From positions 1 through 60,835 of the forward strand of contig NZ_JONM01000024.1 of assembly GCF_000711875.1 (NCBI RefSeq): DNA of 60,835 nucleotides. Reading direction: 5' to 3'. Below the pieces are notes generated by a model. It ran no database searches and was not told the origin of the DNA. It saw only the letters and a list, made by a program, of their open reading frames with translations. Both the position numbers and the translations under genes were made by a program. Origin of the DNA: Andreprevotia chitinilytica DSM 18519 (GTDB taxonomy: Bacteria > Pseudomonadota > Gammaproteobacteria > Burkholderiales > Chitinibacteraceae). This document shows, piece by piece, positions 1 to 60,835 of the stretch (positions are counted from its first letter, which is position 1; each line of letters begins with the position of its first letter).

Positions 1-1
1 G

Positions 2-307
2 CGGGACTGCTACAACCTGATTCGGCCGCATGAAGCGTTACAGCAACAGGTGCCGGCCAGTCGCTACCGCTGCAGTGGCCGGCCGTATCCGGAGCAACTG
101 CCGGCGGTGGAGTATGAGCCGGGCGATCGGGTGTTGAAGGTTCGCGTCAACGGGCAAATCCAGTATCGCGGCCGGGCAGTGTTCATAGGCGAGGGCTTGG
201 CGGGGGAGTACGTGGCACTGCGACCTTCGGCACAAGCCGATGTGCTGACGGTGTTCTTCTGTCATAAGGCCATTCGCACCATCGATCTGCGGGTGCAGTT
301 AGACTAG
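2..307 (+). pseudogene. IS481-type transposase, C-terminal fragment
   Basis: The reading frame is open from the window edge and ends at 305-307. Its first visible residues, YNLIRPHEAL, match the C-terminal end of the DDE integrase core of IS481-family transposases. They are followed by the usual proline/tyrosine-rich tail. Only about 101 residues are visible, so the N-terminal HTH and most of the catalytic core lie outside the window. The element's terminal repeats follow directly. Family assignment rests on this motif and the terminal sequence. Whether the copy is intact cannot be judged here. Confidence 0.75.
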
Positions 308-312
308 GTTGA

Positions 313-354
313 GTGTTACCCATGTCTCCCGACAAGTGTTACCTATGTCTCCCG
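313..354. repeat. Tandem terminal repeats of the IS481-type element
   Basis: Two near-identical 19-base copies, GTGTTACCCATGTCTCCCG (313-331) and GTGTTACCTATGTCTCCCG (336-354), lie 23 bases apart just after the transposase stop. They differ at one base. TGTTACC..TGTCTCC ends are typical of this IS group. The outer copy is probably the terminal inverted repeat and the inner one a second transposase-binding site. Confidence 0.7.
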
Positions 355-385
355 GCTGAACATTGCGCTCAACCCAACCTATGAA

Positions 386-1204
386 TCATTGGCGGGATTC
401 GATCTCCGTCAGATGGTCAGCCAGCTGTGGTCCGAACCAGAATTGCGGGCTGGAGTGGACGAGGATGCCCTGTTCGTTTTCCCGTTCGATGATCTTTTCC
501 GCCGCGTTGGCAAACAGCTTGGCCCAATCCGGCTGCGCGAAATCCTGATCGACGAACATGGCCTTGCCGAAGTAGGTGTAATCGACATCGTTGCTGCAGC
601 CGAACGACGGATGGTTGGCATCCGCCGCGGTGATGATGAGCGAGCGCTCGTCGCGCAATACATCGCGGAAACGACCGGAATAGCAGGCTGAAACGAAGAC
701 CATGCGCCAGCGGATGCCGGCCTCCGCCAGCGTGTCCTTGAGCCATTGCGGCGAGACGGGCTCGGCGGGCGAGCGGTAGCTGGTGGGCGGATGCAGCATG
801 AAGTTACCCTCGTGCGATCCGTGCGAGGTCAGGTAGAGCGCCAGTACGTCGTCCTGCCGGTTCATTTTGGCCGCGATGCCGAGGATGGCTTGCCGGAGCA
901 GATCACGGTTGACCTGTGGGTAACGCTCGGCATCCAGGTGGCGATTGTTGAGGATCACAACCCGGTTGGCGGCGCCAAGCTGGCGTACAAACACGCTGGT
1001 CACATATTCGGCTTCCTGGCCGAATACCTTGGGTGTATCGAAGCCGGCGACGGCAATCAGGTAAATATGCGGCTGTTTGGCATCGGTGGGTTCGACGCGG
1101 GCCAGCTGTTGCTGCAGCAGGGCAGGGGATTGCGGCGAGATGCTGGCGCAGCCGGCCAATAGCACCAACAGGCACGCGGCCAAGGCGGGTTTGAGGAAAG
1201 GCAT
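386..1204 (-). CDS. C13-family (legumain-like) cysteine peptidase lipoprotein
   Basis: This 272-residue protein starts at the ATG at 1204 because the signal peptide begins there. A hydrophobic stretch ends in the lipobox LAGC, giving lipidation at Cys19 and an outer-membrane or periplasmic location. A His in SHGS (His128) and a Cys in VSACYSG (Cys174) match the His/Cys dyad of caspase-clan C13 peptidases. Bacterial members are mostly uncharacterised and the substrate is unknown. It is a single gene between an IS remnant and gltB, transcribed away from gltB. An in-frame start 15 codons upstream is possible but would spoil the signal peptide. Confidence 0.75.
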   Translation of the reverse strand: MPFLKPALAACLLVLLAGCASISPQSPALLQQQLARVEPTDAKQPHIYLIAVAGFDTPKVFGQEAEYVTSVFVRQLGAANRVVILNNRHLDAERYPQVNRDLLRQAILGIAAKMNRQDDVLALYLTSHGSHEGNFMLHPPTSYRSPAEPVSPQWLKDTLAEAGIRWRMVFVSACYSGRFRDVLRDERSLIITAADANHPSFGCSNDVDYTYFGKAMFVDQDFAQPDWAKLFANAAEKIIERENEQGILVHSSPQFWFGPQLADHLTEIESRQ

Positions 1205-1572
1205 GCTGTGTTTCTCGGGGACGGCGGATAGCTTTCCGTATGCTGACACAGATGCCGCGTGTTTGCAGCCATCCCGATGGGGGCCAGTCTTGGTCAGCCG
1301 GATTTGGGGATTTCACGAGTTGGGCTGTTTGGCGTGGATGCGGCGGCCGGTTGTTCGTCCTGATTCTCTTCGGCGCGGCCCCGCTCAAGCGTAAAATCCG
1401 CACCCCATCGCCGCACTGCACAATAACGTTACAGCAGTATTTTTAACTGCCGTAACCGAATTTCTTACGATTTTTCACCGTCTGTCGGCCAAGTCGCAAA
1501 ACACCTGTCGAAAGCATGAAGTCGGCTAAATTTTGGGGGTTTTCCCCGATTGTCCGCTCGTGCGCCGTGCGG

Positions 1573-1602
1573 TTGCGAAATTTACGGCTTTCGGACTAGA
1601 AT
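1573..1602 (+). promoter_or_regulatory. Candidate sigma-70 promoter of gltBD
   Basis: TTGCGA (1573-1578) and TAGAAT (1597-1602) are separated by 18 bases and lie about 48 bases before the gltB ATG. The rest of the 1205-1572 gap shows no coding sequence I can support. No operator for a nitrogen regulator was recognised. Confidence 0.45.
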
Positions 1603-1649
1603 CAAGACCTTTTCGCTGTAAATTTGGCGCATTTCGCAAGGGTTTTGGG

Positions 1650-6086
<4,437 letters not shown>

Positions 6087-6162
6087 GGATCAAGGCTTGA
6101 GGTGTGTGGGAGATGGGGCGGTTTTACCCCTCACTCCTCACCCCTCACGCCTCACGAGGTGA

Positions 6163-7578
<1,416 letters not shown>

Positions 7579-7618
7579 AACCGATGTTCTAGCCTATGTA
7601 TGGCCATCTCGGCCAACA

Positions 7619-7648
7619 AAAAACCCCGCAAATATCGCGGGGTTTTTT
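7619..7648 (+). terminator. Rho-independent terminator of gltBD
   Basis: AAACCCCGC (7621-7629) pairs with GCGGGGTTT (7637-7645) around a short A/T loop and runs into a T tract. Confidence 0.9.
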
Positions 7649-7785
7649 GTTGTTCGGCGTTTAGAAATCGTTGGCAAAAGTGGGGCTCTGAGTGGCGGTT
7701 TGCAACCATATGTCATGGCCGTGAGCTGGCGACGATGTGTTCGCCGGTTCGCCTATTTCGCTTCGCCAAGAAAGGACAGAACACC

Positions 7786-8376
7786 ATGACCAAGATGAAA
7801 ACCGTCGTCGCCTTGCTGCTGGCCGCGACCGCCGCCGCTGCATCGGCCCATGTCACGCTGGAACAAGCAACGGCTAAGGCCGACACGGATTACAAAGCCA
7901 CTTTCATGGTCCCGCATGGTTGCGACGGATCACCAACGACCTCGATCACCGTACAAGTGCCGGACGATATCGAACTGGCCAACCCGCAAGCCAAGCCGGG
8001 CTGGACGCTGTCGGTGAAGAAGGTGGCATTGACTGCACCGCTAAGTGTGGATGGCAAACGGGCCAGCGCACGGACCAGTGAAGTCACGTGGTCGGGCGGC
8101 CAGCTGCCGGCGGATCGTTACGATGAATTCGTGCTGTTCACCAAGCTCCCCGACCACGGCGGCATCGAGCACTTCAAGGTGATCCAGCAATGCCAGACCG
8201 GCAAAAACGAGTGGACGCAGATCCCGGCAGAGGGCCAGTCCGCGCAGGATTTGCCGAACCCCGCGCCGGGTGTAGAGCTGTTCGTGGTCAAGCCGATGAA
8301 CATGAATATGCATATGGGGCACGGCGACATGAAGGACATGGATGGCATGGGGAATATGCCGGAGCATCACCATTGA
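7786..8376 (+). CDS. YcnI-like (DUF1775) copper-binding secreted protein with Met/His-rich tail
   Basis: The 196-residue precursor starts at the ATG at 7786, with AAAGGAC upstream. The signal peptide appears to be cleaved after ASA, leaving His22 as the mature N-terminus. In the characterised YcnI family an N-terminal His helps bind Cu(II). The central domain fits DUF1775. The last 26 residues, from about 171, are dominated by Met, His and Asp and look like a second metal-binding tail. I infer a role in periplasmic copper handling. No copper exporter, CopC or DUF461 neighbour is present, so it stands alone between gltD and a repeat patch. Confidence 0.85.
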   Translation: MTKMKTVVALLLAATAAAASAHVTLEQATAKADTDYKATFMVPHGCDGSPTTSITVQVPDDIELANPQAKPGWTLSVKKVALTAPLSVDGKRASARTSEVTWSGGQLPADRYDEFVLFTKLPDHGGIEHFKVIQQCQTGKNEWTQIPAEGQSAQDLPNPAPGVELFVVKPMNMNMHMGHGDMKDMDGMGNMPEHHH

Positions 8377-8415
8377 TGGTGAGGGGTGAGGAGGCAGAGG
8401 GTGACATACCCGCTA

Positions 8416-8495
8416 CCCCTGTAGGAGCGAGCTTGCTCGCGATTGCATCGTGTCGTTCACCATCGCCATCGCGAGCAAGCTCGCTCCTACAGGGG
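8416..8495. repeat. REP-like palindromic repeat
   Basis: Arms at about 8417-8443 and 8468-8494 are near-perfect inverted copies containing GTAGGAGCGAGCTTGCTCGC, with 24 bases between them. Each arm is itself partly palindromic. The sequence closely resembles REP elements familiar from Pseudomonas. The surrounding 8377-8677 gap holds no gene I can support. Confidence 0.8.
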
Positions 8496-8611
8496 GCACT
8501 CGCAACGGGGGTGAGAGGTGCGACTTTCTCCCCTCTCCCACTTTCCCTGAACAAGGCAAAGCCTTGCATGGGATGGGCGAGGGGACATAAACCGTGGTTT
8601 CTACCAGACAT

Positions 8612-8639
8612 GTAGCCCGGATGGCTTTGCCGGCCGGGG
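8612..8639. repeat. 28-base dispersed repeat, copy 1
   Basis: A 28-base GTAGCCCGGA...CCGGGG motif recurs at 29456-29483 in the opposite orientation with only two C/T differences. It is GC-rich and partly palindromic, like a second REP family. Confidence 0.65.
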
Positions 8640-8677
8640 GACTCCGCGCCAATCATCGCGCCGGCGTTTCGCCAGTC

Positions 8678-9712
8678 TCACCCACCCAACACATCATCCA
8701 ACGAAGCCCAATCCGGCATATCACGCGGTGGGGTGTCGTTGTTGATGAGGTTCTGCAAGGTCTCCTGACGGACGCGGTGGTTGCCCGCCAAACCCGGTTG
8801 CCCCGCCGCCAGCGCGTAATGAACCATGCTGGCGTGCAGCCGTGCTGCTACGTGGCGCATGCCGTCCGCCTCGGCGATATGCAGTGCACGCAGTGCGAAG
8901 CTCATCGCCATATCCGGCAGGCCCTGTGCGGCGCGGACTTCAGCGAGCAGCCCGAGCACATTGGCTTCGGACCAATGCGACGGCGTGATCACCAATAGCT
9001 CAAGCGCGTCTTCAAGCAGTCGCTCGGCCTCGTCGATGTGGCCTTGGCCGAGTGCGATCTCCGCCAGCCGAAACACCAGCTCCGCCTGGTAATGACCGAA
9101 GTGCTTCGCTTGGCATAGCGCCAACGCGCTGCGCAGGATGACGATGGCCTCGTCGTAATGACCGGTTGCCTGCAAATCCCAGCCCAGGCTGATCTTCACC
9201 TTGGCGGTCAGATAGGCATCGTCGAGCGCTGGCAGCAGGCGCTCGGCGGCGCGATGAAAGGCCACCGCCTTGTCGAGTGCGCCATAGGCGCTGCATACAT
9301 GCCCCAGCCCGACCAATGCCAGTGTTCGTGTTTCCGTGAAGGCCGGTGAGGTGCCGCATAGTCGTGCGCAACGCGCCCAGCATTCCAGCGCATGCGGATA
9401 GTCGCCAGTGGTGTAACTGTTGCGGCCCAGGCGTTCCAGCACCGCCGGTTCCAGTTCGGTCAGGCCGTACAGCTGGCAGCAGGTGAGCGCCTCTGCCAAT
9501 ACCACGCCCGCCTCGCCACGCTCGCCCAGCTGGTCTTCGATCAGCGAAAGCTGCGTGGCGGCGCGCACCAACGTTTCGATATCGCTGGCCTGGCGGGCCG
9601 CCTGCAACAAGGCCTTGCACATCCGCATCGCCACGCTCGGGTGATTGAAGAGGATACGGTCGATCTCATTGAGCTGAGCGGAGGGGTTGAGGTCGGAATA
9701 GTCGTCAGGCAT
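8678..9712 (-). CDS. TPR-repeat protein
   Basis: This protein has 344 residues and no signal peptide or membrane segment. It is built almost entirely of helical pairs. Several fit the TPR pattern (alternating small and aromatic positions around Y/G/A), for example ALVGLGHVCSAYGALDKAVAF near residue 130 and GWDLQATGHYDEAIVILRSAL near residue 175. Arrays of this sort scaffold protein contacts or sense ligands. In related bacteria similar TPR arrays precede GGDEF or kinase domains, but no output domain is present here. Partner and function are unknown. Confidence 0.7.
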   Translation of the reverse strand: MPDDYSDLNPSAQLNEIDRILFNHPSVAMRMCKALLQAARQASDIETLVRAATQLSLIEDQLGERGEAGVVLAEALTCCQLYGLTELEPAVLERLGRNSYTTGDYPHALECWARCARLCGTSPAFTETRTLALVGLGHVCSAYGALDKAVAFHRAAERLLPALDDAYLTAKVKISLGWDLQATGHYDEAIVILRSALALCQAKHFGHYQAELVFRLAEIALGQGHIDEAERLLEDALELLVITPSHWSEANVLGLLAEVRAAQGLPDMAMSFALRALHIAEADGMRHVAARLHASMVHYALAAGQPGLAGNHRVRQETLQNLINNDTPPRDMPDWASLDDVLGG

Positions 9713-9837
9713 GGCAGAAACCGTGAAGCGGTAATGCCATTCTAAACGGGGATGCCTACCGCCGTTGCCGCCTTAGGGTTAGTCAGTACGGCAGGTGTGA
9801 TCCATGACACCGTATTTACCGATGCCCAGATCGCCCT

Positions 9838-10266
9838 TCAGCAGGCGCAGACGATGGCGGTATCGGCCGTGATCCCCGTATTCAGTCCCAACCCCTCATC
9901 CAGCCAGCCCGTTACCCCGCCAATCATCAACTTCACCGGCCAGCCCAGTTGCGCCAGCTTCAGGGCCGCCCGATCCGCGCCATTGCAATGCGGACCAGCG
10001 CAATACACCACGAACAAGGTATCCGCTGGCCATGCCGCCATGCGCTCGGCGGTGATGTCCCGATGCGGCAGATTGAGTGCGCCCGGCACGTGGCCGGCTG
10101 CGTAGGCCGTTGCACCGCGGGCATCCAGCAACACGAAGCCCGGTTCGCCGGATTGGAAGGCCGCGTGAACGTCCGAGCAATCGGTCTCGAACGCCAGCTT
10201 GGCGGCAAAGTGGACCAAGGCGGCGGGGCTGGCGGCGGCGGGTGTTGCGGTAACGGCATTGGTCAT
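9838..10266 (-). CDS. Rhodanese-domain sulfurtransferase
   Basis: A single rhodanese domain of 142 residues, using the ATG at 10266. LLDARG..AYAAGHVPGALNLPH is the conserved N-terminal half. The active-site loop is VYCAGPHCNGAD, with Cys89 the expected persulfide carrier. A C-terminal CAC motif is unusual. The gene is divergent from an FtrA-like regulator 114 bases away. That pairing is common for rhodaneses and suggests direct control. The upstream in-frame extension overlaps the shared intergenic region and is unlikely to be coding. Confidence 0.85.
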   Translation of the reverse strand: MTNAVTATPAAASPAALVHFAAKLAFETDCSDVHAAFQSGEPGFVLLDARGATAYAAGHVPGALNLPHRDITAERMAAWPADTLFVVYCAGPHCNGADRAALKLAQLGWPVKLMIGGVTGWLDEGLGLNTGITADTAIVCAC

Positions 10267-10380
10267 GATGGGCCTCGTCTGGACGATGGGGGGTGAATGA
10301 TGAATGTATTGTGCGAGGTCACCCGAATGCGGCACAGTGGCGTTATCGACATTGATCGGCAATATCTCGCCAAACTCTTC

Positions 10381-11349
10381 ATGGAAAAAATCCGCGTCGT
10401 TGCACTCGCCTACGATCGGCTCTGCACCTTCGAATTCGGCTGTGTGGTCGAAATCTTCGCGCTCGATCGGCCCGAGTTAGGCGTGCCTTGGTATGACTTT
10501 CAGGTCTGCAGTCTGGATCCATCACCCTTGCGCGCGGCGGGTGGCGTGCTGGTCGAAGCCCATCATGGGCTGGAGGCTTTGCAAGATGCCGACCTGATCG
10601 TGCTACCCGGCTGGCGCGATACCGATGAACCCGCTCCGCCCGAACTCTGCGCCGCACTGCACTTGGCCCATACCCGTGGTGCACGCTTCGCCAGCATCTG
10701 CAACGGCGTGTTCCTGCTTGCCGAGGCCGGCTTGCTCGATGGTCGTCGTGCTACCACCCACTGGCGCTACATGGAGCGGCTGATCGCCCGCTATCCGCGC
10801 ATTCAGGTCGAGCCGGATGTCTTGTATGTGGAAGACGGCGAGTTTCTGATGTCCGCTGGCTCTGCTGCCGGGTTGGACATGCTGCTGCACCTGGTGCGCA
10901 CGGACTTTGGTGCGGCCGTCGCTAATCAGGTGGCGCGCCGGCTGGTGCTCCCGCCGCATCGCGACGGCGGTCAGGCCCAGTTCGTCAGCCGGCCGCTGCC
11001 GCGATACGACAACAACAAACTGGCGGCGCTGATCGATTGGCTGCACCAGCATGCTGCCGAGCCGCACACGGTCGATGCGCTCGCTGCCCGCGCCGCCATG
11101 AGCCCGCGTACCTTCCTGCGCCAGTTCAAGGCGGCGACCGGCAGCTCGCCTTATGACTGGCTGATCGTGCAACGGGTGGAAATCGCCAAGATGCTGCTGG
11201 AAAGCGGTTCGGAGCGCGGCGAGACCAGTCTGGGGCGCATTGCTGCTGCGGCTGGATTTGGCGCAGTGGAAACCTTGCGCCATCACTTTCGCCGGCTGGT
11301 TGGCGTATCGCCAGCGGCCTATCGGCAACGGTTTGCGATGCAGGTTTAG
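10381..11349 (+). CDS. FtrA/GlxA-type AraC-family regulator with DJ-1/PfpI domain
   Basis: 322 residues. The N-terminal half is a DJ-1/PfpI amidotransferase-like fold; FASICNGVFLLAEAGLL is the nucleophile-elbow region with Cys. The C-terminal half holds two AraC helix-turn-helix motifs (HTVDALAARAAMSPRTFLRQFK and LGRIAAAAGFGAVETLRHHFRR). In this family the first domain senses an unknown ligand. Its divergent placement next to the rhodanese gene suggests it controls that gene. The ATG at 10381 matches the family start; the frame is open 84 bases further upstream. Confidence 0.88.
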   Translation: MEKIRVVALAYDRLCTFEFGCVVEIFALDRPELGVPWYDFQVCSLDPSPLRAAGGVLVEAHHGLEALQDADLIVLPGWRDTDEPAPPELCAALHLAHTRGARFASICNGVFLLAEAGLLDGRRATTHWRYMERLIARYPRIQVEPDVLYVEDGEFLMSAGSAAGLDMLLHLVRTDFGAAVANQVARRLVLPPHRDGGQAQFVSRPLPRYDNNKLAALIDWLHQHAAEPHTVDALAARAAMSPRTFLRQFKAATGSSPYDWLIVQRVEIAKMLLESGSERGETSLGRIAAAAGFGAVETLRHHFRRLVGVSPAAYRQRFAMQV

Positions 11350-11457
11350 TGCGTGCCGTAAGTGGTTTGGTAGAGGTGGTTTGGCGAAGGAGACTTTCGA
11401 GCCAAGGTGGAAGCCTATGAATCGATATCGATGGTCCGTTGTTCGGCCAAAGCGGAT

Positions 11458-11916
11458 TTATGTACATGAGGATTCTGCGGCCTTGGCCAGCGCCTCCATC
11501 GCTTGTCTTGTCGAGCGAAGTTGTTCATCGCCTAAGCGACGGGCGAGTTCCGCCTTGGCCCAATTCCACACAGGGAACGCATCGGCCATGAGTTGACGCC
11601 CTGACGTCGTCAGCGCTAGCCGCTTTCCTGCACGGCCACGTCCGCCTTCAGCGCAGACCAAATGTCGGCTCTCCAGATTCTGAACATTTCGGCTGAGGGT
11701 GGTCGGATCGACCCCGGCCTTATCCGCGAGTTCGACAAGCGTCGCCCCTTCAGCCGCACCGATCCCTACCAAAAGACTGAATTGCTCGGCCGTCAGCCCG
11801 AGCGGCTTGAAGCAGGCATTGTAATAACGCGTGAGCGCGCGCGCCGTTGCACGAGCCTGGAAGCCTGGACACTCTGCTGCGACGACTTTCAAAGATTCTG
11901 GATCAAAACCGTTCAC
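11458..11916 (-). CDS. MarR-family transcriptional regulator
   Basis: 152 residues. The GTG at 11916 is chosen because AAGGAG sits six bases upstream. The longer frame to 12027 would run through the promoter and the divergent gene. The winged helix-turn-helix is clear: LVELADKAGVDPTTLSRNVQNLESRHLV followed by the GRGRAGKRLALT wing. MarR proteins usually repress themselves and a divergent gene in response to small phenolic or oxidant ligands. The divergent DUF1330 gene starts 65 bases away and an inverted repeat lies between them. Confidence 0.85.
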   Translation of the reverse strand: MNGFDPESLKVVAAECPGFQARATARALTRYYNACFKPLGLTAEQFSLLVGIGAAEGATLVELADKAGVDPTTLSRNVQNLESRHLVCAEGGRGRAGKRLALTTSGRQLMADAFPVWNWAKAELARRLGDEQLRSTRQAMEALAKAAESSCT

Positions 11917-11948
11917 ATCTATCTCCTTGACAACCCCATTCTCGCCAA

Positions 11949-11966
11949 ATAATGTATATGCATTAT
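11949..11966. promoter_or_regulatory. Candidate MarR operator
   Basis: ATAATG (11949-11954) and CATTAT (11961-11966) form a six-base inverted repeat with a six-base spacer, midway between the divergent marR-like and DUF1330 genes. Size and position fit a MarR dimer site overlapping both promoters. Confidence 0.6.
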
Positions 11967-11980
11967 TAATGGGAGGCACA

Positions 11981-12274
11981 ATGCCAGCATACGTACACGT
12001 CAATCTGCGGGTCATCGACTCCGCCAAGCAAGCTGCGCTCGCTCCACGCTTTCAGGCGGCGCTCAAAGAGGCGGGCGGGAAGATTTTACATTTCGGTCCT
12101 GTTGCGCAGATTCTAGAGGGGGATGAGGCGCCGCTGCCGCTGGCTGGGGTATTTGAGTTTCCGACTCTCGCCCAAGCGCTGGCCTTCTACAATTCCGAAA
12201 GGTATGCGCCGATCAAGGCTGAACGTCGGGAAGCCCAGCAAGCGCGAATGTTCATCGTCGAAACGCACTCGTGA
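11981..12274 (+). CDS. DUF1330-family small protein
   Basis: 97 residues with GGGAGG just before the ATG. The ferredoxin-like pattern VNLRVIDSAKQAALAPRFQAALKEAGGK...VFEFPTLAQALAFYNSERYAPIKAER is typical of DUF1330. The family is a dimeric alpha/beta barrel of unknown biochemical role, often found beside MarR-type or monooxygenase genes. The divergent MarR regulator probably controls it. The next 178 bases hold no gene I can support. Confidence 0.8.
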   Translation: MPAYVHVNLRVIDSAKQAALAPRFQAALKEAGGKILHFGPVAQILEGDEAPLPLAGVFEFPTLAQALAFYNSERYAPIKAERREAQQARMFIVETHS

Positions 12275-12452
12275 GTGACCGCTTTCGGAAGTCGTGATGG
12301 TCCGGAATGGGTCGATAGCGGACGTGAGCGACTCGATGTGCCACCGTCTGCTTCGGCCGAGCAGCGGCCATTCCTGAAAGCAAGCCTGAAAGACTGATTC
12401 CGGCCGGACAGTGCCCGCTGGGCGTACCGGTAATGCCTACTTCGTACCGCAG

Positions 12453-12797
12453 TCAATCATCCCGCGTCAGCACTTCCAGCAGCTCGATCTCGAAGACTAG
12501 ATTTGAGTTCGGTTTGATATGGGTGCCGATCTGCCGTTCGCCATAGGCGAGGTGGGCCGGTACGTAGAGCTTGCGCTTGCCGCCGACTTTCATGCCCATC
12601 AGCCCCAGATCCCAGCCCTTGATCACGCGCCCGGTGCCGATCACGCACTGGAACGGCTTGCCGCGATCATAGGAGGAGTCGAACTTGGTACCATCCTCCA
12701 GAAAGCCGTTGTATTGAGTGGTGATCAACGCCCCTTTGACCACTTCCTTGCCATCGCCCGCTTGAATCTCTTCAACCCGTAATTCGCTGCTCATCAT
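12453..12797 (-). CDS. FKBP-type peptidyl-prolyl isomerase
   Basis: 114 residues, a single FKBP domain without signal peptide, so presumably cytoplasmic. The active-site aromatic residues and loops are visible: YNGFLEDGTKFDSSYDRGKPF, VIKGWDLGLMGMKVGGKRKLYVPAHLAYGER and NSNLVFEIELLEV. It catalyses cis-trans isomerisation of X-Pro bonds. The first two codons are both ATG; either could start translation. Confidence 0.92.
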   Translation of the reverse strand: MMSSELRVEEIQAGDGKEVVKGALITTQYNGFLEDGTKFDSSYDRGKPFQCVIGTGRVIKGWDLGLMGMKVGGKRKLYVPAHLAYGERQIGTHIKPNSNLVFEIELLEVLTRDD

Positions 12798-12848
12798 TCG
12801 CTCTTGGTTATTCGGTCGCCTGCCGCTGGTGACCCACGCAGCGTTTTC

Positions 12849-13952
12849 TCAGGAATTTCGTGGTTTGGCAATCACTTGCGGTCGTGCCTTGCGTGATGAA
12901 GGCGCTTCTGTCTGAGCGGGGGTCGGCAGCCAGCCGTGTTCCCGATACCAAGTGATCGTATCGCGCACGGTGTCCTCGGCTGGCCTGAATTGCACCGCCA
13001 GTTCACGCTCGGTCTTGGTCGGGCTGAAGTGGGTTCGGTCTGCTTCCGCCAGCATGAGCCGCACGGTAGCCAGGCTGAGCAGGATCGGTTTGCCGGTCAG
13101 TCTGGCATACAACTCTTGCGCGCCAGCCAGTGCGAACAGGATGGGAATGGGGATTGAGCGGGTCGGCGTTGCCACGCCAGCGATGCGGCCGATCAAGGGG
13201 ATCAGGTCACGCATCGTCATGTGCCGGCCCGCTGCGAGATAACGCTCGCCCCGGCGTCCTTTTTCCGCCGCTGCGATCTGCGTGCGGGCCACGTCTCGCG
13301 CATCGACGACCGAAAAGCTGCCGGGAACGAGGCCGGGCAGTTTGCCGAGCACCGTATCCTGCGCCACCTGGCCGGACGAGGTCGGGCCGATATCGCCCGG
13401 CCCCCACATCCAGCCGGGCAACACGAACGTGGCAACCATATCGGGATGACCATCGAGGAAGCGCCGAACTGCCTGATCTGCAAGGATTTTGCTGCGGTAA
13501 TAGTCATCCGCATCCGCCGGGTCGCGTTCATGGGTCTCATCAATGACGGCACCCGGTGCGCCATGCAGGACGGCAACCGATGAGGTCTGGACGAAGCGCC
13601 GGACACCCGCCGTATAGGCTTGCGCAATGAGCATGGCTGTTCCGTCGATATTGATGCGCTGGAGGGCATCCCAATGATTGCCGCCCTTGTAGTTGTCGCG
13701 GAAGAACGCGGCGGTATGGAACACCGCATCGCAGCCTTGCAACGCGTGTGCGAAAGCCGCGACATTGGCCATATCCCCGGTCACGAATTCGATCCCCGGC
13801 AGGTTGCCGAACTGCCGCTTTGCCTTTTCCTGTGAACGCACGAGCGCCCGGACTACGACGCCGCGCCCGACCAGCTCACGGACGAGGTTGTTGCCAAGGA
13901 GCCCGGTTGCGCCGGTGACAAAAGCGGTGCGGAGGATGGTTTGCTGCGTCAT
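12849..13952 (-). CDS. Extended short-chain dehydrogenase (dihydroflavonol reductase-like)
   Basis: 367 residues. The N-terminus carries the Rossmann motif VTGATGLLGNNLVREL, followed by TSSVAVLHG and the catalytic YYRSK (Tyr-x3-Lys). This makes it an NAD(P)-dependent extended SDR acting on a sugar-nucleotide, flavonoid-like or lipid carbonyl. The substrate cannot be read from sequence. It is divergent from a TetR-type gene 98 bases away with shared inverted repeats, so it is the likely target of that repressor. Confidence 0.85.
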   Translation of the reverse strand: MTQQTILRTAFVTGATGLLGNNLVRELVGRGVVVRALVRSQEKAKRQFGNLPGIEFVTGDMANVAAFAHALQGCDAVFHTAAFFRDNYKGGNHWDALQRINIDGTAMLIAQAYTAGVRRFVQTSSVAVLHGAPGAVIDETHERDPADADDYYRSKILADQAVRRFLDGHPDMVATFVLPGWMWGPGDIGPTSSGQVAQDTVLGKLPGLVPGSFSVVDARDVARTQIAAAEKGRRGERYLAAGRHMTMRDLIPLIGRIAGVATPTRSIPIPILFALAGAQELYARLTGKPILLSLATVRLMLAEADRTHFSPTKTERELAVQFRPAEDTVRDTITWYREHGWLPTPAQTEAPSSRKARPQVIAKPRNS

Positions 13953-14010
13953 TGGTTGCCTCAGAAGTCAGTTGAATTTCAAAGTTCGAGTGATATTTTA
14001 AAATTTATCA

Positions 14011-14040
14011 TATCAGTTGAAATCCGAAATGCAACTGATA
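14011..14040. promoter_or_regulatory. Candidate TetR operator between sdr and tetR
   Basis: TATCAGTTG (14011-14019) and CAACTGATA (14032-14040) are a perfect nine-base inverted repeat with a 12-base spacer, ending 10 bases before the tetR start. A further TCAGTTGAA half-site lies near 13968 towards the reductase gene. Confidence 0.7.
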
Positions 14041-14050
14041 TTCTGCTCGC

Positions 14051-14680
14051 ATGACCAATCCACCCAAACGAGCGCGGCTCAGCCGCGAGGAAAGCCAGGC
14101 ACAAACGCGCGAGCATCTGCTTGAGGCCGCGCGGCGACTGTTCATTCAGGCAGGATTCGGCGGGGTGTCGCTGCGAGACATCGCCCACGAGGCCGGCTAT
14201 TCGCAAGGGGCCTTTTATTCAAACTTCCCCAGCAAAGAGTCGGTGCTGCTGGAATTGCTGCGGCGGCATATGGAGGAGGAAGCCCGGCAACTCAGCGCCT
14301 TGCTGGAATCGGTCGACCAATCCACGGACGACGTGCTGGCGGGGCTGGAAGCATGGGCGACCGAGCTGGATCAAGATGCTGACTGGGCCGTACTGGCGGT
14401 GGAGTTGCAGTTACACGCCAATCGCAGCCCCGCATTCGCTGCGGAGTACGGAACGGTGTGGGAAGTGCATCGCGGTGAACTGGCCCGTTTCATCGCGCGA
14501 TTATTTGGCCGGCTAGGCCTGATCCCACCAGCAGAGCCAACGCAACTGGCCGCCAGCTTCATGGCGCTCGCGCATGGGCTGGCGCTGCAACGTGCCACCA
14601 CGGGCCAGGAACCGGTTGGCCGCATGATCATGGTGTTCACCCGTGGCCTGATCGCGAGCGCGAAGGCCAGCAGCCCGTAG
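14051..14680 (+). CDS. TetR/AcrR-family repressor
   Basis: 209 residues. The N-terminal DNA-binding domain reads TREHLLEAARRLFIQAGFGGVSLRDIAHEAGYSQGAFYSNFPSKESVLLELL, a canonical TetR helix-turn-helix. The C-terminal helical domain would bind an unknown inducer. The divergent arrangement with the SDR gene and the palindrome in the promoter region indicate autoregulation and control of that reductase. Confidence 0.92.
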   Translation: MTNPPKRARLSREESQAQTREHLLEAARRLFIQAGFGGVSLRDIAHEAGYSQGAFYSNFPSKESVLLELLRRHMEEEARQLSALLESVDQSTDDVLAGLEAWATELDQDADWAVLAVELQLHANRSPAFAAEYGTVWEVHRGELARFIARLFGRLGLIPPAEPTQLAASFMALAHGLALQRATTGQEPVGRMIMVFTRGLIASAKASSP

Positions 14681-14709
14681 TGCGGGTTAGCCGCGAGGCG
14701 TAACCCGCA
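14681..14709. repeat. Hairpin after tetR (REP-like or terminator)
   Basis: TGCGGGTTA (14681-14689) pairs with TAACCCGCA (14701-14709). The 11-base loop and the lack of a T tract argue for a REP-like repeat rather than an intrinsic terminator. Confidence 0.5.
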
Positions 14710-14766
14710 AACCCTGCGGACCAAGCCAACACATCAATCCGGGGCAAACGACCCGCGCTACGCCCG

Positions 14767-15639
14767 CTACCCCATCTTCGGCATGCCCCGCGCCGCGCTG
14801 GGGCTCATGTCGAAATGCTGCCGGAACCGGCGCGAGAAACTCGCCAGTTCGTGGTAGCCCACTGCTTGCGCTACATCGCCGACCGGATGGCCGTTCTGCA
14901 GCATTTCGCGGGCGCGTCGCATCCGCAGCTGAAACAGGTATTGGCCGGGGGCGCAGCCCAGATGTTGCTGGCAAAGCCGGTGCAAATGGGCGGGCGTGAT
15001 ATGCAGGCGCGCGGCTAGCTCATCGATTGACCAATCGCGGGACAGATCCTCATCGGCCTTGGCGAACAGCGCCTGCAGCTGCGCTGGCCAGCCCGCCGAC
15101 GGGCGCAGCTGATGGAGTGCGCGTTCCAGCAGCGTGACGACCAGATCCAGCGCGGAAACTGCCTGCGCATCCGCGTGGCCGGCGTTGAGCCGGGCTGTTT
15201 CGCGCTGGAACAGCGATACGGCATCGTGCAGCGTCTGGCCTTCCATACTGTCGCGCACCTGGCATTGCGCCGCGTGCAGGTAATGCCAGCGTGACTGGTC
15301 GGAGAGCAACAGCCACACCAGCCGACATGGCTCGTCCCCGATGCGCCGAAAGCCGCGCCGCTCCATCGCCGGCAAGATACCGAGCTGGCCGGGTTCCACC
15401 AGCCAGCGCATGTCGCCTTGATACAGCTCCAGGGTGCCGGCCAGACAGAACAGCAACGCATGGAATGGCGCGCCGATGCGCTCGACTTCGAACGCACCGC
15501 TGCCTTCGCTGATGCCGCAAATATCGATACCGCGCTCGCGCATCGGCGGGTAGGACGGCACATGGAACACGTGCGCGCCGACCGAGCGCTGGCGGATTTC
15601 GCGGCCGATGTCGAAGCGTTCCTGAAAAATAAGCGGCAT
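14767..15639 (-). CDS. AraC-family regulator with cupin-type sensor domain
   Basis: Using the ATG at 15639 the protein has 290 residues. The N-terminal half resembles AraC cupin sensor domains (FHALLFCLAGTLELYQGDMRWLVEPGQLGILPA). The C-terminal half has two helix-turn-helix motifs, WSIDELAARLHITPAHLHRLCQQHLG and VGDVAQAVGYHELASFSRRFRQHF. The frame remains open to 15741 with other possible starts and no clear ribosome-binding site, so the N-terminus is uncertain. Ligand and targets are unknown. It is divergent from the large GGDEF gene 216 bases away. Confidence 0.8.
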   Translation of the reverse strand: MPLIFQERFDIGREIRQRSVGAHVFHVPSYPPMRERGIDICGISEGSGAFEVERIGAPFHALLFCLAGTLELYQGDMRWLVEPGQLGILPAMERRGFRRIGDEPCRLVWLLLSDQSRWHYLHAAQCQVRDSMEGQTLHDAVSLFQRETARLNAGHADAQAVSALDLVVTLLERALHQLRPSAGWPAQLQALFAKADEDLSRDWSIDELAARLHITPAHLHRLCQQHLGCAPGQYLFQLRMRRAREMLQNGHPVGDVAQAVGYHELASFSRRFRQHFDMSPSAARGMPKMG

Positions 15640-15855
15640 GGCGTGGCTGGGGAGACGAAACTTTCGCAAGCTTGGGATATTCGTGGCGTGCAGGCAAGAA
15701 TTGCATTCGGATGTCATGATCGGCTGATCCGACGACTTCACGGGCTTCCAATCTGATCGGCTGGGTGACCAAGCGTGTGATCGCAGCCACGCCGGCCGTT
15801 ATGTAATGTGCATATCTGGTTCTACACTGACAGGATTGCGACGGCAGAATGATCC

Positions 15856-18800
15856 ATGCCCCAATCCGCACGTTCTTTCCGCCGGCAGTGGTTGTTATGG
15901 TTCCTGCTGCTGGCAATTCCCTTACTGGTGGTCCTGGCAGGCGCACTGTGGGCGGCGCGCGGCTTTCAGCTGGCGGATGAGCTGGCACACGATGCGGCAT
16001 ACCAGCGACTCTGGCTCACTGCCGCACAAGAAGATATCTCCCGCGTGGTGCTCAAGATGGGCAGCGACATCGCCTATCTGCAACGTGAGCCGGATGCTGC
16101 GCAGACGCTGGCTGGCGATGCGGGAGCGCAAGGGCGGATGCAGCGCCGGCTGCTCGATTTTGTCGATGTCCAGCAGGTGTATCTGCGTGCCCGCCTGTTC
16201 GACGTGCAGGGTGTGGAACGGATGCGGATCGAACGCCGCAGCGGCCATGCCGTGGTCGTGCCGCCCGGCCAGTTGCAGGACAAACGCGATCGTCCTTATG
16301 TCCAGCAGGCGAGCCTGTTGCAGCCGGGGCAGATTTTCCTGTCCGGTATCGATCTCGCCGTCGAAAACAATCAATTGGTACGCCCGTATGAGCCGGTCAT
16401 CCGCCTGACCGCGCCGCTGTTCGATGCGGAGGGCCGGCGGCTCGGCAGCATCGTGCTTTCCTACCGGGCGCAACGGTTGCTGGATTGGCTGGCGATGAGC
16501 AGTAGCCAGCACGGTACCGTCGAGCATTGGTTGCTGGACGATGTGGGCGGCTGGTTGCTGGGCGGTAGCGAGCAGGATCGCTGGGCCAGCATCCTTCACT
16601 CGCCTGACGGCAAGACGCTGGCGCAGCGGAACCCCGCACTCTGGCAGGCGATGCAGTATGGTTCCGGCAGCTGGCACGGCGCTGGCGATGAGTATGTGTT
16701 CTTGCGCCTGCAGCCGTATGGCATGCCCAAGGCGGCCGGCTTTGCCAGTCTGGCCGGCATGGTGGCGAGCGATGGCGACCGGAGCTGGTATCTGGTGGCA
16801 CGCTTCACGCCGCAGGCGATGATCAGCCAGGCCACCCGGGTGGATCGCAATCTGTTGCCGCTCGGCGGCGCGGGCTTGGCGACGGTGCTGGTGTTCAGCG
16901 CCCTCGTCGCGACGCTGATCTCGCTGCGGGCACGCCGGTTCCACATGGCGCTTGATGCGGAACGCGAGCTGATCCGCCTGCTGGAAACCGCGCCGGTCGG
17001 GGCCTATGTGATCGATGCCAAGGGCCGCACCATCTACGCCAACCCCTTTCTGTGCCGGGTGACGGGTCTTTCCGCTGCCGCCGCGCTGGCACCCGGCTGG
17101 CTGGGCATCGTGCATCCGGATGATCGGGAGGAAATCGCCGCCGCCTACACGGCAGGCATCCAGCAGGGCAGCTACGACCTGCAGTGCCGCATCCTCCTCG
17201 AGGACGGCACGACCCGCTGGATACGCGTGTTCGCCCATGCCGATACTGCTGCCAGTGGCGAACGTCCCGACCATCACGTCGGCACCTTGCTGGATGTCAC
17301 CGAGCAGCGCGAGACCGAGCAAGCGCTGCGTGCCTCGCTGGATGAAGCGATCACGCTGCATACCCAGCTCGACAGCATCATGGCGAGCACCGCTGATCCG
17401 ATCGTGACGGTGGATAAATCCCTGTGTTTCGAACGCTATAACCAGGCCTATCTGAACCTCTCGCTGGCGATGTATGGCAAGCCACCCGCCGCCGGGGAAA
17501 AACTGACCGAGTTCTTTGCCGAATTCCCGCGCCTGCGTGAAGAAGTGCTGGCCCGCTGGCGGCGGGTGTTGCACGGGGAACAACTGTCCCTGCGTAGCGA
17601 GGTCTTGCACGACCGCGTGTTCGATCTGGCCTATACGCCGCGCTATGACAACAACAATCACCTCGCCGGCGGTGTGCTGACCATGCACGAGATGACTGAA
17701 GTACTGCGCACCCAGGCGGCTTTGCGCGAGCGGGAAACGCGTACCTTGTCGGCGCTGAACAGCAGCCCGGATGTGATTTCCTTGCTCGAAGTCGTCCTCG
17801 GCGATGATGGGGTGCCGGTCGATTTCGTCGTCATGGATGCCAATCTCGCTGCCGCCACGTGGTTGAGCGTGCCGCTGGAGAAACAGATCGGCGCCAGGCT
17901 GAGCGAGCTGCTGCCGCCCGATGAGTGTGCCCGCCTGATGCAAGACTATTGGCCGGTCTACGCCAATGGCGGCACGGTCGAGAAGGAACTGCAGACCGAC
18001 GACGGGCGCTGGTGGGTGCGGCAAGTGCGGCGTTGGCGTGAAGGGGTGGTGATCCGGATTTCCGAGATCACCGCGCACAAGAACGATCAGCTGGCGCTGG
18101 TGAAAAGCTTCGCCTGGCAAAACGCAGTGATCGACGCCGCGCCATTCCCCATCATCGCCACCAATGCGGCCGGCGTGATCACGCTGATGAACACGGCCGC
18201 CGAGCGACTGCTCGATTACCCGATGCTCGAAGCCTTGGCCGAGCCGCCCAAGTTCGAATCCTTGCTGGACACACATGAGCTGGAGCTTGGCGCACAACGA
18301 CGCTCCACCGAACGGCGCAGCATGGTGATCCCGAGTTTTGACGTGTTCCGCATGATGGCGGCGCACGGCCCGCTGCGCGAAGAGTGGACCTTGGTCGGCC
18401 GCAATGGCGGCCGCAACCCGGTGGCACTGACCGTGACCGAAGTGCTGGGCAGCAGCACCGAAAAAACCGGTTACCTGTTCATCGCCCGTGATCTGGCGCA
18501 GTTGAAGCTGATCGAGCGGCGCTTGAGCGAAAGCGATCGCCGCAACAACCTGCTGGTCGCCAATATTCGCGAGGGTGTCGTGGTGTCCGACATGAACGCT
18601 GCGGTGCTGCAGGTCAACGCGGCCTTGTGCGCCATGTATGGCTATTCGGAAACGGAAATGGTCGGCATGCGGCTGACCCGGCTCTTGTCCGCCGAGGACG
18701 CCGCGCTGATGCGCAAGGTGCGCGAGCGGCTGATGGCGGGCGAAACCAATGCGTTCGACGATGGCTCCCTGCGCGAGCTGACCGCCGTTCATGCCGATGG

Positions 18801-19542
18801 GCATACCTTCCCGATCGAAACCACCGTGACCGATTTCGAACTCGATGGTCAGCGATACTTCACCTCGATCGTGCGTGATATCTCCGAACGCAAACGCTAT
18901 GAAGCCAAGCTGCACGACACGATCAAGGAACTGGAAATCAGCCAGCGCATCGCCCGCCAAGCCAACGAGCAGCTGCTGGAAGCCAATATGGAGCTGCAAC
19001 GGCTGGCCCAGCTCGACGGCCTGACCGGCGTGGCCAACCGCCGCTTCTTCGACCAGCAATTGCAGCACGAATGGGCACGTGCCCAACGGGAAAGCCAGCC
19101 CTTGGCCGTGCTGATGATCGACGTCGATCACTTCAAGGCCTTCAACGACAACTACGGCCACCACGCCGGCGACGACGCGCTGAAGTCGGTCGCCCATTGC
19201 CTGGCCAACGTCCTCAACCGGCCCGCCGATTTGCTGGCGCGTTACGGTGGCGAAGAATTCGTGCTGGTGCTACCCAATACCAGCGGCGAGGGCGCGTTGC
19301 ACGTCGGCGAGAAATTGCGCGCCTCCGTCGAGCAACTGGCGATCCCGCACGCTTTTTCGAGCGCCGGGCCTTACCTGACCATCAGCTGCGGCGCCGCCGC
19401 CCGCGTGCCGGAAGAACACATCTCGCCGGATGCGCTGCTGCAACTGGCCGACGCCGCGCTGTATCACGCCAAACGCGCCGGCCGGAACCGCGTGATGGTC
19501 GATGAAGGCGGGGAGACGGCGGAGACGGTGACGCTGACTTGA
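15856..19542 (+). CDS. Membrane-bound multi-PAS diguanylate cyclase
   Basis: 1228 residues. A first membrane helix (about residues 10-33) and a second (about 332-355) enclose a roughly 300-residue periplasmic sensor region. About five PAS-type domains follow, starting near residues 368, 505, 630, 751 and 891. A short coiled coil leads into the GGDEF domain. The catalytic motif is GGEEF (about residue 1131), and RPAD lies exactly five residues before it, matching the RxxD inhibitory I-site. It should make cyclic di-GMP and be feedback-inhibited. No EAL domain is present. It is unusually long, implying several input signals. Confidence 0.92.
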   Translation: MPQSARSFRRQWLLWFLLLAIPLLVVLAGALWAARGFQLADELAHDAAYQRLWLTAAQEDISRVVLKMGSDIAYLQREPDAAQTLAGDAGAQGRMQRRLLDFVDVQQVYLRARLFDVQGVERMRIERRSGHAVVVPPGQLQDKRDRPYVQQASLLQPGQIFLSGIDLAVENNQLVRPYEPVIRLTAPLFDAEGRRLGSIVLSYRAQRLLDWLAMSSSQHGTVEHWLLDDVGGWLLGGSEQDRWASILHSPDGKTLAQRNPALWQAMQYGSGSWHGAGDEYVFLRLQPYGMPKAAGFASLAGMVASDGDRSWYLVARFTPQAMISQATRVDRNLLPLGGAGLATVLVFSALVATLISLRARRFHMALDAERELIRLLETAPVGAYVIDAKGRTIYANPFLCRVTGLSAAAALAPGWLGIVHPDDREEIAAAYTAGIQQGSYDLQCRILLEDGTTRWIRVFAHADTAASGERPDHHVGTLLDVTEQRETEQALRASLDEAITLHTQLDSIMASTADPIVTVDKSLCFERYNQAYLNLSLAMYGKPPAAGEKLTEFFAEFPRLREEVLARWRRVLHGEQLSLRSEVLHDRVFDLAYTPRYDNNNHLAGGVLTMHEMTEVLRTQAALRERETRTLSALNSSPDVISLLEVVLGDDGVPVDFVVMDANLAAATWLSVPLEKQIGARLSELLPPDECARLMQDYWPVYANGGTVEKELQTDDGRWWVRQVRRWREGVVIRISEITAHKNDQLALVKSFAWQNAVIDAAPFPIIATNAAGVITLMNTAAERLLDYPMLEALAEPPKFESLLDTHELELGAQRRSTERRSMVIPSFDVFRMMAAHGPLREEWTLVGRNGGRNPVALTVTEVLGSSTEKTGYLFIARDLAQLKLIERRLSESDRRNNLLVANIREGVVVSDMNAAVLQVNAALCAMYGYSETEMVGMRLTRLLSAEDAALMRKVRERLMAGETNAFDDGSLRELTAVHADGHTFPIETTVTDFELDGQRYFTSIVRDISERKRYEAKLHDTIKELEISQRIARQANEQLLEANMELQRLAQLDGLTGVANRRFFDQQLQHEWARAQRESQPLAVLMIDVDHFKAFNDNYGHHAGDDALKSVAHCLANVLNRPADLLARYGGEEFVLVLPNTSGEGALHVGEKLRASVEQLAIPHAFSSAGPYLTISCGAAARVPEEHISPDALLQLADAALYHAKRAGRNRVMVDEGGETAETVTLT

Positions 19543-19761
19543 GTGTTGGCTGATGCGGGCTGGCTTGCTGCAGTAAACATCTGTACTGACATGAATCACC
19601 CTTCGGTGGTGAGCCGTGAGCGCTTTGCCGTGGCGCAGCGCTGCCTCAGATGAGCGCATTGCACCTTTCTGTACCTTTCAATTAATAACGGCGCAAATAA
19701 GGCTTATCCAATATTCAGATGCAAATAACTGACATACGATCTGCCCGTCTTAGAGAGGGGC

Positions 19762-19790
19762 GAATGTCTGGATTCATCACGCAGACATTC
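19762..19790. promoter_or_regulatory. Inverted repeat upstream of the flagellar-like cluster
   Basis: GAATGTCTG (19762-19770) and CAGACATTC (19782-19790) are a perfect nine-base inverted repeat with an 11-base spacer, 44 bases before flgF. It may be an operator or leader hairpin. The rest of the 19543-19833 gap has no gene and no recognisable sigma-28 or sigma-54 promoter. Confidence 0.5.
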
Positions 19791-19833
19791 TTCCTGATTC
19801 TGCAATCCGGGCGATCGGCGAGGTTATCGGTTC

Positions 19834-20517
19834 ATGAGTGTGTTTCCCATTCTTGCACGCGGCATGTTGGCGAGCGAGCGAGCAATTCAATACCAAGGCA
19901 TGAATCTGGTCAATTTGCAGACACCGGGTTATCGCCGTATCCAGCCGGATTTCGCAACATTGCTCCAGGCGAACGAACCTGGAGAATCACAAGTAACGAT
20001 TGATACATCACCGGGCGCCCTATTGGAAACAGGGCGCAAACTGGATGTTTATCTTCAACCGGATACGTATCTCGTTGTAAAGGGCGAAGCGCAACAAACG
20101 CTTTATAGCCGCTTTGGACACCTTTCATTGACCCAAGATGGACGCTTGCAAGATGGAAAGGGCAATGAGATCGAGTATTTCGGCGCATTGCCAAAAGACA
20201 TCTCGGAAGGAATGCGCATCGGCAATGATGGACGCATCTGGAATGGCAAAGACCAGATTGGTGCGCTCAAGCTGGTGCATATCGCCAATCCCGAAGCAAG
20301 AATGGATGGCTATGTGCAGGGTGGGCGAGATATCACCCCTGTAACAGATGGTGCAAATGCATTACTTGCCGGTGGGGTGGAGGCTTCCAATGTGAAGTAC
20401 GTTGATTCCATCGTGGATATGATGGCGCAATCCAGTCGTATCTCCGGAATGCAATATGCCTATCAACGCGTCAATGACGTTTACGATCAAGCAATTGGCG
20501 AGCTTGGTCGTTTCTAA
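19834..20517 (+). CDS. flgF: FlgF-like proximal rod protein
   Basis: 227 residues, slightly shorter than usual FlgF. The N-terminus has the rod-family signature in variant form (AIQYQGMNLVNLQTPGYRRIQPDF, corresponding to the ANNLANxxTPGF motif). The C-terminus carries GGVEASNVKYVDSIVDMMAQSSRISGMQYAYQRVNDVYDQAIGELG, the typical C-terminal rod helix. It would form part of the periplasmic rod. It opens a cluster of flagellum-derived genes but is not preceded by flgB, C, D or E. GC looks lower than in flanking genes. Confidence 0.85.
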   Translation: MSVFPILARGMLASERAIQYQGMNLVNLQTPGYRRIQPDFATLLQANEPGESQVTIDTSPGALLETGRKLDVYLQPDTYLVVKGEAQQTLYSRFGHLSLTQDGRLQDGKGNEIEYFGALPKDISEGMRIGNDGRIWNGKDQIGALKLVHIANPEARMDGYVQGGRDITPVTDGANALLAGGVEASNVKYVDSIVDMMAQSSRISGMQYAYQRVNDVYDQAIGELGRF

Positions 20518-20623
20518 TCACCATTGCTCATCGCAATTTCCAATAAATTGAGTTGAATCGAATTTCCGCTGGCTGTTGCTCGCCGCCGAATCTCTTTTCA
20601 ATCCCACGTATTCAAGCGACCTC

Positions 20624-21391
20624 ATGATCGACCCGATTTACATTGGCCGTAGCGGCTTGCGTGCACAACAACAAGCTGTGACTACCATCTCGAACAATAT
20701 TGCCAATCTTTCCGCGACTGGTTTCAAGCGAGAGATTGCCCAGCAAAGTGCCGTTGTCAGCGTTTCCCCGCTGCGTGGGCAGGTTGGTGGTGCTGCGGAT
20801 GCTCAACCGCTCGGCGTCACCGTTTCTGCAATTGAACGGAACATGTCCCAAGGCCAGTTACAAGAGACCGGCCGGCCGCTGGATGTGGCTATTTCAGGCG
20901 GGGGCTTCTTCGTGCTGCAACGCCCGGATGGCGAGCAGGTCTATGCCCGCGCCGGTGCGTTTGGCGTCGATGGCGAAGGCTATATGGCTGATCGCAACGG
21001 AAACCGCCTGCAGCCGGAAATCCAGATTCAGGGCGATGCCAGTGACCTCGCGATTGATCGCACGGGCTTGGTGACGATTCGCAAGCCCGATGGCTCGTTT
21101 GAAGAATTGGGTGAGTTGCAGATTGCACGCTTCTCCAATCCAGATGGTTTGATGATGGATGGCTCTGGCGTTTATCTGGAAAGCGATCGCGCAGGCCAAG
21201 CCATTGATTCAAAAGCAGGCGAAGCCAGCTCTGGTTATTTCATGCAGGGGTATCTGGAAAACTCCAACGTCAATCTGGTGGATGAATTCACTTCGCTGGT
21301 CATGGCGCAGCGTGCCTATGAGGCCAGCGCCAAGGTGGTGCAAACAGCGGGCAGCTTGTTTGAAGTCGCCAATGGCCTGTTGCGAGCCTGA
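20624..21391 (+). CDS. flgG: FlgG-like distal rod protein
   Basis: 255 residues from the ATG at 20624, close to standard FlgG. The N-terminus IYIGRSGLRAQQQAVTTISNNIANLSATGFKRE has the conserved SNNIAN...TGFKR rod motif. The C-terminus LENSNVNLVDEFTSLVMAQRAYEASAKVVQTAGSLFEVANGLLRA is the typical closing helix. It follows flgF after 106 bases and is six bases upstream of flgH. It would build the distal rod that crosses the P- and L-rings. Confidence 0.9.
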   Translation: MIDPIYIGRSGLRAQQQAVTTISNNIANLSATGFKREIAQQSAVVSVSPLRGQVGGAADAQPLGVTVSAIERNMSQGQLQETGRPLDVAISGGGFFVLQRPDGEQVYARAGAFGVDGEGYMADRNGNRLQPEIQIQGDASDLAIDRTGLVTIRKPDGSFEELGELQIARFSNPDGLMMDGSGVYLESDRAGQAIDSKAGEASSGYFMQGYLENSNVNLVDEFTSLVMAQRAYEASAKVVQTAGSLFEVANGLLRA

Positions 21392-21397
21392 TTAGTC

Positions 21398-22012
21398 ATG
21401 TCCTTGCGTATTGCCGTTTCCATAGGGTGTTTCGCGCTATTGCAATGGTCGGCCATTGCCTGTGCGCAAAGCCTGTTTTCCGAAGAAAACTATCTAGCCT
21501 TGACCAGCGATAATCGTGCAATACGCGTCGGCGACAAATTAACCGTTATCGTCCGCGAAAACACATCAGCGCTCAGCAGTGCCGATACGGCCACCGTGAA
21601 AGATTCATCTTTTGGTGCTTCAGCAAATATTGCCGGTTTGCCAAGCCGTTATCGCTATATCGGTGGCAAGCAGGACGTGTCGGCCGGGCTGGATATTGAA
21701 CGCAGCGCCAAAGGCAAAGGCTCAACCGGCCGCACGGGCCGGATTAACGCATCGATCACGGTATTGGTCAGCCAAGTGGAGCCCAATGGCGATGTTGTCG
21801 TTACCGGAGAAAAAAACGTGGTGGTCAACGATGAAAGTCAATTGATCCAGGTGAATGGCGTTGTGCGCAAAGGCGATATCCAAAGCGACAATACGGTGGA
21901 GTCGAACCGCCTTGCCAATGTCAGCATCAAGATCAAGGGAGAGGGTGATTTGACCAATGCCCAACGTCAGGGGTGGCTTACCAAATTGTTTGATTGGTTG
22001 CGGATCTACTGA
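21398..22012 (+). CDS. flgH: FlgH-like L-ring protein
   Basis: 204 residues. The core LFSEENYLALTSDNRAIRVGDKLTVIVRENTSALSSADT...GRINASITVLVSQVEPNGDVVVTGEKNVVVNDESQLIQVNGVVRKGDI is recognisably FlgH, the outer-membrane L-ring subunit. FlgH is normally a lipoprotein, but here the signal peptide ends SAIAC-AQS, which lacks the canonical L-A/S-G/A-C lipobox. Lipidation is doubtful. The protein ends just after WLTKLFDWLRIY. The TGA overlaps the flgI ATG, implying coupled translation. Confidence 0.88.
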   Translation: MSLRIAVSIGCFALLQWSAIACAQSLFSEENYLALTSDNRAIRVGDKLTVIVRENTSALSSADTATVKDSSFGASANIAGLPSRYRYIGGKQDVSAGLDIERSAKGKGSTGRTGRINASITVLVSQVEPNGDVVVTGEKNVVVNDESQLIQVNGVVRKGDIQSDNTVESNRLANVSIKIKGEGDLTNAQRQGWLTKLFDWLRIY

Positions 22013-23112
22013 TGCGTCGATTTCTGGTGTTGTTTTTTCTCTTATCTTCACCCTTGATGGCCGCGGAATTGCAATTGCGCAATATCGGCCGCTTTGATGG
22101 CTGGAAAGAAAACTATTTGTCCGGCATTGGTCTGGTTTCTGGCCTGGCCAATACCGGCGATTCGGCGCGCAACAAAACGACGCGTCAGGCACTGGCCAAC
22201 CTGATGTCGCGATTCGATCTGAATGTGCAGGATTCGCAGATCACCAGCCGCAATGTGGCTTCGGTGATCGTGACAGCGACGCTGCCCGCCGTCTCCCGCC
22301 CTGGCGACAGGATCGACGTGACCGTCACTTCAATGGGGGACGCAAAATCGCTGGTGGGTGGCGCCCTGCTGCTCACACCGTTGAAAGGCCCGAATGGTCG
22401 TATCTATTGCCTGGCTCAAGGGGCATTGAATGTAGGGGGCTATCGGGCTGAATCGCACGACTCGCTCGTGCAACAGAATCACCCGACCGTGGGCCTGATC
22501 CCTGGCGGCTGCACTGTGGAGCAAGGCACGCAAATCGATCCGCAGCCCGCCAACGGGTTATTGCGTTTTGTGCTGAATCAGCCGGATTACGTGATGTCTG
22601 CATCGGTCGCAGCTAAGGTTCGCAAAACGTTGCCGCAATTGAATGCCGTATCGCGGGATGCCGGCCTGGTAGAAATCCAGTTGCCGCAGTACGTAGCGCC
22701 CGATCAATTGGTGGAACTGATCGCCAGTATCGAGGCCGTGCGTGTTGAACCGGTCAATCAAATCAAAGTGGTGGTCAATGAGCGCAGCGGCGTGGTGGTC
22801 GCCGGCGCACAAACGGTGATTTCACCGATTGCTGTTTCATACGGCAATTTGCGGATTTCCATCAATTCGACATCAATTGTCGCGCAGCCGTTATTGGTGA
22901 TCAATTCGCCCGATACCCGCGCATCCATCACGCGTGATAGCACGATCAAAGCGACTGAGGCCGGTGCATCCGTCATTACCCGGCCGGGCAATACCGTTGC
23001 CGATCTGGTGGCGTTGCTGAATGCGCAGCGTGTTTCGGCGCGAGACATGATTGCCATTTTGCAGGCAATCAAAGCATCCGGCGCGTTATATGCCGATATC
23101 GTTGTCCAGTAA
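22012..23112 (+). CDS. flgI: FlgI-like P-ring protein
   Basis: 366 residues, normal length for FlgI. A cleavable signal peptide precedes LQLRNIGRFDGWKENYLSGIGLVSGLANTGDS, a divergent form of the conserved IKDIA...R.NQLvGyGLVvGL..TGD opening. The C-terminal NTVADLVALLNAQRVSARDMIAILQAIKASGALYADIVVQ matches the family ending. It would form the periplasmic bushing around the rod. It overlaps flgH by one base. Confidence 0.92.
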   Translation: MRRFLVLFFLLSSPLMAAELQLRNIGRFDGWKENYLSGIGLVSGLANTGDSARNKTTRQALANLMSRFDLNVQDSQITSRNVASVIVTATLPAVSRPGDRIDVTVTSMGDAKSLVGGALLLTPLKGPNGRIYCLAQGALNVGGYRAESHDSLVQQNHPTVGLIPGGCTVEQGTQIDPQPANGLLRFVLNQPDYVMSASVAAKVRKTLPQLNAVSRDAGLVEIQLPQYVAPDQLVELIASIEAVRVEPVNQIKVVVNERSGVVVAGAQTVISPIAVSYGNLRISINSTSIVAQPLLVINSPDTRASITRDSTIKATEAGASVITRPGNTVADLVALLNAQRVSARDMIAILQAIKASGALYADIVVQ

Positions 23113-23131
23113 TGAAAAAGGTAATTGGATC

Positions 23132-23425
23132 ATGCTGATTAAAAACACAGGCCTTGATGCCGCAACCGGGTCAATGAACCAGATTCTGGAACAAGGGCAT
23201 TTGATTGCCGGGCGGATTCAGCGGTTCAGTGAAAGCGCCAACGTGGTAGCCAATGCCACTCAAGTCGATCATGAAAATGCAGCCGGTGAAAGCGCCTCGG
23301 CGAACAACGAATTAAGTGCTGAGATTGCATCGTTGGCCGAAGGCGTTGCGCGTTTCAGTGTGTTGGGGCGTTTGGCTTCATTGCAGCTTGGCATGTATTC
23401 CATTGTGGCGACGGACGGTAAATAA
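23132..23425 (+). CDS. Mini FlgB-like rod protein (candidate)
   Basis: 97 residues, against about 135-140 for normal FlgB. The C-terminal NNELSAEIASLAEGVARFSVLGRLASLQLGMYSIVATDGK follows the pattern of the FlgB closing helix (VDMDREMxxxAxNSLxYQ...). The N-terminal half is helical but lacks the ANNIANADTPGY loop. The size and all-helical design recall type III inner-rod proteins. Position directly before a FlgC-like gene supports the FlgB assignment, which remains inference. The ribosome-binding region is poor. Confidence 0.55.
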   Translation: MLIKNTGLDAATGSMNQILEQGHLIAGRIQRFSESANVVANATQVDHENAAGESASANNELSAEIASLAEGVARFSVLGRLASLQLGMYSIVATDGK

Positions 23426-23427
23426 CC

Positions 23428-23757
23428 ATGAACGCTTTTGACATCTTCCGCGTGGCCCAAAGCGGCATGGATCGGCAGCAGCAGACATTGCATGCCCTTG
23501 GTGCGCACATGGCCACCATGCCGGCGCAAATGCCTGCCGACAGCGGCTTTGCGCAGCATCTGCAGCAATTGGAACAACACCCCGCCGGGGAGCCAGGCGC
23601 TGCCGCTGCTGCGGATCAACCCGTGCAAGACGATGTGTCCTGGCTCGGTACGGTATTGGGCGTGACTGAATCACTGCGTCTGTACCGCATGAATGCAACG
23701 GTCGCCAATGCGGCCAAAAGCATGATCGAGCGCTCTTTGGATATTTCTGGAAAATAA
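23428..23757 (+). CDS. Mini FlgC-like rod protein
   Basis: 109 residues. The N-terminus MNAFDIFRVAQSGMDRQQQTLHALGAHM fits FlgC (FDIFxISxSGMxAQRxRLNVIASN). The C-terminus VTESLRLYRMNATVANAAKSMIERSLDISGK fits the FlgC end (SRSYQANVxVLNxAKSMMxKTLDIG). The intervening beta domain of normal FlgC (about 135 residues in total) is replaced by a short Pro/Ala/Gln linker. It begins two bases after the preceding stop. Confidence 0.65.
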   Translation: MNAFDIFRVAQSGMDRQQQTLHALGAHMATMPAQMPADSGFAQHLQQLEQHPAGEPGAAAAADQPVQDDVSWLGTVLGVTESLRLYRMNATVANAAKSMIERSLDISGK

Positions 23758-23769
23758 GGCAATAAGTTC

Positions 23770-24081
23770 ATGACGAATTTCTCACTTGCCACAGTGGCTC
23801 CCGTTGCATTACCGGAGCTCAATGTAGCTCCGGACCTCCAATCGCCTCGCAACTCGGCTGTTTCAGGTTTCTCCGCCGTTACCGATCAATTAGACAAGAT
23901 GGCGCAAACACTGTCTGCCAATGAAGCCGCTACGGCCGATTTTGCCCGTGGCAGCTCGGCGATTCCAACCCATGAGTTGATGATCCGCATGGAATCGGCA
24001 CGCCTTGATCTCGCCTTGACCCTGCAAGTGCGTAACAAATTATTGGAAGCGGTGCAGGAAATCTACCGCACCCAGATTTAA
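23770..24081 (+). CDS. fliE: FliE-like MS-ring/rod adaptor
   Basis: 103 residues, normal FliE size. The C-terminal ELMIRMESARLDLALTLQVRNKLLEAVQEIYRTQI is the conserved FliE signature, ending in a Q-I/V close. FliE joins the MS-ring to the first rod subunit. It lies between the FlgC-like gene and fliF, as in many flagellar operons. Confidence 0.9.
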   Translation: MTNFSLATVAPVALPELNVAPDLQSPRNSAVSGFSAVTDQLDKMAQTLSANEAATADFARGSSAIPTHELMIRMESARLDLALTLQVRNKLLEAVQEIYRTQI

Positions 24082-24090
24082 GGTCGTTTC

Positions 24091-25458
24091 ATGGCAATGC
24101 TTGCCACACTATTCAATAAAGGCAAATCCATTTTCATCGTGCTGGTGATTGGCTTTGTGCTGATCGTTTCCGGCGGGATTTATTGGCTGCTTTATCCGCG
24201 CCCGGCTACTTTGGTTTCCGGGCTTGATCCGCAAAAAGCATTGCTGGTTACGCAATTGCTCGATAAGGAAAAAATTCCTTATACGCTGAGTGACGGCGGG
24301 ATGACGATTGCCGTAGACCAAGCCGAGCTCGATCAAGCCCGGTTGAAGGTCTACGCCGCCGATTCATCGCTGGCGAATGAAGTCGGACTGGAGATTTTCT
24401 CCGGCAATGATCTGGGCATGACCGACTTCACCCAGCACGTGAATCTAGTGCGTGGCCTGCAAGGTGAGCTATCGCGCACCATCAGCCGCTTGCCCGGCAT
24501 TGCCGATGCGCGGGTGCATATCTCCATTCCCGAGATGTCTGGTGGTGCCAGAGCCCGCAACGTGCGTCCGCAAGCCGCCGTGACCGTCAATGCCAAACAG
24601 CCGATGTCCACCGAACAGGTCAGCGCCATTCAGCAACTGGTGGCTGCTGCGGTGCCCGGCATGACAGCCAGTGAAGTTGCCGTGATTGATGGCCAGGGCG
24701 TGCCGGTTGCTGGCGCGGGCACGCAAGCTGCCGACAACCCGGCCAGCCGCCGCAATCAGGACATCTATCTGGAAAACCAGGTGCGCAAAGTGCTGCTGCC
24801 GGTGATCGGGCCGCAAGGCAATTTATCGGTTGCCGTTGCCGTGACGTACACCCAGCAGCAGCGCAAGACATCGCGCGAAGAGTTGCTGCCTTCCGGCGCG
24901 TGGCGTGGTATGCCGGTCGGCTTGCTGCAAAACGGCAAATTACGTTACCCCGAGGTGCAACCCGAAGAGGGGCCGTCGACCACGACGGCGGATGCAGACC
25001 CGGCAGCCGAGGGCAGTACCGAGCTGACCTTCGCGCATGGCCGCTATGTGGAGCAAGTTGACGAAGCGCCCAGCAAGATCGCGCGTATCTCCGTCAGCGC
25101 GATTGTCGGCGCCGCCGCGCACTCGCTGGAAACGCAAGACTACGAAAAGCTCATCGCAGATGCCTTGGGATTGGACAGCAAGCGCGGCGATCACGTCACG
25201 GTGCGGGTGCTGGCGAGCAATAGCCCAGTGATTGCAAGCGGTGACGCTGGCCCTACACCGGCCAACATTGCGGCGCCGATAGCGGCATCCGTCCCAAAGG
25301 GAGCTGAAGCGGGCGATCTGCAAAGCTGGATCAATCGCAGTGGTTTCGTATTGGGTTGCCTGTGCCTTCTTGCCTTGGCGTGGCTGTTGCTGCGCCGTCC
25401 GCAACGGCGCGCGCGTGCACTGGCAGAACTCCGTGCCCATTTGCGGCGGAGCCGTTAA
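24091..25458 (+). CDS. fliF: Short FliF-like MS-ring protein
   Basis: 455 residues against roughly 530-570 in standard FliF. A first membrane helix lies at about 13-35. Ring-building YscJ/FliF domains follow, with LVSGLDPQKALLVTQLLDKEKIPYTLSDGG and ARVHISIPE motifs. A second membrane helix is at about 413-431. Only about 24 mostly basic residues follow it. Normal FliF has a longer cytoplasmic tail here that binds FliG, so the rotor attachment site appears missing. This resembles the SctJ situation in injectisomes. The FliF fold itself is confident. Confidence 0.92.
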   Translation: MAMLATLFNKGKSIFIVLVIGFVLIVSGGIYWLLYPRPATLVSGLDPQKALLVTQLLDKEKIPYTLSDGGMTIAVDQAELDQARLKVYAADSSLANEVGLEIFSGNDLGMTDFTQHVNLVRGLQGELSRTISRLPGIADARVHISIPEMSGGARARNVRPQAAVTVNAKQPMSTEQVSAIQQLVAAAVPGMTASEVAVIDGQGVPVAGAGTQAADNPASRRNQDIYLENQVRKVLLPVIGPQGNLSVAVAVTYTQQQRKTSREELLPSGAWRGMPVGLLQNGKLRYPEVQPEEGPSTTTADADPAAEGSTELTFAHGRYVEQVDEAPSKIARISVSAIVGAAAHSLETQDYEKLIADALGLDSKRGDHVTVRVLASNSPVIASGDAGPTPANIAAPIAASVPKGAEAGDLQSWINRSGFVLGCLCLLALAWLLLRRPQRRARALAELRAHLRRSR

Positions 25459-25460
25459 CC

Positions 25461-25829
25461 ATGCGGGATCGCGATCAATTCATCGAACTGGTATTGGCGA
25501 CCGGCTTGCGTGCCCCCCAACTGCAAGTGCAACTGGATGCGGTTGAGTTCGCGGCTTTGCAAAGCGCGCTGGATGCCAACTCGCCTGAGCCAGCTGCATT
25601 GCCGGTGGCGGTTGCCGAGCTGCCACGGTTTGCTGGCTTGGGTGTCACGCTGGAGCCCTTGATGCAGCAGCGTTATCTCGCAACCGGAGAAAACGCCTTG
25701 CCCCCCGCTGCACGGGCTGCGCTGTGCCAGATTATGGGGTGGGATGCACACGTTGTTGCTGCCCAAGTGGAGCAGACACTGGTCGATGGTGAAGGAGAGC
25801 AGCATGGCTCGTTTACTGAAAACCAGTGA
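25461..25829 (+). CDS. Unidentified protein in the FliG position
   Basis: 122 residues, starting two bases after fliF and overlapping the next gene by 26 bases, so clearly in the operon. I do not recognise the sequence. It has no signal peptide, membrane segment or FliG motif (normal FliG is about 330 residues). It is acidic and Ala/Leu-rich, with a likely C-terminal helix ALCQIMGWDAHVVAAQVEQTL. Its slot between fliF and fliH is where fliG sits in flagella and where an SctK-type adaptor can sit in injectisomes. An adaptor role is only an inference from position. Confidence 0.7.
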   Translation: MRDRDQFIELVLATGLRAPQLQVQLDAVEFAALQSALDANSPEPAALPVAVAELPRFAGLGVTLEPLMQQRYLATGENALPPAARAALCQIMGWDAHVVAAQVEQTLVDGEGEQHGSFTENQ

Positions 25830-26496
25830 TTTTCCGCAAGCCAAACCGGCGACCAATATCGGTATGACCGCAGCGCCGGTACTGAATGCCAGCGCGCCCA
25901 AACCTGTTGTGCCGCCGCTGTCGCCCGCAAAGCCTGTCCTCGCAAATTCACCCTCTGCCCCGTTGGCAGGGCAATTTCAGACCATGCTTGGTAAGTCGGC
26001 AGTGCTACCGCCCAAGCCAATCGAAACCGGTGCAGGTCTGGACGATGAAAAGCGCAACCTGATCGCCACGTGCAAGCGGCTTGAGACCCTGCTGACCAGC
26101 ATGAATGCCGAGCTCGAACGGCACGAGGCACAAATCGAAGCCACCGCCGTGGATATCGCCATGGCTGCTGTCGCACAGATCGTTGGCGAGGCAGCACATG
26201 ACCGGGACGCGGCCTTGGCCATCGTGCGCAACAGCCTGGCAAAAAGCCGTGCCGGATCGATCACCTGTCTGTCTCTGTCCCCGCAGGATTACGCCTTCGT
26301 GGTCGAGCAAAACATCACACTGGGCGACCTGCGCGTCCTCCGCGTGGCACTTGATGCACAGATCAAACCGGGTGGCTGCCTGATCGAAACCGCTACCGGT
26401 ATCGTGGATGCGCGCGTAGAGACACAGCTGAAAAGGCTGCGCGATGTGGTGCAGCAAGAAATAAGCAGTGCCAAGGTCGCCCATGAACCGGTTTAG
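25804..26496 (+). CDS. fliH: FliH/SctL-like ATPase stator
   Basis: 230 residues from the ATG at 25804. A Pro/Ala-rich N-terminus (to about 80) leads to a helical segment EKRNLIATCKRLETLLTSMNAELERHEAQIEATAVDIAMAAVAQIVGE, then an alpha/beta C-terminal domain ending IKPGGCLIETATGIVDARVETQLKRL, which is diagnostic for FliH/YscL. It would tether and regulate the FliI ATPase. It overlaps both neighbours, and the next gene starts 14 bases before its end. Confidence 0.85.
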   Translation: MARLLKTSDFPQAKPATNIGMTAAPVLNASAPKPVVPPLSPAKPVLANSPSAPLAGQFQTMLGKSAVLPPKPIETGAGLDDEKRNLIATCKRLETLLTSMNAELERHEAQIEATAVDIAMAAVAQIVGEAAHDRDAALAIVRNSLAKSRAGSITCLSLSPQDYAFVVEQNITLGDLRVLRVALDAQIKPGGCLIETATGIVDARVETQLKRLRDVVQQEISSAKVAHEPV

Positions 26497-27150
26497 CCAA
26501 GCCTTGGATCGGGAAGCTCTCACCTTGCGCGTCGGCCGCATCGTGCGCACCAGCGGCACGATCATCGAAGCAGCTGGCCCCGATGCCTGCGTGGGCGAGA
26601 TTTGCACGATCGTTCCCAGCCACGGCCGGGAGGCGATCGAGGCTGAAGTCATCGGTATCGAGAACGGCCATACGCTGCTATTCCCCTACGGTGAAATGCA
26701 CGGTGTCTCTATCGGCTGCGAAGTCGTAGCGACCGGGCGCTTGCCGGTGGCACCCGTTGCCGGGGAGATGGGCGGTCTGGTCCTGAATGCCTTTGGCGAA
26801 TCCTTTGATCCGGCCAAGCCTTTCCAACCAACCTCGTCGCGCGCCTTGCATCCGCCGCCGTTGAATCCCTTGCAGCGCGAGCCGGTCAAGCAGCGCGTGC
26901 AGACCGGCGTGCGTGCCATCGATCAATTCCTCACGCTTGGGCGAGGCCAGAAGATCGGCCTGTTCGCCGGCGGTGGCGTGGGCAAGACCTCCTTGCTGCA
27001 GCAAATCATTCAAGGCACGGATGCGGATTTGTGCGTGATCGCGCTGGTGGGCGAGCGTGGGCGGGAAGTGCTGGATTTCGTCCACCACGTTGATCGCCTT
27101 GGCTTGCGCAACCGCACGGTCATTGTCGCCGCCACATCGGATCAGCCTGC
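26483..27150 (+). pseudogene. fliI: fliI ATPase, 5' fragment fused in frame to RHS sequence
   Basis: The ATG at 26483 begins a normal FliI/SctN ATPase: N-terminal beta barrel, then TGVRAIDQFLTLGRGQKIGLFAGGGVGKTSLLQQI with Walker A near residue 165, the GERGREV catalytic segment, and RNRTVIVAATSDQPA at the end. FliI should continue with LxR, Walker B and the C-terminal domain (about 440 residues in all). Here it switches after about 223 residues to YD-repeat sequence without a stop. The ATPase lacks Walker B and cannot be functional. The cause may be recombination, deletion or a misassembled join. Confidence 0.85.
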
Positions 27151-27676
27151 CATCAACGCCCTCACCCAACACACCTATGACGGGGCCGGCAACGTGCTCA
27201 CCACCACCGAATACGGCAAGGCGCTCGATTCCCCGGAATGGTGGACGCAAAGCATGGAATACATGGGCTACAGCGTCGCCCACGCCAGCGACCCCGCCAC
27301 CAACCGCACCACCACCAACCAATACGACAGCGCCAACCGCCTCAACCGCAGCTACGGTCCCACCGGCACGAAGACTGAGTACGGCTACGACGCCCTCGGC
27401 CGCCTCACCGATCTCTACACCTATGCCAACAACGGCAAACTGCTGAACCGCACCGACACCACCTGGGACCGTGCCGGCCGCAAGACATCCGAAACCCAAG
27501 GTGCCGGCACCAACGACGCCGCCACCAGGCGCAGGACGCGGTCGAGGACTATGCGACCAAGGCGCAGGCCGGTCGCAAACGCGCCGCGCCAAACGAAGAG
27601 CCTGCCTATGCGAACATGTCGCCCGAAGGCATCGCGCCCCAACTGGTCAACGGCGAATGGACGCTCCCGGCGGTAG
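27151..27676 (+). pseudogene. RHS/YD-repeat core fragment
   Basis: In the same frame as the fliI fragment, the sequence becomes RHS: HTYDGAGNVLTTTEYG, NQYDSANRLNRSYG, YGYDALGRLTDLYTY and TTWDRAGRKTSE are successive YD repeats. Near 27525 the RHS-like reading shifts to another frame (QAQDAVEDYATKAQ...), which leads into the toxin ORF. The end of this frame to 27676 is therefore probably out of register. The N-terminal part of an RHS protein is absent. GC is clearly higher than in the flagellar genes. Confidence 0.8.
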
Positions 27677-28536
27677 ACGTTAGCGCAACGCGCCTGTACG
27701 AGCCGCCGCCAGAGAAACCCATTGACCCCGCAACTTGGGTTGCAGAAGGCCGGGCGAAACTGGCGGCCTCACGTGAACCGGCCGGCTATGGCGACCTGTA
27801 CCTCGACACCGCACAAACTATCGGCAGCGGCGTGATTGCCTCGGTCGCCAACATGGTTCCCGACATGGTGAACGGCGCAGTGGGCTGGACAGAACAATTC
27901 CTGCACCAGAAGTCAGGCGCGTTCGGCCGGCTAGACCCGTGGTATGAAGTGAGGAATGGCGTGGCGCAAGACATCGTGGGTGACATCCGGGCGGTGGAAG
28001 GCGGGCTGACTGCGCTTGGGCCGCTGAAGTTTGGGGCGGCGGCTGGGCGATTGGGGACTGGAGCGCCGAGCAGTATGGCAGCCAAGATTTCTTTCGCGGA
28101 ATCTGCGAACAATATCGTAGATAAAACGTTCGGAATCAAAGCAGGGCAGCTCATCGCTGACAACCCAGTTGCTAGCGCCTATTACGCAAGATTACAGAAG
28201 CAGGGCACAAGTGTTGTTTTTATAAATGACTCGGCTATGAGTGATATGGCATTCTTTGAGGGTCAATACAACAAAGTTACTATTAACCTGTCGAAGCACT
28301 CTTCAGCGGAAGAGATTGCATCCACTATTGTTCATGAGTCCACGCACCAAGGCCGATATTTCAAGGACATCCCACTTGGAAACCAGTATGAAGAATATTT
28401 GGCACTTCGGAACGAAGAGTTTTTTGCAACTGGGGCGCGCCCTTCGATTGATATACGCCGTCAGATTTGGGTAGATGCCCAGCAGATTTATCCGCACTTG
28501 CCGCAAGGTAGAAGTCCGTTTGGAGGCCAGCAATGA
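27616..28536 (+). CDS. RHS-associated toxin C-terminus with HExxH metallopeptidase-like motif
   Basis: 306 residues from the ATG at 27616. The frame is open further upstream (QAQDAVEDYATKAQAGRKR...), and no ribosome-binding site precedes this ATG, so it is probably the tail of an RHS protein. Residues 1-155 include a hydrophobic linker (TIGSGVIASVANMVPDMVNGAVG) common before RHS toxin tips. From about residue 156 base composition drops. The tip contains TIVHESTHQG (His240, Glu241, His244), a zincin motif, followed by RNEEFF, which may supply the third ligand. A proteolytic effector is inferred. A small gene overlaps its stop by four bases. Confidence 0.75.
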   Translation: MSPEGIAPQLVNGEWTLPAVDVSATRLYEPPPEKPIDPATWVAEGRAKLAASREPAGYGDLYLDTAQTIGSGVIASVANMVPDMVNGAVGWTEQFLHQKSGAFGRLDPWYEVRNGVAQDIVGDIRAVEGGLTALGPLKFGAAAGRLGTGAPSSMAAKISFAESANNIVDKTFGIKAGQLIADNPVASAYYARLQKQGTSVVFINDSAMSDMAFFEGQYNKVTINLSKHSSAEEIASTIVHESTHQGRYFKDIPLGNQYEEYLALRNEEFFATGARPSIDIRRQIWVDAQQIYPHLPQGRSPFGGQQ

Positions 28537-28787
28537 ATCGAGTCTTAGCAAACACTGTGAGCAGTGTAGAGGCGATGCGCCTAGTGAGAGAAGGGCATGA
28601 GTTTGAGTGCCCAATTTGCCACGCTACAATTGAAACTATTCCCAAGGATTGGAGGCAAGGTATGCAGTTAAGTGGCCTTGCTTGTCCTACGAGTCAAAAG
28701 CACTTTCTGATTTACGGAGATGATGCTGATACGTTAAGGGAATATCGAGAAGTGCAGCGATTGAGAAGGGTTGATAAAAAAACCTGA
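28533..28787 (+). CDS. Candidate immunity protein with zinc-ribbon-like cysteines
   Basis: 84 residues; ATGA overlap with the toxin stop gives translational coupling, the usual toxin-immunity layout. CPIC (Cys26, Cys29) and a later Cys51/His57 could form a zinc site. I do not recognise the family. Its AT-rich composition matches the toxin tip rather than the RHS core. Function as immunity is inferred from position only. Confidence 0.6.
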   Translation: MNRVLANTVSSVEAMRLVREGHEFECPICHATIETIPKDWRQGMQLSGLACPTSQKHFLIYGDDADTLREYREVQRLRRVDKKT

Positions 28788-28814
28788 GGATGATTTCCTA
28801 TTTTCATGAATATA

Positions 28815-28843
28815 AAAACCGCCTCTCCCAAGGCGGTTTTTTA
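28815..28843 (+). terminator. Terminator after the RHS toxin/immunity pair
   Basis: AAAACCGCCT (28815-28824) pairs with AGGCGGTTTT (28831-28840) and is followed by T residues. Confidence 0.88.
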
Positions 28844-28866
28844 TCGATGCTCTTTAATAAAACAAT

Positions 28867-28977
28867 TTACCGGCGATCATTCCGATTTTCGAGCAGTAGC
28901 CTGAATTCCTGCGCCCCACGCGCCTCGTCGATTTCTTCCTGTCTCTCCTTCGCCATTCGCATGCCAGAACGCGCCAT
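28867..28977 (-). CDS. 36-residue ORF coupled to the upstream mini-gene
   Basis: The frame reads MARSGMRMAKERQEEIDEARG and onward, ending LLLENRNDRR. It is highly charged and helical. Its ATG overlaps the TGA of the preceding 48-residue ORF by one base (TGATG). It could be a separate peptide or the out-of-frame second half of a single protein. I do not recognise it with certainty. Confidence 0.4.
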   Translation of the reverse strand: MARSGMRMAKERQEEIDEARGAQEFRLLLENRNDRR

Positions 28978-29123
28978 CAAATATATGGGCGTGCGGGTTT
29001 GCACAAATGCGAAATGGTCTGGAACAGGCGTTCCATTTCGGCAATGCCGAGGATGCCGAGAAAGGCCATATGGCCGATGGTTGGGTGGGGCGGTGCCGGA
29101 ATGCTGTGCGGAGAATTGGGCAT
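28977..29123 (-). CDS. 48-residue ORF with strong ribosome-binding site
   Basis: AAGGAGG lies just before the ATG at 29123. The peptide contains HPTIGHMAFLGILGIAEMERLF and ends HLCKPARPYI. The longer frame extending upstream to 29336 has no support. Inserting one base, or a -1 ribosomal slip, at ATATTTGATG would join it to the next ORF as PYI-LMARSG. That points to either a recent frameshift or coupled mini-genes. Function is unknown. Confidence 0.45.
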   Translation of the reverse strand: MPNSPHSIPAPPHPTIGHMAFLGILGIAEMERLFQTISHLCKPARPYI

Positions 29124-29285
29124 GGGAGCCTCCTTTCTGAGTTGGTTTGCCAGCCCCTTCGCTCTCAAACGAAAGGGGGCGGGCGCTAGGCAAGGTTGAG
29201 AGACCGGCAGAAAGGACCCGGCGCATCCGAAGATGCCCCTACCCAGCACCCACCACAGAGGGCGCAACTCGGGTATGACGGACAA

Positions 29286-29309
29286 TAAAAAACCGCAATT
29301 GCAGCGGTT
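29286..29309 (-). terminator. Minus-strand hairpin with U tract (terminator or attenuator)
   Basis: On the minus strand AACCGC and GCGGTT (29304-29309 and 29291-29296) flank a short loop and are followed by TTTTTTATT. It lies about 165 bases before the 48-residue ORF and no upstream gene on this strand is close, so it may attenuate that ORF's transcript. Confidence 0.6.
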
Positions 29310-29455
29310 GTCCGCCTTTCTGAAACCGGCTCTCAAACCGGGTCGCGCTATTGAACGCGACGCGTTGAAAGTACCGCAGCCCCTCTAATGGGGTCAAGCC
29401 ATCTGCCGAGCCCGGCAACGCCTGCGAGTTTTTGTCCGTATGCCACGTGCGCCAA

Positions 29456-29483
29456 CCCCGGCCGGCGAAGCCGTCCGGGCTAC
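29456..29483. repeat. 28-base dispersed repeat, copy 2
   Basis: Inverted relative to the copy at 8612-8639; 26 of 28 bases agree after reverse complementing. Confidence 0.65.
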
Positions 29484-29598
29484 GGATTCCGCTTTTTGCA
29501 AAAGGGGTTTGGTGGGCCTTCGCTCTTGGATGCCAGATGTGGATTGAATAGCCAGTGCGTGGAAGACCCCACGTAGTGAGGTAGCGAGCGATATTGAG

Positions 29599-29985
29599 TC
29601 ACACCTTGCGTATCGGGCCGGGGTACTGTGCTACCAAGGAGTCGGCGGTGAGCAAGGTGATGCCTTCGATCAATGCCTGGGCGATGAGGATTCGGTCGAA
29701 TGGGTCTCTGTGGATCGCTGGCAGGTTATCTATGGCGACTGCATGTTCGCTACCGATGGGTAACTCGCTATAGCCGTTGTCCAGCAGCCCTCGGCGCAGC
29801 AGCCGTGCATTCACCTGGAAATCGGCCCGGCCCAGTCCGTGTTTGATGGCGATTTCCCATAAGCTGGCCGCGCTGAAAAACAATTCGTTCTCTGGTGTAT
29901 CAAGCAGGGTGCGGGCTTCGTTGGATAAGCGGTCTGGCTCTCCGGCTGCCCATAGCAGCAGATGCGTATCCAGTAACAGCTTCAT
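29599..29985 (-). CDS. vapC: VapC-type PIN-domain toxin
   Basis: 128 residues. The conserved acidic residues of PIN ribonucleases are visible in LLLDTHLLLW (Asp6), SLWEIAIK (Glu) and HRDPFDRILIAQAL (Asp), followed by TADSLV. These enzymes cut RNA, often tRNA or rRNA, when freed from antitoxin. The start overlaps the antitoxin stop by four bases, giving the usual antitoxin-first operon. Confidence 0.92.
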   Translation of the reverse strand: MKLLLDTHLLLWAAGEPDRLSNEARTLLDTPENELFFSAASLWEIAIKHGLGRADFQVNARLLRRGLLDNGYSELPIGSEHAVAIDNLPAIHRDPFDRILIAQALIEGITLLTADSLVAQYPGPIRKV

Positions 29986-30227
29986 GCTTCACCACCGAAT
30001 AGTTGTTCGATCTCGGTGCTCCCCATTCGGTCGAAGTCATCGGGCACGGTGATTTGCCCGGCCATGAAGCCCAGCCGCTTCACTTGCGTTGCCTCTGGCG
30101 CGTTCAATGCCATGACTTTGACCAGCGGTTTGCCTGCCTTGGCGATCACGAATGGTTCGCCGTTGGCGGCCTGTTCGATGAGCCGCGATAAGTGTGTCTT
30201 GGCTTCGTGGATGTTGACGGTTTGCAT
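29982..30227 (-). CDS. Phd/YefM-type antitoxin
   Basis: 81 residues from the ATG at 30227. The N-terminus MQTVNIHEAKTHLSRLIEQA is the Phd/YefM DNA-binding fold, followed by GEPFVIAKAGKPLVKV. The C-terminal DDFDRMGSTEIEQLFGGEA would wrap and neutralise the PIN toxin. It likely autoregulates the pair. The longer frame to 30284 is not supported. Confidence 0.92.
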   Translation of the reverse strand: MQTVNIHEAKTHLSRLIEQAANGEPFVIAKAGKPLVKVMALNAPEATQVKRLGFMAGQITVPDDFDRMGSTEIEQLFGGEA

Positions 30228-30370
30228 GGTGCGCTCGATTAAACTAAGTTGGGTTAGTCTAGTTTTGTGGGGCTGTGGTGGCAACCGCTCTGCGGCTTGG
30301 GGCTAGTGATTACCCCTGTTGCCCGCATGCACCGGGCCGACTAGCATCGCGGGTTTACGTGGGGATGGGC

Positions 30371-30973
30371 ATGGAAACGTCGTCGTTCTGGTCGGCTTTT
30401 GTGTTGTTGCTGTTGGTGACCGACCCGCTCGGCAGCATGCCGTTGTTTGTGTCGCTGATGCGGCAAGTGGCGCCGGAGCGCCACAAGCGCGTGATCATTC
30501 GTGAAGTGAGCGTGGCCTTTACGGTGCTGTTCGTGTTCATGCTGGTCGGCAAGCAGTTTCTGGCGTTGATGCACCTCTCGGAAACCTCGCTGGGCATTGC
30601 TGGTGGGGTGATCCTGTTTCTGATCGCGCTGCGGATGGTATTTCCCCAGCCGGGTGGCGTGCTTGGCGATACGCATCATGGCGAGCCGTTTATCGTGCCG
30701 CTGGCGATTCCGCTGGTCGCGGGCCCTTCTGCCTTGGCAACCGTGCTGCTGCTGGTATCGCGTGATCCGGCGCGGTTGTGGGAGTGGGTGGGGGCGCTGA
30801 CGCTGACGATGACCGTGGTCGGCCTCACGCTGGCGTTTTCAGAAAAGATCAGCCAATTGCTGGGCGATAAGGTGACAACGGCTTTCGAGCGCCTGATGGG
30901 CTTGATCCTGACTGCGATCTCGGTCGAGATGCTGCTGAGCGGCATTCGCCAATATGCGGCGACGCTGCATTGA
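30371..30973 (+). CDS. MarC-family integral membrane protein
   Basis: 200 residues with about six membrane helices and conserved motifs LLVTDPLGSMPLFVSL near the start and IPLVAGPSALATVLLL in the middle. The MarC family was once linked to multiple antibiotic resistance, but no transport activity is firmly established. ATG codons at 30365 and 30371 are both possible; GGGG precedes the second at good spacing. The stop codon lies in a 12-base tandem repeat. Confidence 0.88.
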   Translation: METSSFWSAFVLLLLVTDPLGSMPLFVSLMRQVAPERHKRVIIREVSVAFTVLFVFMLVGKQFLALMHLSETSLGIAGGVILFLIALRMVFPQPGGVLGDTHHGEPFIVPLAIPLVAGPSALATVLLLVSRDPARLWEWVGALTLTMTVVGLTLAFSEKISQLLGDKVTTAFERLMGLILTAISVEMLLSGIRQYAATLH

Positions 30974-31012
30974 TTTCCGCATTGATTTCCGCATTGATTT
31001 CCGCATTGATTT
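30969..31012. repeat. 12-base tandem repeat over the marC stop codon
   Basis: ATTGATTTCCGC occurs three times in direct succession from 30969, then ATTGATTT begins a fourth copy. The first copy contains the TGA stop of the marC-like gene, so further copies do not alter the protein. Confidence 0.85.
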
Positions 31013-31047
31013 ATTCGTGATCCGATCAAGCCTCTACAGCCTCACCG

Positions 31048-31075
31048 TTGCCCGCGGGCTACAATTCACTTAATC
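31048..31075 (+). promoter_or_regulatory. Candidate rpiA promoter
   Basis: TTGCCC (31048-31053) and TACAAT (31070-31075) are 16 bases apart and lie 54 bases upstream of the rpiA ATG. Confidence 0.45.
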
Positions 31076-31129
31076 GTTCTTCCATCTCACCACTCATTCG
31101 TTCAATCCGTCATCTGGAGTTTTTTTGTT

Positions 31130-31792
31130 ATGTCGCTCAACCAGAACCAGCTCAAGCAAGCCGCCGCCGAAGCCGCGATCGCCTACATTCCTGATGATTG
31201 CATCGTCGGGGTGGGGACCGGGTCGACGGCCAATTACTTCATTGATGCGCTGGGCAAGATCAAGGGCCGCATCGTGGGCGGTGTGTCGTCGTCCGAGGCC
31301 AGCGTGGCGCGGATGAAGGCGCTGGGCATTGCGGTGTTCGATCTGAACAGCATCGACCGGCTGCCGGTGTATGTGGATGGCGCGGACGAGATCAACCACC
31401 AGTTGCAGATGATCAAGGGCGGCGGCGCGGCGCTGACGCGCGAGAAGATCGTGTCGGCGGTGGCCGAGCAGTTTGTTTGCATCGCCGATGAAACCAAGCT
31501 GGTGAGCGTGCTCGGCACCTTCCCGCTGCCGGTCGAGGTGATTCCGATGGCGCGCTCTTATGTGGCGCGTGAGCTGGTCAAGCTCGGCGGCCATCCGGCC
31601 TATCGCGAAGGGGTGATCACCGATAACGGCAACATCATTCTGGATGTGCATGGCTTGTCGATCAGCGAGCCGGCCAAGCTGGAGGGCGAAATCAACCAGA
31701 TCGTGGGCGTTGTGGCATCGGGTCTGTTTGCGCGTCGTCGTGCCGATGTGTTGCTGCTGGGCACCCAGTCAGGCGTCAAAACCTTCCGTTGA
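31130..31792 (+). CDS. rpiA: Ribose-5-phosphate isomerase A
   Basis: 220 residues, standard length. Interconverts ribose 5-phosphate and ribulose 5-phosphate in the pentose phosphate pathway. Family motifs are present in order: [36 protein letters not shown] and the C-terminal [18 protein letters not shown] lies upstream of the ATG. Confidence 0.97.
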
Positions 31793-31898
31793 TGCCTTCG
31801 GTATGGCGGATGCGGTCAGACTTTAAATATGATTGCAACTTAACCGTAACCTTGGCCTGCTAACTTCCATGAATCGTTCCCCGGAGAACCGGCGCATC

Positions 31899-32609
31899 AT
31901 GTCCGAACATATTTCCAAACAATTCGACGCCGAGCTCGAAGCTATCCGTTCCAATGTGCTCGGCATGGCCGGGCTGGTTGAAGAGCAAGTCCGTCAGGCG
32001 ATGGAAGCGCTCGCCCACGGCAATATCGAATTGATCGATCACGTGCTGGAGCAAGAAAACCGTGTCAACGAGATGCATCTGCAGCTCGACGACATGTGTA
32101 TTCACATGATCGCCCGCCGCCAGCCGGCTGCCGGCGATCTGCGCATGGTGATGACGGTAATCAAGTCGGTGGAAGATCTGGAACGCATCGGCGACAAGGC
32201 CGCGCGTATTTGCCAGCGGGCCAAGAACATCATCGATGCCGGCAAGTTGCAAGCGCCGCGCTTTCAGGAGCTGAACCATCTGGCCGATCTGGCGCTGGAC
32301 ATGCTGTCCAAGACGCTCGATGCCTTTGCCCGTCTGGATGCGGCCCCGGCCTCTGAAGTGAAGCGTGCCGACAACCAGCTCGATACCGAATACCGCGCGC
32401 TGCATCGCCAGCTGATCACGCACATGATGGAAGACCCGCGTTCGATCAGCTTCATGCTCGACATCATGTGGATTGCCAAGGCCATCGAGCGCATCGGTGA
32501 TCTGGCGGTGAACATTTCCGAGCAGGTGGTTTTCCTGGTCAAAGGTCAGGATGTTCGCCACAAGGGTCAGGAAGTGATGGACCGCGTGGCGCTGGGTCCG
32601 ACCGAGTAA
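31899..32609 (+). CDS. phoU: PhoU phosphate-signalling regulator
   Basis: 236 residues from the ATG at 31899; an ATG at 31869 is an alternative. Two PhoU three-helix bundles are visible, with metal-binding E/DxxxD motifs in VIKSVEDLERIGDKAARIC and IMWIAKAIERIGDLAVNISE. It modulates the PhoR/PhoB phosphate response and Pst transport. No pst genes are in the window; the next gene is a Ppx/GppA phosphatase, consistent with phosphate/polyphosphate control. Confidence 0.95.
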   Translation: MSEHISKQFDAELEAIRSNVLGMAGLVEEQVRQAMEALAHGNIELIDHVLEQENRVNEMHLQLDDMCIHMIARRQPAAGDLRMVMTVIKSVEDLERIGDKAARICQRAKNIIDAGKLQAPRFQELNHLADLALDMLSKTLDAFARLDAAPASEVKRADNQLDTEYRALHRQLITHMMEDPRSISFMLDIMWIAKAIERIGDLAVNISEQVVFLVKGQDVRHKGQEVMDRVALGPTE

Positions 32610-32630
32610 CAGGGTGTGAGTGTGTAGCAA

Positions 32631-32656
32631 AAGGGCAGCTTGGGCTGCCCTTCTTA
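32631..32656 (+). terminator. Terminator after phoU
   Basis: AAGGGCAGC (32631-32639) pairs with GCTGCCCTT (32644-32652), followed by CTTATTT. The T tract is weak. Confidence 0.65.
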
Positions 32657-32782
32657 TTTGCGCCATTTCCTTGCGCTATTTTGTAGGGCATTCAGTCATT
32701 TACCGCATAGCCGGCAGCGGTTATCGTGGGAGCCTGTTTCCGCACCACTCCCTTGAACAGCACCCGGTTCCCAGCTCCCCGT

Positions 32783-33721
32783 ATGCCTCACGCTTCGCAC
32801 TTCGCCGCTGTTGACCTCGGATCGAACAGCTTCCGCTTGCAAATCGCTCGCAACGACCATGGCCGCCCGACCCCGCTGATCACGCTCAAGGAGACGGTGC
32901 GGCTGGCTGCGGCGCTCGATGAGAAACATTACCTGCGCGCCAGCGGCTGTGATGAAGCGCTCGCCGCGCTGGGGCGCTTCAGCTCGCGATTGGTTGGCTT
33001 GCGGCCATCGCATGTCCGCGCCGTGGCGACCAACACCTTCCGCATTGCCCGCAATATCGATGAGTTCCTGCCACGTGCCGAAGCGGCGCTTGGCTTTCCG
33101 ATCGACATCATCGATGGCTATGAAGAGGCGCGGCTGATCTATCTGGGGGCGGCGCACAGCTTGCCGGGCTCGACTGAATCCCGTCTGGTGGTCGACATTG
33201 GTGGCGGTTCGACCGAGCTGGTGGTTGGCCGCGGTTTCGTCACCGACTGGATGAGTAGCGTGCAGCTGGGTTGCGTGACGTGGAGCAAGCAGTATTTCGC
33301 TGATGGTGTCATCACGGCGGAGCGCCTTGCGACGGCCGAGGCGGCAGCCAAGGCCGCGGTCGTGGCGCAGCGGGATGCGTTGCAGACGCACAGCTGGAAG
33401 AAGGTGATTGGCACATCGGGCACGGCACGTTCGCTCGCTGATGTGGCGGTCGCCAACCGTTTCAGCCCGGCTGGCCTGAGCGCGGACAGCATGGCGCGAA
33501 TCCGCGCCGCATTGTTGGCGGCGGGCCATGCCGACAAGGTGACGCTGCAAGGGGTGCGCGTTGATCGCCGGCCCGTGTTGGCGGGCGGTTTTGCCATCAT
33601 GGCAGCCTTGTTTGATGTATTTGGCATCGAGCACATGGATGTGACGCTGGGCGGTTTGCGCGATGGCGTGATGTATGACTTGTTGCAGCGCCAGCATGGC
33701 GAACGGGTACGGCGTGGCTAA
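32783..33721 (+). CDS. ppx: Ppx/GppA-family exopolyphosphatase (short form)
   Basis: 312 residues. The actin-like ATPase fold is clear: AAVDLGSNSFRLQIA at the N-terminus and VVDIGGGSTELVVG, then GTSGTARSLADV. It lacks the roughly 190-residue C-terminal HD-like part of E. coli Ppx, so it is of the short Ppx/GppA type. It should hydrolyse polyphosphate or pppGpp. It sits after phoU and overlaps the corA start. A polyphosphate:AMP phosphotransferase lies 9 kb away. Confidence 0.9.
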   Translation: MPHASHFAAVDLGSNSFRLQIARNDHGRPTPLITLKETVRLAAALDEKHYLRASGCDEALAALGRFSSRLVGLRPSHVRAVATNTFRIARNIDEFLPRAEAALGFPIDIIDGYEEARLIYLGAAHSLPGSTESRLVVDIGGGSTELVVGRGFVTDWMSSVQLGCVTWSKQYFADGVITAERLATAEAAAKAAVVAQRDALQTHSWKKVIGTSGTARSLADVAVANRFSPAGLSADSMARIRAALLAAGHADKVTLQGVRVDRRPVLAGGFAIMAALFDVFGIEHMDVTLGGLRDGVMYDLLQRQHGERVRRG

Positions 33722-34829
33722 ACGTCGTAACGGCTTGGGTCGTCACGGTTCGGCAGCACCGAGAAAAAGCCGCCACACCCCACGGGCCGACAAGGCCGGT
33801 TTACAGCCGGGCACCTTGTTGTACGTTGGGGAAAAGCAAGCTGAGACGACGCTGGCGACCTTGATCGAATTCGGCCCGAATGAGGGTGATTTCGTCGAGA
33901 CGACCTTCACCTCGCTGGACGAAGGACGCGAGTTTCGTCCGCGCCACGAAACCCTGTGGCTCAATCTACATGGGCTGGCCAATGTCGAGATCCTGAAGTT
34001 CGTCGGCCGCCGCTTTGGCCTGCACCCCTTGGTGCTCGAAGACATCCTCAATACCGAGCAGCGCCCCAAGGTCGAGGTCTACCCCGGTTATGTATTCATC
34101 AGTACCCGACTGATCAGCATCGATGATGCCGGTCGGGTTGAGAGCGAGCAGGTCAGTATTGTCTTGATGCATGGCGTGGTGCTGACCTTTCAGGAGCAAC
34201 CGACCGGCACCTTCGAGGGCATTCGCCAAAGCCTGAAAAATGCCCAGTCACAAGTGCGCCGGCTAGGCGCGGATTACCTCGTTTACGCGCTGCTCGATAA
34301 GCTGGTTGATCGTTACTACACCGTGCTCGAACAGCTGGGTGAGCGCAGCGAGATTCTGGAAGATGCCATTGCCGAGTGTGATGATCCGGCACAGCTGGGC
34401 GAAATCCAGGCGCTGCGCCGCAAGCTGATGTTCGTGAAACGCGGCTTGTGGCCAACGCGGGAAGTGATCAACGTATTGCAGCGCGACGACCCCGATTTCT
34501 TCCGCGACGAAACGCAACTCTATCTGCGGGACGTCTACGACCATACGGTGCAATTGATCGAAAGCACTGAGACGCTGCGCGATCTGGCCAGCACGCTGCA
34601 GGATTCCTACCGCGCCCAGCAATCGCAACGCTTGAACGAGCAGATGCGGGTGTTGACGGTGATCACCACCATCTTCATGCCGCTCACGCTGATTGCTGGC
34701 ATTTACGGCATGAATTTCGAGCATATTCCCGAGCTGCATTGGCACTTTGGTTACTACTACGCGCTCGGGTTGATGGGGGTGGTTACGCTGGGTTTGGGGG
34801 CGTATTTCTGGTTGCGGCGCTGGTTCTAA
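33696..34829 (+). CDS. corA: CorA-family magnesium/cobalt transporter
   Basis: 377 residues from the ATG at 33696. A GTG at 33714 is also plausible. A large cytoplasmic N-terminal domain precedes two C-terminal membrane helices, with the signature YGMNFEHIPEL in the loop between them. It imports Mg2+ as a pentamer. The start lies inside the end of ppx, so the two are probably co-transcribed. Confidence 0.94.
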   Translation: MANGYGVAKRRNGLGRHGSAAPRKSRHTPRADKAGLQPGTLLYVGEKQAETTLATLIEFGPNEGDFVETTFTSLDEGREFRPRHETLWLNLHGLANVEILKFVGRRFGLHPLVLEDILNTEQRPKVEVYPGYVFISTRLISIDDAGRVESEQVSIVLMHGVVLTFQEQPTGTFEGIRQSLKNAQSQVRRLGADYLVYALLDKLVDRYYTVLEQLGERSEILEDAIAECDDPAQLGEIQALRRKLMFVKRGLWPTREVINVLQRDDPDFFRDETQLYLRDVYDHTVQLIESTETLRDLASTLQDSYRAQQSQRLNEQMRVLTVITTIFMPLTLIAGIYGMNFEHIPELHWHFGYYYALGLMGVVTLGLGAYFWLRRWF

Positions 34830-34836
34830 CGCCGAG

Positions 34837-35319
34837 TCAGAGCAACCAGCCCACGGCAAATACGCCCAGCATCATGAACGCGATACCGATCTTGGCGATC
34901 GCCCCGACCACCATGCCGATCCAGGTTGCGACGCCCACTTTTCCGGCCTGATACAGATCGCGCCGCGCCAGCAATTCGCCCAATGCCGCGCCAGCGAACG
35001 GCCCGATGAGAATGCCGGGGATGCCGAAGAAGATGCCGGCCAGCGATCCCAGGAACGATCCCCACACCGCCTGCGGTGTCGCTCCTACTTTCTTGGCGCC
35101 GAGCGCGCCGGCCACGTAATCCAGTGCCATGGCGATGGCCAGCAACCCGCCAAGCAACACCAGCGTCGTGGTGCCCACATGCCGGTAACCGTCCAGCCAA
35201 GCCCCCAGCCACATCCCGCCAAACAGGAAGGGTAGGCCCGGCAGCAGCGGGAACACGGTGCCAACAAGGCCAACCACCATCAGTACGACGGCCAGGGTCC
35301 AGCCTAAAATCATGTCCAT
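34837..35319 (-). CDS. DUF456-family membrane protein
   Basis: 160 residues, almost entirely hydrophobic, with four to five predicted helices and glycine-rich motifs (GTVFPLLPGLPFLFGGMWLGAW, GIFFGIPGILIGPFAGAALGEL) typical of DUF456. Function is unknown. AAGGAACAAGG precedes the ATG. It is convergent with corA. Confidence 0.85.
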   Translation of the reverse strand: MDMILGWTLAVVLMVVGLVGTVFPLLPGLPFLFGGMWLGAWLDGYRHVGTTTLVLLGGLLAIAMALDYVAGALGAKKVGATPQAVWGSFLGSLAGIFFGIPGILIGPFAGAALGELLARRDLYQAGKVGVATWIGMVVGAIAKIGIAFMMLGVFAVGWLL

Positions 35320-35418
35320 CCTTGTTCCTTCTTGAATCGGCAGGTTGCCGGATTGCGCGGCGCTCAGGATTTTATGATTGGCGTTGTCGTGCAGGGAAGT
35401 TGCAATACTGACGCTTGC

Positions 35419-36162
35419 TCAGCGTGTGCCGGGCCAGATCGTATCGTCGAGGGCGTGGAGCGAGGGGCCGGATTCATCCAGCCGCAAGTAACCGCCGGCG
35501 CCGGCGTGCCAGTCCGGCAATACCCAGCGCGTTCCATTGATTTGGGTGTGGCGGGCGGGGCGATGCGTGTGGCCATGGATCAGCGTGGCGCTGTTGGCCC
35601 ATTGCATGGCCGCTTCCACGGCTTGAACGTTCACGTCGAGGATGTAATCCGCTTTGGCGCGATTGTGTTGCTGCGATTGCTGGCGCAATTTCGCCGCTTC
35701 ACGGTTACGCCATGAGAAGGGCAGGCGTAGCCACAGCCATTGCGTGATAGGGCTGCGGACGATGCGGCGAAAGCGCTGGTAGGCGGCATCGTCGGTGCAG
35801 TAGGCGTCACCGTGGGCTAGCAAGACCGGCATGCCGAATGGGGCAATTACGGTTGGGTCGGCCAGTAGCGCCAGTCCTGCGGCGCTGGCGAAGCGGTTGC
35901 CGCACAGGAAGTCACGATTGCCGGGCATGAAGTAGACGGGGGTGCCGGTATCGACCAGTGCCCGGATTGCTCGCACTTGCTCAGCGTAAAACGGGTCGTT
36001 CGATTGATCGTCGCCGATCCACACCTCGAACAAATCGCCAAGGATATAAAGCGCCGTCGCTTCGCGAGCTTGCCCGACGAGGAAGGCGTGAAATGCCGCC
36101 GCCGTCGCCGGATCAGCCGGAGACAGGTGCAAGTCGGAGATAAACAGGATCGGTTGGGTCAT
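35419..36162 (-). CDS. lpxH: UDP-2,3-diacylglucosamine pyrophosphohydrolase
   Basis: 247 residues using the ATG at 36162. Calcineurin-type metallophosphoesterase motifs are present: FISDLHL, YILGDLFEVWIGDD, MPGNRDFLCG, LLAHGDAYCTDD and LIHGHTHRPA. LpxH removes UMP from UDP-2,3-diacylglucosamine in lipid A synthesis, which fits a Gram-negative outer membrane. The terminator of ppiB lies just upstream. Confidence 0.95.
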   Translation of the reverse strand: MTQPILFISDLHLSPADPATAAAFHAFLVGQAREATALYILGDLFEVWIGDDQSNDPFYAEQVRAIRALVDTGTPVYFMPGNRDFLCGNRFASAAGLALLADPTVIAPFGMPVLLAHGDAYCTDDAAYQRFRRIVRSPITQWLWLRLPFSWRNREAAKLRQQSQQHNRAKADYILDVNVQAVEAAMQWANSATLIHGHTHRPARHTQINGTRWVLPDWHAGAGGYLRLDESGPSLHALDDTIWPGTR

Positions 36163-36195
36163 CTGGAGTTGCTGCAAAGCATTGCCGGCAGGAAC

Positions 36196-36222
36196 AAAAA
36201 AGCGCGGTCGTTTGACCGCGCT
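36196..36222 (-). terminator. Terminator after ppiB
   Basis: On the minus strand AGCGCGGTC/GACCGCGCT arms (36214-36222 and 36201-36209) close a four-base loop and run into six T residues (36195-36200 complement), just after ppiB. Confidence 0.88.
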
Positions 36223-36239
36223 TCTCTGTTTGGGGCGAC

Positions 36240-36740
36240 TTAGGCCAGTACTTCGGCCTTGGTGATCACCACGTCTTCTTTCGGCACATCCTGATGGAAG
36301 CCGCTGCTGCCGGTCTTCACACCCTTGATGGCGTCGACCACTTCCTTGCCCGAAACGACTTTGCCGAACACGGCGTAGCCGAAGCCTTGCGGGGTCGGGG
36401 TCTGGAAGTTGAGGAAGTCGTTGTTGGCGATGTTGATGAAGAACTGGGACGACGCCGAGTGCGGGTCCGGGGTGCGGGCCATGGCGACGGTGTAGGCCTC
36501 ATTCTTCAAGCCGTTGGCAGCTTCGTTCTTGATCGTTTCGCGGGTGTCTTTTTGCTTCAGGCCCGGCTCGAAACCGCCGCCCTGGATCATGAAGCCGTCG
36601 ATCACGCGATGAAAGATCGTGCCGTCGTAGTGGCCATCCTTCACGTATTGCACGAAGTTGGCGACGGTGATCGGTGCCTTGGCTTCGTCGAGTTCAAGCA
36701 CGATGTCGCCGTGCGTGGTGCTGAGTTTGACTTGGGTCAT
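36240..36740 (-). CDS. ppiB: Cytoplasmic cyclophilin, peptidyl-prolyl isomerase B
   Basis: 166 residues without a signal peptide. Cyclophilin core motifs: [48 protein letters not shown] and [23 protein letters not shown] precedes the ATG. A second, exported cyclophilin lies directly upstream on the same strand. Confidence 0.96.
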
Positions 36741-36805
36741 GGTGAGTTCCTTTACAGAAATCGGTACAGAAATTGGGGTTCAGCAAAGAACAGAGCAGGG
36801 CGCTG

Positions 36806-37399
36806 TTATTTTGTGGCGACAGCAGCGATTTCACGCGCGCTCTTGATCACGATCGGTTCCGCCGGTACGTCGCCTGGCACGGTTTGCACTTTGGCGATGT
36901 TGTCGACGACGTCTTGACCCACGACCACGCGACCGAAGGCGGCATAACCATAGCCATCGCGGCTGGGCCAGTTGAGGAAATCGTTGTCTTTCAGGTTGAA
37001 GTAGAACTGGCTGGTGGCCGAGTTGGGATCGCCAGTGCGAGCCATTGCGATCGTGCCGCGATCATTCTTCAGGCCTGCCTTCACGCCTTGTTGTGCTTCG
37101 TTCTTGATCGGCGCACGCGTTTGTTTCTCGTTCATCTTTGCATCCATGCCGCCGCCTTGCACCACGAAACCGGCAATGACGCGATGGAAGATCGTGCCGT
37201 CGTAGTGCTTGTCCTTTACGTACTGCAGGAAGTTGGCGACGGATTCTGGCGCAATCTCGGGATACAGCTCGACAACGATCTTGCCCTTGCTGGTGACAAA
37301 TTCGACTTGTGGCTTGCCGACTGCCTTCGCTTTGCTATCGGCGGCGAAGCCGAACGTGCTGGCAACAACCAGTGCGGCGACGAGAATCCATTGCTTCAT
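36806..37399 (-). CDS. ppiA: Periplasmic cyclophilin, peptidyl-prolyl isomerase A
   Basis: 197 residues from the ATG at 37399. The signal peptide MKQWILVAALVVASTFGFAA directs export. The cyclophilin core matches ppi[33 protein letters not shown] and ARTGDPNSATSQFYFNL. It assists proline isomerisation in the periplasm. ppiA precedes ppiB by 65 bases, so they form one transcript. Confidence 0.94.
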   Translation of the reverse strand: MKQWILVAALVVASTFGFAADSKAKAVGKPQVEFVTSKGKIVVELYPEIAPESVANFLQYVKDKHYDGTIFHRVIAGFVVQGGGMDAKMNEKQTRAPIKNEAQQGVKAGLKNDRGTIAMARTGDPNSATSQFYFNLKDNDFLNWPSRDGYGYAAFGRVVVGQDVVDNIAKVQTVPGDVPAEPIVIKSAREIAAVATK

Positions 37400-37495
37400 T
37401 GTGCTAGTCCAAACAGATGGGAAATGCCTGCAATCATAGCATGGGGCTGGTGATAAAATCGGTAGCCAGGCGAGCAAAACCAAGGAGCCCGAACC

Positions 37496-38131
37496 GTGCT
37501 GAAACTGCCCACTGTCGACCAATTGATCAGCGAATTCGACCTCGCATTGCGCACGCTGGCGGCGCCGGCGTCGAGCGTGCGTCCGCACCCGGATGCGCAC
37601 ATCGACGAGGCTGATCTTAGCGCCGAGCAGAAGCAGCATGCCGCCGGGCTGATGCGCGTCAATCACTGCGGTGAAGTCTGCGCCCAGGCGTTGTATCAAG
37701 GGCAAGCATTAACCGCTCGTGATCCGGCTACGCGTGAAGCATTGCATGAGGCTGCGCATGAAGAAGTCGAGCATCTGGCTTGGACCGAACAGCGACTGCA
37801 CGAACTGGGTAGCCACAAGAGCCTGCTCAATCCGCTGTGGTATGCCGGCAGTTTTGCCATGGGCGTGACGGCTGGTTTGATTGGCGACAAGTGGAATCTT
37901 GGTTTTCTGGCCGAGACTGAGCGGCAAGTAAGTGCTCACTTGGCGAGCCATCTGCGTGAGTTGCCGCAGCAAGATGCCAAGAGCCGCGCCATCGTCGAAC
38001 AAATGCATACGGATGAACTGAGCCATGCCGAGCAGGCTGTGGCGCTCGGGGCGGCCGATTTGCCGTTGCCTTTGCAGGTGCTGATGACAAACGTATCGAA
38101 GGTAATGACTACCCTGTCGTATCGGATATGA
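37496..38131 (+). CDS. coq7: Demethoxyubiquinone hydroxylase
   Basis: 211 residues, starting at GTG 37496 with AAGGAG upstream. Two internal repeats supply the di-iron ligands: [17 protein letters not shown] with [11 protein letters not shown], and an E of the AETERQ segment with [14 protein letters not shown]. It performs the last hydroxylation of ubiquinone synthesis, indicating aerobic respiration. Confidence 0.95.
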
Positions 38132-38363
38132 GTTGTTTGCTGTGGCAATGCCGTTATTCAGGTGTTGATGACCTGATTGGTTGGGTCAGGCTGGGCGGGT
38201 GTGCCAAGGCGTGTGCTGCTGAAAATACCTGATGCAAACAAGGTATTCACTGATTTTGCTGATCAGTCCGTCTTACGTCTGACTGTATTGTTTCTGCGCA
38301 GTGGCATCAGGGCAGTCTGGGTCGCTGAGCTGTACTGGGTATGAAGATTGCAAGTGAATCGAG

Positions 38364-38398
38364 CAATAAAAAACCGCCCTGAGGGCGGTTTTTTATTG
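38364..38398. terminator. Bidirectional terminator between coq7 and osmC-like gene
   Basis: A 16-base perfect stem (CAATAAAAAACCGCCC with its complement) closes a TGA loop. It has A/T tracts on both sides, so it can serve coq7 on the plus strand and the osmC-like gene on the minus strand. Confidence 0.92.
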
Positions 38399-38411
38399 CT
38401 GGTACAAGCAG

Positions 38412-38831
38412 TTACTGCGCTTCGATGATTTCGAAGTCGTGAGTGATGTCGGCCATCTTGCCCAGCATGATCGAGGCGGAGCAGTACTTCTCGGCAGAGA
38501 GCTTGATCGCCCGCTCCACCTGCTCTGGCTTGAGTGCGCGGCCCGTTACGACAAAGTGCAGGTGAATCTTGGTAAACACCTTGGGGTCGGTATCGGCACG
38601 CTCGGCATCGACTTCCACCACGCAATCACGCACGTCGGCACGGGCTTTCTTCAGGATGTGGATGACGTCGTAGGTCGAGCAGCCGGTCATGCCCATCAGC
38701 ACCATTTCCATCGGTCGCGGACCGAGATTGCGGCCGCCACCATCGGGCGGGCCATCCATCAAAACAGCGTGACCGGATTCAGATTGGGCCAGAAAGCTTA
38801 CAGCTTCGACCCATTTCAAACGAACTTTCAT
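38412..38831 (-). CDS. OsmC/Ohr-family peroxiredoxin-like protein
   Basis: 139 residues from the ATG at 38831, with GGGGGAGA upstream. The two redox cysteines of the family are visible in MGMTGCSTYDVIHIL and SAEKYCSASIML. Members reduce organic hydroperoxides; this one is of the short YhfA-like type whose substrate is less clear. It is divergent from rplM. Confidence 0.88.
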   Translation of the reverse strand: MKVRLKWVEAVSFLAQSESGHAVLMDGPPDGGGRNLGPRPMEMVLMGMTGCSTYDVIHILKKARADVRDCVVEVDAERADTDPKVFTKIHLHFVVTGRALKPEQVERAIKLSAEKYCSASIMLGKMADITHDFEIIEAQ

Positions 38832-38918
38832 AACGATCTCCCCCTGTAAGCAAAGCCGCATTCTAGCTTGGCAAAGCGGCATTCAACCATGTACGCGTTT
38901 TCCCTGCATTAGAAGCGC

Positions 38919-39044
38919 TTGATAAAGTGCGCCAGCTTTGAGAAAATGAAAGCTGGCATCAGGGCTGCAAGGCTTTGGTGCCGTCTCCTCCATCCTCCTT
39001 CTTTGGTGGAATTCAGCGCAATCCGTACGGGTTGCGTTTTTTTT
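38919..39044 (+). ncRNA. Possible small RNA or terminated leader upstream of rplM
   Basis: A weak promoter-like pair (TTGATA at 38919, GAAAAT at 38942) is followed by a perfect nine-base hairpin GCCAGCTTT/AAAGCTGGC (38931-38957), then by a hairpin with eight T residues (39017-39044). No ORF is evident. The hairpin overlaps the putative -10, so the true 5' end may be earlier. A strong promoter for rplM starts only after the terminator, so the upstream transcript would be a separate unit. Confidence 0.35.
39017..39044 (+). terminator. Intrinsic terminator upstream of rplM
   Basis: CGCAATCC (39017-39024) pairs with GGGTTGCG (39029-39036, one G-T pair), closed by GTAC and followed by eight T residues. 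Confidence 0.75.
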
Positions 39045-39064
39045 GGTTGTCTTTCACGCATGGT

Positions 39065-39094
39065 TTGACACGGGCTTGCCGACTGGGCTAGACT
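39065..39094 (+). promoter_or_regulatory. rplM-rpsI promoter
   Basis: Perfect -35 TTGACA (39065-39070) and -10 TAGACT (39089-39094) with an 18-base spacer, 39 bases before the rplM ATG. Confidence 0.75.
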
Positions 39095-39133
39095 TTGCGA
39101 CTTTCTCAAAATCAGAAACGTGGATTAGCAGTT

Positions 39134-39562
39134 ATGAAAACCTTTTCTGCCAAGCCGCACGAGGTAAAGCGCGAGTGGTTCGTTGTTGACGCAACGGACT
39201 TAGTGCTGGGTCGTCTCGCGGCTGAAATCGCCAAGCGCCTGCGTGGCAAACACAAAGCCGAATACACCCCGCACGTTGACACGGGCGACTACATCGTAGT
39301 GGTTAACGCAGACAAGATCCGCGTTACGGGTGATAAAGCTCAATCGAAGAAGTACTTCCGTCACTCCGGTCACCCGGGTGGTATCTATGAGCGTACCTTC
39401 GCCGAGATGCAAGACAAGTTCCCGGGCCGTGCGCTGGAAAAAGCGGTCAAGGGCATGCTGCCGAAGGGCCCCTTGGGCTACGCCATGCACAAGAAGCTGA
39501 AGGTTTACGCCGGCAGCGAACATCCGCACACCGCGCAACAGCCGAAAGCCCTCGCAGTCTGA
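39134..39562 (+). CDS. rplM: Ribosomal protein L13
   Basis: 142 residues. [35 protein letters not shown] and the C-terminal [30 protein letters not shown] are classic L13. It is an early-assembling 50S protein. It is co-transcribed with rpsI, 25 bases downstream, the usual pairing. Confidence 0.98.
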
Positions 39563-39587
39563 GTGGCGCTGAACAAGGAATTGCAAA

Positions 39588-39980
39588 ATGGTAGGTAAAT
39601 ACAACTACGGTACTGGCCGCCGCAAGAGCGCCGTTGCCCGTGTGTTCCTGGCTAAGGGCACTGGCAACATCGTTGTGAACGGCAAGCCGGTTGATCAATA
39701 CTTCAGCCGCGAAACCAGCCGCATGATCGTTCGTCAACCGCTGGTTCTGACTCAGAACCTCGAAGGTTTCGACGTGCTGGTCAATGTGGTCGGTGGTGGT
39801 GAAACCGGTCAGGCTGGTGCAGTTCGCCACGGTCTGACCCGTGCCCTGATCGACTACAGTGCTGATCTGAAGGGTTCGCTCAAGGCTGCTGGCCTCGTGA
39901 CCCGTGACGCTCGTGAAGTTGAGCGTAAGAAGGTCGGTCTGCGCGGCGCCCGTCGTCGCAAGCAGTTCTCCAAGCGTTAA
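39588..39980 (+). CDS. rpsI: Ribosomal protein S9
   Basis: 130 residues. [17 protein letters not shown] at the N-terminus and the basic C-terminal tail ending RRRKQFSKR, which reaches the P-site tRNA, are characteristic of S9. It is part of the 30S head. Confidence 0.98.
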
Positions 39981-40000
39981 TTCGCTGCGAGATTTGCCGC

Positions 40001-40036
40001 AAACAAAGCCGCCTTTGGGCGGCTTTGTTGTTTTTT
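40001..40036 (+). terminator. Terminator after rplM-rpsI
   Basis: AACAAAGCCGCC (40002-40013) pairs with GGCGGCTTTGTT (40018-40029), followed by GTTTTTT. Confidence 0.92.
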
Positions 40037-40064
40037 AGCCGCTACAAAGCGGCAACAATTCTTG

Positions 40065-40085
40065 CGCCCGAATCCGGGCGTTTTT
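40065..40085 (+). terminator. Second hairpin-T tract upstream of argC
   Basis: CGCCCG/CGGGCG (40065-40070 and 40075-40080) with an AATC loop and TTTTT. It lies 38 bases before argC, so it may be a backup terminator or an attenuator in the argC leader. Confidence 0.7.
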
Positions 40086-40122
40086 CATTTATGATTGAGG
40101 GCTTGCTTACAAGGAGTTCACG

Positions 40123-41166
40123 ATGATCAAGGTCGGCATCGTCGGCGGTACCGGATATACCGGCGTCGAACTGCTTCGCTTGCTGGCGGGGCACAAGGGC
40201 GTGAAGGTTCACGCAGTCACATCGCGCAAGGAAGCCGGCATGAAAGTGGCCGAGATGTTCCCCAGTCTGCGTGGTTGGGTGGACGTGGCATTTTCGACCC
40301 CGGAAGAAGCCGATCTGAAATCCTGTGACGTCGTGTTCTTTGCCACTCCGCATGGCGTGGCCATGGCGCAAGCGCGTGAGTTGCTCGAAGCCGGCGTGAA
40401 GGTGATTGATCTCGCCGCCGACTTCCGTCTCAAAGACCCGGCCGAGTTCCAGAAGTGGTACGCGATGGAGCACAGCTGCACCGACTTGCTGGAAGAAGCG
40501 GTTTACGGCTTGGCCGAAGTCAATCGTGAAGCCATCAAGGGCGCGCGGTTGATTGGCATGGCGGGCTGCTACCCGACTTCTGTTCAGCTCGGCCTGCTGC
40601 CGCTACTGGAAGGTGGCAAGCAATTGATCGAAACCGATACGCTGATCGCTGACTGCAAATCCGGCGTTTCTGGTGCCGGGCGCAAGGCGGAGGTGGGCAC
40701 GTTGTTCTCCGAGGCAGGCGACAACTTCAAGGCGTATGGTGTCAAAGGCCATCGCCACTCTCCGGAAATCAATCAAGGTCTGGCTGCAATTCATGGCGCG
40801 CCGGTCAAGTTGACCTTTGTGCCGCATCTCACGCCGATGATTCGCGGCATCCATTCAACCATCTACGCACGGATCAAGCCTGAAGGGCGTGATACCGATT
40901 TCCAAAAGCTGTTCGAAGATCGTTATGCCAACGAAGTCTTCGTGGATGTCATGCCTGCCGGCAGCACGCCGGAAACACGCTCAGTGCGCGGCTCCAATAT
41001 TGCCCGTATCGCTGTGCACCGCCCGGGTAATGGTGACTTGCTGGTGATCCTGGTGGTTGAGGATAACCTTGTGAAGGGGGCCTCCGGTCAGGCAGTCCAG
41101 GTGATGAACCTGATGTTCGGCCTGCCGGAAACGCAAGGTCTTGAAGTGGTTCCGTTGTTGCCATAA
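40123..41166 (+). CDS. argC: N-acetyl-gamma-glutamyl-phosphate reductase
   Basis: 347 residues with AAGGAG before the ATG. The NADP motif [16 protein letters not shown] and the active-site GCYPTS with its cysteine are present, as is the HRHSPEI motif. It catalyses the NADPH-dependent third step of arginine synthesis. It lies directly after rpsI, as in many betaproteobacteria. Confidence 0.96.
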
Positions 41167-41171
41167 CGGGC

Positions 41172-41894
41172 ATGCCGTTAAAACGACTTTATCGTCTGCA
41201 GCGCGCCCATCTGACGGCGCGGCCCATGTCGCTGCAGCCCATGTTGGGTTGGCGCGCGCGGACCCTGCGATGGCTGCTGGTCCTGCTGTTGTTGGCGGGT
41301 TGCGGCGCGGGCGGTGCCTGGTATGGGTATCGCTATGGTCTGCTTACCGCCAGCGAGCGGATGTCGGCGGAAACGCGTGGCTTTGGGGTGATGCAGGAAA
41401 AGCTCGACCGCGCCGTGGAGCGTGAAGACTTGCTGAAGCAGCAGCTGAAAATGACTGAGGCAGCTCGCGATTCGCTGGCCAGCGCGGTGGCGGCCGCAGA
41501 ACAAGAAGCCGCGCGCGCGCGCCAGTCGCTGAGTTTCTTCGATGCCTTGCTGACGACCAATGATCGTAGTCGTACCGTTAGCTTTGCGGGTTGCGAGCTG
41601 CAACCCGGTGATACCCAGAATCGCTGGCGTTGGCGTCTGCTGGCGGTGCAAGGTGTCGATCGCGCATCCGAATTCAGCGGCCAGCTTGAGGTGACAGTGA
41701 GTTACCAGGTGTCCGGCAAGCGTAGCAAGGTCGATGTCAAGCCGCAGCTGGTACGTTTCCGCCACTACGGTCGACTCGAAGGTGATGTTGATTTACCAGC
41801 CAATGCCAAGCCCGAAGGATTGGAGGCGAGGCTGATGATCGACGGCCAGAAACAAGTGGCCGCAAGCTGTACCAAAAAACCGGGAGGAGTGTGA
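41172..41894 (+). CDS. Membrane-anchored coiled-coil protein (DUF6776-like)
   Basis: 240 residues. A membrane helix at about 31-53 is followed by a coiled coil at about 65-118 and a beta-rich C-terminal domain (FAGCELQPGDTQNRWRWRLLAVQGV...QLEVTVSYQVSGK). Likely held in the inner membrane with the C-terminus periplasmic. The function is unknown. It begins five bases after argC and its stop overlaps the bactofilin start, suggesting a shared cell-envelope role. Confidence 0.75.
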   Translation: MPLKRLYRLQRAHLTARPMSLQPMLGWRARTLRWLLVLLLLAGCGAGGAWYGYRYGLLTASERMSAETRGFGVMQEKLDRAVEREDLLKQQLKMTEAARDSLASAVAAAEQEAARARQSLSFFDALLTTNDRSRTVSFAGCELQPGDTQNRWRWRLLAVQGVDRASEFSGQLEVTVSYQVSGKRSKVDVKPQLVRFRHYGRLEGDVDLPANAKPEGLEARLMIDGQKQVAASCTKKPGGV

Positions 41895-42295
41895 TGTTCA
41901 AGAGCAAAAAGGGCACCCAGAAAATCGATAGCTTGATCGGGCATGGCACGTCGCTCAAAGGTGATCTCAAATTCAGCGGTGGCTTGCGGGTCGATGGCAA
42001 GGTGGTTGGCAATGTCACCAGTGCCGATGACAAGAACGGTACTTTGGTCGTTTCGGAAAAAGCCCGCATCGAAGGGTCGGTAAAGGCCAGCCACCTGATC
42101 CTGAATGGCGAGATTGTCGGCCCGATCGAAATCAATCAGTTTGTTGAATTGCAGGCGAAGGCACGGGTATCGGGTGACCTGACCTACAAGGTGCTGGAAA
42201 TGCATCCGGGCGCAGTGGTCGAAGGACGATTGGTGCCATTGGCTGGCGCACGCGTACTGATTTCCGAGGATAAACCGAAGGGTGGTACGCATTGA
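41894..42295 (+). CDS. Bactofilin
   Basis: 133 residues. Short beta repeats (TSLKGDLKFSGGLRVDGKVVGNVTS, LVVSEKARIEGSVKASHLILNGEIVGPI, ARVSGDLTYKVLEMHPGAVVEGRL) form the DUF583 right-handed beta helix of bactofilins. These polymerise without nucleotide and help localise envelope enzymes. GGGAGGAG precedes the ATG at 41894; a GTG three bases earlier is also in frame. Confidence 0.93.
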   Translation: MFKSKKGTQKIDSLIGHGTSLKGDLKFSGGLRVDGKVVGNVTSADDKNGTLVVSEKARIEGSVKASHLILNGEIVGPIEINQFVELQAKARVSGDLTYKVLEMHPGAVVEGRLVPLAGARVLISEDKPKGGTH

Positions 42296-42358
42296 CCGAG
42301 GCCGCCCGCTGGTAGATAATCCGACTGTCTTAGTCAACTATTATTGCGGGAGCCTGCA

Positions 42359-42712
42359 ATGACCACGGCAACCACCGAAATACCGAGCCCGTTCCTCTTC
42401 ACCGATGCCGCTGCCAGCAAGGTTGCGGAGTTGATCGCCGAGGAAGGCAACCCGGATCTGAAACTGCGCGTGTTTGTCACAGGTGGCGGTTGTTCCGGCT
42501 TTCAATATGGCTTTACCTTTGACGAACTGACCAACGATGATGACACCACGGTTGAAAAAGCCGGCGTGCGCCTCTTGGTTGATCCGATGAGCTACCAATA
42601 CCTCGTTGGTGCGGAAATCGATTACGTCGAAAGCCTGGAAGGCTCGCAGTTCACCATCAAGAACCCCAATGCGCAGTCGACCTGTGGTTGCGGTTCGTCG
42701 TTCTCGGTTTGA
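42359..42712 (+). CDS. erpA: A-type iron-sulfur carrier ErpA
   Basis: 117 residues. [18 protein letters not shown] and the C-terminal [11 protein letters not shown] supply the three cluster-binding cysteines of A-type carriers. ErpA delivers Fe-S clusters to apo-proteins. The start is the ATG at 42359 behind GCGGGAGCC. Its place near rplM-rpsI-argC is typical for betaproteobacteria. Confidence 0.94.
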
Positions 42713-42741
42713 TTGATCATTTGATCAGCTGAACGTCGGGA

Positions 42742-42772
42742 AAAAAAGGAAGCTTGCGAGCTTCCTTTTTTG
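42742..42772. terminator. Terminator after erpA
   Basis: A 13-base perfect stem (AAAAAAGGAAGCT and complement) with a TGCG loop, T tract downstream and A tract upstream. Confidence 0.93.
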
Positions 42773-42830
42773 TTGCCTGCAAGAATCGCGTTAATCTTCT
42801 GCTGGTTGCCGTTACGCAGGGGTATCACGC

Positions 42831-44333
42831 ATGTTCGAGTCCGCAGAGCTTGGTCACGAAATCGACAAGGCTACTTATCGCCAACAAGAAGCCGAGCTGC
42901 GCGAAGCCTTGCTGGCCGCCCAGCTCGCGCTCAAACAGCGTAGCGAGTTCCCCGTCATCATCGTGCTCGCTGGCATGCCGTCGGCGGGCAAGGGCGAAAT
43001 TGCCAACCTGCTGACCGAATGGATGGACCCGCGCCATATCAGCACGCTTGCGTTCGACGCCTCCAACGATGAAGAAGCGGCCCGACCGCCGTTCTGGCGC
43101 TTCTGGCGCGCGTTGCCGCCCAAGGGCAATATCGGCATCGTGTTTGGTAGCTGGTACGCCGACCCGCTCTGGCATTGGAATCGCAAGGATAGCGTTCAGG
43201 TCGAGCGTCGAATCGAGCGCATCGTGCGACTGGAGAAATTGCTGACTGACGACGGTGCCTTGGTGCTGAAGTTCTGGCTGCATCTTTCCAAGGATCGGCT
43301 GAAGAAGCGCCTGAAGCAGCTCGCCGCTGACCCCCGTACTGCTTGGCGCGTGACCAAGGACGACAAGCGCGTGCTCAAGGAGTACGACGGGCATAGCGCG
43401 CATTACCAGTACTTGCTCACTCATACCAATCAAGCCGACTCAGCCTGGCGGGTGGTAGAGGGCTGGGACGCGAATTACCGCGCCTTATCGGTCGGCCGGC
43501 AAGTGCTTGAGGCCATTCAGCACCATCTGGCCCGCGAATCGGTCAGGCAGCGCCGGATCGAGGCCGCACCCTTGCAACCGTCGATTGACGGCGTGCGCTT
43601 GCTGGATACGCTCAAGCTTGGGCACGCGCTGACCAAGGACGCACACAAGGCCAAGCTGGAACTGTTGCAAGGACGGCTCAACGGCTTGGTGCGTGATCCA
43701 CGTTTCGCCAAACATGCTGTCGTTGCCGTCTTCGAAGGCATGGATGCAGCCGGCAAGGGTGGGGCGATTCGCCGCGTCACGGCGGCGCTCGATGCGCGCC
43801 AGTATCGTGTTGTGCCGATTGCCGCGCCGAGCGATGAAGAACGGGCGCAGCCCTATCTATGGCGCTTCTGGCGACATGTGCCGGCACGGGGCCGCCTCGT
43901 GATCTTTGATCGTTCGTGGTACGGCCGCGTGCTGGTCGAGCGCGTAGAGGGGTTTGCCGCGCAGGCGGAATGGCTGCGGGCCTACACCGAGATCAATGAT
44001 TTCGAAGCCCAGCTCGACGATGCTGGCGTGATCGTGGTCAAGTTCTGGCTTGCAGTCAGCAAAGACGAACAGCTCGCCCGTTTCAAAGAACGTGAAGTGG
44101 TGGAGTGGAAGCGTTTTAAAATCACCGATGAGGATTGGCGCAATCGCGAAAAATGGGACGACTACATCGCCGCCGGTAGCGATATGATCGAGCGCACCAG
44201 TACGCCGTTTGCGCCGTGGCATCTGATCGGCGCCAACAACAAATACCATGCGCGTATCCAGGTGCTGGAAGCCTTGTGCGACGCGATCGAATCCCGTTTC
44301 CAACAAAAAACCTCTGGTAAACAAAAGGACTGA
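42831..44333 (+). CDS. pap: Polyphosphate:AMP phosphotransferase (tandem PPK2)
   Basis: 500 residues made of two PPK2 domains. Each begins with a Walker-like loop: VIIVLAGMPSAGKGEI near residue 42 and VAVFEGMDAAGKGGAI near residue 302. FWRFWRALPPKG and LWRFWRHVPARG are the matching lid motifs. Two-domain PPK2 proteins phosphorylate AMP to ADP using polyphosphate. The second domain retains DRSWYGRVLVERV and is likely catalytic, while the first is degenerate. rutE-like follows after six bases. Confidence 0.92.
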   Translation: MFESAELGHEIDKATYRQQEAELREALLAAQLALKQRSEFPVIIVLAGMPSAGKGEIANLLTEWMDPRHISTLAFDASNDEEAARPPFWRFWRALPPKGNIGIVFGSWYADPLWHWNRKDSVQVERRIERIVRLEKLLTDDGALVLKFWLHLSKDRLKKRLKQLAADPRTAWRVTKDDKRVLKEYDGHSAHYQYLLTHTNQADSAWRVVEGWDANYRALSVGRQVLEAIQHHLARESVRQRRIEAAPLQPSIDGVRLLDTLKLGHALTKDAHKAKLELLQGRLNGLVRDPRFAKHAVVAVFEGMDAAGKGGAIRRVTAALDARQYRVVPIAAPSDEERAQPYLWRFWRHVPARGRLVIFDRSWYGRVLVERVEGFAAQAEWLRAYTEINDFEAQLDDAGVIVVKFWLAVSKDEQLARFKEREVVEWKRFKITDEDWRNREKWDDYIAAGSDMIERTSTPFAPWHLIGANNKYHARIQVLEALCDAIESRFQQKTSGKQKD

Positions 44334-44339
44334 TAAGCC

Positions 44340-44936
44340 ATGTCGACCCCGACTCAACTCGATGCCAATGCCCTCGATCAGCTCTTCCGTAGTGCCCGTA
44401 CATTCAATCGCTTTCAGGATCGCGAAGTCGGCGACGAAACGATTGCCGCGCTCTATGACTTGGCTAAATGGGGGCCGACTTCGGCCAACTCGTCGCCGGC
44501 CCGCTTTGTGTTCGTCAAATCCCAGGCTGCCAAGGAAAAGCTCAAGCCGGCGCTGGCTGCCGGTAATCTCGACAAGACCATGATTGCGCCGGTGACGGTG
44601 ATCGTGGCGTTTGATCTCGAGTTTTACGAGGAACTGCCCACGCTGTTCCCACACGCCGATGCGAGAAGCTGGTTTGTCGGCAACGAGAAGGCGATCCAGA
44701 CCGCCGCAATGCGCAATGGCAGTCTGCAGGGCGCCTATTTGATCCTGGCTGCGCGCGCCTTGGGCCTTGATTGCGGGCCGATGTCCGGCTTCGATAATGC
44801 GGTTGTCGACGAAGCATTTTTTGCTGGTACAACCTGGCGTTCCAACTTCCTGATCAACCTCGGTTATGGGGAGCCAGGCACGCCGCATCCGCGTAATCCG
44901 CGACTCGATTTTGCGACCGCCTGCCGGATCGAATAA
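44340..44936 (+). CDS. RutE-like nitroreductase-family FMN reductase
   Basis: 198 residues. [33 protein letters not shown] and [27 protein letters not shown] are typical of the RutE/HadB branch of FMN nitroreductases. RutE reduces malonic semialdehyde in the pyrimidine catabolic Rut pathway, but no other rut gene is here, so the substrate is uncertain. Co-transcribed with pap. Confidence 0.88.
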
Positions 44937-44965
44937 GCTCCGCCTTTGGGGAGAAAAACAAGAGC

Positions 44966-46045
44966 ATGGCGGACTGGAGTATTTGGAAGGCGCTGGAAGA
45001 CTGGCGGATGAAAAAACACGAGCTTGAGCCCGTGTTTGCTCGCGCCGGGCTATCCAGCGATCTGGAAACGCTGGCCAACCGGATCGCTGTCGACATGCGC
45101 CGCTCGCCACCGACACCCCCCTTGGTGAGCGGTGACGAGCATCGCGATCGCGAAGAACTCAAGCGCTACCGCGAGGGCTATTACCGGCATTACGACGAGC
45201 CCTTGTACAAAGTCGAAACCATGCTCACGCATGCCTGGGTGCCCGAGGCCGCGCCGATTGCCGCTGAGATCAAGGCCGAAGTGGCACGCATTCGCGACAC
45301 GCTCAGGACAAATCCGGGCCGAGTCCCGGATTTCGACCCGCTCGAAGCATTGATGGGCCACTACGTTCGGCTGGATCACCCGAAATATCCAATCCCCGAG
45401 TCCGTACTCACCGAGCGTCGGAATGTGTTGGCGGACGTCGCTGGCTATCCCTTGTTGGTACAGCACGCGATGTCTGAGCCATTCAACGATTCGATCCCGC
45501 CGCTGACCTCTGAAGATTTCCATGTCGAGTTGGGCGAGCGTTTGCAAGCCTATCTGGAAACGCCGTGGCTGCACTGCCAGGTGGTCACGCGTTGGTTCGT
45601 CACGCTGGTGCTCGATGCCGCCTTGGCATGCAAGAAACGCGACGCGGCGGATGAAAACCGCATCATTGCCATGCTCTCCCATCGCTGGCCGACCTTGTCG
45701 CTCTGGTTGCCTGGCTTTGAGTACGCGGATCAGATCTGGTATCTGCTGATCATCTGCATCACCATCGGCGCGCTGTTCATGGAGTGGTGGCCGCTGGCGA
45801 TTCCGCTGATGGTTTGGCTCGTATTGTCCAAGGGTGCGCACCGCCGTGAGCGCAAGCTGATTGAACGCAAGCGCGAGCAGATCGCGGCAAGGGCGCTCAC
45901 GATGAAACGGGTGCGCGACCGTTTTGCCGCTGGCCAGACCTCGCTGGAAAAGCTGTCATATCAATTGCGACAGCTCGATGAGCAGGGCGAATATTTCGGC
46001 GATCCGGTGTATCAGGCGCTGAAGCTCCATCACCACGAAGCGTGA
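44966..46045 (+). CDS. Hypothetical membrane protein
   Basis: 359 residues. The N-terminal 250 residues are soluble and charged. Two adjacent membrane helices (about 257-290, QIWYLLIICITIGALFMEWWPLAIPLMVWLVLS) precede a basic helical tail. I do not recognise a family. It lies 29 bases after the rutE-like gene with AAAACAAGAGC upstream, so it may be in the same transcript. Confidence 0.8.
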   Translation: MADWSIWKALEDWRMKKHELEPVFARAGLSSDLETLANRIAVDMRRSPPTPPLVSGDEHRDREELKRYREGYYRHYDEPLYKVETMLTHAWVPEAAPIAAEIKAEVARIRDTLRTNPGRVPDFDPLEALMGHYVRLDHPKYPIPESVLTERRNVLADVAGYPLLVQHAMSEPFNDSIPPLTSEDFHVELGERLQAYLETPWLHCQVVTRWFVTLVLDAALACKKRDAADENRIIAMLSHRWPTLSLWLPGFEYADQIWYLLIICITIGALFMEWWPLAIPLMVWLVLSKGAHRRERKLIERKREQIAARALTMKRVRDRFAAGQTSLEKLSYQLRQLDEQGEYFGDPVYQALKLHHHEA

Positions 46046-46092
46046 GTGATGGGCGCCCTTGGTTCCTGCCGGGCTACCCCATCAAACCGAAC

Positions 46093-46866
46093 TCAGCGAG
46101 CAAGCCAGTGTGGCTTTCCATCGATGAACATCACCAGTTCGCTGGCCGACATCTTGTTCCAGGTTTCGTTATCGGTGAGCGGCTGCGTGGCGATGACGGC
46201 GACTTGATCATCTGGCGTGGTGACGCGGGAAAAGTCCACGTCCACGTCGGCATCGGACAAATGCGCGGTCGAAAACGGCGATTTGCGCACCACGTAGAAA
46301 AGATTGGTGCTGCAATGCGCGAACAGGGCGCGACCATCCGAGAGCAGGAAATTGAAGGTGCCGAACTGCGATAGATAGCGGGTGAATTTGTCGAGTACGC
46401 CATGCAGCTCCGGCAGTGAGGGCGATTCCGGAAATTCGACCGCCAACATATTCAGTAGCCAGCAGAATGCATGCTCGCTGTCGGTGCAGCCGACGGGTTG
46501 GAAGCGGCCCCCCGTCAGATCCGGGCGCTCGGTCAGGGTGCCGTTATGCGCAAAGATCCAATACCGGCCCCAAAGCTCGCGCTGGAAGGGGTGTGTGTTG
46601 GCGAGCGATACCGCACCTTGGGTCGCCTTGCGGATATGTGCGATGACCGAGCGGCTCTTGATCGGGTAGTTGCGTACCAGATCGGCAACCGGCGAAGTGC
46701 ACGAGGGTTGGTAGTCGAGGAAGATCCGGCAGCCGTGATCTTCGAAAAATGCAATTCCCCAGCCATCTGCATGCTCGTCGGTCAGCCCGCCGCGGCGACG
46801 GAAACCTTCGAATGAAAACACGATATCGGTTGGCACGTTGCAACTCATGCCCAGCAGCTGGCACAC
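46093..46866 (-). CDS. Class II glutamine amidotransferase (YafJ-like)
   Basis: 257 residues starting at GTG 46866, which places the nucleophile Cys at position 2 as required. DEHADGWGIAFF, HIRKAT and FAHNGTL are glutaminase-site motifs. The protein is a stand-alone Ntn-hydrolase of the YafJ type, whose acceptor is unknown. It is divergent from the FliD-like gene. Confidence 0.9.
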   Translation of the reverse strand: MCQLLGMSCNVPTDIVFSFEGFRRRGGLTDEHADGWGIAFFEDHGCRIFLDYQPSCTSPVADLVRNYPIKSRSVIAHIRKATQGAVSLANTHPFQRELWGRYWIFAHNGTLTERPDLTGGRFQPVGCTDSEHAFCWLLNMLAVEFPESPSLPELHGVLDKFTRYLSQFGTFNFLLSDGRALFAHCSTNLFYVVRKSPFSTAHLSDADVDVDFSRVTTPDDQVAVIATQPLTDNETWNKMSASELVMFIDGKPHWLAR

Positions 46867-46943
46867 GTCTGTTTTTCCTTTTCCTTCATTGACTTAGGGC
46901 GTAGATTCGAAACATGGCTCGTCAGTTCTGACGGAGGTACGCC

Positions 46944-48311
46944 ATGGATATTTCGACGACCGGGCTCAGCTCGATCGGACGCCTGAGCCTATTGTACGGC
47001 GCATTCGGAGCAAGTGCTTACAGCAGTATTGGTGATCTGGCCGCTAGTGCACGCTTGTATCCCTCGGGTTCGGTACTGCAAAGCAGCCTGACCAACTTTG
47101 GTGTTTTAAGTAGCAACACCGATACGGTGCAGCTGTCGTCGCTCGGTCAGACCCAATCGGCACTGGCGGGTTTGCAGCAGGCACTCAAGTCGCTGACCGT
47201 TGCAGCCGTCCAGACGCCTATTGCGGCGACCTCCAGCAACAGCAAAATACTGACCGCGACGGCGGATGCGAACCGAGTGATTCCCGCTGGGGAGCAAGTG
47301 ACCGTCAACCAGCTGGCGACCGGTCAGACGGTGGAGAGCGCTCATTTTGCCAACGCAGAAGCCGTGATCGGCAGCGGTCGTTTGAGCTTCCAGTTTGGCA
47401 ACGTGTCCGGCAATATCTTGCATGCCAACGGCAGTGCGGTGAGCGTCGTGATCAATCCGGGGGATGCGAGCCTTTCGGGTATCGCCAACTCGATCAACCA
47501 TGCAAATGTTGGCGTCACGGCGAAGGTATTGTCCGACAGCACCGGTAGTTGGCTATCGCTGAGTAGTACGCAGACCGGAATCAATGCCGCATTCAGCATT
47601 AACGTCAGTGATGATAAGGGCGTGGCGGGCGGTTTATCGCAACTGGCCTTTAGCCCGGTCAGCAACAGTAACGGACTCACGTTGAAACAAGCAGCGCAGA
47701 ACGCGAACGTCACCGCCGGAAGTCGGACACTGGCATCGACCTCGAACCAGGTTAGTGACACGGCCACCGGGACAACGCTGAATCTGCAAGCGACCGGGAC
47801 AGCAACCCTCAGTTTTGCTCGCGATACCAAGGCGATCGGGCAATCGGTGCAGAGCCTGGTCAATGCCTATAACGCAGCGCAATCGTCGTTGGGGCAGCTT
47901 GGCGGCCTGCAAGCGTCGCAATCGCTGACGAGGCTGGCGCGAGCGCTGGATCAGACGCAGGCGGGATCGGGCACTGCACGTGTTTCTTTGGCCGATCTCG
48001 GCATCACGCACCAACAAAACGGTAGCTTGGCGTTGGATACCACCAAGTTAAACAGCGCTTTGCAACGTGCGCCAGATAGCGTTGGCGAATGGCTGGGTAA
48101 CGCCGCACAAGCGCTGAACCGGACGGCGCAAGCTGCGCAAACGAGCAATTTCACTGCCGCGATCCAGGTGCAACGCAGCAGTTTTGCATCGAGCCTGGTG
48201 CAGGCACAGCAGCAAACGAGTACGTCGCCGCTGTTCAGTGGCACGGGTTATCAGCTCAACAGCCGAACACTGTACGGTTTACAGCAATATTTGAATGTCT
48301 CGTTGCTGTGA
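46944..48311 (+). CDS. FliD-like (flagellar cap-related) protein, orphan
   Basis: 455 residues, Ser/Thr/Asn/Gln-rich without a signal peptide, as expected for a flagellar-exported protein. Residues 110-190 and 320-420 fit FliD (ITVNQLA-like, IGQSVQSLVNAYNAAQSSLGQL, ADLGITHQQNGSLALDTTKLNSALQRAPDSVGEWL). The usual conserved FliD N-terminus is weak. No flagellin, FliS or FliT gene is adjacent, so it is isolated. GGAGG sits before the ATG. It may cap a filament or be a repurposed adhesin-like relative. Confidence 0.7.
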   Translation: MDISTTGLSSIGRLSLLYGAFGASAYSSIGDLAASARLYPSGSVLQSSLTNFGVLSSNTDTVQLSSLGQTQSALAGLQQALKSLTVAAVQTPIAATSSNSKILTATADANRVIPAGEQVTVNQLATGQTVESAHFANAEAVIGSGRLSFQFGNVSGNILHANGSAVSVVINPGDASLSGIANSINHANVGVTAKVLSDSTGSWLSLSSTQTGINAAFSINVSDDKGVAGGLSQLAFSPVSNSNGLTLKQAAQNANVTAGSRTLASTSNQVSDTATGTTLNLQATGTATLSFARDTKAIGQSVQSLVNAYNAAQSSLGQLGGLQASQSLTRLARALDQTQAGSGTARVSLADLGITHQQNGSLALDTTKLNSALQRAPDSVGEWLGNAAQALNRTAQAAQTSNFTAAIQVQRSSFASSLVQAQQQTSTSPLFSGTGYQLNSRTLYGLQQYLNVSLL

Positions 48312-48335
48312 GATGAGAGGAATACGCGAAAAAAA

Positions 48336-48360
48336 GCCCGGCGATGTGCCGGGCGTTTTT
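48336..48360. terminator. Bidirectional terminator between fliD-like and fabI
   Basis: GCCCGGC (48336-48342) pairs with GCCGGGC (48348-48354), flanked by an A tract and a T tract, serving both convergent genes. Confidence 0.88.
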
Positions 48361-48376
48361 ATTGCGCAGGGCTGAA

Positions 48377-49162
48377 TTATTCGCCCAAAGACAAGGCGCC
48401 GATGCTGTAACCCGCATCCACATGCACGATATTGCCGGTCATGCCGGATGCCAGTGGCGACATCAGGAAGGCGGCGACGTTGCCGACTTCTTCCTGGCTC
48501 ACGTTGCGCTTGAGCGGGGTCGCGTCCGCAGCGGCTTTCAAGAGCTTGCCGAAACCAGCGATACCGGCAGCAGCCAGTGTCTTGATCGGACCAGCGGAAA
48601 TGCCATATACACGGATACCTTTTTCCGGGCCGAGCGAGGCGGCCATGAAGCGCACGTTAGCTTCGAGCGATGCCTTGGCCAAGCCCATCACGTTGTAATT
48701 CGGGATCGCCCGTTCGGCGCCGAGATAGGTGAGGGTGATCAGGCCGGCGTTCTCGTTCAGCATCGGGCGGGCGGCCTTCGCCAGTGCGGCGAAGCTGTAG
48801 GAACTGATATCGTGCGAAATGCGGAAGTTCTCGCGGGTGACGGAATCGAGATAGTCGCCAGACAACGCATCGCGCGGGGCGAAGGCAATCGAGTGCACCA
48901 AGCCATCGAGGCCGTCCCAGTGTTTTTTCAGATCAACGAACAGCTGGTCGATTTGCGCGTCGCTGGCGACATCGCACGGCAATACCAAGGTCGAGTCGAA
49001 GTCCGCGGCCAACTTCACGACGCGATCCTTCATGTCTTCATTCACATAGGTGAAGGCGAGTTCTGCGCCTTCGCGCTTGCAGGCAGTGGCGATGCCATAG
49101 GCAATCGAGCGGTTGGAAAGCAGACCGCAAATCAGGATTTTTTTGCCGGCGAGAAAGCCCAT
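48377..49162 (-). CDS. fabI: Enoyl-ACP reductase (NADH)
   Basis: 261 residues. [31 protein letters not shown] is the FabI nucleotide-binding start. The catalytic Tyr and Lys are in [12 protein letters not shown] (Tyr-x6-Lys), and [13 protein letters not shown] is also diagnostic. It performs the last reduction of each fatty-acid elongation cycle and is the usual triclosan target. Confidence 0.97.
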
Positions 49163-49217
49163 GTGTTTCTTCCTTGCTTATCAGAATAGTCGCGCGATTA
49201 TAGCGAAACAGATGTAG

Positions 49218-49245
49218 AAAACCCGGCCTGAGCCGGGTTTTTCGC
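49218..49245 (-). terminator. Terminator after ygfZ
   Basis: AAAACCCGGC/GCCGGGTTTT arms (49218-49227 and 49232-49241) with a CTGA loop; the outer TAGCGAA...TTCGCTA bases extend the symmetry. Confidence 0.85.
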
Positions 49246-49285
49246 TAAACGTCCGTTTTGAGTTTGGTGCTGAAGCGGCCCTGAA

Positions 49286-50269
49286 TCAGGCGACTTCGTA
49301 CGGTAACGCCAGCACTTCAAGTGCCGGGCCATCGACGCTACCCAAGTGCAGTCCGTGCTCAAGCGAGGCGGTTTGCACAACCACCAGCGCTTCGATGCCG
49401 CCTTGTGGCGCAGGCGCGGCCAGCAGCAGCTTGCCGGAAGCCTGCCCATTCATTTCCGGGCTGTAGACGTCATTTCCTGCGGCGGCGGCATCAGTGCCGA
49501 TATGCACGCGGAACATGCGCCGCTTGAGTTTGCCGAGGTATTGCGTGCGGGCGACGATTTCCTGGCCCGGATAGCAACCCTTGGTGAAGCTCACTGCGCC
49601 GATCAGTTCCATGTTGGCCATCTGCGGCACGAACTCTTCTTGGGTCGCTGCCGTTACCCACGGTGCGCCAGCGCGAATCTCGGTCAACCGCCAGACGTCC
49701 TCACCAGCGGGTTGCACGCCAGCCTGTTGCAGGGCATCCCAGATCACTTGGGATTGATCGGCGCGGGCAATGAGCTGGTAGCGATTTTCAGACAGCGCGA
49801 TGACCGTCAGCGCATCGCCATGCAGCACGGCCAATGCATCAGTTGGAACACCTCCGGCAACCTTGGCAAGGACATCTGCTGCTTTAGGCCCGGCAATGCC
49901 GATGTTCAGGTAATCGGCGTTCGCATCGGACGCCTTGGTCTTGGCGCGAAGCACGAACATCGACAGACGTTTCTGGATCGCAGTCTGTAATTCGGCGGCG
50001 ATCTGCAGCAAGTAGTCGTCGCCATCACGCCAGACCAGAAAACTCGCCTGCATCCGGCCCTTGGGCGTCGAGTAGCTTGAATACTGCGCTTGCTCGTAGG
50101 GGAGGGTGCGCACATCGCTGGAAAGCTGGCCATTCAGGAAGGCAGCGGTTTCCTCGCCGGAAAAGCGAATCAGACCGTACTGGCTGAGTGGGCTGGCAAT
50201 GGTGCCGTTGGCGAGTGCATCGAATTGTTCGGAGAGCGTGCCGGGGGCGGCGGAGCGAATCGCGGTCAT
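49286..50269 (-). CDS. ygfZ: Folate-binding Fe-S maintenance protein YgfZ
   Basis: 327 residues if the ATG at 50269 is used. The signature KGCYPGQEIVART near residue 230 holds the conserved cysteine, in a GcvT-like tetrahydrofolate-binding fold. YgfZ helps assemble or repair certain Fe-S proteins. The frame remains open to 50395, overlapping the next gene, and no ribosome-binding site clearly decides the start. Confidence 0.92.
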   Translation of the reverse strand: MTAIRSAAPGTLSEQFDALANGTIASPLSQYGLIRFSGEETAAFLNGQLSSDVRTLPYEQAQYSSYSTPKGRMQASFLVWRDGDDYLLQIAAELQTAIQKRLSMFVLRAKTKASDANADYLNIGIAGPKAADVLAKVAGGVPTDALAVLHGDALTVIALSENRYQLIARADQSQVIWDALQQAGVQPAGEDVWRLTEIRAGAPWVTAATQEEFVPQMANMELIGAVSFTKGCYPGQEIVARTQYLGKLKRRMFRVHIGTDAAAAGNDVYSPEMNGQASGKLLLAAPAPQGGIEALVVVQTASLEHGLHLGSVDGPALEVLALPYEVA

Positions 50270-50363
50270 ATGCACGGTGCTGATTGAGGTGTCGGGGAAG
50301 CGCAACAGATGGGGATGCCCGGCCAGAAAAACAAGCTGGCCGGACAGGTGCGGGATCAGTGGA

Positions 50364-51644
50364 TCAGTGCTCGGCGGCGACTTCGGACGCTGCAAGCGCC
50401 GGCGCTGGCTCCTCCGCGCGGGAGCGAACCACGTTGCCTGTGGTCAGGACGGGGGTTTTCAACGCGCCGCCGACGCGAATCTGGTTACCGATGCTGATCG
50501 GGCCGCTGGACAAACGAGCAGAGAAAAAGCCGTTCAACTTCTGGCCTTCCCCAATCGCAAGATTGCCATTGGCACTGAATTTGCCGCCAACGATTTGCAC
50601 CCCGGAGAACTGGGTCTGCTGACCGCGGACGGCAACATTGGTGCGCAAGGTATCGAAGCGCGTCTGGCCGCCACGCTCGAAAGTACCGGCGGTTTGCGAC
50701 TTGAGCGGCGTGACCAGATCAAAGTTGTGCAGGAAGCCGTCGCGCACCTGCAACTTGGCATCGATCCCCGGCGTATCGAACAGCTTGCGATAGTCGGTGG
50801 ACTTGTAGACGAAGTTGGCTTCGCCTTCGGCCCGACCCGAGACATGCGTGACCGGGCTGAACACCATGCTCAACGGTTCTGACTGGATGCTATTGGTGCG
50901 GATGGTGCCCGACAGCAGCCAGCCATCGTTCCAGCCAACCTGCGCGTTGCCGGTGACGATGCCGCCGTAGAGATCACCCCGGATATCTTCGATCACGATG
51001 CCGGCGCTATTGGCAACGCCCTTCAGCATCAGGCTTTCGAACCGTACCGGATAGCCGAATGGCAGCTCCCAATTGGTGGCGGTCAGCGTTAGCGCAAACA
51101 GATCATTCTTGGGCTCGATCTGGAATTCGAGATGCCCGGAGTTATCTGTGACCAGCAATTCAGCGAGTTTGCCGTTCTCATCAAAGCGGATCTTGCCATC
51201 GACCGGGCCAAGCGTCTGGCTGCCGATCTTGACCGTGGATTTGGTCAGCTGCAAGTCGGCCAAACGTGGCGTATCGGCCTCTGGCCGCAAACGCTCCGGG
51301 AGCTGGATGGCGAAGTTCGGACTGAACTGCGCGCCAGAGACGACGATTCCGCGCAAGGAGGTACGACCGTGGAACAGGTTATAGAACGAGATGGGAATAG
51401 TGACTCGCTCGATCTGGCCGATCGCCGGGTCGTTGTCGATTACGACATTTTCCAGCTCCAGAACCGGGGCTGGATTGTAGGAAAAATGAATCTCCCCGGC
51501 TTGAAAACCGCCGTGAGTCATCCGTTTAAGCAGGTCACCCAGCTTCTGCTGATAGAAGCTGGAAGGAAGTGCGACTGGCAGTATCGCTGCGGCCAGAAGA
51601 ATAAAAACCAATAAAATCAGCGATATTCGTGCTTTTCCCATCAT
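50364..51644 (-). CDS. AsmA-like inner-membrane-anchored protein
   Basis: 426 residues. One N-terminal membrane helix (about 5-27) is followed by a long beta-rich periplasmic part. LLVFILLAAAILPVALP, LKRMTHGGFQAGEIHFSYNPAPVLELENV and the C-terminal AEGEANFVYKSTDYRKLFDTPGIDAKLQVRDG resemble AsmA-family proteins, which are linked to lipid traffic to the outer membrane. It is on the same strand as ygfZ. GAGGGGAG precedes two consecutive ATGs. Confidence 0.75.
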   Translation of the reverse strand: MMGKARISLILLVFILLAAAILPVALPSSFYQQKLGDLLKRMTHGGFQAGEIHFSYNPAPVLELENVVIDNDPAIGQIERVTIPISFYNLFHGRTSLRGIVVSGAQFSPNFAIQLPERLRPEADTPRLADLQLTKSTVKIGSQTLGPVDGKIRFDENGKLAELLVTDNSGHLEFQIEPKNDLFALTLTATNWELPFGYPVRFESLMLKGVANSAGIVIEDIRGDLYGGIVTGNAQVGWNDGWLLSGTIRTNSIQSEPLSMVFSPVTHVSGRAEGEANFVYKSTDYRKLFDTPGIDAKLQVRDGFLHNFDLVTPLKSQTAGTFERGGQTRFDTLRTNVAVRGQQTQFSGVQIVGGKFSANGNLAIGEGQKLNGFFSARLSSGPISIGNQIRVGGALKTPVLTTGNVVRSRAEEPAPALAASEVAAEH

Positions 51645-51671
51645 CTCCCCTCATTTTTTTGGAGGCTGGTG

Positions 51672-51700
51672 TTGACAGCCCAACGGCGGGTGCCTATTAT
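51672..51700 (+). promoter_or_regulatory. tRNA-Asn promoter
   Basis: Consensus TTGACA (51672-51677) and TATTAT (51695-51700) with a 17-base spacer, 17 bases before the tRNA. Confidence 0.88.
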
Positions 51701-51716
51701 ACGCAGCTTCATCGGT

Positions 51717-51792
51717 TCCCCGATAGCTCAGTTGGTAGAGCAACGGACTGTTAATCCGTGTGTCCCTGGTTCGAGCCCAGGTCGGGGAGCCA
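51717..51792 (+). tRNA. tRNA-Asn (anticodon GTT)
   Basis: 76 bases with complete cloverleaf: acceptor TCCCCGA/TCGGGGA, D-arm with AGCTCAGTTGGTAGAGC, anticodon stem ACGGA-CTGTTAA-TCCGT with GTT, T-loop GGTTCGAGCC and encoded CCA. The 3' half is also the probable attachment site of the island that follows, since the recombinase gene reads into it. Confidence 0.97.
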
Positions 51793-53322
51793 CCCTGTTT
51801 CACTGTGAACCGCCCCACGAGGGCGGTTTACTATTTCCAGCGGCCGATAGTCGATCTGCAGGTGATTTCCGATCACCGAGACCTGCTCCAGGATGCTGCT
51901 GAAGAATTCCCTTTTCTTCTTGTTGTCTGTCGAGTCCGCGAGGATGCCCCGGAATAGCTGGGTCGCCTCGATCACATCCGTTTCGTCCAACGACCACGCA
52001 TCCCCAGCATAGTCCTCGATGTCGAGGTACGCCTTTTCAGTCTCCGCAATCTGTTTTCCCAGCTCTCGCAGTCGCGTGGTCAGGTCGCCGAGGTTCGGTG
52101 TGTCCTTGCCGTGAAGTTCGAGCAGCTCGAACAGGTTGTTGCGGCGCTGCTGTAGCTTCTTCAGCTCCGCCTTAACCGCCGCGCGTTGCTTTTCAATCGT
52201 GTCATTCCACTCGCTGGTGAGCTGGTGGACTTCGTGGATAGCTTCCCGCACGCGCTCGGGCGTCAGGACGCGATTGAGCACGACGTCGGTCAAATATAGG
52301 TCGAGTTCTTTCGCCGGCAGCCGGCGGCTACTGCAGCCGGCCCCTTTGAGTGACGATCGGCAGTTGTAGTAGTGGTAAACGTTGTTGCGACCCGTGGCCG
52401 ATTCGATTTGCATGGCCGCCCCGCATTCGCCGCACCGCAGGATGCCGGTGAACACGAAATTGCTGTGCGGGCTGCCGCTGGCAACGCGAGGGCTTCGGGA
52501 CAGCATCAGCTGTTGCACGCGGTCGTAAACGTCTCGAGTGACGATGGCCGGGTGGCTTTCAGTGACGATCCAGTCTGCCTCTGGCCGTGCGGACCCATCG
52601 GCGCGGGTCCGGTTGAAGACGATCAAGCCCGCGTATACCGGATTCTTGAGCGCGAGCGAGACGGTGTTTTTTTCCCACGCTTTGCCGTTCTTCCGCTGCC
52701 CATCCTCGTTGAGCGCCATCGAGATTGCCTTGGAACCTAGGCCTTGCAGGCAGAGGGCGAACATGTCGCGGATGGTTTGAGCCTCTGGCTCTTTGATGGC
52801 CAAGCGCCTGCGTTTGCCGTCGAGCACCACGTGATAGCCAAACGGCACGCGCCCGCCGTTGAAATAGCCATCCCGCGCATTTTTCATCATTGAACGGGAC
52901 GTATCGCGGCTGACCATGCGCGAATAGTGCTCATCGACGATTTCGAGCAACGAGCCGGCAAACCAGCCCTCGTCGGTGTCCTCGTCGATGTCTGTACTCA
53001 CATAGACCAGCTTGGTGCCGCCATCGGCCAAGGCCTTTTTATAGAGCCCGGCGTCGATTTTGTTGCGCGCAAAGCGGCTCGTTGACCAACAGATGAAATA
53101 GTCAACGTCGAAGGCTGCGCAGTAGTTGATGGCGTCTTGGAAGGCGGGGCGTTTCGCGGCGCTGCGCCCGCTGATGCCTTCGTCTGTGAACACCCGTAGC
53201 ACCTGGACTTCGAGCGCGGCGGCTTTCGCATGGCCCTGTTCGATCTGGCTGGCGATGGGAAGGCCATCGTCGGCCTGTTTTGCCGTGGATACGCGGCCGT
53301 AGATGATTGCGGTTTTAGACAT
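51751..53322 (-). CDS. Large serine recombinase (site-specific integrase)
   Basis: 523 residues. The N-terminal resolvase domain has YGRVST with catalytic Ser12 and GISGRSAAKRPAF. The recombinase domain follows (about 165-270). Then come a zinc ribbon (LRCGECGAAM...YYNCRSSLKGAGC), a coiled coil (about 385-440) and a C-terminal tail. The last 13 residues (WLPDLGSNQGHTD) are antisense translation of the 3' half of tRNA-Asn, so the stop is supplied by the attachment site. The start overlaps the Mor-like gene by eight bases. Confidence 0.93.
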   Translation of the reverse strand: MSKTAIIYGRVSTAKQADDGLPIASQIEQGHAKAAALEVQVLRVFTDEGISGRSAAKRPAFQDAINYCAAFDVDYFICWSTSRFARNKIDAGLYKKALADGGTKLVYVSTDIDEDTDEGWFAGSLLEIVDEHYSRMVSRDTSRSMMKNARDGYFNGGRVPFGYHVVLDGKRRRLAIKEPEAQTIRDMFALCLQGLGSKAISMALNEDGQRKNGKAWEKNTVSLALKNPVYAGLIVFNRTRADGSARPEADWIVTESHPAIVTRDVYDRVQQLMLSRSPRVASGSPHSNFVFTGILRCGECGAAMQIESATGRNNVYHYYNCRSSLKGAGCSSRRLPAKELDLYLTDVVLNRVLTPERVREAIHEVHQLTSEWNDTIEKQRAAVKAELKKLQQRRNNLFELLELHGKDTPNLGDLTTRLRELGKQIAETEKAYLDIEDYAGDAWSLDETDVIEATQLFRGILADSTDNKKKREFFSSILEQVSVIGNHLQIDYRPLEIVNRPRGAVHSETGWLPDLGSNQGHTD

Positions 53323-53791
53323 CTGCTTGAGATTTGATGATTCGGGTGATGTGACGGGGGGTGAGGACGATGTTGTAGCTGTCGAGTAGCGCTTGCTTGA
53401 TCTGGCTCGGGCGGCGTCCGGCGTCGTGCAACGCCAAGATATACCGATTGCGCTGATAGGTAAGCCAACTCTTATACGGTCGGAAGCGCAGCAGGATCAT
53501 CCCGTTGTCGGTTCGCGGCAGATCCTCGCTTTTGTCGAGTTCGCGCCAAACCTCCAAAAAGGCATCTACCCCGATGCGCTCGGCGATGCGGAGTAGCGCT
53601 GCAGGCATGTGCGCGGCGGCCAAGTCGTCGAGGCGCGGGTCTCGAACTTCAGAAGCATTGCAATTATTTAGGTACCCACCTCCCCTGGGCGGAGGGTGGA
53701 GGGGCCTTTGCCGACCCCCCACCCCTGGGCGACGGGGGCCATTGGTGCTCAGTTCGTCCATTGTGCTGCGCTTTTGGTGCTCGGCGGTCAT
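53315..53791 (-). CDS. Mor-like transcriptional regulator
   Basis: 158 residues, with AGGGGG before the ATG at 53791. The first 50 residues are Pro/Gly-rich and disordered. Residues 55-155 (LDDLAAAHMPAALLRIAERIGVDAFLEVWREL...LTYQRNRYILALHDAGRRPSQIKQALLDSYNIVLTPRHITRII) resemble the Mu Mor/C activator family with a C-terminal helix-turn-helix. It overlaps the serine recombinase gene and probably controls the element. Confidence 0.7.
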   Translation of the reverse strand: MTAEHQKRSTMDELSTNGPRRPGVGGRQRPLHPPPRGGGYLNNCNASEVRDPRLDDLAAAHMPAALLRIAERIGVDAFLEVWRELDKSEDLPRTDNGMILLRFRPYKSWLTYQRNRYILALHDAGRRPSQIKQALLDSYNIVLTPRHITRIIKSQADV

Positions 53792-53982
53792 CTAGTCCCC
53801 CTAGGTGCAATGCGGGTTGCAGGCAGGTGATACGGCTGCGTGCTGCGCTTTCCTGCAAGACCACGCAGCACCCTTGATCTGATTTAGCCCGTTCTTAAGG
53901 GGACTTTGGGACAGCCGCGCGGACGCCCGTCGCCGTTGAGATATAGCCGCCATGGTTGTTCGGGGAATAGAACTTGTATACA

Positions 53983-55011
53983 TCAAACTGGACCCGTGAA
54001 TGGAGGCCGCTGCTGTGCATCCAGGCGGCGCAGTAGCTCAGAGGCGGGTGTACGAATCTTTGCCAGTGGGTTGGCGCGATCAACTGTCTCGGTCTTTTTG
54101 TTCATGGCTAGGTGCAGATAGACCATTGAGGATTGCACCGAGCTATGTCCCAGCAGCTTGCTGGTCTGGTCGAGCGATACGTCTGACTCAGTCAGCTCCG
54201 TGCCGAAGCGGTGGCGCAACGCATGCGGGTGTAACAACGCCTCCGGAATGCCAGCGCGAAGGCCATAACGCCGCACTATTTCCTGCACGCCGCGTGCGCT
54301 AAGCCGGCGTGCCTCGCCGTGAAATTCGTGGGCTGGGATGCGCGTATTGCGAGTGGAAACCCACAGCGGCCGGTCGCCGTTGGGCAGCGCCGCGTCGATT
54401 TTGTCGTGATCCGGATGTTCCAGGTACACCCGTAGCAGCAGTTCAACCTCACGCGGTATGGGCTGCAAGCGTTCCTTGTCGCCTTTTTCCAGTACGCGGG
54501 TGGCCATGCGGCGCTGCTTTTTGAATTGATATTCGTGCAGGTCGGAGCGGTTCATCGCTACAAGACCAGCCAAGCGCAAACCGCAGCCGGCCAACACCGA
54601 AATCAGCGCGGCGTCGCGGACGCCTTCGAATACGCCCAGATCCGGCTGGGCGATCAGCTTCTCAAGGTGGTCCAACGCGATCACCTGCGGGAGCGGTTTG
54701 CCGGCCTTGGGATAGGGCAAATGCTCGGCTGGGTTGACGTCGGCCAGATAGCCTTGGCGATCCAGCCAATCATAGAAGCCTCGCACGCAAGCCACATAGG
54801 GCACGCGGCTACGGGCATGCAGGCCGAATGTCTTGTTGAGGTATAGCCCGGTGAAGACGAGCAGCTCGTCCTCGGTGCACGAGCACGGGTCCCGGCCTGC
54901 AAGCCAGTCGCGAAAGCGGCCAAGGATATCGGAATAGGCGGCTGCCGTGCGGTCGGCGCGGCCTTGGTTAAGTTGCTTGAAGCGGATGAAACCTTCGATC
55001 AGTGCGTCCAT
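53983..55011 (-). CDS. Tyrosine recombinase/integrase
   Basis: 342 residues. A SAM-like N-terminal domain (about 1-90) is followed by the catalytic domain with Arg146 (GCGLRLAGL), Lys near 179, His263-x2-Arg266 (HPHALRH), His289 (LGHSS) and nucleophile Tyr298 (MVYLHL). All catalytic residues are present. It resembles XerC/D-like integrases of islands. It is a second recombinase in the island, 192 bases upstream of the Mor-like gene. Confidence 0.92.
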   Translation of the reverse strand: MDALIEGFIRFKQLNQGRADRTAAAYSDILGRFRDWLAGRDPCSCTEDELLVFTGLYLNKTFGLHARSRVPYVACVRGFYDWLDRQGYLADVNPAEHLPYPKAGKPLPQVIALDHLEKLIAQPDLGVFEGVRDAALISVLAGCGLRLAGLVAMNRSDLHEYQFKKQRRMATRVLEKGDKERLQPIPREVELLLRVYLEHPDHDKIDAALPNGDRPLWVSTRNTRIPAHEFHGEARRLSARGVQEIVRRYGLRAGIPEALLHPHALRHRFGTELTESDVSLDQTSKLLGHSSVQSSMVYLHLAMNKKTETVDRANPLAKIRTPASELLRRLDAQQRPPFTGPV

Positions 55012-55113
55012 GAACCCTCATGCGGAACGACCATGGGCAGAACAAACCATGATTCGTGGATTGGCGATGGGGTAATTATAACTCGTTGTTTTAATTGTTA
55101 TTTATCTGGTTTT

Positions 55114-55410
55114 TTATCCACGGAAAACCCGTGGATCACCGAGGCATTACGTGGACAGCCGTCCGAAAGAGTCGCCAACGCGTGGATTTTATTTCCCAAC
55201 ACGCGGATACGTTTTCCCCGTTCCTTCTCTCTTCTTTCTCTTTGTTTTTAAAAGAAAAGAGAGAGATATAGAAAGGAAACAAACATCACCCTGACAAATT
55301 AAAATACGTGGAAAATCTGAATGAACACGCGGATTAAAAATCTAACCCGTGGAGACACTTTTCTAATAAATCAAAGGGTTATGGAAAGTGTAAGGCGGAA
55401 TCCACGCGTT
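55114..55410. repeat. Iteron-like CGTGGA/CGCGGA repeat array with DnaA-box-like site
   Basis: A CG(T/C)GGA motif occurs at about 55130, 55150, 55181, 55202, 55307, 55328 and 55348, and inverted at 55117 and 55401. The first inverted copy forms TTATCCACGG, eight of nine bases of a DnaA box. The spacer is AT-rich with a pyrimidine/purine stretch (55221-55280). This could be an origin of an excised element, integrase arm sites or regulator sites. No gene is supported in 55012-55672, although open frames exist from 55321. Confidence 0.5.
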
Positions 55411-55672
55411 ATGGCGCTCTGCGCAGGATTTTTGTGTGCACTCAAGGTCGGCCAGATGCGCCTTTGGGTTTTTCGCCAGAAAAATCGCCAGGGCGCCAGC
55501 GAAGGGGAGGGCGTCCCCACAGGCTCATTGCTTTGCCGCAGGCATCGCGCTGTGTTTCTTTTTGGGGGGTACGGGGGACGACGACCACGACAGGCAAAGC
55601 CGCGTGGCCCTGAACCCAATAAGCAGTCGCCGTGCCGGCGACGGGTGTTTGACTAGCGATGAGGGTTGCAGC

Positions 55673-56404
55673 ATGTGCGGACGCTTCACACATAGCCGGT
55701 CACTCCGCGAGTACGGCGTGGCATTAGGGTGGATTGATAAGAATGACGACACGGGTACCCGGAATCTACTGCAGGTCGGTAACCGCTGGCCCTTCTACAA
55801 TCTCGCACCGGGAACTTGTCCCGATGTTATGCACCGCTTACCAGAAGGGAAGCGGTGCATTGATACGATTCGATGGGGATATCGTCCGGCATGGGCTGCC
55901 GACAGACAGATGAAGGATGGGAAACCCTATCCGGTGGTGATCAACGCGCGTGCGGAGACAGTTTCCACAAAGCCTTATTACGCGCCGTTGTGGGAAGCTG
56001 GCCGGCGCGTGTTGGTCCCGGCCGACGGCTGGTACGAGTGGCCGACCACGGAAGCCGGCAAGGTTCCTCACTACATCACCCGCAAGGATCGTGAACCGCT
56101 CTTTTTGGCCGCCCTAACTGGTTTCATCCCCTACACCGCTGGCCAGGACAAGCACGAAGCAGGGTTCGTGATCCTGACTCAGGATAGCCTTGGCGGAATG
56201 GTCGACGTGCATGATCGCCGTCCGGTTGTTTTTGGGCCGGAGCAAGCAGACCAATGGGCGGATCTAGATACGCCGATCGATCGCGCAGACCACCTCATGA
56301 GGCACGAAAGCCTGCCAGGCGATGTATTTGAATGGTGGCCTGTGTCCCAACTTGTAAATAATCCAAAGAACAACGATCCGTCACTAATAGTACGAATCGA
56401 ATAA
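55673..56404 (+). CDS. SRAP-domain (YedK/HMCES-like) abasic-site protein
   Basis: 243 residues from the ATG at 55673, which exposes the catalytic Cys2 (MCGRF) after Met removal. INARAETV, RVLVPADGWYEWP and the VHDRRPVV segment with its histidine complete the SRAP signature. These proteins form a thiazolidine crosslink with abasic sites in single-stranded DNA. Mobile elements and prophages often carry them. The in-frame extension upstream is not needed. Confidence 0.93.
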   Translation: MCGRFTHSRSLREYGVALGWIDKNDDTGTRNLLQVGNRWPFYNLAPGTCPDVMHRLPEGKRCIDTIRWGYRPAWAADRQMKDGKPYPVVINARAETVSTKPYYAPLWEAGRRVLVPADGWYEWPTTEAGKVPHYITRKDREPLFLAALTGFIPYTAGQDKHEAGFVILTQDSLGGMVDVHDRRPVVFGPEQADQWADLDTPIDRADHLMRHESLPGDVFEWWPVSQLVNNPKNNDPSLIVRIE

Positions 56405-56454
56405 GGATCAAAAATGGACGATTGTCCCGAACAAGTTGCGCCGCAATATTTTAA

Positions 56455-56952
56455 TTAGCTGTGCCCATACACTGGCTCACCATTTATTAACGCGGTAAGA
56501 ACGAGTTCTACCGCCCCATAACCTGACAATCCATCACGCGGAAGCTTCAATGCCTCATCCCGAGAGCAGGGGCTTTCGTAAAGAGTTTTACGTGGATCAT
56601 GGTCGTCGTAACGAATTTTCTGGAAGGCTCCCGAAACTGCATCCTGCCTTGCAAAAGCAGGCATGGGCCAGTTTTCTCTTACCCACATATCGTCAACGCC
56701 GATGATCAACCACGTACCATTCTTAAAGCCAAGGCCACTGAACATCTTCATGGCAATGGAGTCCTGTGGCGTTATGCCTTTAATATCGCTCAATGAGGGT
56801 ACATCTTTATAGCGTTGGCCAAAAAAGTAGCCAAATCCAGTTTTGACGCCTCGTCCTGGAGATACGCGAGAAATCACCCCAATAGCATATCCGCTGTCCC
56901 TAAGCGGCACAGCGAACCAAAGTCCTTCGATAATCCGCATTTTTTCTGTCAT
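56455..56952 (-). CDS. Imm26-family immunity protein
   Basis: 165 residues. IIEGLWFAVPLRDSGYAIGVISRV, GYFFGQRYKDVPSL and NGTWLIIGVDDMWVRENWPMPAF fit the Imm26 immunity family. The ATG overlaps the toxin stop by four bases (ATGA), so the two are coupled. It should neutralise the adjacent nuclease-like toxin. Confidence 0.8.
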   Translation of the reverse strand: MTEKMRIIEGLWFAVPLRDSGYAIGVISRVSPGRGVKTGFGYFFGQRYKDVPSLSDIKGITPQDSIAMKMFSGLGFKNGTWLIIGVDDMWVRENWPMPAFARQDAVSGAFQKIRYDDHDPRKTLYESPCSRDEALKLPRDGLSGYGAVELVLTALINGEPVYGHS

Positions 56953-57530
56953 TTTAATACGCCTGGCTGTATCAGGTATTGAAGCAAATTCGTATTGCTA
57001 GGATTGATTGGCCTAACCTTATTTAGCGGCGGATTATACAAATCATGAAGCGTTTGTTCTCGTCCTCTTTGGGTCGCGTAATCATTAGTTTGAAGATCAA
57101 CCTCAAATTCATAATCAGCCGTGCATTCTGCACGTCCATGTTCACCTTTGCGCCTTGCCAAATTATTAGTGCGTCCCGTGCGCATCACTCGCCCAGTCAT
57201 GGGATCACGGAGCATATAAGTACCACCTTTGGCATAAGATTGCTCAAGTCGCTCGTAGTCTCGCTCCGTGTAACGTTGATTTGGATCGCGAAAAACATTT
57301 GTCGGATCTTGACCATTCACACGCATCAGGTCATTCATCCGCTCTTCGACGAAGCGGCTCTCGATTTCTTGATTTTCTCGAAACTCTTCGGCGGGGGCAC
57401 GCTCTTCGATTAGGCCGCTCGGATCAACCCTGCTCAGCGGATTGCCATTCACATAGTTTGCATTTGCTCCGCACAGCAGCCCCATCAACAGCAACACGCC
57501 GACGCACAGTTTTCTAACCAAATAATTCAC
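56949..57530 (-). CDS. Secreted orphan RHS-tail toxin with GIY-YIG/URI-like nuclease domain
   Basis: 193 residues from GTG 57530. Residues 1-24 form a signal peptide ending GANA. They are joined directly to YVNGNPLSRVDPSGL, the conserved end of an RHS core. The C-terminal part GGTYMLRDPMTGRVMRTGRTNNLARRKGEHGR...QRGREQTLHDLYNPPLNKVRPI resembles GIY-YIG/URI nuclease toxins of RHS proteins. The bulk of an RHS protein is missing, so a toxin cartridge has been attached to a Sec signal. Imm26 follows. Confidence 0.75.
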   Translation of the reverse strand: MNYLVRKLCVGVLLLMGLLCGANANYVNGNPLSRVDPSGLIEERAPAEEFRENQEIESRFVEERMNDLMRVNGQDPTNVFRDPNQRYTERDYERLEQSYAKGGTYMLRDPMTGRVMRTGRTNNLARRKGEHGRAECTADYEFEVDLQTNDYATQRGREQTLHDLYNPPLNKVRPINPSNTNLLQYLIQPGVLK

Positions 57531-57557
57531 AGCCTCATTCTCCTGAATGTACTTCCC

Positions 57558-58607
57558 TTATTGATCTTCGCCAGCCCTGGCACGTCGGATTCTTTCACGA
57601 TAGGCCGCCTCCATCGACGCAGTAGGTGCCTGAAAGCCAAGCTCCTTGACCTTATTTCCCCAATACCACCACCCTTTTGCTAGCTGTTCATACCGAGGCA
57701 GCAGGCTCGTTGGTATATCGAACGCGTTCGGGTACTTGTCGACGAATAGTCTCTGCCGCAGCCCCTTGTAGCCCATGTAGGCATTGATCATGGCAGTGAT
57801 GTCTTTGGGATAGTGGTCGAGCATAAGCAGAGACAACTTGATACGTGCCTCGTCCGCTTCGTTGCTGTGCTGGCTTTCATAGCTATCAAACAGCGATTCG
57901 GCGATGACAGCCGCAGTTTCCGTTTTGGTTAGCGGCTGCAAGTAGATACCGTTCGCGATCGCCTTTTGAGTCAATGTCGGAAATTGCGTCATCTGCCAAT
58001 CGTCTTCGGCCCATCCGCCTCCGCTCGTTGTTTCCACCCCATACCAGAGTCCGTTGTCCCCACGGAATTTCACGTAGAGGTGAGCGGGCGCTGTAGTGAT
58101 CGTGACGGGGATGCCCAGCTTCTGTCCAAGAATGACAAACAGCAGAGGCATAGAAACGCAGTTTCCCCTATGCGTGGTCAGATAGACCGACAGCAATTTC
58201 GCTTTCGGATTGCGGTCGTCCTCAAAGTTGTAGAGAAACGGTTTCCTACCGCTGGAAGGTGGCGGTCGGTACAGGTAGTCGCGCAAGACCTTGAATTTGA
58301 CTAGGCTGCTGGCACCTTGCGGAAAGGACGCCTTGATTTCCGCAGCCATGTTGTCGATCTGCTTGCGTACTGCGGCCTGGTCGGTCTCAGGATCGATCAT
58401 GTGATCGATGGCCAGCTTTGCCCTTGCCAAATCGATTTTGTCGTCTGGTGCCTCCAAAATCGCCCGGATTGTACGAAGATTGGCGTCATCGACGGCTGGT
58501 GCGACATCCAATGCTTGGGCCGACGGCACGACCGTAACGGCCATGAGGAAGGCGCAAAGTCCTATTCTGGCGAGGGTCCGGGTAGGTAATGAGACAGCTA
58601 TCTTCAA
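57558..58607 (-). CDS. Secreted transglutaminase-like protein
   Basis: 349 residues starting at TTG 58607, which overlaps the preceding stop and keeps the signal peptide (to about residue 32, PSAQA). The transglutaminase triad is visible: [13 protein letters not shown] (Cys), APAHLYVKF (His) and GVETTSGG (Glu). Such domains act as cysteine peptidases or amidases. The target is unknown. It lies 27 bases upstream of the RHS-tail toxin on the same strand. Confidence 0.8.
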
Positions 58608-58798
58608 TCTGTGACATTCCGCAGCGTGTACACACAGTCATCTGGCTGATTGAGTAGTTTCTCGATATCAGCTGGTATTGACGGATTGCTAACATTGCCT
58701 GCAAATGCCATTCGAACATAAACGGTCATTAATGCAGCGAATAAGAGATAGGCGATATCTTTTATTTCAATTTTTCTTGTGTTTTTATAGGCACGCAT
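58604..58798 (-). CDS. Small exported or membrane protein
   Basis: 64 residues. A basic N-terminus and a hydrophobic segment (about 15-33, ending MAFAG) look like a signal peptide or single anchor. A short polar tail with one Cys follows. Its TGA overlaps the TTG start of the transglutaminase-like gene, so it heads the operon. No family recognised. Confidence 0.55.
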
Positions 58799-58934
58799 AT
58801 TTAAATGCGATTGTCATGTCGAAAAATGGCCGGATTCTACCGCGCCTTTTATTGTAAGTGGACGATGTAAGCGGATCACGGCAGGAGCCCAGTGGAGTCG
58901 GACTCCGCGCCGTGTCAGTCGCGTACTAACGACA

Positions 58935-59506
58935 CTAGAACAAGCCCCCCATAACCATTGGTTCAAAGTTGGCGATAACCAGCTCCCCAAAGCTCGATCG
59001 CTCCGCCAGATCGCGGCCGTTGGCCACGCTGTATTTCAGGTCTAAGCCTTCCTGCCAGAAGCCGGAAAACGTCTCGCGGATCTGCGGGTGGTCGTTGATT
59101 GAGACGATCACCTTGCCTTTGCAGCTCCGCATGAAGTCGGCCATGGCCAGGTAGTTCTCGAACGGGAAATCGACGCCGTAGCCCTCGGTCTCCCAATACG
59201 GCGGATCGAGGTAGAAGAGCGTGTGTGTGCGGTCGTATTTCTTGAGCACGTCCAACCAGGGGAGGTGCTCCACATACACGCCGTTCAGCCGCAAGTGCGC
59301 GGCGCTCAGGTTTTCTTCGATGCGCAGCAGGTTCAGTGCCGGCGCAGTTGTGGCTGTGCCGAACGTCTGGCCATCGACCCGGCCGCCGAAGGCGTGCTGC
59401 TGTAGGTAAAAGAAACGCGCTGCGCGCTGAATATCGGTGAGGGGGTGCGGGGGAGTGTCCTGCAACCACCCGAACACCTGGCGGCTCGACAGCGCCCATT
59501 TGAATG
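58935..59506 (-). pseudogene. DNA adenine methylase, 5'-truncated by an IS
   Basis: The frame reads FKWALSSRQVFGWLQDTPPHPLTDIQRAARFFYLQQHAFGG, then TLFYLDPPYWETEGYG with the catalytic DPPY motif, and ends after IVSINDHPQIRETFSG...GELVIANF. This is the C-terminal two thirds of a phage-type Dam. The N-terminal SAM-binding FxGG motif is missing because the IS110-type element begins at the 5' break. The remaining part may lie beyond the window. Confidence 0.85.
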
Positions 59507-59518
59507 TATGGTCAGCCC

Positions 59519-59741
59519 AGTTTTTGCAACCTCAAATTTCGATGCAGACAAAAGCATGCACTAATGTATCCGGACTCTGATTGAGGAGAACTTCCTCACG
59601 TCCACGATGAAAATTCGCGCCCCACGCTCCTCAAAACTGTCGCGGCTACGAAAGCCCATTCAAATGTCAGGTTCGTCGCGAGGCCGATTGCAGTTGTCGT
59701 CATCTACATTTGTTGTCGCAAAAGCAGGAAGCTGGTGAAAC
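59519..59741 (-). ncRNA. Probable bridge-RNA region of the IS1111-type element
   Basis: About 220 bases without a supported ORF lie between the transposase stop and the inverted repeat. In IS1111-type elements this end encodes the RNA that pairs with target and donor DNA. The RNA ends and loops could not be defined by eye. Confidence 0.45.
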
Positions 59742-60767
59742 CTACTGAACAACGCGTTGCGGGTGAGGAACGTATGCCGTTTTGCTACACAGCACCGCCC
59801 ACGCAATCCGCGCCAGCTTACTTGCCAGCGCACAGGCCACAACACTGGAATGTCGGCGCTGCAGGAGTTGCCGAACCCACAACGCCATGGCATCGGTTCG
59901 TTTATCAATATGCATCATGATCGATCGGGCACATTGAACCAGCAGCGTCCGTAAATGCTTGTCCCCGCGCTTCGATATGCCCAACAGCGTCGATTTGCCA
60001 CCCGTGCTGTATTGGCGCGGCACCAAACCAAGCGACGCGGCAAATTCGCGGCTAGTTCGGTACTGCTTGGCATCTCCGGCTTGTGTTGAAAGGACACTCG
60101 CCGTAATGGGGCCGATACCTGGAATAGTCAGCAGCCGTTGTGCAGCCTCGTCTTCGGCCAGCAACGCTTTCAATGCACGTTCAATCATCTGGATTTGCTC
60201 ATTGAGATACAACACATGATCCCGGAGCTGTTCCAGCAACACGATCAGACGGGGCGGTAATGCATTCGCTTCCAACACTGCAGGCAGCTTCCGGATTGCC
60301 GCAGGCCCGCGACTAATCGCGATCCCGAATTCAACCAAATAGGCATGGATCTGGTTGTGTGCCGACCCACGATTGCGAATCAGCATTTCTCTCGTCCGGT
60401 GTAATGCCGACACCGTCTGCTGGTGCTCGTTCTTGGCAGGTGCAAAACGCATGGTCGGGCGGGAAGCCGCTTCGCAGATTGCTTCTGCATCGACAAAATC
60501 GTTTTTGTTTCCCTTGACGAACGGTTTGACGTACTGGGGCGCAATCAGCCGAACATCGTGCCCAAATTGCGCAAACTTCCGCGCAAGGAAATGCGCGCCA
60601 GCGCAAGACTCCATAACGACTCGGCAGATTGGCGTGTTGGCTACGGTTTGAATGAGCTGGGCGCGATTCAACTTCTTCCGCCAAAGCTGATGTCCGGCCT
60701 TGCTCTGCGCATGAACATGAAAGGTATGCTTGCCAAGATCAATTCCCAACAGTGCGACGGGTTCCAT
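59742..60767 (-). CDS. IS110-family transposase (DEDD)
   Basis: 341 residues. The N-terminal RuvC-like domain has GIDLGKHTFHVHA (Asp), VMESCAGAHFLARK (Glu) and KNDFVDAEAICEAA (Asp, Asp). The C-terminal domain (GIGPITASVLSTQAGDAKQYRTSREFAASLGLVPRQYSTGGK) includes the Tnp_20 region and its catalytic serine area. The length is normal and no disruption is seen, so it may be active. Confidence 0.95.
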   Translation of the reverse strand: MEPVALLGIDLGKHTFHVHAQSKAGHQLWRKKLNRAQLIQTVANTPICRVVMESCAGAHFLARKFAQFGHDVRLIAPQYVKPFVKGNKNDFVDAEAICEAASRPTMRFAPAKNEHQQTVSALHRTREMLIRNRGSAHNQIHAYLVEFGIAISRGPAAIRKLPAVLEANALPPRLIVLLEQLRDHVLYLNEQIQMIERALKALLAEDEAAQRLLTIPGIGPITASVLSTQAGDAKQYRTSREFAASLGLVPRQYSTGGKSTLLGISKRGDKHLRTLLVQCARSIMMHIDKRTDAMALWVRQLLQRRHSSVVACALASKLARIAWAVLCSKTAYVPHPQRVVQ

Positions 60768-60835
60768 GACGACTCCGACAGGTAGTTGAAAAGGCTAGCG
60801 TACCCCCGAGGGGCGGGCTGACCATATCATTACTG

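Follow-up and report, generated by a model that had tools for sequence, protein, structure and literature searches.

The filament-less bacterium Buchnera reportedly has both basal bodies and export genes, and its basal bodies are said to represent a normal flagellum in reduced form. The T3SS of Myxococcales has no motor, was once annotated as a relic and has been proposed as an intermediate (Abby and Rocha 2012; PMC3459982), and in the passages cited here it is given as lacking FlgBCDEK, FliEG, FlgH and MotAB. The step from flagellum to injectisome is argued in those passages from this one system, which is without rod and L-ring (PMC3459982). In the non-flagellated Lysobacter enzymogenes OH11 a foreign FliC is exported in an flhB- and fliI-dependent manner (PMC7277350), and FlgD is exported as well (PMC9927559). 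The FT3SS of this species has kept the gate and the ATPase, and the cited parts of the two papers report fliG, fliM, fliC, fliD, flgK, flgL and motAB as missing (PMC7277350, PMC9927559). Its genes are described there as not forming an operon (PMC7277350), and the flagellar genes of Lysobacter have been described as left-overs (PMC9927559).

The window, which is the whole stretch of 60,835 nucleotides from Andreprevotia chitinilytica DSM 18519 that was analysed, carries a compact cluster of flagellar genes. We read it, with a probability of about 0.75 and judging from the sequence, as the surviving middle of a cluster for a rotor-less and filament-less flagellar export device, here called X. 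No description of X as one widespread system was found among the titles and abstract beginnings of the open-licence PMC papers that our searches listed.

Gene content of the cluster

Positions 19834-27154 hold flgF-G-H-I, two short rod genes, fliE, fliF, OrfX, fliH and the 5' part of fliI, as follows:

19834..20517, + strand: flgF, 227 aa, 43% identity to flgF of the related genome G005
20624..21391, + strand: flgG, 255 aa from the ATG at 20624, 55% identity to G005
21398..22012, + strand: flgH, L-ring, 204 aa, 61% identity to G005
21994..23112, + strand: flgI, P-ring, 372 aa, 69% identity to G005
23126..23425, + strand: short FlgB-like rod gene, 99 aa, 39% identity to the G005 gene in the same place
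23428..23757, + strand: short FlgC-like rod gene, 109 aa, 37% identity to the G005 gene in the same place
23770..24081, + strand: fliE, 103 aa, Pfam FliE 4.4e-17
24091..25458, + strand: fliF, short form, 455 aa, assigned from Pfam and the FliF tree
25455..25829, + strand: OrfX, at the place of fliG, 124 aa, assigned from its position between fliF and fliH
25804..26496, + strand: fliH, 230 aa, Pfam FliH 2.5e-18
26483..27154, + strand: fliI, N-terminal half with the P-loop only; the frame enters Rhs DNA and stops at 27676
27155..28536, + strand: Rhs (YD-repeat) fragment and the following ORF, in the place of the lost remainder of the cluster

The gene order and coordinates given in the first-pass annotation were borne out by the ORFs and the profile searches, and its observation that flgD, flgE, flagellin, fliG, fliM and fliN are absent from the window cluster holds as well. 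FlgH (E-value 2.5e-47), FlgI (8.3e-98), FliF (YscJ_FliF 2e-44, YscJ_FliF_C 1.5e-13) and three rod/hook domains of FlgG were above the Pfam cut-offs, and FlgF was slightly below its own (26.1 vs 27 bits); FlgF was also below the cut-off of NCBIfam flgF (88.6 vs 178.5) and above that of TIGR03506 FlgEFG. For FliH, models of the HrpE/YscL type score as well as or slightly above the flagellar ones, and for the FliI fragment the SctN models are slightly above the flagellar models. FliI matches the ATPase models over roughly their first half only, and the homology stops around 27154, where YD-repeat (Rhs) coding DNA begins; the ATPase gene is broken there.

The two very short rod-like genes have counterparts in the same places of G005 that are also short. 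Neither has a Pfam match, and the FlgB-like one is without an NCBIfam match too; in relatives other than G005 its place is occupied by a normal FlgB. The second has a weak match to the C-terminal end of FlgC (NCBIfam, 0.0028), and its matches to FlgC of the X type from other relatives reach 1e-8. The cluster is not a product of chance, since ten unbroken genes are collinear in it and there are collinear relatives.

Conservation in related genomes

The same gene order, for which a search in related genomes had been suggested, was found in seven such genomes that we compared and in 80 loci from a scan of species genomes, in Beta- and Gammaproteobacteria. The order in X is fliQ-R-flhB-flhA-flgF-G-A-H-I-B-C-fliE-F-OrfX-fliH-I-flgD-E-fliM*-N-O-P-fliA, and 11 genes occur in every one of the 67 loci that span 20.5 kb or more. 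Rod and L/P-ring genes are present, and hook genes are found in the complete relatives only, not in the window. Among the best matches in the scanned loci there was no FliG, FlgK or FlgL in the X clusters, and no conserved substrate or filament gene was seen among the families that occur in at least 4 loci; the unlabelled families recurring at that level were only FliJ-, FliK- and OrfX-like ones, together with frames read as antisense artefacts. The locus in G096 has flhA, flhB and fliR at the opposite end of the cluster, and a 677-aa ORF adjoining flgF there was rejected as FlhA. HlyC-like and SelO-like genes adjoin the cluster of G005 and no other locus among those compared.

The hook, gate, fliM and fliN are missing from the window because the cluster is truncated at both ends, as the complete relatives have them. 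The idea of a hookless and gateless machine is not supported, since complete relatives encode flgD, flgE, flhA/B and fliP/Q/R, and the same goes for a machine that as such lacks fliM and fliN, since complete relatives carry fliN and a diverged fliM. The proposed loss of rotation is supported for the family, which has no FliG_C. Decay from a full-length cluster thus accounts for the hook, gate, fliM and fliN, but not for the torque domain.

Motor parts and the FliF tail

FliG_C is absent from 8 of the 39 carrier genomes searched, two of these eight being MAGs and the completeness of all eight not given, and it is present in the other 31, where X and the flagellum could share parts. Flagellin_N was found in none of the eight. 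Six of them are without MotB_plug, one has a marginal match (24.4 bits, cut-off 24) and one is below the cut-off. That the family is flagellum-derived and conserved on its own without FliG_C is supported, and these eight carriers have neither FliG_C nor flagellin. Of 20 genomes searched in the Lysobacter group, none has FliG_C and 8 have X-type FliF, and the FT3SS of L. enzymogenes is therefore, by analogy, probably a member of X.

The FliF of the window has 18 residues beyond its last membrane segment and no tryptophan among them; that segment itself contains a tryptophan. The tail has a median of 36 residues in the X family versus 75 in canonical FliF (n=23). A tryptophan in the tail is kept by 69 of the 80 FliF from the loci (absent in 9, undetermined in 2), which means that the FliG-binding end is mostly kept, and its loss across the family was rejected.

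Phylogeny

X is a separate clade in the FlhA tree (SH-aLRT 100) and likewise in the FliF tree (SH-aLRT 100), where the window FliF falls inside it. In the FlhA tree X is placed between flagella and SctV, and its FlhA lies outside the SctV group (SH-aLRT 100), so the gate is not of the SctV type. Judged by these trees, the family is set apart from flagella in both proteins and from injectisomes in FlhA. In dating the split of X with the phyla sampled, an FlhA topology with X beside the flagella of Beta- and Gammaproteobacteria was not rejected (AU p 0.46).

The intermediate position in the FlhA tree, and the slightly better scores of HrpE/YscL models with FliH and of SctN models with the FliI fragment, could be explained if X were a family of injectisomes, not of flagella, in which genes for rod, rings and hook were retained or acquired again. 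We think this very unlikely, as X has the FlgH/FlgI rings, the FlgB/C/F/G rod, the FlgE hook and FlgD, and as the SctV group does not include its FlhA (100). It is also unlikely that the clusters are ordinary second (lateral) flagella which decay repeatedly and independently, their motor and filament genes being simply lost. Every part of X has a flagellar homologue, some carriers do have a true second flagellum with a FliG of its own (second FliG_C in G109, G113, G123, G125 and G133), and the Lysobacter genes were called left-overs in the cited passage (PMC9927559), but one conserved cluster lacks the same parts across many families, comes out as a single clade for FlhA and for FliF, and is still kept by the 8 carriers without any FliG_C.

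The copy in the window

The genome of the window is a draft of 61 contigs, rated 100% complete, and a canonical flagellum including FliG_C and a complete export gate is encoded on its other contigs. A search of the rest of the genome, as had been recommended, thus finds the canonical set, but not the flhA/B, gate and hook of the X type. There is no second FlhA, and no X-type C-terminal part of FliI, FlgD, FlgE, FliM*, FliN, FliP, FlhB or FliR elsewhere in the genome, where the search returned canonical copies, the FlgG of the window itself and ATP-synthase-type proteins; a second set of the missing X genes was therefore rejected. Two matches on contig C4 were such ATP-synthase-type proteins, and a weak match at C2:364113 sits in an ORF that by eye resembles Rho. 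No complete X cluster, with gate, hook, FliM* and FliN, is found in the window or its genome. Given that the genome offers neither another flhA nor a further export gate, hook or 3' end of fliI, the cluster, as read from its genes, is a relic of X and not a working member; both of its ends are lost and it is probably inactive.

Ten unbroken genes and a complete canonical gate in the genome could speak for a copy that still works, with the gate and ATPase of the canonical flagellum supplied in trans, but half of FliI is gone, together with the X-type hook, FliM* and FliN, and we give this little credence. Least probable of all is that fliI is broken only by misassembly and that the organism itself carries the cluster in full. 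The assembly is a draft of many contigs and Rhs genes are repetitive, but this Rhs piece is single copy, with one 92-base match at 72% elsewhere, which rejects a collapsed repeat, and the missing parts are on no contig of a genome rated complete.

Proposed device

The CheY motif of FliM, the EHPQ motif of FliG, the names of the Walker motifs and the kinship of MotA and ExbB are used here as general background. The OrfX family profile matches FliG with p 3.7e-5 (controls 0.22 or more), Foldseek gave weak matches of OrfX to FliG (E 0.29 or worse), and MgtE_N is the Pfam family that OrfX members match most frequently (14 of 39). The OrfX of the window reaches 7.5 bits only against the family profile and matches neither the OrfX of G005 nor FliG. 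It is thus on the relatives that the reading is based, and their OrfX resembles a small FliG that lacks the torque domain (mini-FliG). The CheY-binding peptide was not found in FliM*.

In complete relatives, the export gate (FlhA/B, FliP/Q/R) would lie within a small FliF ring, followed by a rod of FliE and FlgB/C/F/G, the P- and L-rings, and a FlgE hook whose assembly FlgD would help. The mini-FliG, FliM* and FliN could form a cytoplasmic scaffold that carries the FliH/FliI ATPase, much like the sorting platform of injectisomes. Since neither FliG_C, which couples to the stator, nor the N-terminal peptide of FliM, which serves chemotaxis, was found, the known mechanism would not make the device rotate, and substrates other than flagellin would be secreted instead. 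What the sequences show directly is the gene content and its conservation, the separate ancestry of X, and carriers that have neither torque domain nor flagellin. We infer the assembled structure and the role from the genes, and X probably serves secretion, not swimming. Whether X is a third type III class, next to flagella and injectisomes, is to us an even bet, namely an old stand-alone lineage with rod, L/P rings and hook that secretes through a hook-tipped tube, and in which FliG has been stripped of its torque domain and FliM of its CheY contact.

If true, X would show in living bacteria a flagellum that was converted to secretion and acquired no secretin. It would complement the Myxococcales case, having lost torque and filament and kept rings, rod and hook, and it would make the separability of the export role of the C-ring from rotation testable in nature. 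It would also alter how left-over flagellar genes in non-flagellated bacteria, for example Lysobacter, are read.

Comparison with known systems

X and the bacterial flagellum have homologous rod, rings, hook, export gate, ATPase and FliN, and share the order fliE-F-[G]-H-I, but the X cluster is without FliG_C, flagellin and hook-filament proteins, and its FlhA and FliF form separate clades. The injectisome (NF-T3SS) has the same export core, a short FliF tail and an apparently non-rotating scaffold in common with X, which differs from it in having FlgH/FlgI, FlgE and FlgB/C/F/G and an FlhA outside the SctV group. The cited description of the L. enzymogenes FT3SS genes as not being an operon is at odds with the compact X cluster (PMC7277350), and flgB and fliE, reported there as missing, are in X diverged but present (PMC7277350, PMC9927559). 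Compared with the T3SS of Myxococcales as given in the cited passages, X is equally motor-less, but it retains FlgBCDE, FliE and FlgH (PMC3459982).

Gene content of the cluster and of its relatives

The gene order observed in the first-pass annotation was borne out, and the cluster consists of mostly overlapping or tightly spaced genes:

19834-27154, + strand: flgF, flgG, flgH, flgI, two short rod-like genes, fliE, fliF, OrfX (the gene at the place of fliG, between fliF and fliH), fliH and the first half of fliI

The GC content is 56.7% for the cluster and 58.7% for the window. At about 27154 the fliI frame enters YD-repeat (Rhs) coding DNA, and the remainder of the ATPase is missing. After the Rhs fragment, two ORFs of 306 and 84 aa (27616-28787) resemble an Rhs tip and a small partner, and an NCBIfam search gave no match for the 306-aa ORF; at 29599-30284 two minus-strand ORFs resemble, by eye, a PIN-type toxin and Phd-type antitoxin pair. 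The genome is a 5.15-Mb draft of 61 contigs, with the window as contig C22, and encodes a normal flagellum (several labels by eye): C5 carries fliE, fliF (575 aa), fliG and fliI, C2 carries flg genes, C18 carries flhA/B, fliM/N, fliP and fliR, and flagellin-type and MotB-type genes are on further contigs too. Just past the canonical fliR region of C18 (loci L046 and L143) there is, by eye, a type VI secretion-like gene cluster.

A FliF search of 100 related genomes gave matches in 83, most with open frames of about 535-610 aa. A short form was found in G005 (50% identity), G066, G096, G073, G001 (of the same genus as the window genome), G002 and G062, and all seven carry one cluster, here called X, in the order fliR-flhB-flhA-flgF-flgG-flgA-flgH-flgI-flgB-flgC-fliE-fliF-OrfX-fliH-fliI-fliJ-fliK-flgD-flgE-fliM*-fliN-fliO-fliP-fliA, with TPR genes; fliM* is a diverged fliM. 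The exceptions are G005, where flgA, fliO and fliA were not recognised, and G096, where flhA, flhB and fliR are at the opposite end. The FlgA and FliQ labels are Pfam-confirmed for one example each, FliO and FliJ were just below the cut-off, and FliK is named from position only.

When one genome was scanned per species, at least 590 pattern matches came up. Of those listed, 565 code for some kind of FliF relative, and the best 80 of these were used. These include Ramlibacter, Variovorax, Massilia, Duganella, Burkholderia, Caballeronia, Pandoraea, Legionella, Hahella, Lysobacter, Stenotrophomonas, Xanthomonas and others. Genes were called with profiles derived from the seven clusters, and the cluster was seen within the limits that the contig or locus sets in each case; no ORF in the 80 loci had its best match to canonical FliG, FlgK, FlgL or FliM, each represented by a reference from one genome. 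Eleven genes are present in every one of the 67 loci that are 20.5 kb or longer, and the remaining ones in 53 (fliQ) to 66, with OrfX and fliA in 57 each. The order is that of the reference in 49/67, and the differences in the other 18 mostly concern neighbouring genes with over-extended ORF starts; apparently truly moved are fliQ-R-flhB, after fliP in L105, and fliH in L112. Within the taxonomic order of the window genome, X-type FliF at E <= 1e-32 was found in 15 of 399 genomes (window genome counted, at most four candidates scored per genome). The window genome and G005 are the one close pair among them (50%), and shortened FlgB and FlgC were seen only in these two.

A conserved gene of 120-150 aa (orf124, L040:7984-8376, and homologues) recurs beside X clusters, without NCBIfam match. 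The complete G005 cluster has two neighbours (L033:10924-13346), a gene for an RTX-type acyltransferase (HlyC, 2.8e-9) and one for a protein of 663 aa that is weakly SelO-like (5.9e-5, just under the cut-off); both were looked for in the other loci and found in none, and their products could be substrates or modifiers.

The window copy as a relic

The window copy is a relic of an X cluster and probably inactive. The ten genes ahead of fliI are unbroken, with lengths within about 7 residues of their G005 counterparts, OrfX excepted. When the G005 C-part of FliI, FlgD, FlgE, FliM*, FliN, FliP, FlhB and FliR were used as queries, the 15 places found in the window genome were canonical flagellar genes (C2, C5, C18), the FlgG of the window, two ATP-synthase-type proteins and a Rho-like ORF, and the single FlhA is canonical by its position in the FlhA tree. 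Since X-type missing parts were found nowhere in the genome and the Rhs piece behind fliI is single copy, both flanks are evidently lost, fliQ-fliR-flhB-flhA upstream and the C-part of fliI to fliP downstream. A repetitive Rhs-like region (by eye) is also found near the G005 cluster (L033:14267-18774), and Rhs genes may therefore be a recurrent neighbour or breakpoint of X clusters.

OrfX and FliM*

The OrfX of relatives is about 145-220 aa long and takes the place of fliG in fliE-F-G-H-I. The AlphaFold model of Andreprevotia lacus OrfX (39 sequences) is helical (pLDDT 83.8, pTM 0.50). Its PDB matches at ranks 1 to 11 are either FliG or chains of the C-ring taken as FliG, with weak E-values of 0.29-1.7 and none <= 0.001; rank 12 is MgtE. 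Local fits are good, to the FliG middle domain (4qrm, TM 0.73 by target) and to the C-terminal domain (1qc7, 2.0 A over 68 columns). In profile comparison OrfX matches canonical FliG with p 3.7e-5 (probability 71%), in a collinear alignment that spans FliG_N and FliG_M, against p >= 0.22 for 15 other families, and the 39 single members match MgtE_N (14, best 2.8e-5), FliG_M (3), FliG_N (2) and FliG_C (2). We read OrfX as a probable FliG_N/M without the torque domain, but which repeats are retained is not certain, because the model also fits FliG_C at 2.0 A. The OrfX of the window (124 aa) and of G005 (94 aa) are too diverged for the FliG test, and the reading as a mini-FliG is that of the other relatives.

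FliM* has a SpoA domain in 42/42 rows and a Pfam FliM middle-domain match in none, and its model (pLDDT 87.2) matches C-ring FliM chains along its length (E 7.6e-8). A rough pattern of the CheY-binding peptide was found in 0/42, and is present in the one canonical FliM examined. The scaffold side of the switch complex thus appears to be kept, and the coupling side was not found.

Ancestry and carriers without a flagellum

Of the 92 rows in the FlhA tree, the 21 of X form one side of a branch (SH-aLRT 100); a second set (55 rows, SH-aLRT 94) holds the flagellar FlhA of the beta/gamma group and of further Pseudomonadota classes, and a third the SctV-type (injectisome) rows with two Hahella rows labelled possible second flagella. 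A second FlhA tree likewise sets X apart, and the FliF tree puts the window and G005 within X (31 rows, SH-aLRT 100). The age of X is not fixed, because the AU test does not reject a topology that joins X to the beta/gamma flagella (p 0.46). Two X types are found within one genus, that of G128 (G697, G698, G700, G703, G708, G711, G713), with FliF 97-98% identical to that of Lysobacter sp. Root690 in one type and only 35-38% in the other, which suggests transfer or old paralogy.

From the best 80 loci 40 were chosen and 39 genomes searched (L127 left out). FliG_C, the torque domain, is absent in eight: Ramlibacter pallidus, Variovorax sp. 770b2, a Ramlibacter MAG, R. monticola, Legionella maceachernii, Lysobacter sp. 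Root690, a Lysobacterales MAG and Oleiagrimonas citrea. Flagellin_N is missing from all eight. MotB_plug is absent in six; R. monticola has a marginal hit, with 24.4 bits against a cut-off of 24, and that of L. maceachernii is under the cut-off. Six have a single FlhA-type protein, and the extra ones of G102 and G128 belong to the SctV group. In the genus of Root690, X-type FliF was found in 8/20 genomes (identity to Root690 97-100% in three, 35-38% in five) and FliG_C in 0/20.

Proposed function and comparison with known systems

Going by gene content, the export gate would sit in a small MS ring, the rod would pass through the P- and L-rings to a hook without filament, and the ATPase would dock on a C-ring-like scaffold that does not rotate. 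FlgB and FlgC of the window-G005 subtype are reduced to roughly FliE length. The FliA-type sigma factor in 57/67 loci suggests that expression shifts to late genes beyond the cluster, and a TPR protein of G005 resembles SycD/LcrH chaperones (2e-8, below the curated cut-off). X would be expected to act as a secretion device built on a flagellar base.

On the features tested, X does not count as a working flagellum, as neither FliG_C nor flagellin was found in it, and it is not an injectisome, as its FlhA falls outside the SctV clade. The Myxococcales T3SS, described in PMC3459982 as being without FlgBCDEK, FliEG and FlgH, also differs from X. In Lysobacter enzymogenes OH11, according to PMC7277350 and PMC9927559, foreign FliC is exported in dependence on flhB and fliI (PMC7277350), FlgD is exported (PMC9927559), twitching is affected, and fliG, fliM, flgB, fliE, fliC, fliD, flgK, flgL and motAB are reported absent from 15 species by BLAST. 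The statement in PMC7277350 that the genes form no operon counts against this system being X. We nevertheless take it to be X, and we take FliE, FlgB and FliM to have been overlooked in Lysobacter because they are diverged.
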